Shown here in pieces: positions 1 to 64,000 of a stretch of DNA of 64,000 nt. The translations under genes and the position numbers were made by a program. The stretch is from Xiphophorus maculatus. Lineage: Eukaryota > Chordata > Actinopteri > Cyprinodontiformes > Poeciliidae. Positions within the stretch are counted from its first letter, which is position 1. Every line of letters begins with the position of its first letter. The DNA is taken from the NCBI RefSeq assembly GCF_002775205.1, contig NC_036462.1, forward strand, positions 32,219,084-32,283,083, given 5' to 3'. Under the pieces are notes generated by a model, which ran no database searches, was not told the origin of the DNA, and saw only the letters and a list, made by a program, of their open reading frames with translations.

Positions 1-105
1 TGAAAACAGAACACAGCAGCCAATTATGAAACAAGCAGCAGGCATCACATTTTGTCAAATGCAATCATCGAGAATAATCATCATCAAATATTTAGCTATT
101 TTTAA

Positions 106-690
106 TCAAAGGCAACAGGTGGGTCTTAGTCTTGATTTAAAGGAACTCAGTGTTTCAGGCGTTTTGCAGTTTTCTGGAAGTTTGTTCCAGATTTGTGGTG
201 CATAGAAGCTGAATGCAGATTTTCCATGCTTGGTTCTGGTTCTGCTGGATGCAGAACCAGAAGACCTGAGAGATCTGGAAGGTTGATACAGCAACAGCAG
301 ATCTTTAATGTATTGTGGTGCTGAGCCGTTCAGTGATTTATAAACTAACAACAGTATTTTAGAGTTTATTCTCTGAGCTACAGGGAACCAGTGGAAGGAC
401 TGTAGAACTGGTGTGATGTTCTCTATTTTTTGGTTTTAGTCAGAACAGCAGCAGCAGCATTCTGGATAATCTGCAGCTGGAAGATTGATGTTTTAAGCAG
501 ACCTGTGAAGACGCTGTTGCAGTAATCGATGTGACTAAAGATAAACATATGGATGAGTTTCTATAGATCTGGGAGATTAGACATTTAATCCTGGAAATGT
601 TCTTCAGGTGATAGAAGGTCGACTTTGTAACTGTCTTTATGTGGCTCTGGAGGTTCAGGTCAGAGTCCATCACCACACCCAGATTTCAGA
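106..690 (-). mobile_element. LINE 3' end (L2/CR1/Rex-like), reverse transcriptase C-terminus, decayed
   Basis: Read on the minus strand, two adjoining frames form the C-terminal end of a non-LTR retrotransposon polyprotein. The upstream piece (about 676-440) has the pattern DSDLNLQSHIK, then TVTKSTFYHLKNISRIK, typical of the post-palm part of L2/CR1/Rex1-type reverse transcriptases. The downstream piece (351-106) has LVYKSLNGSAPQYI, then SRSLRSS, AFSFYAPQIWNKLP and FKSRL, the usual end of the same family. The two pieces are in different frames with stops between them, so this is a 5'-truncated, frameshifted fossil. A second fragment of the same tail lies near 9.34 kb on the plus strand. Family assignment rests on recalled motifs; the exact clade is uncertain. 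Confidence 0.75.
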
Positions 691-752
691 CCTGATCTCC
701 AGTTTTCAGCTGTAATAACTGAAGCTGTATGTGGACTCCATTTTGTTTTGTT

Positions 753-865
753 CTGATATAAATTTGTTATAAAAGTAATATTGATTAAACTTTAGCTTTA
801 GTAACATAAAGCTACATAATTTTTAAAGTTTAATCAGTAATACTTTTATAACAAATTTATATCAG
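753..865. repeat. Hairpin repeat with about 42-bp inverted arms
   Basis: The segment from 753 to about 794 is the reverse complement of about 824 to 865 with very few mismatches. The short loop itself contains a smaller inverted repeat (TAGCTTTA and TAAAGCTA). AT-rich and non-coding. It looks like a small foldback MITE or the core of one. Confidence 0.7.
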
Positions 866-884
866 ATCATGATTTCTTGGTTAA

Positions 885-1085
885 TGTCAAGTTGTCATAA
901 CAAAGACATTTTGAATAATGTCAACTTTGTATTAAAAGTCATGATTTACCGAATGACACTTTATGACAAGAGTCATAAATATTCATGAAGATTTACTCAT
1001 GTTCATGACAGGTGTTATGACATGTTTATGGCGGTGTTATGACAGTCTTATTCACAACCCGTCAAATAAAGTGTTACTGTCATTT
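885..1085. repeat. Teleost interspersed repeat rich in TCATGACA-type words
   Basis: The stretch is built of repeated words such as GTCATAACA, GTCATGA and GTTATGACA, and ends in GTCAAATAAAGTGTTAC, an ending I recognise from a common fish non-autonomous DNA element. No protein is encoded. Family name not assigned. Confidence 0.4.
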
Positions 1086-1344
1086 CTAAGTGGGCCGTTG
1101 ACTTTAGAAGTGGTGGGAACAACCAAACGTATCCACAAACGCAACAAAATCAAAACAAATTACCCAACAAATATAGACTTCTCTCTATGAACATATACAT
1201 TTAGTCAACAAATTTAAAGAGTGCCAAAGTCTGTGAAGCAGTGACTCAGAAATGATGCGTTCTATAGCCCACAAAACTGGCCTTGCCCTTGCTGGTGACA
1301 GTCTTGTTGCCCTTGCACTTGATGATGTCAACTCATTGTGTTCC

Positions 1345-1571
1345 TCAGTGTGCGTGTGTTGGGGTGTGCATGCGTGTGTGCGTGCGTGCAGGGGCAGGGG
1401 TGTGTGTGGGGGTGTGTGTGTGAAGAACCTTGCCCAGATGGAGACACTTGCATGGCAGTCACCATGACAGGGTCAAGAAGGGAGGAAGAGCACTGACACT
1501 GACAACGCTGGTCCTCTGATGACTCTCTGTGCACACACACCCCACACACACACACACACACACACACACTG
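1345..1571. repeat. TG/CA microsatellite cluster
   Basis: An interrupted TG-rich tract at about 1345-1422 and a CA tract at about 1532-1569 flank about 110 bp of unique sequence. Open frames here translate to Cys/Val/His/Thr dipeptide runs and are artefacts of the repeat. Confidence 0.9.
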
Positions 1572-1835
1572 GTGCTACTTGCTCAAACACAAGAGAGTGA
1601 AATTAGATTAGAGGCTTATTTTCAAAGTGAATCCAAAATGTTCTGTAATGACTGAATATAAAAATGAAGTACTTTAAAGAAATCATATTTTCTTTCATCC
1701 AATCATGGTATTCCTGGGTTTTGCTTTTACAAATAAAATTTAAACACTAACAATGAAGCTAAAGCATCATCGATCCACCTCTTAATGTAAATGTGTGTCC
1801 TGTTCGCCTTCTGGTGAATGTCTTTACCAAAGTTT

Positions 1836-2116
1836 CAGTTGGAAGCTTTCGTCCATTTTTCTATCGCAAAAAACAATTTAGGATTAAATGGAGAGCATCT
1901 GTCAGCATCAGTGTACAGATTATCTATTAGGTTTAGAGCTGGGCTTTGACTAGGCCGCTCTAACACATCAGTATGTGATCTAAGCTATCCCATTCTAACT
2001 CCTGGTGAATGTTCAGGTCTGTTAGCTGGAGGGTGAACCTCTGAACCTCTTTAATTCATCCTAGAAAATATTTTTCTTCCAGATTTTTATCTCTAACAAA
2101 CCTTTGGGGTCTCGAC
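1836..2116. mobile_element. Probable Tc1/mariner-like relic, badly decayed
   Basis: The text around GGGCTTTGACTAGGCCGCTC and the following AACACATCAGTATGTGATCT resembles the antisense of a DPDLN(P)IE-type Tc1 transposase region seen in common fish elements. A sense-strand piece of a similar segment lies near 7.63 kb. Only short blocks are recognisable, so this is a weak call. Confidence 0.3.
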
Positions 2117-3548
2117 AGAACAGCTGGATTTATGCACTGATAAAATACTTTTTTTTTAAATGACAAAAAGTAATTAAACATTCCAAAGTTGACTTAACTT
2201 AGAAATGAGTTAGAAAGTTTATTGGCTCAAAATGAAATTCTAACTTGTTAAAATTAGTCTAGTTGTCACTGCTGCTGCACAAATGTCAATTTCCTGTTAA
2301 GTCAACTTGATGTAACAGCATAAAAATGTAATTAAATAAGTCGGGCCACGTTTTAAAATTAAATGCCTCTTAACTAATCATTTTTCATTTAATATAATTG
2401 CTAAAGATAGTTAAGGTAACTCTATTGAAGTTGTAACAGTAGCTTTAATTAAGAGACAAAGTTGATGCCACTCAACTTAATTAAAGGAACACGAAAACTA
2501 AACAGAATCATCATACTGGGATTAGGTTATACACAGTTTAACACATATTTTAATAATTAGATTACTTTTGATGACATGTTAGTTGCACTGGCATATATTT
2601 TGGCATAACAGAGTAAAATGTGCTTGACATGTTTATTTAAAAAGATAATATCTGACTGCGTTTCTCCATTGTTTCTCTTCCACTATCGTCAGTGTTTGCA
2701 CTTCAACATAAATCATCCATAATTACAATGATGCTTATAATGTGACAAAATGTGAACAGTTCAAGTTCAGGTTTGCAGGGCACTGAACCATCTCTGTCAG
2801 CAGAAGCTCGGCGTAAAGGCCATAGGTGTCGAGAACTCCCTCACTTCAAGATATTTAAATCCAGTTTAAGCCCATTAATCCAAGCTTTCTGCCTGGTTGA
2901 ACAGGAGAGTCCTGGACGTTAAGGAGGCTGAGGAGGTTTCCACAGGTCAGAGGCGAGCGCCCAGTCGGTGTAAACCTGGAAGACGGGTGGTGGCGTGGCA
3001 ATGGCCGCCTGCTTTGTCACACAGGACCGCTGTGCACAATGTCTTTAGCAAGAAAACCAGAAAATGGCTTAAAGAACACAGACACAAAGCAACAGTCCTG
3101 CAGCTCTGTCTTTCATTCAAGGTTTTAGAAGTACAGTGTGTGGTTGTTCATGGCCTGGAGGAAGAAACTGATTGGGAAAAAAATGTCTTTTCTCTGATTT
3201 TGTTCATTTTTGTTACTTACCGGTATATGAATTATAGCCATTTTGGTTCTTAAAATACCAACCTTTCCTCTTAGTTTTATATTTTGGTCCATCTGATGAT
3301 GCAATTTTTAGATATTAAATGATTGATAATTTGATCAGTTAGTGAGTAGACTTTTTACCAAATACGGTTTTACTCTTACTTGAGTCATTTCTTGGATGGA
3401 TACTTTTTACTTTTGCTTGAGTAGAAATATGTTTAAGTAGTGAAACTCTTTTGTACTATTTAAGTACAAAAGAGTACAATTTTGGGGACTCTGTCCACTT
3501 CTGACTGTGAGTTTTAGATGTTGTTCATTATTATTTCAGACTATAATG
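2117..3548. other. Intergenic, AT-rich; no gene seen
   Basis: No open frame has family resemblance. About 3350-3510 contains words such as TTACTTGAGT, TTTGCTTGAGTAGAA and TTAAGTACAAAAGAGTAC, which look like the end of a hAT-type non-autonomous element, but no matching second end was found. Confidence 0.4.
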
Positions 3549-3889
3549 GTTGTTGGGGCTGCAGTTGGTAGCACTGTTGCAGCAAGAAGGTCCTGGGTTC
3601 GATTCCCGGCCCGCGGTCTTTCTGCATGGAGTTTGCATGTTCTCCCTGTGCATGATGGGTTCTGTCCGGGTACTCCGGCTTCCTCCCACAGTCCAAAAAC
3701 ATGACAGTTAGGTTAATAGGTCTCTTTAAATTCTCCCTAGGTGTGAGTGTGTGTGTGTGGTTGTTTGTCCTGTCTGTTTCCTTGTTGCCCTGCGACAGAC
3801 TGGTGACCTGTCCAGGGTGAACCCCGCCTCTCCCTGCAATGTTTGCTGGTCTCCTGACCCCACTGGGGTCCAAAATGGATGGATGGATA
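3549..3889 (+). mobile_element. tRNA-derived SINE, plus strand
   Basis: The 5' end has an RNA polymerase III-like box A (around 3566-3576, TGGTAGCACTG) and box B (around 3595-3606, GGGTTCGATTCC), followed by a body with GCATGGAGTTTGCATGTTCT, CTCCGGCTTCCTCCCACAGT and GACCTGTCCAGGGTGAACCC. It ends in a short GGAT-repeat tail (about 3876-3889). This is a widespread fish SINE-like repeat. A second copy of the body lies in reverse orientation at about 26.45-26.76 kb. Confidence 0.75.
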
Positions 3890-5035
3890 ATGATAGTTGT
3901 GTCGTTCATGCCACATGTTCAGCTGGATTTGATTCATTGTAATCAATATTGATGGGAAAAAAATGTTAAAATTGTAAGTCACATTTGCCTGTTTTACATA
4001 GGTCTGCTTTCACATTCTGGAAAAGAATGTCGACCTCTCCAGTTGTTCTTATGTGTTTTTTATTTTGCATAAAGTTTTATTATGTCTGTAACCGTCATCG
4101 TTACCTGGAGAAATCAAGAGATGTATCAAAGATTTTCATGGATGTTTAACCCTGACGAACCTTGAAATGTTTTTGTTACACTTAGACAAAAAAGACAAAT
4201 TCAGAAGAAGGTTACATGAATAATTACTTCCACAAGTTGATGATGAACATGCCGCAGCACGAATAAAACTACTAGCTGTTTGCACAGTGACAATCACAGT
4301 TAACTAGTCATATTTTAATTTGTTGCTAGGGGATGCTTTAGAGCAGCATCAACTAAATATTAAGTGAAAAGCAAAAAAAATGAAAATAAAAATGGAGTTG
4401 GAACATACTATTCCCCATTTTGACTATTGTGTTATATCTTTAATAGGCGTTTTGCAGGCTGTAGCACTGCTTCCAGCCCTGCGCCGCTGTTAGAGAGTGA
4501 CAGCTCTATACCGCGGCTCCAGCTGTGTGACAGGTTGCCACAGAAACCCCGGAGAGAGCTGCAGGCTAATGCTGAACAGCAGCAGCTGGCACTCAATCTA
4601 TGGACGTTTTTGCGACTTTATCCAGGTATTTTAAGACCTGCTCTGCGGATGAACCCGAGACCAGGTGTGTGCAGAAGTGAGAAAACTCCCAGCTGCTCCG
4701 TCTCTTCTCTCCTTCTCCCAATACACAAAATAATCATTCAAATAGATGTGCTTTGGAAACAAGACTTTTAATCAAATTACTTATTTAAGCATTGGTGTGG
4801 ATGAGCTCTATTGGTAAACCTGCCGTTCATGTTCAGGATGTATTCCTGTTCAAGTTCAGTCATCGTCCAGTGACAGCAGTCCAACACAGGGACTGACATA
4901 AACAAATGAGACACTATAGCTTACCACGTTAACAAAATAATAATAAGACTTTTCCTCTGTGTGCAGATCAGTCCATAAAAATACAGAAGCACTGGTCCAG
5001 TAGCACTTTCTGGAAAAAATTGCATTAAATCTCGT
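3890..5035. other. Intergenic; no gene seen
   Basis: A, T-rich non-coding sequence. A frame at 4427-4771 is open for 114 codons, but it resembles no family and has no codon-use or splice support. Confidence 0.4.
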
Positions 5036-5690
5036 TAAAGGGGCAGTATCATGTGTTTTCCAGACACATGGTGCCATCTGTTGGGTATTTTAACCTGTAC
5101 ATATAAAGAACCACACAGAGAGTAGCATCACGTCAGCCTGTGCAAAGGGGGAGAGTCTCAGATTCACAACTCCAACTTGTCCCCCTGCAGCAGCCTGGTT
5201 TTATTGAAAGCGGAGTGGGGGGTCAGTCATCAAACAGAAACTTAAAGATAAGGAGTAGAGGGGTCTCTCTGAACTAGCTGAAACCGGTTTCTCCAAGAAC
5301 AGCATGGTCCACCTCACCTTGTTTCCAGCTTAGAGTAGAGAGACAAACTTATTCATGAGATAACTATTTGCAAAACTCTGACACAATCAAGTAACTAAGT
5401 TAACTTCAGTTGTTATAAAAATGCTTTCTAAATCAAATATTACTTAAAAGAAATTTGAATTTGTAATTTTGGGCCTCTGTCTCTTTAAGAAACTCCTTTT
5501 CTTTCTGAGATTTCACCTTCAGGAAGTCATCACAACATGGCGCCTCTGTTAAACCTTTAACAACCTGTTTACCAGTGTTGCACGGAGGAACAGCTCGTAT
5601 ACCCAGCTCAGCAGGTACGCACTTCAGCCAGGTGTTTGCTAATTGCTGCTGGCTAGTCTGGAGGAGCTGGGATATTTGAAACAATTGTAG
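5035..5690 (-). mobile_element. Kolobok/T2-like MITE, right end and middle, minus orientation
   Basis: It starts with TTAA followed by AGGGGCAGTATCATGTGTTT, the same terminus seen (inverted) at 19472. The middle (about 5386-5660) carries the family words GTTAACTTCAGTTGTTATAA, CCTCTGTCTCTTTAAGAA and AATTGCTGCTGGCTAGTCTG, shared with copies near 9.85, 12.7 and 18.6 kb. About 300 bp between 5075 and 5385 is not shared and is probably an insertion. The other terminus is not recognisable. Confidence 0.65.
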
Positions 5691-5699
5691 CTAATAATT

Positions 5700-7617
5700 A
5701 AGCTGATAGAAAGTTGCTACTCCTCCTCTTCACTTGGTATTTGGAGGACATAATAATAATTAGAAAGGCTTACGTCACTTGTACTAAAATATTCTCTTTA
5801 AATTTTTTGTTCATTTGTAGTGGTATGTGTTTTTTTTATGACATTTTCATGATTTGCTCCTTTCAGCTTAGCTTGTAATCTATTTGATTTGGGTGAGGCT
5901 TTGTCGCAGTGTGGTAACAGAACAGAAACTCTCCAGATCAGACTGGTTCTTCTTAAAGAACATCGGCTTATGATGTCATCACTGGGAGGGGACTAGAGAA
6001 AATGGCTGTTGGATGTGATTAGACTAAAAGTGACTAGAAGTTACAAAATTGTGTTGTAGTTTTCTTGTTTTGTATTGAATTTAATATGTGTATTGATTGA
6101 ATTTTGGGGGGGCAGGGGTTTGTATTTATGGACAAAATTTGTGTAGCTAAGTCATTTTGACCTTGTTTGTATAACCTTTGTTTCTTTTTAGCAGGACAAA
6201 TTCAGCATTGTCCAGCGACAACAGTCGAATAATTCCCTTTTTTGCTAATTCCGGTGATTTGTCCCGACCAAACAAATGAAATTAAATGTATTGGATGCTG
6301 CTGAAAATAGGAATAATTCTGTTCGCGACCGTTAGTGTGTCAATCTTCCCTGAATATGTTTAAAATTGAACAAAAAACTTTTTTGGAAAAAAGGAAGTTT
6401 TTTGTTTAACTTTGGCTTTTAAAGTTATGATCCAATTAAGGAGCAACAGCACAACAACACTGAATCATTCATTAACATTTGTTGTTTTACTGTGGGGCCT
6501 ACAACCTGAATGGACTTAAAAGAAAACAGATGCATACCTAAAGTAAAAGTTTCACAAAGAAAGTGTAATATTTACATCCCTTCCTGACTGTAGGGGGATC
6601 AGCCAGTGGCAAATGTGTGATTTCTTAACAGTCTCAACACGGAGAGCGGCTCTGGCTCCTGCTGGGAGCCACTGCTGCGCCAAGAATCAGCCGCTGAGAG
6701 CTCTGAGCTGAGGGGCGGGGCCAGGGCCTTACCTGCTGCTCATACAGCGAGACCAACAGATACTCCCATAAGTCTCCTATTACTGAAGAAATAGACCAAG
6801 ATTTGTTTCTAGTTGCTCTTTTGAAATAAATAAAAATAAAAAATTTACTAACTGTAGCAACAAATTGACTAAGGTGGCAACGGTGGTTGTTGGTTCCACT
6901 TCCAATATACTTTCACTTTAGGAGAACTGAAATTACGTTGAGTTGAGAAGAAGAAGGCTGTGTTACTTTAAAATGATTCATTAAAATTGAGTTTAGATTT
7001 AGATAGTTAATTTAGATACATTAAATGGACCTAAACATTTTAGATATTTTAGTTGTTTTTGTTTCTATGATGGTAAAATTTCTTTTTTTCTTTTTTTTTT
7101 AAACTCTGCGTCACTGACCTTTTGGATTTAAACCTACAACGGGCCAATAAAGCTAGCAAAACAAAAAGGAAGAGTGGATTTCCACCAAAAGATTTTCTGA
7201 AATTAAAAATTTCTGAGCTTTTTCTGCATTTTTTTTTTTACTTTTCAAACTAAAAAAATTCCTTGTTTTTTTCTTCTTCTTTAATTCTGAGATTATAAAA
7301 AATAAGTGTTTTTACTCCTCCTTTATTTATAATATCCTAATAGACCGTCGCACAAACCTGTCATTGCGTTCAGAGCCTCAGCAAATTACAAACTCTAGAG
7401 ATGAAACAATGTGCTTTATCATGACATCCTTTCAGTGGAGCAACTGTATTACGTATAATCAGTGCATTAATTAAATCAAATTATTATTTCACCTGTAAAT
7501 GCAGCATTTATTGATTATTTCACAGAACTTTAGTTAGCTTATGTGCTGAGCCCCTCCCAAAAAACTCCCGACAGAAGGGATTACTGAAGGGTGTACAAAG
7601 TGTGGCCCCTGGGACAT
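5700..7617. other. Intergenic; no gene seen
   Basis: AT-rich, with several poly-T/poly-A runs. No open frame resembles a protein family. Confidence 0.4.
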
Positions 7618-7735
7618 TTGATGTGTTGGAACGGCCTAGTCAAAGGCCAGGTCTAAATTACATTGAGAATCTGAGGGAAAACTTGAATACTGCTGTCCAC
7701 AGAAGCTCTTAGTGATGTCCACTGAGAAAATGTCT
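7618..7735 (+). mobile_element. Tc1-like transposase relic
   Basis: A short conceptual peptide with ERPSQRPGLNYIENLRENLN, then TAVHRS, matches the region around the third catalytic acid of Tc1 transposases (family pattern W/RPxQSPDLNPIENLW). Catalytic-region positions are altered and there is nothing intact on either side. A fossil fragment. Confidence 0.55.
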
Positions 7736-7781
7736 GGTAGATGTAATTATAATAAAACATGAATCTGTAAAGCACCGACTC

Positions 7782-8086
7782 AAAACAAATACCTGAGTGA
7801 AGTTGGCCCCCCCACCTTCTTCAAATTAGACAAAATTGGTGTCAAACGTTTGTGCTACGTTTGTGCTGGTTTGTGCAGCAAAAATTTTCGTTTGTGCCGC
7901 TATCATTTTACAGATATAAAGAAATGTTTTAGAGGTCATCAAAGGTCTTAATATCTTTAAAATGATAGATGCACAAATGAAAATTGTTGCTGCACAAACC
8001 AGCACAAACGTAGCACAAACGTTTGACACCAATTTTGTCTAATTTGAAGAAGGTGGGGGGGCCAACTTCACTCAGGTAAAACAAAT
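7782..8086. mobile_element. 287-bp foldback MITE with 9-bp target-site duplication (Mutator-like)
   Basis: The element runs from 7791 to 8077. Its two arms (about 7791-7918 and 7950-8077) are near-perfect reverse complements, beginning ACCTGAGTGAAGTTGG and ending in its complement, with only a handful of mismatches and a short loop. It is flanked on both sides by the perfect 9-bp repeat AAAACAAAT (7782-7790 and 8078-8086). A 9-bp duplication with long inverted repeats is characteristic of Mutator-like elements. No coding capacity; non-autonomous. Confidence 0.85.
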
Positions 8087-9335
8087 TCATGCCACAGATT
8101 GTGATATTTGTGAACTCCATGTATTCTTTTGTTTTCACTCAACAATTACTAAGTTCTTCAATAATTTCAATAAAAACTGATGTTTTTAGTTGTAATGTGA
8201 CAATTTATTAAAAAAACAAAAAAAAAAAAAACAAGAAGCATGAAAATTTTTGAGGAACTGGCCTAAATAAATGTACTCTCTCAGTGCAATCAGTTTACTA
8301 ATTAGAATAGCAGAGGGATTTCAGCTTGACTGTCACGGCTTCTCTCCCAGGCACATCATTTTACATAAGTTTGTTTCATATTAATATTGTGGAAACATCA
8401 GCAAATTCCATCTTTACCAACCGCTTCCTATTTATTTACCTTTCCTACCACATATATGTCTGTCATTTACATAAACTGTATCTGTAACCCAAATGTGCAG
8501 CAGCATGAGGTGATTTATGGGTCAAAGCTTAGAGATCCTGCTGTTGGATTACTGGGTCCCGTCATCTCACACTGCCTCCCTGTGGCCGGGAGAGAGAACT
8601 GCGCTACATGAGCCACATTGGAGACAGTAAAATGTCACGGATTGGATCAGAAATGTGACGATAATTGGCTTCGGGACATTACCAGCAACGTTGATTTAAT
8701 CTTTGTCGCCAGGCCGGTCTGGGTCAGGTCGGTCTTTAACAACAGCCTTGCCGGGCGTAAAGCTGCGGTAATATCACGCACACTTTCATTCCATCAACAC
8801 CTAAATGTGCTTTTTTCCCCCTTTTTTTAGTTGTTTCTGCGCTTTAAATCATCGCAGCGGCAGCTCCTTAAAGCTCTGCATTTTCAGCGTGTCACACAGC
8901 TACCCTGTCCTCTCTTTCACCCCGAAATACAGAAATACTCCCTCTTCATCCTACCCCCCTCCACCTTCCAACTCCCCCCACCCCCCATATCCTCCTCCGC
9001 CTCCAACTGGCTTTGATCCGCCCCTGCAGCCACACTGGAAAGATGACAGGCTGAGGAAGGAGAGAGAGCGGAGAGGGAGACGGAGAAAGGAGGAGAGAAA
9101 GACATGACAGCTCCTCAACAAGTGCGGAGCGTCAGGGGAGGAGAAGGGGAGCCATGAGTGAAAAGGAGAGCGTGCCATTCTGATGATGAGCTCCTCGCCA
9201 TGGGAAGAGGAGGAAGACGGAGAGACGTATGCGGCATCAAAAGGTGCTGGAGCTGGGTTAAGCATGCAGACACTCGCTGCTCTCTTTTAAACGGGCAGTG
9301 TGGTGTGTTTTACAGACACGTGATAACTGCGTTAC
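8087..9335. other. Intergenic; pyrimidine- and purine-rich tracts
   Basis: Non-coding. About 8805-9000 is pyrimidine/C-rich and about 9040-9220 is purine-rich with GGAGA runs; open frames here encode Pro/Ser- or Arg-rich strings that reflect composition. No gene supported. Confidence 0.4.
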
Positions 9336-9425
9336 CTTCAGCTTCTATGCACCACACATCTGGAACAAACTTCCATGAAAACTCCAAAACAGCTGAAACA
9401 CTGAGTTCCTTTAAGTCACCTGATC
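9336..9425 (+). mobile_element. LINE tail fragment (same family as 106-690)
   Basis: Conceptual fragments corresponding to FSFYAPxIWNKLP and the following TP/ETLSSFKS motif are seen on the plus strand with a frameshift. This is the same retrotransposon C-terminus found on the minus strand at 106-351, but only about 90 bp remain. Confidence 0.55.
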
Positions 9426-9819
9426 AGAGCTGCTTTTGCCTCATAGTAACTGGGGATGCCCTGCTCACAGATTTCTGGCCGATCGTCGATTACCCATCTT
9501 TAAAAAGCCTGACCTGCTGATTCTGATTTTGGCCGACACCTTGCTATAGTTAGAGACTGAAATGTCGCTAGACATAGCAGGAAAGTCACTGAGTTAGCAG
9601 CAGTGGGGTGACTATCGTTAACTGCAAAAGTGGGTCGGTTTGTCAGTCAAACCTCTCTCAGGGGAGAACAGAAGAGGATAGTGGCTGATTTTTAGACCTT
9701 TGTTGAGGTTGATAAGATTGGAGGATAAGATCAGCGTCACGTGTAAGGACTGGCTGACCACCCATCTCCCAAAATTAAGGGAATCAGCAGGTCGATAAAT
9801 CAATGCATTGGTGAAAACA

Positions 9820-10175
9820 CTGACGTTTTTACCAGCGTTTCACTGAGAAGTAGCACATGTAATGAACTCAGCAGATGCGCAGTTCCACCAGATGTTTTCT
9901 AATTGCTGCTGGCTAGTCTGAAGGAGCCGAGTTGGGGAGTTATGGAGGAGCACTGCTTTGTGAGGCGGAAGCTCTGAAGCTTCGAAACTGCAGCTTGAAG
10001 GCGGGGCTAGGTCCACCCAGACATTTTGCACAGCTGAATGGTTGCCATGGGCGATTCAAGAGATTTCTTGAAAGAAGCAAGGAAAACACCTGAGGTATGT
10101 TTTTGATGAGGGAATAACTTCATAATGTAATGATGTAAAGCTGAAACTTTTGCAGAATACTGCCCCCGTTATAGC
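9820..10175 (-). mobile_element. Kolobok/T2-like MITE copy, minus orientation, partial
   Basis: Shares ACCAGCGTTTCACTGAGAAG, AATTGCTGCTGGCTAGTCTG, TGATGAGGGAATAACTTC and the degenerate left terminus CAGAATACTGCCCCC (about 10157-10171) with the other copies. The right terminus is missing. Confidence 0.6.
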
Positions 10176-10179
10176 ACCG

Positions 10180-12650
10180 TTAGCTCTGGCTCCGTTCTCT
10201 GGGGTCAACACAACACTGCCTAATACATTAGTCAATAAGTTAGAGAGAAACACCTGTACAGCAGAGGCTACAATCATAAAGAATGAATCCCGTTCAGACG
10301 CACGGCGTGTTTTAAATGTATCTACAGACACATTTATACTGCCGAGCCTCGGAGAGTTGCACCGAGTCGCGTTTATTTATCACCGTGAACACCAATGCTG
10401 CGCTTTGTTCTGACTCGTCCCCACATAAACCATCCTGCCAGCAGGAAATTCTCGCTGGAGCAAATTAACGTCCTTTACTCGGCTGAAAATAGAGCAAATC
10501 GATCGTATTTGTTTCAATGAAGAATGCGAACGGCAAAGTGCTTAGAACGAGCAGAGTGCTTAGAAATCACTTATGTTTCCTAAAAATAACTGTGTGGCTA
10601 AGGGCTGGTTCCTTCAAGAGGGCTGGGGAAGTCTGGTAATGCTAAAAAGACTAAAAACTCTTATTTAATTCATTTCAAACACACTTTTATTTGTCTGAGG
10701 AGGAAACTTAATGCTTTCATAGCCCATATAATCAAAATGTACTCAAAGAGTCATTGTGGATGGTGATGCTGGGGGCAGAGAGGGTCTCTGAGAGCAGCCT
10801 GGTTCGAGTCGTAGCAGGAAGAATTCTCGACGGTTAAACTAAATATTACTGTATTTTAATGTGTATTTTTGACAAAATCATCATACGATAAAAAGTTGCC
10901 ATTGGAATTACGGTAATGTTCACCAAGCAAACTGTGTCTGTCGCAAAAAAAATAAAATAAATAATATGGTTTTAAATGACACATGGAATTTTGCTCTGTA
11001 TTCAACAAGTAATGACAAAATTTGAACAGTCAAATATCTCCAGCAATGACTTTGCAAAGCAAAGATACCTATAGACATTTACATTTAAAATTGTTTTTTG
11101 TTGTAGTTGTCACTTTTCAGCAGCACAAATGCCTGAACAGCGATTGGTCCGCCATTTTGGATGTAGACGTTGCGACACAGAGGCGTACTGTCCCAGTTCT
11201 CAAATACTTGCATGCTTGTTACCTGCACACTCGATCCCTTATTCGCACTTGGACTGAGTCCACACTTCATATAGCAGGGTAGGGTACAGTGTGAGTTTTG
11301 GGACCGGGCCGATATTTCATAGTAACATGTCCTGGATGACGTCAACATTTGTTAGCTAGCTCTGCTAATCCACTTTTGTTTTGGCTGTTTTTTTAAATTA
11401 TTATTATTTCTTAATAATGTTCCTTTTCAAATAAGGTTTGCTCAATAATATCTCAAGCTTTTATATAAAATAGAAAAAAATTTAAACAACTGTTAAATTG
11501 AGATTACCTAAAAATGTAAACTAAATAAAATATTTTAAATCAAATAGACAATTTCTCACCTGCTGAAAAAATATTGCTGCACATTTCCTCCATGTGAGTG
11601 GATTGTTGTGTTTTGGTTGAGTGTGGATACTGAATCCTGCCCTCTGATTGGCTTCTGAGGCATATGTCACAAACAAGGACTTTTACCTCTCCTTTACCGT
11701 TTGTTTTCCTTTTGAGACAGTATGAATACTCGACAATGTATTCAAAGCATCAGCAATAGTTGGAAACAGTTTAAATGCCACCTCTCTGAGGTTATAATCT
11801 TTCTTCATTTTAAACTTTCATGGAACAAAAAGTGTGATTTTGAAAACTTCCTTTGGTTATTATATAAAACCTTCATCCATCATGCAGGGTGTACTTACTT
11901 TTAGTCCTGAGTTTACATTCTTTTCAGTAGGACATATTTTTCGTTTTCAGGAACTATCTCTAGCAATCAATTAATAAAGACAACAAAAACCACGGGAAAG
12001 TTTGAAAGTGTAGCACAGAATGACCCAGTCTGCACCTTCTTATTCAACTAAACATGTTATGGGAAGAACTCAGGATCGTCAGTCTGAAATCAAGTCAAAC
12101 CTCATGATGCTGCCTGAAAAGGACAAAGCAGCTCAACTCATTATGCAAAGAGAGGCCAAAGCAAAACCTGATGCCGTTTCAACTCATTCCTGTCAACCAG
12201 AGCTTAGAGCAGCACATGTGACATGTTTTACTGGGTCATCAGTTTTGAAGGGCGAACAATTATGATCCCGTTAATGAGCACGCTGTTTTTAATGTATTGC
12301 TGTGATTCTGTTTTAAATGTGTGGGAAGTGTCTCTGTTTTTATAAATCACCGCTGTGTTTTCAAGAGTACAGGCAAAACTTTCACAACAGACATTTTCAA
12401 AATTTAAACCATCTATAATGCCAAAGTGTCAAACAGTTAATAACAGGTAGATAATAATGGACAGATTGAAGATCTGCTTATGACTTGCTTATGGAAATTA
12501 TGGATTGTCATAGCACATATTGTCACAGCACATTTAATATGCGAAGAGAAACATCTGATAAGAAAATTGCTTTTTTAGCATTTACTGTTGGGAAATTTAA
12601 AAAACAATTATACTATTGTGTTATTTCAAGGCACATAGTGTTGTTTTATA
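10180..12650. other. Intergenic; no gene seen
   Basis: Non-coding. The plus-strand frame at 12020-12265 (81 codons) has an unusually even composition but matches no family that I know and has no splice or promoter support. Nothing else stands out. Confidence 0.4.
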
Positions 12651-12654
12651 GCAC

Positions 12655-13215
12655 AATCCAGTAACTATGTTAACTTCAGTTGTTATAAAAATGCACTATA
12701 TACAGTATGTGTATATATATATAAAATATGACTTTAAAGAAATTTTATGTTGTATTTCAACACCTTGAAATTGGGCCTCTGTCTCTTTAAGAATCTCCTG
12801 CTATTTCTGAAATTTCGCTTTCAGGAAGTCATCACAACATGGCTCCTCTATTAACCCTTTAACAACGTTTTTACCAGCGTTTCACTGAGAAGTAGCAGCT
12901 GATGTGCAGTTTTACACCACATGTTTGCTAATTGCTGCTGGCTAGTCTGAAGGAGCTGAGTGGGGGTGGCTGCGGGAAGGATGATCTGTCAGGCGGAAGC
13001 TTGGAAACAGCAGATCGGAGGAGGAGTTGTGCCTCGAAGGCAGAGTTAGGTCCAACCAGGGGTTTCACACAGCTGAGCGGTTGCCAGGGGAGATGCAAGG
13101 ATTTCTCAAACATGAATGAAAAAGAATCAAGGCAACACTTTGGGCATATATTGATCATATAGCATGATGTAAAGCTAAAAAATAATTATTTTCCCTAATG
13201 TTGCCCCTTTACATT
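12655..13215 (-). mobile_element. Kolobok/T2-like MITE copy, minus orientation
   Basis: Contains, in order, the right-end word TATGTTAACTTCAGTTGTTA, a TA-rich insert, GGGCCTCTGTCTCTTTAAGA, CAGGAAGTCATCACAACATG, AATTGCTGCTGGCTAGTCTG and a degenerate left terminus TAATGTTGCCCCTTTA (about 13197-13212). It is the most complete minus-orientation copy in the window. Confidence 0.65.
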
Positions 13216-13342
13216 TTAGCCAAGGTCAGGGTGAGGAACAGACTATTAATGGTTAGGGAAAATGTCTGGGTTAGGCATAAATGCTTTTCCTAAAATTAAT
13301 AGAAGTCAATACAAAGTCCTCATTTTGTATAGAACTACAAGG

Positions 13343-13737
13343 ATGTGTGTGTGTGTGTGAGTGTGTGTTTGTGTGTGTGGGCGGGGTGTGCATGTGTGTG
13401 TGTGTCCGGATAATTGCCTGGATTTATGGGTGAACACAACAGTTTACTGTGTCGTTTGGATTTTCAGGGATATGGGTTCACATACGGGTGAACGTGGGAG
13501 ACAAAGAGCCTTGGGAAGATGCACATCAGAACCCACACACACACACACACACACACGCACGCCGACTTGCGAAGTGTGAAAGCATCATGGCTTAGCGTTT
13601 GCTTCTCGCAGCGTTATCTTATGTATTGAATGTGTGGGATGGAGAAGCATTGCATGTAAGGAGACAGATGCTGGAGCTCGCAGTGACATGCAAACAAATG
13701 CCCACATTCTCTCTCTCGCTCACACACACACACACAC

Positions 13738-13773
<36 letters not shown>

Positions 13774-13965
13774 GATTTTCAGAATCTGGCACAACACTGC
13801 AAGCTGATGTGCTCAGCATTAGCGCCTGTCCCACAGATGAACTCCTGCTACTGAGGCTCACAGCGAGCCGAGGGGAGCCTGATCAAATAGTCCAACTCCC
13901 TACTGTTACCCCTCACTCCCCCTCCATCCCCCAATTTAATTCACACACACACACACACTGACATA
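13343..13965. repeat. TG and CA microsatellite cluster
   Basis: Four tracts: TG-rich at 13343-13405, CA at about 13534-13558, CA at about 13721-13770, and CA at about 13943-13958. Frames through them encode Cys-Val or Thr-His runs and are not genes. Confidence 0.9.
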
Positions 13966-13989
13966 AAAACAGAGGAGGAGATGACGGCT

Positions 13990-16490
13990 GAATGCTAATG
14001 TTGGACCTATTTACATTTCAAGCTGCATGACTGTCAGTGCATCTCTGTTTCAGGGAGAGAGTGGGGAATTGTTCGTTCTTGTCTGGTTTTTGGTTTAACT
14101 TCACCCTCTCCAACCTAAACACAAAGCCGGGAAACACACAAATCAAGGGCTGGTACTAAAACCTAAATTAGAGCTTTTTTTTTATCTTTCATTTTGTTAA
14201 CAAATCCCTCGTTTACATCTTCATCGGTTCAGAGAGTCGCTTACGTTTAGATGCGATGCTTGTTTTCTGGGTTTTTTTCTTCATTCATCTGTGCCTAGCT
14301 TCTTTGTCTCACTGGAAGTAGTCAGAGGTTTCAAAGTGATTAAGTGCTTCTTTTCAGAGTTGCAACCGTTTCTATGTTATTGATGGTTGTCCGTCGCCCT
14401 GTGACAAAAGCTAAGCAAGCTGCTGGGAGGATCTGCAGAAAGAAGGCGAACCGGAAAGCAAACAGTGATGGATCTGAGATTGCTCAATGGGAACACGTCT
14501 GAAATTCCAGCAGCGTTGCCTCAGTCGACAGCAGGATTCCAGACTGAACATCTTATTGACTAAGATGAACAAAAATCACTTTTTTTTGTTTTCTTTTTAC
14601 AGTGTTGACTTATTTAAATTGCACATATTTGCAGAAATATTCTCACCCCACTTAAACTCCCCCCGCTCCCATTTTCTCAAGTCCCCGCTGCAAACTTCAG
14701 TTCAATGTGGGGCTGCAACCATTGATTATTTTAGTAATCGATTATTCTATTGATTATTCTGACAATCGGATGAAAAAACAGCAACCTCGTGCATATTTTT
14801 CAGTAGACCACATAAGCGTATTTTGGTCCTTATTAAAAATACATGAATAAAAATTGACAAATAATTCTATTCTTTTTTTAAAATAAGAAAAGAAACATTT
14901 ATTGCCTCAAATACAATAAGAGCAATCCTTCAGTGAACTCTTGATCATGGACATACCTGCTTATGTAGAAATTGAGTAGAATAGAATATACTTTATTGAT
15001 GCCCAAGGGGAAGTTTAAATGAAATTAATTAAACCTTTTAATTAAACGTTTCTCCCAGTGACATTTTTAATGGTCTCAGTGTACCAGGTTGCATTGCTAA
15101 ATAGGACTGTCACAACATGAAAATGACAGTAAATGATGTATTACTTGATGACAACCTGTCCAGTGTGTGCTCTACTTTACACATCTTCCCTGTAGGCGGC
15201 TGAACACTTACCACACACTCGTTCCCCCCCCAACTCACCTGCTGCCTCCAACATCCTACTGGATTCATTAAGTGGAGAAATGAATTATTTTAAGCGCTTT
15301 GTGTGCAAGCAGTTAAAATACATGTCTGCCTTCTATATGTCCTTCACAAAAAAATAAGAGCAAAAATAACTACAAAGATGCAAACGAAGTAAGAAGTGAA
15401 CCGTGTCAACACCAGATTTAGGCAGAAAGATACGCCTGCCTTTAGGTCAGCCCTCCAAAAACTCATGTAGCTTCCCGCTTATCAGCATGCCCCGTGGGGA
15501 TAGATAAATGTAGCGAGAGAAAATAACTTTCTGGGTTTTTTCTGATGAATACAGGTCTGCGGGTAAGAAGAGAGCAGAGATACATGCACATACTTGAGGT
15601 GAAATGTCCACTTTCAGCTGATTAACTTGATTTAAGCCAATCACACAATAGAGTTTACTTCTCCTTATTAAGTTGCTATTGTGTTCGTAAATATAAAAAT
15701 TTGATAATTATGGCCTGTTACATTTAACATAAATGCTGCCTCATCCCGTCTGATTTCAGTGAGCCAGGAGTTCCCAGGGATTTGTTGGACCAGTGTCCTC
15801 CACAGCAGCGCTGCTGGACGGATCCTTCAGTCTTTTTCTGGTCAGGAACGTCTCCATTTCCATTAGCATGCTATGCTAGCTTGAGTAGCAAAGCAACCTG
15901 ATAAATTTTACCCATTGGGAAGATGGTCATGGTATGATCATTTTTACTAAATTATATCGACTTATTTTATAGTAATGATTGCAAAACATATTAGATTTTA
16001 TGACAGAAAAAAGTTATATGCTGTTTTTGTTTTTGGATTTTTCTCTCTCTTCTGTCCCGTTTTTTTAGGCTACTCTAGCACCCCCTGGTGGCTCCGGAGC
16101 TCAATGTGAAAAGCACTGGTTTACATGTAAATATCATGTTGCTCTGTGATGGAATGCCCAATGACCAGTGGAGACTATGGGTGGATATGAATATTCTAAT
16201 CATGAGGTTTAATGATGTGACTGAATTGTTCCCTTTTGTGGGAATAATTTAGTACCACCACAAAACTAGACTAAGATTTGGATAAGTGCATTTTAGAAGT
16301 TGGAAAAGAAACAATTTTTGTATCCTCAAATAAAATCCATCGGATTATCCCCACTGCTCTTTTTATTTGACATGATAGAGGTCATTTGAATTGGATGGTT
16401 TTCTGGTGTTGATCTTTTTTTTTTTTTACATCATGACATCGTTTGAGCTTTCCTGAATAGCTTAAATGCATAGTAATCTTAGTGTAGGTT
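13990..16490. other. Intergenic with repeat fragments
   Basis: About 14712-14770 (GGGCTGCAACCATTGATTAT, then AATCGATTATTCTATTGATT) looks like one end of a common fish hAT-type repeat. About 14985-15015 (AGAATAGAATATACTTTATT) is a short fragment of another common repeat. No gene is supported. Confidence 0.4.
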
Positions 16491-16492
16491 AG

Positions 16493-16905
16493 GGCTGTCC
16501 CAATCCAATACTGATATCGCTCCGATTTCATTCAAAAAACGAGTGTCAGATTAAATTGGTCAGGATCTACAATCTCTGATAGGAGCACTCCACTCCAGAG
16601 TTTTAATCCAGGATTTAATCCGCGTCGGCATTTCTACCCAGCAGTGCCTGTGTCTCATACACAAAACCAATGGTTAATAATAATTGGGTCAGTTCTTCTC
16701 ATACCTGTTGTTGTTGACTATTGTTCTCTGAGTAATGTCACTTGATCAAGCCTTTTCTAACGTTCCACACTACAAAACAAGTAATCAAAGTATGTATGAT
16801 TCATGGTGATATTGTATAGGGTCAATATTAATATCGGCCAATATTCAAAGCTGCGAAATTGGTATTGTATTGGTAGTGAAAAAGTTGGACAAACCCATAG
16901 AGAAT
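16493..16905. mobile_element. Probable MITE with degenerate inverted ends
   Basis: The left end (AGGGCTGTCCCAATCCAATACTGATATC) and the right end (reading inward: GGGTTTGTCCAACTTTTTCA, then AATACAATACC) are loosely inverted, and both ends contain GATATC/ATATCGG-type words. This pattern is common in fish. No clean target duplication was seen. Confidence 0.4.
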
Positions 16906-17814
16906 GCACACTTCTGGTTTTGAAGAAATAAATTATATATCTGGCATTTAGAAAATTAGAAATGAGAACAAATGTTGGTAATCACGATTGACAAAAAAAA
17001 AAAAGGAAAGGTTTAGTCTGATTTAATCTCGGACAGTCAGGAAAGAAAAGGTTGTCTGTGTTCAACTCTTTCTGCCACGATCAACCCATCATTTCTACTC
17101 CCCAACCTTTAGGATTTGTTATTGTAATATTATCAAAGTGATTATTTAAAAGACTGAGAAATAGACTTAAAACAGGCAAGTAGACAATCTGTGTTTTGGT
17201 TGATATTTTAAATCCTTTGCCACGCTTTTGCTTAGCTTGTGTGCATCGAGCAAAATCTCCCCTCCACCCCCAACACACACATGCTTTTCATAGATCACAG
17301 GGTTAAGAACTTCGTTAAGCAGCACCGCCTCCCCTCCATCTCTCCCTCCCGTGCTCTCTGTATTTCTTCCTCTGCTTATCCACAGGGTCGCCTGCGGCTT
17401 TCTCATCCCAGAACAGAGTAGAGAAAATTAGGAAATCGGCTCCAAAGTCTGCAGGAGGACGAGATGTAAGAACAATCGGTGTGCCGGGAGGCACGATAAG
17501 CCTTTGAATACGAGCTTCATTTGCGGAAGTTCCAAACCGGCGTTGCGTTTTCTGTTTCTCTGTTTGAGCATCAGTGGGTTTATTTGCAGTCTGCCAGACA
17601 ATGAGGTCACCAGCCGAGGGTGTCACAGCCAGGGCAAGAGACGTTTTAGTCAGACGTTCACACACAGGGAGAGAGGAACTGAGCTAAACACTCGGCCAGC
17701 AGGCATCCGACACCATCCAATATGGATTCCAGCAAGCCCCAATTCTGAGCCTGCACTGCCCTCTTGGGGTCCCTATTCGAACTGCACATTGCCTGATTTC
17801 ATTAAATGGATTTT

Positions 17815-17846
17815 ACATTAAGTGTGTTTTAAAGCACACTTAATGT
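17815..17846. repeat. Perfect 12-bp inverted repeat hairpin
   Basis: ACATTAAGTGTG (17815-17826) and its exact complement CACACTTAATGT (17835-17846) are separated by TTTTAAAG. No U-tract follows and no gene is adjacent, so it is not called a terminator. Confidence 0.6.
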
Positions 17847-18554
17847 GTTACTCCTCTCAGTGATGGAGAATAACTCATGTCAACTCCGCCATCCAGATGT
17901 CTGGACGTCCAAATGGAAGATCTGTTGAATCTTGGCGCGCTGTGTGGAGTCTCGCTCATCTTCATCTTTCTATCTTTATTTATCTAACAGGGACCGTAGA
18001 GATGAATGCTGTTCTTCGTGGGTTGGCAGCAGAAAATCAAAGAATAAATGAAACCCCTGCTGTAAGGCATGATAGACACATTGATGAGTTTCCCCCAATT
18101 CAGTCTGTAAGTTATGAAGTTCCTTCACGAGAGGACTAATTATTGAGCTCAACTGGTGGAGAAATCTGTAAGCCGTAAGACTATTTTCTGTGTGGGATCC
18201 TCCATTATTTCTCTGTATCAGTTCCTCCCAACATCAGAAAATGTTCTTTGTACAAATGAATAAAAAAAAAAAAACAAAGACTGAAGAAGTATTTTTTTAA
18301 AGAAAGCAATTATTGTTTACTACCTGTTCTGCAGCCCCTCATCTTCACAGAAAAATTCCTCCACTTTTATCGCATTGAACCTAAAAACAGCAACAGCATG
18401 TTCTGCCTCATTTTACCAGGAGCAACAGCCTGCGATGGAGGGAATCGGACCCGGGTCACCTCCATACCACCATCACTGCAAAGGTAAATTTTTAGCAGAA
18501 AATGTCCTGTATACAAATGTATTCGAAGCTAAACAGTGTGAAGAAGAAGCATTT

Positions 18555-19472
18555 TTAAAGGGACAATATCATGTAAAGTCTACTTTTTTGGGCTTTATGT
18601 CATATCATAATGCAATTCCCTCATCAAAAGCATACCTTTGAGTGTTGCCTTGATTATTTCATGCAAGTCTGAGAAATCCTTTATTCTCCATTTATTCAAC
18701 CATTCAGTCGTGCAAAATGCCTGGTTGAACTCTAGCACCGCCTCCTTGGAGCTGTAGTGCCACACTTTGAGGACAACTACTTCTCAGTGCAATGCTGGTA
18801 GAAACATCGTTAAAGGGTTAACAGAGGAGCCATGTTGTGATGACTTCCTACAGGCGGAGTCTCAGAAACAGCAGGAGTTTCTTAAAGAGGCAGGGGTCCA
18901 ATATCAATTCAATCTGGAGAGACTCAGACGGAAAAAACAGCGATTAAAAAGGTTTATTGACATGCATGAATTTAAAGTTCTTTGGTGCTCGGGCCCCAGC
19001 TGAGGACATCGAGCTGTGAATTGCAATAAGCTCAGATGAGCATTCCCGATGTAGGTTAGGAATGTCATCCCCCGGGACCTGACACTGGTCGTGGAGGTCG
19101 GTGAAGGATGCGAGCCTGAAGAGTGGAGGTGGAGAAGGGGTGGAGGAAGGTTGAGCGCAGCTGGAAAGCGGAAGATGCCATGGATGGAGGTCCTTATCAA
19201 CTGGGCCTTGGTCGGTGATTGGACGTGACGTGGCTTGGTCCAGCATTGATAGGTCAGGGGCGATGAGCGGGACACGCCGATTGGATGATGCAGGTGGGGC
19301 TAAAGAGTCTTCCAGTTTGAATTTGCGCCTAGTCTTCATTTCATTGTATCAGGAGCACAATTTCCTTTGAGACATATTTGATATGTGTAGCATTTTTATA
19401 ACAACTGAAGGTAGCATAGTTACTTGATAATGCTATCAAGTGCCTGGAAAACACATAATACTGCTCCTTTAA
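18555..19472 (+). mobile_element. Kolobok/T2-like MITE, both ends present, with internal insertion
   Basis: The left end is TTAA followed by AGGGACAATATCATGT (from 18555) and the right end is ACATAATACTGCTCCT followed by TTAA (to 19472). The 16-bp termini are inverted with two or three mismatches. TTAA flanks with AGGG termini are the known signature of Kolobok/T2 elements. The family core (GGAGCCATGTTGTGATGACT, CTTAAAGAGGCAGGGGTCCA) lies at 18820-18900. About 18915-19345 is GC-richer, shared with no other copy here, and is probably a later insertion. Confidence 0.7.
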
Positions 19473-20488
19473 GAAAGGTTTTATAAAATGGCTAATGTGG
19501 TTTGCATCCTTGTCTGTAGCTGAACCCCATGACTATTTTCCTTTTACAGTGAAATCAGCTAAATTAAAGCAATACTAGGCTACCAACTGTTTTTTGACCA
19601 ACTTTACAGGATTAACACGTGTTCAAGTCATTCTGACGAGTATTAAGCCCATTCAAAAAAAAAGGTGTAAAATAAAAAAATTACCAAAGATCAATTTCAA
19701 GGAAATTAGTTTTTTTTTGTTTGTAGGTTTTTTTCAATGTACATTAAAAATGTAAATTCCATTTTTATGTCCAAATGAGTAAATGAGTTGGTTGTCGTCA
19801 TTGATCCTTAATTTCTGAGAAATAAAAAAACATCATTGCACAAATATTGATTGAAATGATTAGTATAGGAGTTAATAATCAGATACAAAAATGTTTTGGA
19901 GGAATTTTTTGGTTTCTGACACTACTGCATGATTAAACACTCCCCGGGTCAAATTGACCCACGAACATTTTTGCTGTACCTCAGAAACGAACATAACAGG
20001 AGGGTTAAAAGTGGAAAAGGTCTGAAAATGATTGATCTTTGTCTCTATTTTTATATCTGAAACCAGTGGTATTTTAATACGGTTCTGTTGACTCTTTTAT
20101 ACATGGTATAAATCCATGCGACTGGTTGTTTGTGTCTGTTTGCTCTTTGATGAACTGGTGACCTGTTTAGCCTGCAGTCCACTTCCTGCCTACCGACAGC
20201 CGATAACAGCTGCACCATCACCCAAAAACAGTCAGGAGGTGTTGAAAACGAATGATGTGATAAATGTAAAGGAAAAAGTAAAGAGAAAAAAAGCTCTTTT
20301 TTATCTTAAAGACATAGTCACACAAGTTTAATGATGGAAATAAGTCTGCAGTAGAGAGTGGATGAAGAGGTTAAGGAAATGTTTGGTCCTGACTGACTCA
20401 CCCAGCAAAGACAGCTGTCAGCTGAACCGACTGCAAAACTCCTTCAACAAGGTGGATCAATACAGAGTGGCTGTTTCCAGTCAGTAAA
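19473..20488. other. Intergenic; no gene seen
   Basis: AT-rich, non-coding, with A/T homopolymers. The frame at 20116-20331 has no family resemblance. Confidence 0.4.
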
Positions 20489-21628
20489 GTGATTAGCAGT
20501 GTTGTATAAAGTACTAAAATCTCAGAGTCAAGTAAAAGTACAAGTACCTCTCCAAAATATGACTTTGGTAAAAGTCCAAGTCACTGACTGAAATGTTACT
20601 TGAGTTAAAGTCTTAAAGTATCTGAAACTTCTTGTACTTAAGTATGGAAATTACTGTAAAAATGGATGTACTCAAGTAATGTAATGAAAAGTACAAGTAA
20701 AAAGTAAAACAAAGCAAATGCAGTTTGAATGACTTTTTTTATATTTTGGTAAACTTGTCAAATACACTGAAAATAATGTACCCAACCAAGTGCAGGCAAA
20801 ATTAAACCTGCTAATAGATATACCTGCAGGCATCATTTAGTTAAGAAAATTAGGTGCTTTACCTATAGCACAAGGTTAACTTAACCTGCTTTACAACTGA
20901 TTATTATTCGTTAAATTTAGTCTAAATTGCTATCGCTATGGCTTCTGTCCCCCCTTGAACAGAGGAGTCTAGGTAGCCTGCTACAGTCAACATTAGGCCT
21001 AAGCTAAATACACCACGGGAGGAACTGAAACAATGCCAAACAAAGTTCATTTATACAGGTAACGTTATGCTCAAGATTTCACAATAGTGTCTAGTGACCA
21101 AGCGATAGTTACTGAAACAGGAGGATTATAACCATTTCATAAGAAGTTACCTCGATGTGTTTCTTCAAGTTGGACGGGGAGTTTTTGTAAGATAGAATTT
21201 CCACATGTTTGGGCAGGAATAACATACACTTCATGCGGTACGACGAATCTTTAACACCCACGAAAGAGTATATTGTAGTGATGTTACGTGATGTGCCGAG
21301 GCTTCGAGGCGTGTGTCGAGTAATGGAGGGGGCGTTTCCGTAAAGCGCGTATCGAAGCTTGCTTCATTTAGGGGAGGAGCCGAAAACGATGACGTCCGAA
21401 GCCTCGCTGCCCGGCTGTACCACGTGACTGCTTCGGGAAGTGGCTCAGATCTTGGCGCGGGGTTTGACAGCTTTAGAAACCCCACAGGCTCCATTCAAAA
21501 TGTGGGTTGTTGTAGGCGAGTTACGGTCAGTTGAGAGAGTGGATAGAGTTTTGATAGTTTGGATAGCAGCGTTTGGATAGTGGTTATTTAGTTTGAGACA
21601 GTTAGTTTGGTGTTTGGAGAGTTTAGGA

Positions 21629-21629
21629 G

Positions 21630-21699
<70 letters not shown>
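21629..21699. repeat. GATA microsatellite
   Basis: About 17-18 tandem GATA units, inside the nested hAT element just upstream of its transposase start codon. Confidence 0.95.
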
Positions 21700-21734
21700 G
21701 AGATTTAGGAGTGCGAGGACAGGATAGGAGTAGG

Positions 21735-21946
21735 ATGGAGCCGGCGAGAAAGAGGAGGATTTCCCCTATGTGGGAACATTTTGATTTGATAAGCTCTAAC
21801 AAGGTAAGGTGAACTGAACATTTGCAGATGCATTATGTTTGCTTATGAGGAACTGTATTTTTCACTGTTTCTTATGTTCTGTAAAGGTGAGGTGTTTATT
21901 GTGCTCCAAGGAGTTGGGGTACAATAATAACACCTCATCCATGTAG
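21735..21946 (+). pseudogene. hAT transposase N-terminus (BED zinc finger), truncated
   Basis: Two exons are visible: 21735-21803 (starts MEPARKRRISPMWEHFDLIS, donor AAG/GTAAGG) and 21887-21946 (acceptor TAAAG, then VRCLLCSKELGYNNNTSSM and a stop at 21944). Together they match the first half of a BED zinc finger: an aromatic W-x2-HF segment, then C-x2-C, then the Thr-Ser stretch that normally precedes the two zinc-binding His residues. The stop comes before those histidines, and no catalytic or dimerisation domain follows. In hAT elements this domain binds DNA in the subterminal repeats; this copy cannot be functional. Confidence 0.75.
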
Positions 21947-22938
21947 TGTCAAAAAAGAGAAATCGTTTGAAACCAAAAATTGTGGAGAAATTGTTGTTTC
22001 TTAATAAAAATGCATGAAATCATCCAAGTTACACAAGCATTAGCCTATTCACGACCCCCTCCCTAGTTCCACAAGCACTTTCACTGTCCTCTGCCTGATT
22101 AAGCCCAGGCCATTTTTCTAGAGTCACAGAAAAACATTATTACACAACAAGCCATATCACATGACACTACTATTTTGGGAATAATTACACACAGAGAATA
22201 CATTCAAACAATATTTTATTATACACATATGTGTATACATAATTTATGTAGACAAATGATTTCGTCCTACACCTTTTGTGAAGTTATTCTCAAGAGCCAT
22301 AATAGACAAAAATTCAATGCATCACACGTGTTAAGATACAGCTGGCTGTGATTATACACCTGGCCAGTAGGTGGTTTCGTGTGCACATGAAGCTTCAAGA
22401 AATGAACCCTTTGTCGAACCAGTTGGCTCAAGTGGTTCAATGCCTCATGAGGCTTCATCTCACCATCACTAGTATATTGTGTTTAAATAAGGCCATGGGC
22501 TCTCATCACCAGCTGGTGGTTCCCCTGGAGCCGTGTCTGACGTAGTTGCAGTCGTTGTGGTCTCCGTCTCCTCCTCCATGTGGCTGCTGCTGATTGCGAG
22601 ACTTGCTTTGTGTTTAATGGGAGAAGGGAAAGAGGTGTATCCTATTGGTGGTGATGAACCAGCCCAGGCAAGTAGGCTACCGACTTTGTTGCAGTCAATC
22701 AGCAGGTGGGGTCAAAACACTTGCGTTTCTCTCTCGCGCTTTTTTGTAACGAGTAACTAAACCACACATTGAAAATGTATCGGAGTAAAAGTACGCAATT
22801 AAGTTCGGAAATATAATGAAGTAAAAGTGAAAGTTATCAAAAATTTTCATACTCGAGGAAAGTATGAAGTACTCCAAATATACTTAAGTAAAGTAGTGAA
22901 GTGTTTTTACTTCGTTACTTTACAACACTGGTGATTAG

Positions 22939-24020
22939 ACCATAAGAATATAGGTCATAAACCCACCAATAGTCATTGAGGCACATACCTTCTCACACAT
23001 ACAAGCTCATACAGTTTTTGTATGAGCTTGGATTTAGCTCATACAACACATGAGCTAAATACCTATCCATACAAGGGAATATTTAAATTATAAAATGTGT
23101 TGTAATGGAGTTTTATTTCTTTATGAATGTTGTCCCAGCATATATAATTGCTTATCATTTTCCATTGGCAATACTTCTGTCGTAATGTGCGGTTGTGAGG
23201 TGGTGAGGTAGCTGGGCCCAGGTTGTTGAGTAAATGATGATAGTTTTTAACAACAAAGAGTACAGTATCCTGGCAGCACAGGCGAGCAAAGGCTAGGAGC
23301 TCAGTTTCTGGTAGCACAAAGGCAACGACACACAACAAGGACCCAACATTTTAGCACAGACAGGGTGGGATTAAGTACACCATGGAGTAATCAAGAGGAA
23401 ACAAGAAACAGCTGGAGACAATCAAGGGGTAGGCAGGACAACATGAAGACTCCACTGAACACGGAAACCTAAATTATCACACAGAAAAACCAAATCCTCA
23501 CAACTTCTTCCAGACTCTGTCGTTCTGAAAGTCCTTTCTGTCTATATTTTTACTCAGGGAGTCTCCAGACTCTTCCTGCAGCAGGCAGTCGCTCTCCTGG
23601 CCTGCACTAGTCCAAAGTCCAGTATGATGGTCTGTTTCTTTGTTTGTGTAAAGTCCAATAGGTAAATTCCAGGCACACATTTCACATTCTCTCTGAAAGA
23701 GATTTAATAAAATCTGGAGTTTTTTTTGTTGTTTTTTTTTTACTATTCTTTAGGAGAACTGCACAATGTATCTCATTTATTGACAAAAATCTATCTCCAA
23801 ACATTAATAAGTCCTACAACAAAAAAAAAGAAAGAAACTATCCAACTTTTTCACTTCTGAATGTTTCCAAAAGTTTTAACTAAGCACTGAAAACATTTTG
23901 CCTACAATTCTATCTGAGGATCAGTTATAATTTATAAAAGAAAAATAAAATAAAATCTTGACAAACATAATCTTAGAGATTTTTTTTGTCATTGCTGAAC
24001 AGTGTCACCTGTTGGGTTGA
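22939..24020. other. Intergenic with two small hairpins; no gene seen
   Basis: 23003-23029 is an 11-bp perfect hairpin (AAGCTCATACA and its complement, 5-base loop). 23034-23058 is a 9-bp one with related sequence (TTAGCTCAT and ATGAGCTAA). Otherwise AT-rich and non-coding. Confidence 0.5.
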
Positions 24021-25077
24021 ATGGGCTCTTTGCATCTCAGCTTCCGCGTTCGGGGAAAAGCGGCTCAATCGTTTCCAATCTACTGAAAAAGGCTCTTTCC
24101 ACTGGGTGTTTGCAGGGCTTGTCCAAGGTAACAATTAATGATGAACATCGATCCGAAGCCCCAACAAGTAAGCTGGAGAAAGGTTTTAAGATGTTCGCCT
24201 CGTTATACACAGATACTAAGGTAAGTTTTACTTTCTTTAAACTTTGTGGCTAACATTAGCTTTAGCTTATGCTAGTAGGCAATATTCTCTGACATTTTTC
24301 TTGTAAAAATGTGCTATTTAAGTATCTAAACATTTTTCATCCATTCTAACGGACAATGTTTTTACTATATTTTCAAGTATATTACGTGGTTTATTGTCGT
24401 TAGTGTCAGAGACCAAGTAACGGGGATTTTACGGTTCAGGCTTTTTGCTTCTGAAGCCTGAGGAACAACGAGCCCATAGCTTAACAGTAGAGCAGCTCTG
24501 GTGTCGGAGTTCTAGTTCAGCTGACGGTTCAGGTACAGAGTTGTTGCTTTTAGAAAAATATAACCGTGTACCTTAAGGTCTCCGTGTTATTTCGCTTTAT
24601 TAGTTTTGCATGTTTCTTGTGAAGCAGGACGGTGTTTACAGCAGTGTGTACAGGCGGATCAGTAGCTCGGCTGTCTGGCTCTGGTCTGCTCTCTGGTTCC
24701 CATAAACTCTCTTTCAGGCTGAATACAGAAGTGATTCCATGGAAATAACACGGGAGGCTCCTTTACCTTCTTCTTTAGGCTGAAGAAGTTGATCCAGAGT
24801 GAAGTGAAGGCTGTAAGCTTTGCTGTGCAGCGTTAGCTTTAACTGGTAGCGACGAATATTTGCAAGCCACAGTCTTCTTAATTCAGGTTCGCTTGGAAAT
24901 CCATGGAAACTTAAAAGCCCATTATATTAGGAAGACAACAATGTTCATAGTATTGTTTTATTTGCCTGAAATAAGACTTTGTCTTTTCTAGCTGTCATGG
25001 TAACTCAAAGCGGAAAAAAGAGAGCCGCATTTGCGCATGCGGTTGTGACGTCAGCGCGGCAGGTGCAAAGAGCCCAT
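24021..25077 (+). mobile_element. DNA element with ATGGGCTCTTTGCA inverted ends and a candidate exon
   Basis: The left end ATGGGCTCTTTGCA (24021) and the right end TGCAAAGAGCCCAT (to 25077) are perfect 14-bp inverted repeats about 1.06 kb apart. No target duplication is obvious. Just inside the left end is an open segment (24002-24222) with peptide blocks NGLFASQLPRSGKSGSIVSN and KLEKGFKMFASLYTDTK that ends at a good donor (AAG/GTAAGT). It looks like the first exon of an element-encoded protein or a former host exon, but I do not recognise the family. No following exon was found. Confidence 0.5.
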
Positions 25078-25457
25078 AAGTTTATATCTGTATATTTCAG
25101 TCCTGTATAACTGCAATCACCAAATATATATATATTTTTTGTCACGCTGTTCAACAAATATTCAAGAATGTGAACCAAAAAATGTTGCTAAAAGGAAATA
25201 TCTCAAGATCTTTTTAAAATAGAGTTTTATTGGTTTTATGTCTTACTTGTATATTCTTTAAAGTTTAACTTTTTGGTAGTTATTTGGTCTTCGCCATTCT
25301 TTCATCTTTTACTTTGTAGTTTAGTAGAGTGTTACCAGCTTAGTGGGTTTGTAGATTTGAAACCGTTTCAGATAGGTTTGTTTTGTATATTTGCAGGGTT
25401 GCCTCCATTTTATTATGATCTTTCTGTATTATTGTTAAACAAAGAAAAAATCTGAGG

Positions 25458-25580
25458 GCGTGCCGGGGTGGCGTAGGGGACAGCGCCACCCATGCTTGGA
25501 GGCCCTGAGTACTCGACACGGCTGTCGCGGGTTCGGACCTGACGACACTAGAGCCCACAAAAGACCCCCTAGAGGGGTAA
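25458..25580 (+). mobile_element. tRNA-like SINE head
   Basis: A tRNA-like region with a box A-like TGGCGTAGGGG (about 25470) and box B-like GGGTTCGGACC (about 25530) is followed by CGACACTAGAG and an A-rich stretch. This matches the start of a common fish SINE. Box B deviates from consensus, so it is probably not transcribed. Confidence 0.55.
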
Positions 25581-26449
25581 AAAGAAAAAAATCTGTTCAC
25601 ACAAATACACTTGACGTCTTATTTACTTAGAAAATGAAGTGTGACGGCTGAAGAGTGGCACTGTTGCCGACCTGGAGTCTTTCTGCATGTTCTCCCTTGT
25701 CTCTGCATTAGATTCTAAAGATCCAAGAATTTTGTAGATTTTTCAAGATTTATATATTCACACATTGATTATTTATGCATTGCAGTTGACGAAGCCAGCC
25801 TGGGGATGTCAGTGCTACACAGATAAAGAAACAGTAGGACGCTCCAGGAGTCGAGCATTAAAATCTCGAGCTGCAGATCTGTAAAGTGAACCCATAATCA
25901 CTTTAACACCTGTGCAAAAGATCAGGCAAAAGATCAGGTTGTCAGCCAATATATCAACACCCACATCAGTATTACTTTTAAGTGATGTTTTTTTGTTGGT
26001 AAAGTACCATCCACTACGTTTCATGTCATCAAAATCTATATCAAGGATTGAAATCAGGAGTGTTCAGTTTCTACTGCAAAGATCAACCTGGAGAAAGATC
26101 CAGAAACAGCTCGCAAAGGCATGAAAAGAGAGGCTGGAGCTAGTCTCCCGGTTGCCATGGAAACATACCTGCTTCTCAGCAAAGCATCATCAGCGAGCTC
26201 AGACAGAAGTCTGTCTGCTGTGGAGGGAATTGGGGAGTGAACGAGAGAGACAGGCGAGGCAGTGCATTTTAACCAAATCTCTCAACACAGAAATGGCCAA
26301 TCAGAATTCAGGGCCTCTCCCGAAATCCTGCACACAAAAACACACATGCATACAAACAGCGTGATCGGAATAACTCGCATTCCAAAGAAGCCCTCAGCAC
26401 AGCCTGCAATTTGATAAAACCTACTCACACTTGCCACGTGTGGGTGGAA
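25581..26449. other. Intergenic; no gene seen
   Basis: Non-coding; no family resemblance in any frame. Confidence 0.4.
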
Positions 26450-26757
26450 ATTCATCCATTTTCTGTACACCCTTGTCCCTTAAAAGGGTCAGGAGGTGCT
26501 GGTGCCTATCTTCAGCTAACGTTCCGGGCAAGAGGCGGGGTTCACCCTGGACAGGTCGCCAGTTTGTCGCAGGGCAACACAGAGACAGACACAACCATGC
26601 ACACACACACACTCACACCTAGGGAGAATTTAGAGAGACCAGTTAACCTAACAGTCATGTTTTTGGACTGTGGGAGGAAGCCGGAGAACCCGGAGAGAAC
26701 CCACGCATGCACAAGGAGAACATGTAAACTCTGTGCAGAAAGACCGCGGGTTCAGGG
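26450..26757 (-). mobile_element. tRNA-derived SINE body, minus strand
   Basis: Reverse complement of the repeat at 3549-3889: it shares the antisense of GACCTGTCCAGGGTGAACCC and CTCCGGCTTCCTCCCACAGT in the same order. The tRNA head is mostly missing (it breaks off near the box B remnant at about 26745-26757), so this is a 5'-truncated copy. Confidence 0.7.
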
Positions 26758-29700
26758 CTGCACATTTCCACTGTGCAGCCCGGTGGAAATTCAAAACAAG
26801 TTCTCAAAACAAGAATGCATTTACACATATGTGGATGACGCATTATGAGTTAGTTTTTTTTTTACAGCAGAAATCAGACCTGATCAGTTGATCAAACAAG
26901 ATGACATTAGCTGCGTTTCCATTACGAATGTGCGCAAAACTTGGTCAATATTCTGATTTTGCAATTGCAGTGTTTCCACTAAATAAGAAACACAAGTAAA
27001 ACAACACTTGAATAAGTTAGTTCATGCGATAAGTCATTAAGAGAACCCAATGCAGGATAATCCAACTACTTCCTCTTGCCTTCTGTTTGTGGTCTGCACC
27101 AGTGGCAACATGTTGACCATGTGATGCCAAAAACCAAACTCATCCTAGTGCCAAAACTTTTTACTGAAATTTGCCGTGTTTCCATTATGTTAGTTGATTT
27201 GTGAAATGTCAAAGAACGCAAACTGACCTGGCCTTCTCGCTGTGTTTTCACCAGCTGGTGAAGTAACTTGTCTTTGATTAATAAACTGTGATAACACACT
27301 GAAATCAGCAAAGAAATGACAGGAATAACTTGGGATTTTTTTCTCTCTTTTTTGGCTGTTGTTTTGATTCTGTTCTATTTGATTCTCACTCTGCCCAACT
27401 CTGGGGTACAGTACACATTCTGGACACAATTTAGTTTTTTGCCCTTTTTCCCTCTGGGTGGCGCTAAAGGAGTAAAAGCAGCAGAACAAGCAGCTTTGTT
27501 TCCCTGAATGTTGAAGTGTTGAACACTACTGAAAATGGCTCCATACTGTACCACTTCTAACTTTACATTTTAATCACTTTTATTGTACAACTTGTAGGCA
27601 ACACCTATTTCTTTCCGGTGTTTATGTCTTTACTGGTCTTAACTGTGTAACTGGAACTTGTCAGGTCACTCACTGACATTGGACAACCAGACCTGGCTCG
27701 CAGTCTCCGATGAAATTCATTCCTGACACAATTGTTCAAGATCAGGACTCTGTGCAGGTTAGTCGAGTTGGACATCGCACTGGCTCATCGACGCCGTTAT
27801 GAAAGAATAAAATTGGCAAACAACCCCTCACCAAAATCTGTGCACACTTGGCACAATGCAGACAGACGAGTCAGATACGGCCAGACTCGTCTCCAGTAGT
27901 AGCAGGGATGTCCAAGATGTTTGTCACGTGGAACACAATTGTCGAATCAGAAGTACTGGCAGGCCAAGAACAAACTGAAAGAAAGTAAAATCAAGCAAAT
28001 AAGTTCATCCTTTTTGGTAGGAAAGGGAAATTATTGATTGTAGATTGAAAAATGCAAATGGATTTTTCACGTTTGCCATATTAAAAGAAGAGCATTTAGT
28101 TTTCAAAAACATTTTGGCTCGATTGAACAAATTTATTCTCAGTATAAGAACGGACTTTGGGTCACTTTCTTTCAAAACATTTGCTATACTTAGTCAAGTG
28201 TAATAAAACAATTAATAAAAGCTGGTGTGGGTGCAACAAAGTAAGTTTACCTGTAGCAAACGTCTCTGGATAGACGCGGATCTACTTAATGTAAAGGCTT
28301 GGCTATAAAAACACCAATACTTTGTGTCATGTTTAACATTTTCCGTTGTGCTTGCGATTATAATTTGGATTAGCTGAAGCTGAAATCTGAAGATCCTTGG
28401 ACAAAGGATGAGATCAGAACTGCCAGGTTCTGAGGAAGAGGAGAACCACAGAGAAACTTCAGATGAAGAGCGTTTGGTGAGATGATCAACTCCTACCTAA
28501 AGACAGCTGCTGACAGAAGACATTGGAATATGACGCCCCATTAAAATTACACACAATACTGTTCAAATATTCATGATGTTGCATTTTATTTTGTGCTGTT
28601 TTTTTAAGTATTTATAAAAGGACTCCTTCAATTAAAAGTTGTTCTAGACCAACACAGTCACATATGAGAAATGTCTGAGGAACCGAGGTACCTGGACATC
28701 TCATCCTGAGGGGGTGTTGATGTTCACTAAATCTACATAGCAGTTAGTTTGTTCATATTTCCTTTGCAAATAATTATTGTAAAATTTCTTCTGATTACCA
28801 CAAAAAGATGGCCAAGTACAGGTTGCAAGCTACAGCCTGCAACCTGTAGCTCTGCAGCAGCTCCAAGATTGATAAAGAACTTGCAAAGGTTTTTAGATAT
28901 AGATATACTAAGAAAAAAATGCGGGTTTTAACTGTTTTTCTGATTTCTCATTGAGTAATTACAATGAATTTCCATAACAGAATGACAGGAGGGCAGCGGA
29001 AAAGGCATGCAAGGCAGGGTGGGGAAATATTGCCCACTCAAGATGTGGGACGATGATATAGTATCCTATCAAAGAAAACTGCTGAAGTTAAATCAAAAGG
29101 TGCTTCAACTGAGAATTGTGTGATGACTGAATTAGATTAATGTAATTAATTTCATGCTTTGGGGTTATTACGCCTTTTTTTATTTCAGTTTTTCCAAAAA
29201 TATTTGCTTGGTTTTGGGATAAACTGTGAAGGCATACTCATAATCATATGTTCCCATGTCAGAGAGCAACTGTAAGGCTCCGTATCTCAATTTTTTTTTT
29301 ATTTTGTTTAGATTTTATTTCTCAAAGAGTTTCAAAGCCCTGCCATTTTACAATTATGTGTTACTTTGTTTTGGTCTATTCGATAAAATTCACATCAAAT
29401 TTTATTTTATGTATTAAATCCAGTTTTACAAAAACTGAGGTGTTTCTCATTTTTCTCAGCACATGTAAAAAAAAAACAACAGCATAAATAGTTTAACCTT
29501 TTTTTTTTCTTCAAAGAAGCCCTACATTTATAATTAGAGGCTGTAATGTAAATCAGGATTAAAGCTGTAATGCAGAAAGACCTGCTACCTGCATATCCTG
29601 CTACTGCAGTCTGCAAGGTGAGACAGAAGAAAGTCTTTCACGGCAGTGGTGCAGCCAAAGGTGATCATTTAAATGCAACCCAATCAATTATCATATGTAC

Positions 29701-29900
29701 ACAATGTCTTTGCACTCTTGAACGTATGATTGCCTTGTCGCTTTATAGTCTTCAGGGACCCACACTGAATTGGATGTTTGCATCCAACCGTAGGGCCTCT
29801 TTTTGTTTTCTCAACAGTGAGGCGTCAACCTATCCTGCTAATGGGGAGGGCGGGGGCGGAGGCTAGCATGTAAAAATTCTCTGACGAGCAGCAAACACAT
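26758..29900. other. Intergenic upstream of nucks1; no gene seen
   Basis: Mostly AT-rich and non-coding. GCTGCGTTTCCATTACGAAT at about 26910 and GTGTTTCCATTATGTTAG at about 27178 look like pieces of a common fish MITE. No supported coding exon. GC content rises from about 29,840 toward the promoter. Confidence 0.4.
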
Positions 29901-29924
29901 GCAATAAAAGGAGAAGTCGTCGTT

Positions 29925-30280
29925 CGAATTAGCCAATGGCGGCCTGAGAAGGACGTGTTGCTGCTCTCCAGGTCCGTAGGGGGCGGTGCTGGCCAGTGAG
30001 GACCGTCCCCTCAATACCACCTGGTTTGGTTGCACACAAGCTGCAGTTTCAGTTTGTTTTATTCACCATTTTGAGTAGCGGAAGGTAAAAAATAAGAATA
30101 TTTGTGTTTGGTGAGCGAAACCTGGACGTCCTCTTATTTTCACGCGCTAGCTCGGACGGTGGAGTCGCGCGGCAGCCTCGCGCCTGTCGGTGTTGTGCAG
30201 AGCGGGAATCTTATTTCTTTTACCCCCCCTCCCTGTTCTTTTTCTTCTCCCGTCTCTAACCTCCCCAGTATTCCTGCAAA
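29925..30280 (+). promoter_or_regulatory. nucks1: nucks1 promoter and 5' UTR region (CpG-rich)
   Basis: A CCAAT box lies at about 29932-29937 (AGCCAATGGCGG), followed by GC-rich sequence with many CpGs (GGGGGCGGTG near 29980, GCGCTAGCTCGGACG, GTCGCGCGGCAGCCTCGCG) continuing into the first intron. There is no TATA box at a fixed distance, as expected of a broadly expressed CpG-island gene. The exact transcription start cannot be fixed from sequence; the 5' UTR probably begins between about 30,030 and 30,180. Confidence 0.6.
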
Positions 30281-33200
30281 ATGTCAAGACCAGTGAGGTA
30301 GGTGTTCTCGTTTCGCCTCGTTCTCTCTCTGTGAGTTAAATAACGCCACTCGTTGTCTGGCTTCACCGATAACATGCACGCTCTCCACCATGTTGGCCTT
30401 AATGAGCCGCCAATGGATTCATTTCATGAAAAAATAATGGAGGTGTGTTACTGAGTGTTTTTCCTGTGGGCACGCTCTCTTTCTAACATGGATCCCAGCG
30501 GGGTGGTCTGCACGCGCACCCCGCCGCTGCGTCGTGTCTGTCTGCTGCTTTTCAAGCGGATCCATGACGAGTATTGTTGACTCTCATGTAGGCCAAGCGT
30601 AACATTTATCGGTGTGATTCAGCCAGCTCTGGTCGGTTAAACCGGGCCTGGCAATATTTTTCCCTCCGTTAGCTGAGAATGAGAATATGGCTACCCATTC
30701 ATCCAGGGGAGGTTCTAGCACGCAGCCAAGTCGCCCCCCCTCGTCATAGAGGGAGAGAAAAAATCCCCGGAGTAGGTGGTGGTTGGCCTTAGGATTTGAT
30801 CTTGTTAGCGCGCATGCTGGTCGTGTCGGTGCAGCATTCGCCATTATTGTCGCTTTCACAGCTTTTTTTTGTGCTAAGGTAATACGCAGCCGGGTTATGC
30901 TGTACAAAAATGTCGTCGTCGTGAGGATTGAAGGGGGTGGGGGAGAGAGAGAGAAAAAAAACGAGCGGGTACATTTTCAGCGCTGTAAATTAACACTGCT
31001 GGCTGATGTCACGAGGAGGCGGAGATGTACAAAAAGTCACCACACCCCCTCAGTGCCCCTCCGCCCCTCCAGCGCCAGATCCCTGCTGTGATGGCAGGGC
31101 ATGAGGTGTCCCTGCGCTCTTTAATCCAAATTAAAATGCCCTCCAGCTTGATTAGAAGCCAGTTTGTCCCGACATACTTTAGTCTTTAAAGCTTTTCTTT
31201 CTTCTGGAGTCTTAAGTGATGTGTTTTTTGTTTGTTTAGCAGTACTTTGGGATTACTGTTTACTTTTTTTTGTTTTTGTTTTATTGAGCAACTTCATTTT
31301 GTAGTTTGTCATAACTATAAGTGTACCGACCCAGCTTTCACTGGCTATCATCCAATCTAATTCTTTCTAAGCGCTACAAGACACCAGAGCTAAGTTTGAA
31401 AGCACATTTAGTAATCTTAGTCTTTTTAGTGATGCAGTGGACCCCATCTATTTGCAGTTCATTCTTTTTCTATGGAATGTAACTCCAAATTATAACTAGA
31501 ATTTTTTTTTTTTTTTATGGAGCACATCTAAACTAATATAAAAACATAAATGAAGCCTTGGAAGCTGGAATACATGGACGCTGTGCTGTTTGACACACTA
31601 TTAGCTGACGTTTGCAAAGCAGCCAATCCAAAAGCGGCATTCATTTTCCTTATTGCTTATTGGCTGTACCCGACAAGAGCGGAAATAAGGAAGACTGTAG
31701 ATGTTCACTTCTGCTGTAGTGTGTAGATGATTTCTATTGTGCATATCTATGCATATTGAACTTTAATAATTGGTTGTTCTAAGCGTTTTTAGAGGCGGTC
31801 TCAAACCTTTGCAGGCTTCAGCTGGTGGTTAGGTTCTTAATGCCGCCACCAGGGGGCAGAGCAACAAGAGGAAGAGAGCTTGTCTTGACTATGGCAACTT
31901 AGTGGCTTTTTCCTAGAGAGGAACAAGCCTGGTGATAGCGACTTGATTGACGAATGTCAACACTGGATTGTTTTGATGTTATTTTCTGATCTAACAAAGT
32001 GGACCTCTGCCAGGCATAAGGTAGGACTGAGAGATATGGCTGAAAAACATATCACAATAAGGATTTCATATCAGTCAATAAAAATGATTGATTAGTTGTG
32101 GGGTTTTTTGTAGTTTTTTAAAATAGTCTTGCCAAACTGGTGACATGACATTTCCTGGAAATTTTTTTTATCTTTTAGCAGTTATGAGGCCCTGTGGCAA
32201 AGCCTGAAACTACTCAGCAAGTTGTTGCTAGGTAACCAAAGAGTGAGTGAGTTTGTTAATGCCACCAATCTTGCTTAGCTGGTCGTGAGAGGTTGAGCAG
32301 CAAAAGCCTTTCTTCTGCCTACATCCGCCAGAATGCTGCGTGGTTCTAGATCAGAGACATTATTCAACATTCTGTCGGATGTTTATCTACTGATATCGAT
32401 CACATCTATCATATCTAGATGTATTATTAATTATTGGCATTAGCCCATGCCTAGTTAAAGGTGAATATCACTCTCAAAGAGAAGGTCTCTTAGAGAAGAT
32501 CCAAGCCATATGCAGGATGTGTAAAATAGAAAAAGCATCTTTTTAAAAACAAGAGACATTATATTGCTCGTTTTGACTTGGAGGTGGAGGTAAAACTACA
32601 CAAGATACCAAAACCCCATCAAGCTAGCGACGCTAACAGTTACCCCAAACTCAGAAAAGGCTAATTCCGATTATTACAGTGAGTGAAGATTTTAGCACTA
32701 TCAAGAGTCATTGAGAATCAGGTGCTTTGTACTGTGAACTAGTCTTTTAACATGTGACCTCAAATATGCTTCACTGAAACACTGATTCACACACATGCAT
32801 GTGAGACCAGAACAAAGTGATGGAAAAAGGTCTAAAACATAAAAATCTAACTCTTATATGATGCACATGAAAATTTGTGTAACATTTCTGTTATTTCCTA
32901 TCATCAACTTTTTCCTTTCTAGCCATTTTTGTTGACCCAACAAATGAAGTCAACAAAATAATTTAACAAATTAATAGGCAGAGGTCCAATTTATTATTCA
33001 AGCTTCACAAATGCAACAAGCAGCTGTGGTTCAGCGGAGCATTGAATGGTTTTACAAGTCAAAAAAAAGTATTTGGCGCCATTGTTTTATAGAACTAAAA
33101 CATCAAGTGCAAAACCAAGAATCTGACATTTTTAACATTTTAATAGAAAATCTCCCTGTTGAAAATGCTTTGAAGTTGAACTAAGCACAAAAGTATGTCA

Positions 33201-36200
33201 CATAAAAAGCCTTCAAACAGTAAAAGTTTGTGTAAAGATCAAGACCTTTAATTATTTTCTGCATGTGGTACAGACGTCACACCTTCACAAAAAAAAGTAA
33301 AGTTTATCCATGTTTCTGATGAGTTGTTGTCACATTTATCCTTACGCTTCCTGTAAACCGAATACTGACAAAAACGTACAGATTTTTTACATTCATAAGC
33401 ATTGCTAGGCTTGCGTTAAGCTTTGAGTTTTTCTTTTTGTCTCAATGTTGTTTTTTTCCCATCATGGCTGACTGGTTTATTATGTCCGTGTGGAGAGGAG
33501 AGCTAACCCAAGCCCCGCCTATCCAGGTCATATTAGAGAAATGTGTGATAGTGATTGTGATGGAGACCATCCCATGTTGATTATTGATATTATGTTGTTT
33601 TCAGTTCAAATGTGTTTGTATTAGTTTTTGTTTAGTTATATTGTGACATTTGGTGAACATTCTTTGTGGGGGGAAGACTGGCCATCTTTCCTGTTCGGAG
33701 AATGTGGGAGAGAGGGGGAAATGTCAGTTCGTTTTGATTTAGATTAGTTCAATTTGAGTTAATTGAGTATTTGCCTTTCTGGGTGTGTCTCAGCAAGGTG
33801 GATCAGAGAGGGAGACGAATGCTCCTGGAGCATACCAACTTCCATTAAGAGGGGGAATACTCTGAGGATTTATATTTAGTTATATTTACTTTTGATTGAC
33901 TTTAGATTAGTTTAATTTTAATAATTTGCATGCATGTAAATATTTGTTGGATCATTTATTGTTAGGTTTGTGTAAGTAGTGTTTGTTTGTCTTTTCTTTT
34001 TGGATCACCCCTTTACCTGGTGTAAGTGTTGGAACTTGCCTCAGGTATAAATGTCAGCTTCTTTGTTTCACTAAGGAGGGAAGGGTTCTGGTGTAATGAA
34101 GATTTGGAGCTCCCAAATAAATCCACCTCAAAGACATTTGTTGCCTCACTTCCTTCATTAAACGCAGAGCCTCCGCCGGTCAAAGTGACAGTGATATGTC
34201 TTGTGATAAACAATTTAAGAAGTGTTATTGTTTTTCTGTCTTTGGTTTTTTTAAACAAACATAATCCAGATAAGGAGTAGTCTTGTCTTTATACAGGGGA
34301 CAAAAAATGTAAACTAATTATTGCCGTTGCTGCACATTATTAGAAAATCTTTTGATGACCATATTAGTTGCCGGATATGCCGATTTTCTTTCCAATAAAT
34401 ATCATGTTTATTGCATGCATTTTATATACATTGCAATATTGCTACCTTTGCTATATTTTGTGCAGCCCCAATTGCAAGAACGTTTTCTTTTTCTGTGTTC
34501 TACTGGGATATGTTGAAATATCAACAATTAAATGCTATTTTAGCCACAAGTGGTCAGATATTAAAGGCAATACATTCAAATAGTTGGTCATTTTAAAAGT
34601 TGTTTCCCCAAATATGCTCATTTATGAGACACTGAAGGAAAAACATATGGAATAGATTTCCTCTGAGTTTGTAAGAATCATTTAAATATACATGCTTATT
34701 GCACAGAACGCTTTGGTTTGTTGTTGCACTGCTCTTCATCGTGTAACAAGTTTACTAGCTGGCTAATAAATTACCATAATACGAGTAATAGGCAAAATTT
34801 TTTTTATTTTAAACCCAAAACTTTTCAATAAGCTGACCATCTGTCCTGTAAACAAGATCATAATATCATCGTTCTAACCCCAGTCTGCCCGGTAAAGGCT
34901 GCCAGTACTTCCAACAATAACTTTTATTGAAATGTTTCATGTAGATTTTTAAGTGCTTGTCAAAATCATTAAATGAATCCCATTAAATTCTGGTTATTTT
35001 TCTGCCGAACTACTGAAGTGTCATTTATGGACCAAATGTTTATGGAAACGTTATAGCTAAAAGAACGAGTTAACATTGTGAAACATGGGATTGAAAAAAG
35101 GGTCAAATAAATCCACGAAATGTGACTTAATCCTTACCAACAGGTACATGGCTGGGCTTGATCCAGACCATTCTGGAAATGTGAGTTTCATTCTTGTGGC
35201 TTCTACCACAGAAGTACAATTATGGTATTAAAGTATTCAAAAATTACATCAATGTAATAAACCATAAAAACTGCAACATATTTTGTCAGTAGCATTGAGA
35301 TGGTGTTGTGCAAGGTTTTCCCCAGATAGTCATTCATCCAGCAGCCCGTCATGTTTTTGAGTTAGACATGTTTAAAGTTGACAAGAAGTTTGAATTTATC
35401 ACTTGATAATTGTGTTATTGAAAGATTGGAAGATTAATACCCGAACTCCAACTATAAAGTCTTAAAATGCAAACATTAAAAAAAAAACCCAACTTAAATA
35501 ACTAAGCAATTCTTAGCCTGGTGGGGGTACAAGTAAAGCCTGGTGGCCCTCCAGGTTTATCACACACTGGGGGAAACACTGGTCGTGTCAACTTATCTTC
35601 TAAAGTCGTTCCTGCTCTGGAGCGGTATGATTTTTCATATAGTGACAAGTTATGTTTAAGAGGCTGACTCCAATGTGTGATTGAAAGACTGCTGAAACAT
35701 TGCACATAAAAAATTGCACAAAGCCACAGCAGTTGGTACAATCTCTCCTTGTTGCTCTTTCACTGTAGATTTCAGTGTTTCCCAAACACCTAAGCTGTCA
35801 GGAAAACTAAGAAATTCTAAGTTATTCTGCATATTAAATTGAATTTCAATTTATCAATTTCCCTGATTCTATCTGTTCCCTGCATAGCGGAAAATCATAC
35901 GACCTTAAACAAATATTATCATCATGTAGTCACTCTCATGGGGGAAAACCACCTGTTGTGGGATAAACCGCCTTTACCAGGTAGACCCTGATGCATAAAG
36001 GCTTGCTTGGATGTGCTATTGAAACCTGGTGTATGCACAAAAAAAACCAAAAACATGTTTTTTGGTATGCAAGGATCCTAAAACATATCCTTTGTACATC
36101 CCATGTTCAAAAGTCATGTCTTCCTTTGGGGAAAAAGGGGAATTTATAAGGCTTTTATTTGGATTTTGTACAGTTGCTCTACTAGAAAGAACAAAATGTT

Positions 36201-39200
36201 GGATTTGTATTATTCAAATTCCAGGGATATATACCTCGCTGAAGTCAGACCTTCTGTTGGCAGTCGGATCACAATCTTGTTTTTTTTTCTGCTTTGAATA
36301 TTAACCCTTTGTTCAGAGAGAACGCATCCTGGTATTAACCAGCTCCTTTTTCTACGCTTTGCTTGGTCCAGAGGACGTCTGTTGAGAAACGATTACTTCC
36401 TGGATGTGTGGACTCTGTTTTAAATTTTACTCAATCGCTCATGTTTGGTTGTGATGCGTGTAAGGCACCAGTTCAACACTATGAAATTTACTGAAAATTA
36501 GCGGCGCTGTAAACAACCATCCTCCACAGCAAAGGGAGAACTGCCTAGCCAAACGAGGCAACTGTTCATGTTAATTCAATATTTGGTAGTGCAGTCGACA
36601 TGGACTGAATGGCTTTGTTCACTTCCTCTGCTGTCATTGCCAAAAACTACAGGCAGGCTACAACTCTAAAACAGCAGGAAATTAGCATCATCTTTCACAA
36701 CTTCTCCTTCTGCTCGCTGATTGGCCTGGTTAAAATTCTACCGGAGAAATCTAGCTCAATTGGAGAAATCGCAGGCGGAGCACTGAGGGGCGATGAGAAT
36801 CTAGCAGAATTGTATAGGAAGGCAATGGTCTAGAGGCTAGAGGCAACCTACTGAAAAAAGAAAATTATGAGAAGGTGGTCAGAGGAAGTTGAAGAAGCCA
36901 TGCAAGGTTTTTTCTGAGGCCACAGACTGGGAGGCACTGTGCCAGCCGCATGGAGGTGACTGACTGGGCTCTAACGTGTAAGGAAAAATTTCAGAGGCAT
37001 AATTTTTTTGTTGTTAAAAAATATTGGACATGTTTTACCAGTTTCTGCCCATATACTAAGGGTTTTGTGTAAATGTGAATCAGTGGGTACAAAACCAAAA
37101 TGTAGCTATGCTAGATGTTTTGCAGCTGGTCCAAAGAAAACTGTTGGTATAAATTAGATGATCACAGATGTGCCGTTTGCCTAAATTTAGTCTTAACAGT
37201 GTTTAGCTATTTCCACTATTATAGCAGTCCTTGAACGTTTGTGTTCCCCAAACTGAAGCTGTTTGCCACCTAAGGCTAAATCTATACACATAACCAAAAT
37301 AGTTATGTGTACATGCAAGCCACACAAGGTCCAAGGTCCAGTTCAGTTCATCCGCCTCTGCCTGGCCACTGCTAGAGGTTTTTCTACCCAAATAACACAA
37401 TGCACACATTCAGGCAGTTTCTTTGTTGTTTCCACTCTATTCCGTAGAGGGGAAACACAATAGTGTTAACAGTCTCCTTCTCTCCACTTTTTATATTCTG
37501 GTATCAAGTGAAGCTTGTAAACGTACTCTGTAATCTGATCAAATGTGTGTATTTATGTTCACAGGAACAGGAAAGTGGTGAACTATTCACAATTCAACGA
37601 GTCTGACGATGCAGGTAAGCAACGCTCTGTGTGTTTCTCTGTGTGTATCGTTCAAAACAAAATACAAGCTAGCTAATGTGCCAAGCATGAAATGACGGCT
37701 GGCATGCAGATGAAGTTTACTTTCTTAAACCTTTAACCCGTTTTATTCATTTGTGCCGGTCTTATGAATGCTTGTTTGTGGTCAGCTTTCATTGGGATGA
37801 ACATGTATCGTTGGAGATGAATGTTTCTCTGACACTACATTGCCGGCCCTCCACTTAGAAATCTCACACCAGCTCTGGAGTAGCTTGCTGCTTGTGCACA
37901 CATTCATAATCTTTCAGTTATTAACTCCAGATGATCCATGTGCTTAGGTCAACCTCATATTCAGTTAGACATGCAAGGCTGTTGGAGTTGAGCAGTAAGA
38001 CACAGCCAGGCTGCTGCTGCTGCTAATCAGATGTTTACTGTTCAGCATCACAGGGTAACGTTTACTGGCCAGCACTTTTTGTAGCTTTTGTTTTTGGTTT
38101 TCATTTTTAGATCTGGCCTGCCAGTTCCTCCTTTGAGTTTTTTTTTTTTTTTTTTTTTTTTGAAAGACTATAACCCATCGACGCAAAGACAAATATGGAA
38201 CCATTAATGATTTCATTAACTATGATCAAAACCCTGGTTTTCTGTGATGGAGAGTAACTTTGCAGCTCTGTTGGTATCATATCATTTTGCCAAATATACC
38301 TTCATATGCATTATTATTCACAGCACTACCACAGAAGCTAATATCTACAGTCTTGGGAGGTGCATCCAATCAGCACCAAGGAAAATAAATGCTGCTCCTT
38401 ATTTGGCTACTTTGCAAATGGCAGCTAATAGCTTAGCATTGCATCCTGGACAGAGCTTTCTGAGCTGCATTTTCTTTAGAATATGTTTGATATAATCTAC
38501 CAAAAAAGGGAACATTTGGGCAAATTTTACTTGAATAGTTTAGAGTTACATTCCATAGAAAAAAATCTGTATATAGACGGTATTTTATAAACTTTAATTT
38601 AACAGATGAATAAAAAAAAATACATGAAAGAATTACAGGACCCACAAATTAATGGAAAACAGTTGTATGTTAGTGTAACAATAGATTATAATTTAACAAA
38701 GTAAAAAAAAAAAATCCGGAGTAAATTAGTAGTGAAACATTTACTCACTGCTTGTAGATGGATGCCTGAGAATGTGAGCTGAGATGTTGTCCTTCCTCTC
38801 CTCTCTATAGATGAGGAGTATGGCGGCGATCGGCCTAAGAAGGTGCGCCCCGCCCCTCGTGAGCCGAAGCACAAGCGCTCGAAGAACTCACAGGATGACA
38901 GGTTAGGACGCGATTTGGATTTGCTTCATTCTGCTGTTGGACCTGGGCTAAATAATGCTAGATTTATCAGCGCCAAGTTCAGGAACTTTGAGCAGATCAT
39001 GCTTTAGCTTTATGTCAGGCTGTTAAGCACAAAGTCTGGTGTCTTCTGCTTTCTTCCAGTGAGGATTCTGATGAAAAGCTCTCCAAATCCAAAAATGATT
39101 CAGCAGGTAAGTTTGTCCAATCGGTTTGCTGAGCGCATGCTCCACGCCGAGCCGAGATCCCGACTCCCTGACTTCCCTGCATGTCGTGATGCAGATGACT

Positions 39201-41104
39201 TCGGCAGTGAGGAGGAAGACAACGACTTTGGAGAAGAGGAGGAGGAGGAAGGAGGCAGCGACTACGAAGAAGAGAGAGGAAAAAAGGCAAAGAAAGCCAA
39301 AGTGGAGAAGACCAGTAAGAGGGGCCCAAAGAGAAAACGGGCTGCAGGTACTGGCTTACCACAGCACCCAGCTTAAAATATTATGTTTAAGACTTTCAGA
39401 TCAAACAGTGTGAGTTTATCCGCATCGTTTTTCTCCTGCCTTCATGTGTTTTTTTCCCCGTCGTAACAAGCGCCAGTCTAACAACTCTGTGTGTGTACAG
39501 ATGACAGTGACGACGACAAGGAAGTGAGTCGGAAGCGTACAGTGAGGCAGGCTGCTTCCAAGGCCGTGTCAAAACAGAGAGAGATCCTGCTGGGGGACGG
39601 AGGCAGTGAGGATGAGGAGCACGAAGACCAGGAGGAGTCTTATATGGACCGTACGTACAACACCAGCAGCTTCACTAATCTTAGGGCAGCAGGACAAGGT
39701 TTGCATTGCCCGTTTAGTTCTTGTCTTCTAAAATGAGAGAAACTCCAGAGAATCCAGAACTGGCCAACTGTGACCCAGTATGGAGAATTCCACATGCTAA
39801 CCTATAAAATTTTGAGACTCTTAATATAAAGTGTATTTGTCAGCGGTGCGACTTGATTAAAATTCTAATCGAGTTCATTGCGGGGGTTTGTAATTAATTA
39901 ATTGAAAGTCATTATTGACAAAATAAGCAGCATTCAATTCAGAAATCCCCTTTTGCTTCTAAATAATTGAATAAATAGACACGAGTTCAAACTACAAAGA
40001 TATTTATTGTTTTGTTTTTTCCCCCAAACTGTTACTGAGGTTGTTAAACCATCCGATTGGAGCAAAGTTCTACTCTATCCATCATCTTTCCAGTGTTTCA
40101 GGAACTCCTGATAAATCACGGAACCTCTTCAGAAATATGGACGGTGGACGCTGACATTAGCATTGAGGACGTCTGTGCTGCTGCTACATGTTTAGCATTG
40201 AGATGCTTTTTTAGGCTTGAATAGCTTCACTGACAGGCTAACTCCGTTTAGCTTAGCTTGAGCACAACAATAGTCTTTTCCAGTGTCCAATTCAGATCGG
40301 TTTCTGAAGCAGAAATGAAAACCCCATTGGGCCAATAGGTTTCGTCATTCATTGTCGCTTTTGCGTCAGATTTACAGATGTACCAGAAACACGCAAATAC
40401 AAAGGTTCCTGCTAGAACGTATGTTTAAAAAACATTTTTAAAAAAATTTGCGTTAAATTCTGCGTAATTATATAATTAATTGAAATTAACGTGTTGTTGT
40501 TCACCTTCTTCTGTCTCATGATGCTTTTCCTGAACCTCCATACTGGCAGTTATACATGTAACAAACAATCTCTCTCACAGAGCAAATATGGATAAATATT
40601 ACATGTGAACATTTACTTCCAGGTATTTAAAACCTCCTGTGGGAACAGTCAATTACGTATTTTAAAGCCTTTCTTTTAAAATAAAATCCCCTCTTTATTT
40701 TGTTGTAATTCAGAGACTTTTTTAGTGAACATTTACTTTGAAAGTCCATCTCTTGCAGAGCCTGGTTGCTCTGGTGATTCCCACCTTTTCTGGGCAGCTG
40801 TTTGACTGCATTTCTTTCCTTTTTTTACAAACTAAGTTTCCTCCCTCTCTGTTCGCACACACAGCTGACGAGTCTGGCAGCGACGAGGACTTCATGGTGG
40901 AGGATGACGATGACAGCGACTACGGCCGCTCCAAGAAGAAGGGAAAGAAGGTCATCCGACGGGGGCGGCTGGAGAAGAAGGAGAAGAAGAGCCCCAAACC
41001 CCGACTAAAGGCCACAGGTAGTTAGGAAACCAATAGAGATGCCAGTCTTTCAGTGTGCAGCAATTCGATTTCAATTTTTATTTATTTATCTTTTGTTTAG
41101 CATC

Positions 41105-41144
<40 letters not shown>

Positions 41145-43445
41145 CATTTATTGTCATTGAACAGAATTCAACGAAATTTCCATTGCAGCTCCCGTGCAAA
41201 AGGTCAAATATATACAGTATAAATAAGCAAACACACAATAATAATAATAACAATATATACAACTAAATTAACTAAAGGCACTCAACCACACCAAAGAAGT
41301 AGCGGCAGGTCCAATTATGGCAAAGTACAGATAATGTGACAGTGCAAAGTGCAGAACAGTGTGGCTGTGTGGGGGATATGTATGTGTGACTGCGAGGTTA
41401 TGATATGTGTGGGAGGGGGGGGCGGCAGGGAGTAATGGCTCTGACGGCTGTGGGGAAGAAACTGTTTCTCAGTCTATTTGTTGTAGTCCGTATAGACAAT
41501 TTTATTCAGAAACAATGTTAGTTAAGAATCCAGTTTTTCCTATTGAAACAGTCTTTAGATTCTGTTTAAATGATGTGACTGACAAGAGAAAGGAAACATT
41601 TAGCAAAAGCCTTTCTGTAAGGTTCCATACTATATTATATATTCCATCAGTTTATATTTAAACAAAAATACATTTGTTTATCAAATTCTGCAACTAACAA
41701 GTTAGCTTAGCTTCCTGGCTTTTTCTTAAAGGGGCAGTATTATGTAAAATTGACTTTTTACATAATAAAAAGTCATTTTTTTATTAATTACATCATGTTA
41801 CAATGTTATTCCCTCATCAAGTCATAGCAGGTCTGATGTCTTGATTCTTCATGCATGTTTGTCACTGTGCAAAACGCCTGTGTGGATCTAGCCCCGCCTT
41901 CCAGGACCAAGCCCAGATTAACGGTCCTCAGTTCATTACCCAGAAACTTTTTGAGTTATTTTTGCCTTACAAACCAACACTGAGGCAAAGACGGTGGGCA
42001 AGAAAATTCGAGTCCTACATCCGGTCTGTAAGGTCATTAGTGGGAAATAACGGAGAAATAAACGATAAAGCCCAAGAGGAAAAGTAACGAGGGACACAAA
42101 GACTGGTTGGATGTGAGTGTGAATGCTGTGGGAAGCATTTTGCAGGTACAAAACGGGTGAGAAATTACTTAAAAAATACCAGCTTGTGAAGACCTGCCTT
42201 CAGGAAAATGCTTAAAAATAAATAGTAACATAAAACGGTGTTTAAATGTCAATACAGCAGTTGCTGCAATCTGCACTAAATCCAGCATAACTACCTTCAC
42301 TCATTGATCTGGAAATGGTTAGATGTTTAGCATTGTTATTTTAATCAAACTGAGTTGGGTTTACTTTACGCTTAGCCATCAGCCGTGAGTTGTTGGCGTC
42401 AGAACCGCACACGGTAGAAAGCTCAGCCAGGATCCAAACGACCGCTCTTAGAACAACAGGAGGTTCAAACTCCGCTCATTCATTTTTAGCTTACAGAAAA
42501 AGGCGCCAAGCCGCCAAATAAACAAAAGCAAACTTACCAATAGGCTTTAGGCTTTGACGTGCCCACCCACACAGACACATGCGCCCTAGGTAGAAGATGT
42601 TTTGACCCCAAAGATTTTTGTTTTTTTCTCCACAATTTTGTTAATAGTATAGAGGATTAGATAATAATTCCAGAAATTATTCTTTTCTTTTTCTAAAGGA
42701 AAATCTCAAGGTACCAGAGTGGCATCTGCGCATCTGCGCATAGTTCTGAACTTTAACCCTAGAAATGAGTTTTATACATAAAGCAATTTATTTCAAACAT
42801 GTTTATAATTAACTTTTTTAAAATTCTAAACATAAACAAATGTTATTACTTCAATGCAAAAACATTTAATTAAATTTTTTGGCAGTGCTCCCTAATGACA
42901 ATGGCTATTTTTAGAACTTGCTCTGCGGGCAACTGACGAGGTCCCCTCGGGCGACCGGGTCCCCGCGGGCCCCGTGTGGGTGACCCCTGCTCTATAGATT
43001 GAAATAAAACATTTTTTTTTGTTCCAGCCCCTGATGTCAGAACTTTTACTCAGTTTTACCCCAGTCTGTAGAACAGTTCACATCATTTTTAGTGATTTGA
43101 TGTGAAATTGTTGCAGTTTTTTTTTTTCTTCTTTTCAACCAATGAGATAAGTTGCCCTGAGCACTTCCCCTCTGTCCTGCAGTCACCCCCAGCCCCATGA
43201 AGGGGAAGGGCAAGGGCCGCCCCAGCACCAAGACCGTGGAGAAGAGCTCACCCAAAGAGGAAGAGGAGGAGGAAGAACCAGAGAGCCCTCTGGAGGAGGA
43301 AGAGGAGGAGGCCGCCGAGAAGAAGGAGGAGACCTCCCCCGCCACCAAGACAACGAAGGAGTCTGCAGGAGGAGACGAGGAAGAGGAGGAAGACGAGGAG
43401 GAGGAGAACGGCTCAGAAGAGGAGGCGCCCTCTGGGGAAGACTAG
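30281..43445 (+). CDS. nucks1: Nucks1: nuclear ubiquitous casein kinase / CDK substrate, 8 coding exons
   Basis: Exons: 30281-30297, 37565-37614, 38811-38901, 39060-39106, 39195-39347, 39501-39650, 40865-41017, 43183-43445; all introns have GT/AG ends, phases join exactly, and the product is 307 codons plus stop. It matches vertebrate NUCKS1: start [26 protein letters not shown], then [43 protein letters not shown] and C-terminal EEAPSGED. It is a disordered, very acidic/basic nuclear chromatin protein linked to DNA repair and transcription; SP and SD/E sites fit CDK1 and CK2 targeting. It is a paralogue of RAD51AP1, whose N-terminus shares the PVRxxKxVNYSQF motif. Human NUCKS1, as I recall it, is about 243 residues; the extra length here is exon 5 and a longer acidic C-terminus. 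Whether this is the a or b teleost copy cannot be told. Confidence 0.96.
30298..37564 (+). other. nucks1 intron 1 (7.3 kb)
   Basis: Donor AG/GTAGGT at 30298 and acceptor TTCACAG at 37564. The first 800 bp are GC-rich and continue the CpG island. The intron holds a solo LTR (33556-34190) and otherwise AT-rich unique sequence. Frames in it lack family resemblance. Confidence 0.7.
33551..34195 (+). mobile_element. Solo LTR with 5-bp target-site duplication
   Basis: A 635-bp segment (33556-34190) starts TGTGATGGAGACC and ends CAAAGTGACA, i.e. TG...CA, and is flanked by GTGAT at 33551-33555 and 34191-34195. It has a TATA-like box (GGTATAAATG, about 34043) and a downstream AATAAA (about 34117), both on the plus strand, the usual U3-R-U5 order. 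No internal retrotransposon sequence is present, so it is a recombined solo LTR, probably Ty3/gypsy-like; the family is unassigned. It lies in sense orientation in nucks1 intron 1. Confidence 0.75.
38140..38161. repeat. Poly-T tract in nucks1 intron 2
   Basis: An uninterrupted run of about 22 T. Confidence 0.85.
41104..41480. mobile_element. TAGA microsatellite plus LINE/SINE-like repeat in nucks1 intron 7
   Basis: 41104-41145 is a TAGA repeat, followed by TTTATTGTCATTGAACAGAA and, further on, CTGACGGCTGTGGGGAAGAAACTGTTTCTCAGTCTATTTGTT. This combination is common in fish interspersed repeats, with the microsatellite as the tail, so the repeat probably runs on the minus strand. Confidence 0.5.
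41723..41960 (+). mobile_element. Kolobok/T2-like MITE left end in nucks1 intron 7
   Basis: Starts TTAA followed by AGGGGCAGTATTATGT, then the family words GTTATTCCCTCATCAAG and GTGCAAAACGCCTGTGTGGA seen in the copy at 18.6 kb. Sequence beyond about 41,960 is unrelated to other copies and the right end is missing. Confidence 0.6.
42200..43182. other. nucks1 intron 7, distal part
   Basis: Non-coding. About 42930-43000 is a short GC-rich block (GGTCCCCTCGGGCGACCGGG, then GTGACCCCTGCTCTATAG) that looks like the end of an interspersed repeat. The acceptor for exon 8 is CTGTCCTGCAG at 43182. Confidence 0.45.
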
Positions 43446-44314
43446 AAGATGGAACCCGTTCCTTCCCATCCTCCACCTCTCTCTGTCTCTCCTTCACATG
43501 TTTGTTTTCTTTTGTTGCTCTGCATTTAGGGTTTTGTTTTTCTTTTTGTATTCTTCCCATCCTAGTGGCCTGGCTCAACGATTTGGAGAACCTCTATTTT
43601 TTTTTTTTGTTTTTAATTTCAGTCAGCATCCTAGCTCCTCCAGCATCCCAACGTCTCCTCCGTCTCTGTAGGACGGTGAAAGCGAGGGTCCGTCCTGCAG
43701 CAGAGCAGCAACCTTTCTTTTCTCCCTGTTTTACTGGTTCAGCCCATCCCAGGAGAGGTTCTGTATCGGTGGGCAAAGCGCTGTATCTCATGCACGTCGA
43801 CACGCGCCCGGGTAAACGCCCGTTTCCTCTCTGCTTGGTGTTTTCAGCGCCGCTTAACGCCGTGATGAGTTTTAAACACTTTATTTAAAGCATTTCTGAG
43901 CTCACTTAAAGGTCACGCTTGTCATTTTTAATCATTTTTCCTTTAGCTGCTTTTTGGAACGGTTTCTCTTTTGTATATTCAGCTAAAAATGTTTTTGTTT
44001 TGTTTTTGTTTTCTGAAACAGCGCCCCCAGCATGGCTGCAGCATCCTAACATCCAATCCTTTGTGCCAGGCACCTTCATTTCCTGTTTTTTTTTTTTTGT
44101 TGTTTTCAGAAAAATGCAACAAGAGGTGTTCTTTGTTTTGAGAGTTTAAAACAAGATTGTTTTTTTTCCTCTCTCTCCTGTTGGTTCATTGTTCTAATTC
44201 TCTATTCAGATTTTTTTGTAATGTTTGTTTTTTAAGAAAAAGAAATAAAATGTATCTTGATTTTAAAGAAAATCCATTGACCCTATGTAATCTGTTCAGT
44301 GTGACGGTGGGAGC

Positions 44315-44347
<33 letters not shown>

Positions 44348-45330
44348 ATCAGCTTTAGTGGTATCCTGTCAGTTTCCCATCACTTCGGTTCTTCAGTACT
44401 TTGAGTTGCCTGCGTTAGAAGTTCAAGTAGACCGGGCAGCTCTGTGTTCGTGTTCATTTGTCGATGCCTTAATTTTCATTCGGTTAAATTTTTTTTTTCC
44501 ACCAGTGGCTCTAATGTCATCCCCGAAGGCCTGAGAATGTAACGAGTCCTCACGTTTCAAGCCTTTCCTAGCAAGGCGGCTGACGCCCGGCTCGAAACGA
44601 GTCACCAATTAGTCCGATCAGCAGACCATCCAAAGCCATAGACGATCTCAGAACTCGTGATTTGTAGATCAGGTGCAGCTCTTGTGAGATTATCCTCTTG
44701 TGTTTGATGTCAAAGCAAAAAAAGAATAAAAGAATGAAGTTGCTATTGCGATCTTGGGGACAGTGTTTTCGTACGGGTCGTCCTGAGGTCGCAATAGAAG
44801 TTGGTCCCAGCCAGGGCGCCGGAACCTTCGTTCATAAGCACATTTGATTGTTTCCCGCCTGTCTGAGACAGCAGGTCAGTGTTTTTCTACGTTCAGGTCC
44901 CTGAATTGGCACCGAGTCCTTACAGTCCAGCCGTTTTTAAAAACTTGGAGGTTAAAAAAGAAAGAGGCTCCTCTCTCCTACTGGAGGCACATGGTTCTGT
45001 TCCTCTCTCATCCACTCTTCAACTTTTCTCTGTTTTTACTTTTTTGTTTGGTTTCTTTTTAATCTACGTTGAGTTGTTCTGGCAATGTTAATGTAAGCTG
45101 ACTTGTGATTCCTACGGCGACCAGGCAGTGAAGCTTTTGTCAGTCTAGTGGGGGGGAAAAGGAACACTGAACTCTTCAATCTTTTTGCATGTTGTGGAAA
45201 AAGTGCGAAGCGATGATGTTGAATAAATGCTGGCAGTAGCAACATTATGGTCTAAAGGAAAAGTATTAAACAATGTTGATAATGTTTTGGTTTCCCAGCT
45301 TCTAATAAAGGCAACCTACTTTTTATACAG
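43446..45330 (+). terminator. nucks1: nucks1 3' UTR with four possible poly(A) signals
   Basis: AATAAA hexamers occur at 44244-44249, 44725-44730, 45222-45227 and 45304-45309 with no competing gene between them. Several lie in A- or T-rich contexts suited to cleavage. A CT microsatellite (about 44318-44345) lies between the first and second. The most distal one is followed by a T/G-rich region. This implies a 3' UTR of 0.8 to 1.9 kb, with alternative ends likely. Confidence 0.6.
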
Positions 45331-46575
45331 ATTACCTGCTTGTCTCATGACCTTCAGCTCTGTGTGAATGGCTACTAGAGTGTGAGATGTTTGGTTATTT
45401 AGAAAATTATGCACCAAGCTTATTTATAACAAAATGCAGAGATAAAGATAACGCAGTAAATCACTTAAGAGATTAAGTGATTTAATAGCAGCAAATAATT
45501 GTGTTATGAATGTTTTAGACAGGATATGCTCATATCCTTTAAAAGTATTACCTTCATGTACCTAAAATTAAGTCCTTAAAATGTCTATATTTTAATTTAT
45601 TTTAAAAAGTTAGTTGGTCTTTAATGTTTTTCACAAGTCTAAATTTTGTCTTGACAAATTTATTTAATCCCATATACTGTATATATCCTATGTAATTTTT
45701 TTTTCTTGTGGGACTTTTCTGTCAGGCAAAAGTTTGAGTCGCTCTGCTGAAGCATATTAGTGTTGAAGCTACTGCGAACTAGCTATTAACATACCCGTGC
45801 TAGCTAGCTAGCTAGCGTTCATTTCGTCCATCATTAGTAACTGACAATTTGGCTGGTCGAAGTTAATACGTTTCTGTGGAGATGAAGGTCTTCAATTCCA
45901 TTCACAGTGGTCGTAAAAAATGTCTTAAATTTGAGTCGGTGAAACCTGCAGAAACCCTGTTATTAAGATTAAAGGAGGGTAGTAGTTGTGAAGAAGAAAG
46001 AAAAGTTGTTTTCTAGGTTTTACAAGTATGAAAGAAATCTGCTTTTGTAGCATCTATAGAAAGTATTTGACGTTTTGTCATTTTTATTGATTTTACAAAC
46101 CAATCAAGATCAACAAAATGTGACTTTTTTTCCCCCAAATAGACCAAACAAACCCTTAAATGTCAAAGTGAAAACTGATTTTGATAGGTATTTTTCCTTT
46201 CGAACCTATATAAAACAAAGAACCACAGACAACGTATTATGAATTTTATAGCCAAGCTTTTGCAAAAGGAGAAAACACAGAGAACTGCTCCTCTGACCAG
46301 TTCACCATGTGTTCTGCAACTCTGCAGTAGAGCTTGTCTTTTTATTAACACAAAACAAAAGCAAAGGGGGCTGGTGCTGATAAGATTAGGAGCCCCCGAA
46401 ACGAACACAATCAAACACAGTTTTACGACTAAGGAATTTCTACCTAGGGGACAGTCAGGAAAAACAACAAAGGTCGTAAAACTTCTGATACAATCAACTA
46501 GCAACCCAGTTCCTAGGTGTGATAACTAATCAAAGGTCTGAGAAACACATTGTTAACTGTTTCACATGAAGATAA
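45331..46575. other. Intergenic between nucks1 and the tandem element
   Basis: AT-rich and non-coding. It includes a GCTAGCTAGCTAGCTAGC block near 45810. No gene seen. Confidence 0.4.
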
Positions 46576-46725
46576 CACCCGCTTCGGATGTTATCATCCC
46601 ATAGAATGGCGATTATCAGTGGTTATCAGCCCCATTGAATGGCCTCAGTTGGTCCCTGCTCTGCCTGCTAGCAGGCTGTTATCAACCGTTATCAACCATT
46701 CTATCGGTGATAACAGCCGCTTGTC
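46576..46725. promoter_or_regulatory. Palindromic left-end block with repeated TTATCA words
   Basis: About 46582-46630 and 46674-46720 are imperfect inverted repeats sharing TGTTATCA, ATAGAATGG and TTATCAGCC-type words. TTATCA occurs at 46591, 46613, 46623, 46679 and 46689, and its complement at 46708. In the centre is the perfect palindrome GCCTGCTAGCAGGC (46663-46676). This layout resembles subterminal transposase-binding arrays. Repeated at 60383-60532. Confidence 0.5.
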
Positions 46726-47110
46726 GCTAATAGAACCTTTTTTTAACCTTTTTTTAAAAACCTTTATTTATAATTTATCTGCGAATTTGAACAGGATATT
46801 AAGAATTTACTAAAAATACAAAAGCCAAACGTATCCGTCATAAGATTTTAATTAGGTATTGTAATAAACGTTACAGTATTTAAAAACAACTCACTAAAAT
46901 CTAAAACCGGAGGGTTTTTTTTTCTGTTTTGTTTATTTTTGTTCGCTTTTTTAAAGACTTATATTCCCAATATGCCTTTTATTTCTTTGGATTTTTTCCA
47001 ATAATTCACTCAAAATAAATGCCAAAATTTAACATACTTGGTTAATTTTATTGGATCTTTACAAGACGTGTTCTCTCAATACATGCCGTGTTTTTATCTT
47101 CCGGTCGTGC

Positions 47111-47113
<3 letters not shown>

Positions 47114-47181
<68 letters not shown>
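47114..47181. repeat. TA microsatellite in left inverted repeat, copy 1
   Basis: 34 TA units. The equivalent tracts are 60205-60292 (44 units, right inverted repeat) and 60921-60992 (36 units, copy 2). Confidence 0.95.
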
Positions 47182-47183
<2 letters not shown>

Positions 47184-47478
47184 CATACAATGAAATTAAA
47201 AGGTATATTCTAGAGTTATGTAGTTGTCCAACCTCATAGCCTTCCACTAGGTGGCTGTATGTACATCCGAAGTTGCTTGCAATCCATTAATAATGATAAG
47301 AAGAAGTTAGGGTTGGCCCTAATCTTATTTTTAATTAAAAAAATTAAAAATAAAAATACGGATGGATTTGCTCATATGATTATATGAAAATCTGTGTTTG
47401 TACCATATGAAAATGTTTAATATTTGTATTAGTAGTAATAATAATAAATTACGGATTGCACCCGACAAAACATTAGAG

Positions 47479-47539
47479 AAGAAGAAGAAGAAGAAGAAGC
47501 TTACGTCATTCGACGCGACACTTTCCACGGTCGGAGCTG
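47479..47539 (+). promoter_or_regulatory. Promoter-proximal CRE-like site and non-coding exon 1 of rightward gene
   Basis: GAA repeats, then TTACGTCATTCGACGCGAC and a GC-richer stretch, end in a strong donor (GAGCTG/GTGAGT at 47539/47540). The CRE-like octamer and local CpGs in an AT-rich background fit a small core promoter. No start codon lies before the donor, so this would be a 5' UTR exon spliced to 48303. Present again at 61290-61350. Confidence 0.55.
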
Positions 47540-48307
47540 GTGAGTAGCCCCTGAATCTGTCAAATAAAAATGTAGTAAAAAACCTCAAAAGACCGAAAGT
47601 CTACATTTATAAATCTGCTGATGGTAGTTCTATGAGTTAATGTTAGCGAGTATGTGGCACAGCATGTGTTTGTACAGATTTAGACACGTTTTTAACCCTA
47701 TTTGGTAGAAAAAAAAAGCTAGCTAAAGTAGCCTCTTAAAAGCCAGTCACATTCAAATGTAGCTGTCCTTCATACCTTTAATAACAATGTGCTAAAATTT
47801 TGTTTCATATATCTTAAAAAACCGTATACTTTTCAGTATACTAGTTTATATCAGTATATTGATTTAATGTTAGGATTCTATCATACAGTTCATTACATTT
47901 CATCGTTTCCCACAGTGTATTATAAGCCCTGAGGCCATCATTCTTTATTTGTTGCCCCACCAGGCTAAGCATTGTTTATTTATTTAAGTCTTTGTAAAAC
48001 GTTTGCATTTTCTATGACTTTATAGTTATTGTTCAAGTATTAATCTTCCAATCTTTCAATAACACATAATTCTCAAAATGTAATTTCAAATTTCCCGTCA
48101 ACTTTTAACATTTTTTATCTCAAAAACATGACCAGCTACAGGATGACTGACTGTCATAAAACTGAACCACCGGGCTTACCATGTTTTCTGGGGGATACCC
48201 TGCAAGCACAATGCATGCTAATATTTATTTATCACATACCAGAAAAAACAGCTACCTTCTGTTTATTCATATTCATGGTTGTATTTTCTGTCTTTCTTTT
48301 AGGTTCA

Positions 48308-51300
48308 ATGTCAAGAAGAGGTATGTGTAGCATCTCTTAAACATTGAGCTATACAGCAAGATCTAAGAAAATATGTGTTTGTCCTGAATATTATTTTTTT
48401 ATATGCTCTGCTTTTTTTCATTTCATGATAAGAGAGAACACATATCTCGGAGGAAGCGAAGGTCTTCCTCCAGAAAGACTATAAAGAAGGGATGACCAGG
48501 GTGGGATCTCCACTGGTTGGAGCGGCATCCCAGGCCACTGGCTTGCCACCGTTTGTCATTGATGTATGTTTACCAAAGTTCTTTCTAGCCATTCAATTTC
48601 AGAATTCAGAAGGCAAGATGCAATTTCATATAAAAATAAATTCAAACTTCCTGTTTTGTAACAAGACTTTTGTGTTTTTTAGAACTGGATTGGAAACTAT
48701 AGAAGAAAAAAGCCATCTTCTTCTCAACCTAAAAACAAGAAGTTATACACCAAGGACCTGTCTGGTTACAACCTGTTCTGCAGGGATCAGTTAAAGAACA
48801 AGGGTGAGAGAGGATTTACTGTAGCTGTTATGTTGACAAGCATTGTTGTGTGTATAGCTAGCCTGATCATTGCAATTCTCACTTACAGCACAGCCTTTGC
48901 TTTCTCCCCTTGACTCGGATTATCTCCTGCAGACGTTTCATTGTGCCAATCAGTAAACAGAAGGAGAAGTTGTTAAGACTGCCAATTTTCTGTGCTGTTT
49001 TAGAATTGCAGTCCACCTGTAGTTGTAGCAAAGTAAAGGAAGCCATTCAGTCTTTGTTGGCCTTCCAAATATGGAATTAACATGGACAGCTGCCTCGATG
49101 AGCTCAGGGCTTCTGTCTTTGTAGTGACAGATTTTATGTATTTATTTATTTTATTTTATTTATTTATTTATTTGCAGCAAATGCAATTTCAAGTAGAATT
49201 TTTGGCATTGAACTGGCACATGACATACGTCACAGACAAACATTAGCGATTGGGTAAAATTTAACACCTCTAGAGAGGTGTTAAATGAGTGTTAATTGAG
49301 CAATAGTGTCTCAATAGCCATAGCCCAGACCCTCTGGATGCTTCAATGTGTAGTACAATGGGTCATTTTTTTACCAGGCTATTCATAAACTTAATTTTTG
49401 GAAAAAGTATCTTGCCTTAGTTATTTTGTAGTTGTGTAATACTTGCATTGTTCTGTTCGATTTACTTTCTAGAACAGTGGTTTCCAAAGTTGATTCTCAA
49501 GGGCTGGAACCTTCATGCCCTTGAGCCATGATTGAATCTAGGTTAACACACCTGGATTCAATCATGGCTCATTAGAAGGCCAAAGAAGAAAATTGACATG
49601 TTGAGGAGGTTACAACCACCAGACAGAGAAGTAAAACAAGCGGTCCTTATTGGAAGGACTTCATTCAGTATCCCTTTCCATGTAATAGGGGGTTTTTTTT
49701 GGACTTGTTTTAATCATACAATTCCATTTGAAATTGTATATATGGTTTTTATATCAGATTTATATTAGAAATAAATCTCTTTCCCTGTGACAATTCTATT
49801 CAGTGTATCCCAACAGATACCTGCTTAGTTATTTGCAATTATGGTCTATGATGGAATAGTTACCGTAAAAACTTTGCAGAAGCAGATGCCAACTTACAAC
49901 GAGAAATGAAACAAATATACCCTGAAGTATGGGAAATTGTCCTTTCGTTCATTAAAATTAATAAAGTACAATGTTGTGTTGATTAATATTAGCCTTAAGA
50001 AAACCTTTAATCGTTCACACTTCACAATGTGTACTTGAGAAATACTGTTTAAGCCATGTCCTGGATACTTGTACTTCAAGTTTTTATATTGCATTTTATT
50101 GTACTCATATTGAAAATATGTTGGAAAAACAATTTCAATAATTATATTTTATTCTTTGTATCAGACCCCGGGAGGAAAATTAGGACACCAACTGTGGAAG
50201 ACATTTTGAATGCAATGTGTGCAAATGGTAAGTTTGTTGCATGTCTATCCTGAAAGTCCTCCATTACAATGTTGTTATGTATGTTATGTGGGTATATTAC
50301 AAAGCGCACTACACCCTCGGTAACACAATATGTCTGGTCTTCCTTAGGAAAATATGTATTCCGGATGATTTATAGGTTTTCAGATACAAAAAGTGTGGGG
50401 AGTCCAGCTTTGTCTTTAGGTTACTCTGACGTACAACCAGATATGTTTAAGAAATTATAAATATTCCATACTTAGATAAATCACATACGCTTTGGGGTAC
50501 GTGTATTGGGTGATCTCATTAGTGAGGATGTAACACCTTTCAAAATGTTCTATATGGCTATTATGTATAGTTGGATTATAGCTGTACTGTCATGTCAATG
50601 TCTGCAAGATTCATCTCGGCATTGATATTGTGGTTGTACAAAAATGTATGTGTAATATAGTGCATGTGATGCGTTTCTCATGCTAAGACTGTTGAACAAA
50701 TGTAGTTGTGACAATTAGCAAGTTGGCAAGTCTCACAACAGCTGATGTTCCCTCTGAACAATAGTCACATTCACAAATGCGGAATACAGAAATATTTTAT
50801 TGTGAGCTGTTAAAAGTAATAGTTGCAGCTGGTGTCACAGCTGACATAAATCCGAATACTTTGCAGCACTATGTTTGGTTATGTTTTATTGCTTATTCAA
50901 ACCACTTGAGGTGGAGACCATCAGTCACACAACAAAACACAGAAAACTCTCATTCCCTATGTACATCAACCACATTTCCAGCTTTAATTACACATGCAAA
51001 CATTAAAGAAATTATTAAATTAGATGTACCACAAAATACAGTAGTACAGAACTAAAGCATAGATGCTTGTCTTGCATCACTTGTTTAACTTTAAGGAAGT
51101 AGAAGACATCTCAAATTACGGAACTAATGAATGAGCAGGCAATAATTTGTTTTCAACATAAAAAAAAAATTGCAGAAATAATTACATACAAATCACACTA
51201 ACCAATAGCTTAAAGTGGGGGTTCCCAAAATTGTTCCTCAATGGCCAGCACCTTGCATTTCTTAGTTCTGTTCCTGGTTTAATGCAAGGCCTATGAATAG

Positions 51301-51757
51301 GTTGACATGATGAAAAGTTTGTAACTTCCACCGGTGAGAGAACTAAAACATGCAGGATGCCCATCCTCAGGGCCCTAATTTTGATGACAATGAATAAAAA
51401 TAAAAAGTATTAATAATAAAACTGTTTCAATATGTTTAAATATGCTGTTTACACAGAACTGATAGTAACGCTTGAGTTCAACATATTCCCGTATAAAGTA
51501 TAATATGTTAAACGTTACTTGAAGGTATGACCTACCTTGAGATCACATTGCAACTAAACTGTTAATTCTTCTTTAGATGAGCGGAGCGTAACAGAGCCTA
51601 TGGGTTTGACGGAAGTGCTGTCAAGAGAACCGACTACAGATGGTATGCATTTAAATAAATTAAGGCATTATGCTTCTTTTATGTTTTTTAAACTACATTT
51701 GTCAATAAATGACTTATTTTTCTTTATTTAGATACTACGGATGTTTGCAACATCTGT
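48308..51757 (+). CDS. Rightward element gene: homeodomain-like / HMG-like / zinc-finger protein, copy 1
   Basis: Coding exons with matching phases: 48308-48320 (exon from 48303, ATG at 48308), 48433-48563, 48683-48803, 50165-50227, 51577-51642, and a last exon from 51732. The spliced frame gives about 140 residues and stops at 51758. Exons 2-3 give FLQKDYKEGMTRVGS, then ASQATGLPPFVIDNWIGNYR; the end resembles a homeodomain recognition helix (WFxNRR-like). Next, LSGYNLFCRDQLKNK resembles the first helix of an HMG box. The last exon starts DVCNIC and then hits a stop; another frame carries RCNTCEQWSHLACG up to 51890, the second half of a PHD-like finger. So the C-terminus is frameshifted. A poly(A) signal is at 52019-52024. 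KDZ elements are known to carry DNA-binding accessory domains; a role here is inference. Confidence 0.6.
49484..49650. mobile_element. Small MITE with hairpin inside the element
   Basis: CAGTGGTTTCCAAAGTTGAT, then CTCAAGGGCTGGAACCTTC, is the terminus of a common fish hAT-type MITE also seen near 51.21 and 57.92 kb. It contains a 14-bp perfect inverted repeat, GCCATGATTGAATC (49525-49538) and its complement (49555-49568). Repeated at about 63295-63461 in copy 2, so it predates the duplication. Confidence 0.5.
51210..51370. mobile_element. Second copy of the hAT-type MITE
   Basis: GTTCCCAAAATTGTTCCTCA at the left, then GTTCTGTTCCTGGTTTAATG and AACTAAAACATGCAGGATGC toward the right, are shared (in part inverted) with 57916-58109. 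Confidence 0.45.
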
Positions 51758-52040
51758 TGAACAGACGTTCATCACTGAACATCTGTTCAGTGATGAGAAA
51801 AAAAATGCCAAGAAGAAGTGGCGTGAGTGGCGACGTTGCAACACATGTGAGCAGTGGTCACACCTGGCATGTGGATTCAAGAAAAACTGAAAAATTGTCT
51901 GCACTGGGACTGCAAAAAAGACACTTCTAATTTGGTCACAGTTGTGACATCTGACATCTGTCAATGTTAGCATTTCCTGTAGTTTTTTCTTAAACAATTG
52001 ATAAATGTACAATGCATCAATAAAAGCTTTTGTATTGAAA
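51732..52040 (+). pseudogene. Last exon of rightward gene, frameshifted PHD-like finger, and 3' end
   Basis: Entered in phase from exon 51577-51642, this exon reads DTTDVCNIC and stops (51758-51760). The remaining zinc ligands (C-x2-C-x4-H-x2-C in RCNTCEQWSHLAC) are in another frame ending at 51890. Between the two lie a 10-bp direct repeat, AACATCTGTT (51749-51758 and 51778-51787, 29 bp apart), and an 11-bp hairpin (51770-51780 with 51785-51795). The exon ends near the poly(A) signal AATAAA at 52019. Confidence 0.55.
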
Positions 52041-52757
52041 AGATATTCTGTCAAATGTGAGTTCTTTAAATAGTAACAAACATTTGGGTATCAAACGAAC
52101 ACATCAGTGAGCATGTTAGCTGAACTCATTACTATTACACTTGAAAAATGTCCACATGGTAGCACAGATAATACCCTTTAGCAAAAGAATGAGTAAGATC
52201 TTTCCTTTTACATAAACAAATTGACCAGGTTAGAAGACGACACGTTCAGGTAAAGGCACTTTCTCCCTTCGCGAAATCGTTAGGACAGGCATGTTGATAG
52301 GACACAGCTGGAGAAGATCCCAGTGTGGGATGCAGTAGTTCCACAACGTCACGTTACTATTGGTTATCAATGGGTGACACGCCACGTGACCAGTTACACA
52401 CTTTTTGCCGCTTAATGAAAACTATTAATACGATTTGACATTAGGATTTCATTCTGTCTGATAATTTCAATTTATGACTGGAAAATGTGATTTACTTACT
52501 TTAACAGAATTTACTACCCACTCAGACTGGTGAGTTCAATCATGACATCGCCCCGTGTGTCAATGCACCCGCGATGGGGCGCATTCCATTTCAAATATTG
52601 AACGTGTGCCGCAACAATAAGACCCTGTGAGTTGTAAGTGCGAGGCTGTTATAAAGTAATGTATATGGTCATTGAGAGTATAATTGTAGTGTGTAGTGTT
52701 TTAAACTATGATCAGGGCTTCACGTTTTTCTCATATTTAGTTTAGCTGCACTATTAC
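52040..52757. other. Element interior, non-coding
   Basis: Nothing recognisable between the 3' end of the rightward gene and the Tc1 fossil. Confidence 0.4.
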
Positions 52758-53704
52758 AGATAGTATGTGCTAACAAGGAGAAGCTGTATGGGAGAGTGAT
52801 GCAAAAGAAGCCTTTTCAGCAATTACGCCTCAAACAGAGCCGCTTGAGGTCTGCAAAAGCACATTTGGACGAGCCAGCTTCATTTTGGAATAAGGTCCTG
52901 TGGACTGAAGAAACAAAGATTGAGTTGTTTGGTCATAAAAAATGCATTATGCATGGCGGGGGGGGGAAACAGCATTCCAAGAAAAACACTTGCTACCCAC
53001 TGTAAAATTTGGTGGAGGTTCCATCATGCTTTGGGGCTGTGTGGCCAATGCTGGTACTGGGAATCTTGTTAAAGTTGAGGGTCACATGGATTCCACTCAA
53101 TATTAACAGATTCTTGAGAATAATGTTCAAGAAGCTGATACGAAGTTGAAGTTATGCCGGGGATGGATATTTCAGCAAGACAATGATCCAAAACACCGCT
53201 CCAAATCTACTCAGGCATTCATGCAGAGGAACAATTGCAATGTTCTGGATGGCCATCCCAGTCCAGACCTGAATATCACTGAACATCTGGGATGATTTGA
53301 AGCGGACTGTCCATGCTCGGCAACCATCACACTTAACTCAACTGGAATTGTTTTGTAAAGAGGAATGGTCAAAAATACCTTCATACAGGATCAAAGAACT
53401 CATTAAAAGCTACAGGAAGCAACTACAGGCTGTTATTTTTGCAAAAGGCAGATCTAATAAATATTAATGTCACTTTTCTGTTGAGGTGCCCATATTTTTG
53501 CACCTGTCAAATTTTCTGTTAATGCGTACTGCACATTTTCTGTTAGTCCAATAAACCTAATTTATTTCTGTGTCTAATGGAAACAGAAATATTACTGTGT
53601 CCATTAGATATATCAAACTGAAGTAGCTTTTGTAAACACCCAAATATTTATACATAAAAATGATTGAGATTAATAGAGGGGCCCAAACTTTTTCATATGA
53701 CTGT
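52758..53704 (+). pseudogene. Tc1-like transposon fossil with broken transposase
   Basis: Conceptual pieces in shifting frames follow a Tc1 transposase in order: HLDEPASFWNKVLWTEETKI (first catalytic Asp changed to Glu in the usual DETK), GGGSIMLWGC, GWIFQQDNDPKHRSKST (second catalytic Asp region, FQQDND) and PSPDLNITEHLG (third region, where PIENLW is usual). Stops and frameshifts separate them. The 3' end GGCCCAAACTTTTTCATATGACTGTA (about 53680-53704) looks like a Tc1 terminal repeat. The 5' end and N-terminal DNA-binding domain are missing. It sits in the spacer between the two element genes. Confidence 0.8.
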
Positions 53705-54870
53705 ATGTTGCCGCTTTCTCAGGTAGGTTACAAACAGTTATGTCATAATGCCCCAGCCGGCATACCTAGGTGGGCCCCATAAGGGAAAAAAGAGGGCAGA
53801 CAGTATAGGTCCCAAAATGGTTTGTTACCATTTTCCATAGTGGCCCATATATTTTTTTTATGTAAGCAGAGACAAATCACATAAGACTACATGTCAGAAT
53901 TTTCTGACATACAGTTGGTGTTATTCAGACTCTCTGTCTTTATATTCCTGCCTGATCCGTCCCGCTGTGTGCTTACATTTTAATGTAATATCTGGTGTGA
54001 AGGACGTCAATATTCGCGTTGCCCTCCTGAAAAACGCAAACATCAACACTAATGTTAACTGCTCTATAACCTTTTAAACAACCAGGAATGTACATGTCCT
54101 TACAGTTGCAAAACTAAATGCAAATCTAACAGTAAGATAATTCTCACTAGTCTGTGCAGCCATCTGAGTGGTGGAGCAGTGGAAGGAGCGCGTAGACAGC
54201 AAACACTCAACCTGGATGCTGGTGTGAGGGGTCTCCTAAAAAAGTAGTCAATCATCCAACTGCAGATTATATATTATGGTGCTGCTGGCATTCTTACTAA
54301 AACCAGGAAGGTAAATCAAATAAACCAGTTTGTAAGTCCCTACACAGGCTACAAATAGTCCATATTGTAAGTTTTGAAATCTGTCTGAAATATCACAGAA
54401 ACACTGACGTAGCTCTTAATGAATTTTTAATACAGAGTAGTGCCCTTCAAAATAATGTAATTCTTGGATAACAGTCAAATATTTCTCAAATATGAACATC
54501 ACAAAATTTTAGTCCACTACGTTTTAGTTATTTCGTTGTTGTGCCCAAATTTAAAGATATTATGTAAAGCACATTATGCAGCATCTCAAAATTAAGAGTT
54601 AAATTCAAACTGTAAATGAAGTTTAGTCATTAACAATGTCATACTGAACAAGAACATTAATAAATGTGAAAAAGAGTACAAAGCTGTAATGAGTAAAACT
54701 AAAATGCCCTTGATTATATATAGCTTGACTTAAAAAACAGATATGTCTCAACAATATCAAAAGCAATAAACTGAGATGTTAGAACAAAAAGCTTATATGA
54801 AAATCATCAAACAATAAACTTTTTATACTGGAATATGTGCTCTTCACATAGGACAGTAAGTGGCCATAAA
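53705..54870. other. Element interior, non-coding
   Basis: AT-rich spacer downstream of the leftward gene; no coding evidence. Confidence 0.4.
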
Positions 54871-57800
54871 TCATGAAGATGATTCACAATCTATGCTGTT
54901 CTCTCCTTCGTCAACATTGTCGTCATCATCCTCTTCATCCTCTCCATCGTCAATGCTTTCATCATAGTCTATGTAATGTAGATCTGGAGACATAAGTGCT
55001 TGAGAATGAGAGTTAAACTCTGGTAGGTGATGATTTGGAGGAGGGGCACCAACTTCAATAAACCTCTTGAACATGTTCATTGCACTGTACATTTTCTTTT
55101 CTAACATGATAATGTTTTGATGAAGTACAGCTTTTGAACCAGGATCTGCAGTATCATTTATAGCTGAACTTAAATGTCCATGTTGTTGATGAAGGTGAAG
55201 AATGACAGTGTTCATCTCTCTCTTAAGTAGAAGCTTTTCTTCAGCTGCTCTAGTCTTCAAATGCAGGGCTTCTATTGCTCGACTTTTTAGGTTCTTTGGA
55301 ACAACACCATGATCTTCAATCTTTAAAATAAGAGAACAATTGCAAGTGGAACCTTGTTAAAGCGTAGTAGCAACATAAAGTGAATAACAGCATGTAGAAA
55401 GTTGAATAAAACCTTTAGATCAATTCTACTCACTTGTTCATCAAACAATGTGTACAGCTGGGAGGAGGCATCACACAATTCTCGAAATTCTAAATGTGAT
55501 GGAAAGATGCCAGTTTGTGGAGGCCACTGCAGATTATTGTACTCTGTAACAATCTTCTTCAGTTTTCTGTTACAGGCATTCACTTGCTTGGACAGCCTTA
55601 TAGCAACTCCCTGTCCATCTGTAAAGAAAGAAGAAATATAAATACTAGTAAAAATAATACAATCAACACAATATGAAAACATGATACAATAGTCATTTAT
55701 TGAAGTATGTTAAACATAATAAAAGGTCAACATCTGAAATAGTGTTTATCTCAATTTGGATTTTGTGAACACAAGTAGTGGCAGCCAATTCTACACAAGA
55801 TATTCAACATGACACTAAAGTTCGCATAAGGAAATATCAGTTTGTAGGTCAAAATCTATTACTGCCAATAATTGAATGATATTTTAATTGTACTCTTAAA
55901 AAAGTTATCCTCAGAATATAAAGACTGATAGTTCTTACAGTGACTTAATATCTGCAGTAATGCATAAGATCATTGAATGTCCATTAGAAAATGGATGTAT
56001 TACAATACTCACTTATCTGTGCCTATTTACAACGGGCATTAGGTGAAAGACAGGATACACCCAAGAAACATATTCATACACCAAAGATAAATAACCATAC
56101 ACATCAAAAGCACATACCCATGACAAAGGACAAGTTGGAATAAACCAGTCACTTCGTACACTGCATAAAGAAGCTTAAGTACCCAGAGTGAACATATGCA
56201 TGGTGCAGGGATAACATAAAGATTAAATTTAGGTTTACCACATGCTGGGATTCAACCACAAGACCTTTGAGCTTCAATTTTGCTAATGACCATACAGTCA
56301 AGAAAAGAAGTAGCGTTACCATTATATCTTCTTTTCAGGTTGAGAAGAGTGGTCCTCTCCCTTGCTTCATTTTGTGCTCGTCGTATCAGCTGACCTCTAA
56401 GTTCCTGGTCAACATCTCTCAGTGTTCTCTGGAAAATGTCATCCGAAGGGAGCCACCTTCGTTTTACACCATGGTGTCTCTCAATTATTCGAAGATCCCT
56501 GTCCAGCCTAACCACAACAAAAACAAACAAAAAAAACAAAACAACGCACAGTTTCTTTACTTCAGGCGAGAACTGTTGTTCAAATATAGAAGAGTACAAA
56601 TATCTGTCTCTTACTGTTATTCATCTTCAATGAGTGACTCCTGTTTATGTGATCCGGATCTAAAAATGAAAACAAAGACTTTATATTGGCATAGCTTGTA
56701 TAATTAGCTGAGCTTAATACTTTGTCATTAATGTGGCAACATTGTAAGTCTTGTGTAAGTATTTCACAATGTTTATACATTATCTTATGCATGTCTGAGG
56801 TTAGTGCCTAGTAGTGAGGCTGCTTCCCATAGGTGAGGTTAGGAACATGGAACAACCACCAAATCGAGACATTTGACTACATTTTTTTGTATTTACTACA
56901 TGTCTTGAAAACTGCAGACCTTTGCAGCACCCTCATCATTACAGACACACCACCAATCTGCCTACTGATTTGGTATTCAAAAAAGGATCATACCTGAGCT
57001 GGTTGATTTCGGTCAGCTTCATCACATAGTTCCTCTTCCATCTTGGAACAATCTCTGTAGATAAGTCAACAATGTATGTTATTGAACAATCCAATATCTC
57101 TGTGAATAATTGGAAATAATACAAATTACATCAAAATTAGTGACCTTCGTCGGAAGTGATAATGGCGAAACTGGGAAATAGACTCTCCTACTAGGGGTCT
57201 GTACAGCATATTAACCTGTAGTAAAAAGAGTCACAGTACTTATGTTTAATCTATTAATTCCAAAGGTACATAAGTAAAAAAAATAAATAAATAAATACTG
57301 TAAAAAAAAAAATTCTAAATGAGAAAGCAGTAAATAACACATCTAGTCTACTGGAAATGCCATCAGTGACATTAATTTAAAGAAATATTTAATATATTAA
57401 ACAGAATAAAAAAGTTGCAATATTGTTGACATATTTACTAGGACATATCTTTTTCTCTCTACCTCCATAACAGTAAGATTGTTTTTCCACCGTAAGGTGT
57501 TGATGAATCCCTCTACAGAGACCTGGCACTCCAAAGAAAGATGGACAAATAGCTCAAGAAGAGCCATTGAAAAAGCAGCCTGTGGCTTCTCCGGTGAAGC
57601 AGGCCAAAGGCCATACTTCAGAAGAGTGCAGACCTCAGGTTCGCATTTACAAAAAGAAACTGTGCAATTAATGAGATGACCTAAAAAGACAAAGGAAGAA
57701 AAAGGATTCATTCCATTTTTTATCTCACAGAGTCAATAAATACACTGTTTTATAGAACTTGGAATTAAATCAGTCCACAATATGTGTTATAATTATACTT

Positions 57801-57915
57801 TGATTTTATAAGTTGTATAACAAATACATGATATCCATATGAGGAGTTGATCTTTTTATTACTGCTCCCTTTAGGGACCACCGAGCCACATCTATGCTTC
57901 TAAGATGGAATAGGA

Positions 57916-58109
57916 CAGGGGTGACCAAAATTCGTCCTCGAGCACCTTCATTCTGCATGTTTTAGTTCTCTCTGTGGTGGTGGTAACAACCTTTCCAGCA
58001 GGTCAATGTTCTTCTACTGAGCCATCACTGGATCCAAGTGCATTAAACCAGGGACAGAACTAAAACCTGCAAAATGCTGGCCTTCGAGGACCGACTTTGG
58101 GCACCACTG
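57916..58109. mobile_element. hAT-type MITE with inverted ends
   Basis: Left end CAGGGGTGACCAAAATTCGT and right end (inward) CAGTGGTGCCCAAAGTCGGT are inverted with a few mismatches. The flanking 8-mers (GAATAGGA and GTGTAGGA) are similar, with two differences, fitting an old hAT target duplication. Confidence 0.6.
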
Positions 58110-58124
58110 GTGTAGGATGTATTG

Positions 58125-58245
58125 GGATTACACCCTAGGAGCTGGCCCAATTGGCTGGGTAGAGGGAAGTCTGGGAATCCTTAATTATGCTGTTACTTGG
58201 GTGACCTGACCCCAGATAAGCAGAAGGCAATGGATGGATGATATA
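58125..58245 (+). mobile_element. LINE 3' tail fragment
   Basis: ATTGGCTGGGTAGAGGGAAGTCTGGG, then GACCTGACCCCAGATAAGC and AATGGATGGATG match the 3' end of a common fish non-LTR element with a GGAT-repeat tail. Confidence 0.5.
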
Positions 58246-58517
58246 TCCCTTCTTTAAACATGTACAAACCAACGCAGACTTGCCACTTTAACTGTGTTTA
58301 ACTTAACATGTGTTGTCTTTAACTGAGCTTCCCCTCCAATCTATGTATTTATGTAGTTTTCTATATTTGTGTATCCAAGTATAAATAAATAACAACAAAG
58401 AAGAATAAAAAGTTATTCCACAATAAAAAGTCACATAAACATATATTCACGTGGGACAAGATTAATAATCATAAAGTGAAAACATAAATTTTACTAAATA
58501 AGATTTAGAATTTTGTA

Positions 58518-58519
<2 letters not shown>

Positions 58520-58577
<58 letters not shown>

Positions 58578-58822
58578 TGCTCAAAAAAATAAAGGGAACA
58601 CTTAAACAACACAATATAACTCCAAGTAAATCAAACTTCTGTGAAATCAAACTGTCCACTTAGGAAGCAACACTGATTGACTATCAATTCCACCTGCTGT
58701 TGTGCAAATGGAACTTTGTACAGAACAAAGTATTCAATGAGAATATTTCTTTCATTCAGATCTAGGATGTGTTATTTGAGTGTTCCCTTTATTTTTTTGA
58801 GCAGTATATATATATATATATA
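58520..58822. mobile_element. 230-bp mariner-type MITE inserted in a TA microsatellite
   Basis: The element at 58575-58804 has inverted ends CACTGCTCAAAAAAATAAAGGGAACACT and its complement, a well-known fish Tc1/mariner terminus. It is flanked by TA on both sides: a TA tract at 58521-58574 and another at 58805-58822, so the element split one microsatellite. Between the ends there is no coding sequence. It lies in the intron between transposase exons 57680 and 58881. Confidence 0.8.
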
Positions 58823-59584
58823 TACATACACATATACACAAAATTAATTAATTAAAAAATTACATAGTGTAAAAACATACCTGTGTTGACAAAAGTCTTT
58901 ACATCTCTGGAGTAAACAACATGGGTGCTGTGATCCCCACTTAAATGCAACACCAACTGCTGGAAAGCAGCCTCATAGCAGGTTTTCTAAAGAGACACAA
59001 AAAAGGACAGAGAAAAACCGAATTTTATGCAATTAAGAACTCATTCTCATTCTATACATATCAATTACAATATTTATTAGTACATTCAACAAAAATGAAC
59101 TTACATTCCACTTTTCAGGGAGGTGCAAAGAATTTATGGGTACTGTGTAGACACAATCCTTGCAAAAAACACTGCTTCTGCTGCATTCCAGACAGCGGTA
59201 TACTCCAGGTTTCTTGCACACAGAGCACATGTCAGAGAAAGGAGCGGAGGACTTATAGGACTCTTCCAAGACCTGATCTTTTAGTGTATCCCATAGGCTC
59301 AGCTCCTTCCTTTTTGCCCTGGTATACGCGGTCCCTTCTTCCTTTGAGTTTTCAGTACAAATATCATTTGATGAGGGAAAAACAGTGTTGGTGTCAGATG
59401 AGCCTGCATGTGAGGGAATGTAGGAATATTTCGCCCGAGCACCGATGGTTTTCCGAGTTACTTTTATTTTTTTGGTCTTACAACGGACACTGCTCTTATA
59501 TTTAGGCATGGTTCTAAAGTGGGAGAGAACAGAAAGAAGACAGAAATACTGTAACACCGAGAAGCATAAAATAATAATAAAAAA

Positions 59585-60202
59585 AACAAAATTTTAGCAC
59601 ATTGTTATTAAAGGTATGAAGGACAGCTACATTTGAATGTGACTGGCTTTTAAGAGGCTACTTTAGCTAGCTTTTTTTTTCTACCAAATAGGGTTAAAAA
59701 CGTGTCTAAATCTGTACAAACACATGCTGTGCCACATACTCGCTAACATTAACTCATAGAACTACCATCAGCAGATTTATAAATGTAGACTTTCGGTCTT
59801 TTGAGGTTTTTTACTACATTTTTATTTGACAGATTCAGGGGCTACTCACCAGCTCCGACCGTGGAAAGTGTCGCGTCGAATGACGTAAGCTTCTTCTTCT
59901 TCTTCTTCTCTAATGTTTTGTCGGGTGCAATCCGTAATTTATTATTATTACTACTAATACAAATATTAAACATTTTCATATGGTACAAACACAGATTTTC
60001 ATATAATCATATGAGCAAATCCATCCGTATTTTTATTTTTAATTTTTTAAATTAAAAATAAGATTAGGGCCAACCCTAACTTCTTCTTATCATTATTAAT
60101 GGATTGCAAGCAACTTCGGATGTACATACAGCCACCTAGTGGAAGGCTATGAGGTTGGACAACTACATAACTCTAGAATATACCTTTTAATTTCATTGTA
60201 TG

Positions 60203-60295
<93 letters not shown>

Positions 60296-60382
60296 GCACG
60301 ACCGGAAGATAAAAACACGGCATGTATTGAGAGAACACGTCTTGTAAAGATCCAATAAAATTAACCAAGTATGTTAAATTTT
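59585..60382 (-). repeat. Right terminal inverted repeat, copy 1
   Basis: Reverse complement of 47024-47805, ending GTATGTTAAATTTT at 60382, where copy 2 begins. Contains a TA microsatellite (60205-60292), the CRE-like site (59881-59888) and the mirrored splice donor (exon end 59850). Confidence 0.9.
59850..59910 (-). promoter_or_regulatory. Mirror promoter and non-coding exon 1 of leftward transposase gene
   Basis: The same CRE-like site and donor as at 47501-47539, in reverse. It would splice to the acceptor ACTTTAG just before 59513, four bases upstream of the transposase start codon at 59509. Confidence 0.55.
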
Positions 60383-60830
60383 CACCCGCTTCGGATGTTA
60401 TCATCCCATAGAATGGCGATTATCAGTGGTTATCAGCCCCATTGAATGGCCTCAGTTGGTCCCTGCTCTGCCTGCTAGCAGGCTGTTATCAACCGTTATC
60501 AACCATTCTATCGGTGATAACAGCCGCTTGTCGCTAATAGAACCTTTTTTTAACCTTTTTTTAAAAACCTTTATTTATAATTTATCTGCGAATTTGAACA
60601 GGATATTAAGAATTTACTAAAAATACAAAAGCCAAACGTATCCGTCATAAGATTTTAATTAGGTATTGTAATAAACGTTACAGTATTTAAAAACAACTCA
60701 CTAAAATCTAAAACCGGAGGGTTTTTTTTTCTGTTTTGTTTATTTTTGTTCGCTTTTTTAAAGACTTATATTCCCAATATGCCTTTTATTTCTTTGGATT
60801 TTTTCCAATAATTCACTCAAAATAAATGCC

Positions 60831-60917
60831 AAAATTTAACATACTTGGTTAATTTTATTGGATCTTTACAAGACGTGTTCTCTCAATACATGCCGTGTTT
60901 TTATCTTCCGGTCGTGC

Positions 60918-60994
<77 letters not shown>

Positions 60995-61616
60995 CATACA
61001 ATGAAATTAAAAGGTATATTCTAGAGTTATGTAGTTGTCCAACCTCATAGCCTTCCACTAGGTGGCTGTATGTACATCCGAAGTTGCTTGCAATCCATTA
61101 ATAATGATAAGAAGAAGTTAGGGTTGGCCCTAATCTTATTTTTAATTAAAAAAATTAAAAATAAAAATACGGATGGATTTGCTCATATGATTATATGAAA
61201 ATCTGTGTTTGTACCATATGAAAATGTTTAATATTTGTATTAGTAGTAATAATAATAAATTACGGATTGCACCCGACAAAACATTAGAGAAGAAGAAGAA
61301 GAAGAAGAAGCTTACGTCATTCGACGCGACACTTTCCACGGTCGGAGCTGGTGAGTAGCCCCTGAATCTGTCAAATAAAAATGTAGTAAAAAACCTCAAA
61401 AGACCGAAAGTCTACATTTATAAATCTGCTGATGGTAGTTCTATGAGTTAATGTTAGCGAGTATGTGGCACAGCATGTGTTTGTACAGATTTAGACACGT
61501 TTTTAACCCTATTTGGTAGAAAAAAAAAGCTAGCTAAAGTAGCCTCTTAAAAGCCAGTCACATTCAAATGTAGCTGTCCTTCATACCTTTAATAACAATG
61601 TGCTAAAATTTTGTTT
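60831..61616 (+). repeat. Left terminal inverted repeat, copy 2
   Basis: Same sequence as 47024-47805, with a TA tract of about 72 bp (60921-60992). Confidence 0.9.
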
Positions 61617-62118
61617 CATATATCTTAAAAAACCGTATACTTTTCAGTATACTAGTTTATATCAGTATATTGATTTAATGTTAGGATTCTATCATACAGT
61701 TCATTACATTTCATCGTTTCCCACAGTGTATTATAAGCCCTGAGGCCATCATTCTTTATTTGTTGCCCCACCAGGCTAAGCATTGTTTATTTATTTAAGT
61801 CTTTGTAAAACGTTTGCATTTTCTATGACTTTATAGTTATTGTTCAAGTATTAATCTTCCAATCTTTCAATAACACATAATTCTCAAAATGTAATTTCAA
61901 ATTTCCCGTCAACTTTTAACATTTTTTATCTCAAAAACATGACCAGCTACAGGATGACTGACTGTCATAAAACTGAACCACCGGGCTTACCATGTTTTCT
62001 GGGGGATACCCTGCAAGCACAATGCATGCTAATATTTATTTATCACATACCAGAAAAAACAGCTACCTTCTGTTTATTCATATTCATGGTTGTATTTTCT
62101 GTCTTTCTTTTAGGTTCA

Positions 62119-64000
62119 ATGTCAAGAAGAGGTATGTGTAGCATCTCTTAAACATTGAGCTATACAGCAAGATCTAAGAAAATATGTGTTTGTCCTGAAT
62201 ATTATTTTTTTATATGCTCTGCTTTTTTTCATTTCATGATAAGAGAGAACACATATCTCGGAGGAAGCGAAGGTCTTCCTCCAGAAAGACTATAAAGAAG
62301 GGATGACCAGGGTGGGATCTCCACTGGTTGGAGCGGCATCCCAGGCCACTGGCTTGCCACCGTTTGTCATTGATGTATGTTTACCAAAGTTCTTTCTAGC
62401 CATTCAATTTCAGAATTCAGAAGGCAAGATGCAATTTCATATAAAAATAAATTCAAACTTCCTGTTTTGTAACAAGACTTTTGTGTTTTTTAGAACTGGA
62501 TTGGAAACTATAGAAGAAAAAAGCCATCTTCTTCTCAACCTAAAAACAAGAAGTTATACACCAAGGACCTGTCTGGTTACAACCTGTTCTGCAGGGATCA
62601 GTTAAAGAACAAGGGTGAGAGAGGATTTACTGTAGCTGTTATGTTGACAAGCATTGTTGTGTGTATAGCTAGCCTGATCATTGCAATTCTCACTTACAGC
62701 ACAGCCTTTGCTTTCTCCCCTTGACTCGGATTATCTCCTGCAGACGTTTCATTGTGCCAATCAGTAAACAGAAGGAGAAGTTGTTAAGACTGCCAATTTT
62801 CTGTGCTGTTTTAGAATTGCAGTCCACCTGTAGTTGTAGCAAAGTAAAGGAAGCCATTCAGTCTTTGTTGGCCTTCCAAATATGGAATTAACATGGACAG
62901 CTGCCTCGATGAGCTCAGGGCTTCTGTCTTTGTAGTGACAGATTTTATGTATTTATTTATTTTATTTTATTTATTTATTTATTTGCAGCAAATGCAATTT
63001 CAAGTAGAATTTTTGGCATTGAACTGGCACATGACATACGTCACAGACAAACATTAGCGATTGGGTAAAATTTAACACCTCTAGAGAGGTGTTAAATGAG
63101 TGTTAATTGAGCAATAGTGTCTCAATAGCCATAGCCCAGACCCTCTGGATGCTTCAATGTGTAGTACAATGGGTCATTTTTTTACCAGGCTATTCATAAA
63201 CTTAATTTTTGGAAAAAGTATCTTGCCTTAGTTATTTTGTAGTTGTGTAATACTTGCATTGTTCTGTTCGATTTACTTTCTAGAACAGTGGTTTCCAAAG
63301 TTGATTCTCAAGGGCTGGAACCTTCATGCCCTTGAGCCATGATTGAATCTAGGTTAACACACCTGGATTCAATCATGGCTCATTAGAAGGCCAAAGAAGA
63401 AAATTGACATGTTGAGGAGGTTACAACCACCAGACAGAGAAGTAAAACAAGCGGTCCTTATTGGAAGGACTTCATTCAGTATCCCTTTCCATGTAATAGG
63501 GGGTTTTTTTTGGACTTGTTTTAATCATACAATTCCATTTGAAATTGTATATATGGTTTTTATATCAGATTTATATTAGAAATAAATCTCTTTCCCTGTG
63601 ACAATTCTATTCAGTGTATCCCAACAGATACCTGCTTAGTTATTTGCAATTATGGTCTATGATGGAATAGTTACCGTAAAAACTTTGCAGAAGCAGATGC
63701 CAACTTACAACGAGAAATGAAACAAATATACCCTGAAGTATGGGAAATTGTCCTTTCGTTCATTAAAATTAATAAAGTACAATGTTGTGTTGATTAATAT
63801 TAGCCTTAAGAAAACCTTTAATCGTTCACACTTCACAATGTGTACTTGAGAAATACTGTTTAAGCCATGTCCTGGATACTTGTACTTCAAGTTTTTATAT
63901 TGCATTTTATTGTACTCATATTGAAAATATGTTGGAAAAACAATTTCAATAATTATATTTTATTCTTTGTATCAGACCCCGGGAGGAAAATTAGGACACC
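62119..64000 (+). CDS. Rightward element gene, copy 2, partial (runs off window)
   Basis: Exons at 62119-62131 (exon from 62114), 62244-62374, 62494-62614 and 63976 to the window end are identical to copy 1 at an offset of 13,811. The last two exons lie beyond the window, so it is not known whether this copy has the intact zinc-finger exon. Confidence 0.6.

Follow-up and report, generated by a model that had tools for sequence, protein, structure and literature searches.

The window, by which we mean the whole 64,000-nucleotide stretch of Xiphophorus maculatus DNA analysed here (C20:32219084-32283083, in a genome searched over 704 Mb), carries in its right part two head-to-tail copies of a KDZ-type element inserted in a dispersed repeat. 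The features, with TIR standing for terminal inverted repeat, are as follows.

46182..46575: left part of the target, an LTR-like dispersed repeat; about 60 bp more of it follow the composite, from L010:661
46569..46575: left target duplication AAGATAA; the right copy lies past copy 2, at L010:654-660 (C20:32293737-32293743)
46576..60382, plus strand: copy 1, a KDZ-type element of 13,807 bp, minus the outer 448 bp of the right TIR
46576..47805, plus strand: left TIR of copy 1; 47024-47805 is an inverted match to 59584-60382, and the whole matches the right end of copy 2, inverted
47114..47181: TA tract of 68 bp inside the left TIR of copy 1, against 72 bp in copy 2
56255..56620, minus strand: downstream open frame, common to the relative on C7 (98.4 % identity over 63 aa in L028)
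57123..57152, minus strand: join of an apparent 2.7-kb internal deletion, by which the KDZ catalytic core was lost
57400..57732, minus strand: CxC1/CxC2/CxC3 exon, the KDZ transposase cysteine cluster (Pfam, each over cut-off)
59036..59593, minus strand: open frame with a cysteine cluster (CSVCKKPGVYRCLEC...), likely the N-terminal exon of the KDZ gene
59584..60382, minus strand: truncated right TIR of copy 1, which stops at TIR position 449
60373..60392: junction, ...GTATGTTAAATTTT joined to CACCCGCTTCGG...
60383..64000, plus strand: start of copy 2, a complete element of 14,271 bp that runs to C20:32293736

When the window is compared with itself, the unit at 46576-60382 begins again at 60383, head to tail, and the 3,618 bp of 60383-64000 align with 46576-50189 with no mismatch and a single gap, of 4 bp, in a (TA)n tract. 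Copy 2 was followed rightward beyond the window to its end (window-equivalent 74653) and is complete. Aligned at full length, over 13,807 bases, the two copies are free of substitutions; they differ in two of three TA tracts (68/72, 88/100 and 54/54 bp in copy 1 and copy 2, respectively) and in 448 bp absent from copy 1, and in nothing else. Copy 1 is thus an element truncated by the outermost 448 bp of its right TIR; a true right terminus, followed by a target duplication, closes the composite to the right of the window. TIR position 448 was considered as a natural boundary and rejected, since the sequence continues there in both TIRs of all seven complete elements. The restart at 60383 with a period of 13,807 bp, which a preliminary description had reported, is reproduced by this alignment. 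Its further statement that the copies are identical but for one TA tract holds inside the window and fails at full length, and its junction, drawn between the end of the right repeat and a 448-bp left block, is correctly placed, the block being the outer third of a TIR of about 1.25 kb. It had also suggested looking past 64 kb for the end of copy 2 and a target-site duplication, and both are found there, AAGATAA following directly on C20:32293736.

The element starts with CACCCGCTTCGG and ends with CCGAAGCGGGTG (CAC..GTG), within TIRs of about 1.2-1.3 kb in all seven complete elements compared. Seven full-length insertions were cut out, on C1, C3 (two), C4, C10, C19 and C20, and identical 7-bp direct repeats lie directly outside the ends in each of the seven fetched. 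Together with the TIRs and the absence of substitutions between the copies, these duplications agree with the earlier view of a large DNA transposon repeated recently head to tail. Between the C20 copies and each of the other six full-length elements there are 9 to 59 substitutions, and at five positions both C20 copies carry a base that is present in none of the six. Given these five private shared bases, and zero substitutions between the copies against 9-59 elsewhere, copy 2 either descends from copy 1 or shares with it a single very recent parent. On C1, a 33-kb segmental duplication contains an element of the same family. At 52712..53467 (plus strand) lie what we take, by eye, to be nested Tc1-like transposase remnants; their Pfam match, to HTH_Tnp_Tc3_2 (E 0.034), is under the cut-off. 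Rfam gave no match in the window at the gathering score.

The three open frames listed above are on the minus strand. The exon at 57400-57732 matches PF18802 (E 2.1e-14), PF18803 (E 5.6e-12) and PF18804 (E 4.4e-7), the open frame at 59036..59593 has only sub-threshold zinc-domain matches in Pfam, and the downstream frame at 56255..56620 has no Pfam match. The KDZ catalytic domain, PF18758, has no match in the three minus-strand frames of 53500-59593. A genome search with PF18758 returned four matches, none of them in the seven full-length loci, and 0 of 14 control genomes matched. The two matches over the cut-off are both in a relative on C7 (C7:27075231 and 27076629), inside a block that is missing from the window copies. 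This extra block (L028:6051-8761, 2.7 kb) stands where the window copies have a clean join, and the same 30-base join is present in all 8 element copies at 7 loci. In the C7 relative, the left end is formed by the same TIR (94 %), next to which stretches of 739 to 1,409 bp are shared at 96.8-98.9 % identity; the first-exon frame has a counterpart there in two pieces, and a 15-base terminus search found no exact right end for this relative. Because the catalytic block is absent and the join is identical in 8 copies at 7 loci, the window copies look like an internally deleted, non-autonomous derivative. By its domains the family is assigned to the KDZ supergroup, and the subgroup is left unspecified because long TIRs are combined with a 7-bp target duplication. 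In read-through frames (minus strand, 53500-59593 and 47700-53600; plus strand, 47700-54800), Pfam gave nothing over the cut-off beyond the CxC domains. A virus-like cargo of the Polinton or Teratorn type was dropped as a candidate: the scanned frames contain no such domain, although one could escape notice where introns split the frames.

The 7-bp sequence AAGATAA stands before copy 1 and after copy 2 on C20, and around neither copy alone. When 45900-46575 was used as a query, nearly all of the best 40 of 740 candidates scored (self included) span about 46182-46575 with 97-100 % identity, so that on these 40 of 740 the copy number of the target repeat exceeds 40; among the matches listed, five same-strand pairs have a spacing of 7.4-7.5 kb. 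An empty, uninterrupted site with AAGATAA once was found in all five fetched copies of the repeat, and the composite is flanked by the left and right parts of a single such copy. From the one AAGATAA duplication and the uninterrupted site in 5/5 target-repeat copies it follows that the 28-kb composite sits in a single insertion site.

How could a single insertion site come to hold two copies? The cut point of copy 1 abuts the exact left terminus of copy 2, with no microhomology. Beyond the junction point an intact right TIR reads GGCATT, and host GATAA stands before the left terminus of copy 1; hence no base is common to either side of the junction. The 20-base junction string (60373-60392) is inside none of the 8 element copies. 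This bears on the possibility of an assembly or library artefact, in which a chimeric read was incorporated or two haplotype versions of one element were placed in series. It is true that the copies show no substitution difference in 13,807 bases and that the junction was found once, the tandem being known from the assembly alone. However, the junction lacks the overlap that a false join would need and falls exactly at a transposon terminus, and both flanks of the composite belong to one target-repeat copy. The TA tracts of 68/72 and 88/100 bp also mean that two different strings were assembled, although haplotype versions could differ likewise. We regard an artefact as rather unlikely, and the assembly duplication suggested in the preliminary description loses ground on the same three points, namely the terminus-exact junction, the TA tract lengths and the single target duplication around the composite.

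Unequal crossing-over and other homology-driven modes of duplication do not fit what is seen here. Direct homology is absent at the junction, the TIRs are inverted relative to each other, and the repeat unit contains no host DNA. The C1 segmental duplication with its same-family element does tell us that such events occur in this genome, yet for the tandem on C20 we hold this origin to be highly improbable; a segmental duplication of the C1 type was rejected for C20. Thus, of the recent tandem duplication proposed earlier, simple unequal crossing-over falls away, and a duplication made by a transposase fits best.

An alternative interpretation might be that a 28-kb composite had been formed beforehand, or a concatemer or circle elsewhere, and was inserted here as such. 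With an end on each side, left and right, and a target duplication, the composite could be mobile as one unit. A 201-base query across the junction, however, gave a full-length match at its own place only (best 40 of 62 candidates scored); a donor may have been lost by excision. As for a circle, the simple form would join terminus to terminus, which is not observed, and with 448 bp missing from copy 1 the circular-form insertion raised in the preliminary description does not fit in its simple version. Insertion of a preformed composite is in our view very unlikely.

The remnants of the family elsewhere in the genome bear on how the element leaves its sites. Exact 15-base termini occur 34 times genome-wide: the seven full-length loci account for 15, and 18 further loci for 19. 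At six loci a short stub is flanked by two exact copies of a 7-bp repeat: L034 (17 + 17 bp), L042 (22 + 0), L056 (113 + 4), L058 (42 + 11), L060 (48 + 5) and L062 (47 + 9). L059, L063 and L045 come close, with a repeat that is partial or ambiguous, and a one-sided stub only is present at L040, L047, L050, L061, C2:18126844, L048 and L049, which could be plain truncations. From their sequence, the six two-sided loci look like places where the element was excised and the break closed by end joining or by incomplete gap repair, and they would as such indicate cut-and-paste excision. The stub lengths of 16 measured remnants are 17-22 (6), 39-50 (6) and 91-121 (4) nucleotides, in a survey that sees only ends with at least 15 matching bases. 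The count includes 14 of the 18 loci outside the full-length set, together with L048 and L049 from mismatched ends; C1:11270764 (a segmental duplicate), C30, C7 and C1:6877932 (a long remnant), as well as L046, L051 and L052, were left out. L034 was entered as 17-18 by strict match (a scripted rule gives 24, running on into a palindrome), L061 as 108 by BLAST (the scripted rule gives 53, stopping at a local difference) and the C2 stub as 121.

It could be imagined that the KDZ transposase works like that of the P element, for which a 17-nt staggered cut is described (PMC7776569), and that it pairs sister-chromatid ends, builds head-to-tail self-arrays and cuts inside the termini to leave stubs. 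About 17 bp on both sides are found in only one of the six two-sided footprints (L034), however, and length groups above 22 are not predicted by such a cut; we consider this extended scheme unlikely. The unequal stubs (113 + 4, 42 + 11, 48 + 5 and 47 + 9 bp) suggest end joining or incomplete copying, which brings in gap repair as a source of the tandem itself: after excision, both broken ends would copy the sister element almost fully, and the new tracts would be end-joined. Such repair would explain why the copies are identical and why there is only one target duplication. Yet one tract must then end precisely at the left terminus, as it would only if the template had itself been cut at that position, and gap repair is to our mind a doubtful explanation, decidedly on the improbable side.

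We propose that the composite unites two copies of a single non-autonomous KDZ-type cut-and-paste transposon and was made by transposase-mediated self-insertion into the right TIR on the sister chromatid, a reading that we hold with moderate confidence. A transposase-made join is favoured because the junction is exact to the terminus at CACCCGCTTCGG. A transposase from another element would act on one sister chromatid, taking the left end of the copy there and inserting it into the right TIR that the same element has on the second chromatid. In a one-step route, two ends from different sisters, a left one and a right one, would be paired (alternative transposition with hybrid ends) to give the tandem, with the loss of a 448-bp circle. 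In a two-step route, a whole copy would insert at the same point and in the same orientation (nested insertion), and the resulting direct repeat, 448 bp plus the 7-bp target copy plus 448 bp, would collapse to one. No partner product would be left to see, be it the 448-bp circle or the other chromatid. By the sequence they predict, the two routes should yield the identical observed arrangement and are indistinguishable here; nor does the present sequence discriminate between them and gap repair as a third route. The AAATTTT that should be duplicated next to copy 2 occurs there only once; since both routes remove this duplication, strand transfer at the junction is something we infer. Against self-insertion it must be said that the junction is known from one occurrence, without a replicate (best 40 of 62 candidates).

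If the junction is confirmed, a cut-and-paste element can begin a tandem array without duplicating host DNA. One genome, with a recently active family, presents a 7-bp insertion rule, putative excision stubs and a probable self-insertion product side by side. In the literature searched, KDZ transposons are described by sequence and insertion (PMC12730594, PMC12810828). It contained no precedent for tandem KDZ elements, nothing on how a KDZ transposase cuts, excises or rearranges DNA, and no KDZ excision footprints, a result of that search which does not establish absence.

The element shares with the KDZ supergroup (Kyakuja, Dileera, Zisupton) the CxC1/2/3 exon of the window copies and the catalytic domain of the C7 relative, which has the same TIR, the window copies being without the catalytic block. 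Kyakuja has 7-bp target duplications and CA..TG ends (PMC12730594), which the 7-bp duplication in 7/7 insertions and the CAC..GTG ends fit; in contrast, it is described without TIRs, and TIRs of about 1.25 kb are present here in 7/7 complete elements. Zisupton and Dileera differ by their 8-bp target duplications (PMC12730594), against 7 bp in 7/7 here. The Cryptococcus elements KDZ1-3, whose new insertions carry duplications of 8 bp (KDZ1) or 4-8 bp (KDZ2, KDZ3), are about 9-11 kb long with TIRs of 139-241 bp (PMC12810828), whereas the present element has 14,271 bp and TIRs of about 1.25 kb. Galileo of Drosophila resembles it in its long TIRs and mostly 7-bp target duplications, but belongs to another transposase superfamily, that of P, and its tandem repeats, in units of about 140 bp, lie within the TIRs (PMC4168063).

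For the arrangement itself, the closest likeness is found in alternative transposition of Ac between sister chromatids and in hybrid element insertion of P (PMC3744419). In maize Ac/Ds (sister-chromatid and reversed-ends events) and in P hybrid insertion, the ends of different copies enter one reaction, and tandem duplications with transposon-end junctions arise (PMC3744419), as in the terminus-exact junction of two copies here. The difference is that host flanks are duplicated in those systems (PMC3744419), whereas here only the element itself is duplicated, because the target lies within its own TIR. Sleeping Beauty and piggyBac likewise insert into their own DNA, and self-insertion increases with element size, so that long elements are more exposed; there, however, the excised element disrupts itself (PMC3952818), and here one complete element is kept. 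By analogy, Ac, P, Sleeping Beauty and piggyBac may serve as precedents for parts of both routes (PMC3744419, PMC3952818). Set beside these systems, the element on C20 is a recently mobile one of a known kind, in an unusual arrangement.

Among the eight copies of the element at the seven full-length loci (C20 carries two), the alignment holds no gap longer than 100 bp at window positions 52712-53467 or elsewhere, save the outer 448 bp of the right TIR. Because of this continuity, the stretch at 52712-53467, which we take to be Tc1-like transposase remnants lying within the element, seems from the alignment to be common to all seven loci. The KDZ catalytic core exons, present in the C7 relative of the element, are absent from the window family. 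Features concerned here include:

L028:6051-8761 (C7:27075050-27077760), KDZ catalytic core exons in the relative
window 46182-46575 with L010:661-720, the two parts of an LTR-like repeat of high copy number into which the composite is set
C1:11258000-11340000, segmental duplication (L029, L024, L025, L030, L031, L015, L016, L032, L033)
C16:15851012-15851045 (L034), perfect 34-bp palindrome of two 17-bp termini

The LTR-like repeat forms at least five same-strand pairs spaced 7.4-7.5 kb apart among the matches listed. Elsewhere in the window, 289 bp (7790-8078) are 91 % identical to their own reverse complement, a large imperfect palindrome.

The C1 segmental duplication has a period of ~33 kb, with pieces 95.7-99.6 % identical. 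It includes an element of the window family with the same left flank, the upstream copy being incomplete.

Terminal stubs lie between exact 7-bp duplications at six further loci (L034, L042, L056, L058, L060 and L062) and resemble excision footprints. Stub lengths appear to cluster in the ranges 17-22 nt and 39-50 nt.
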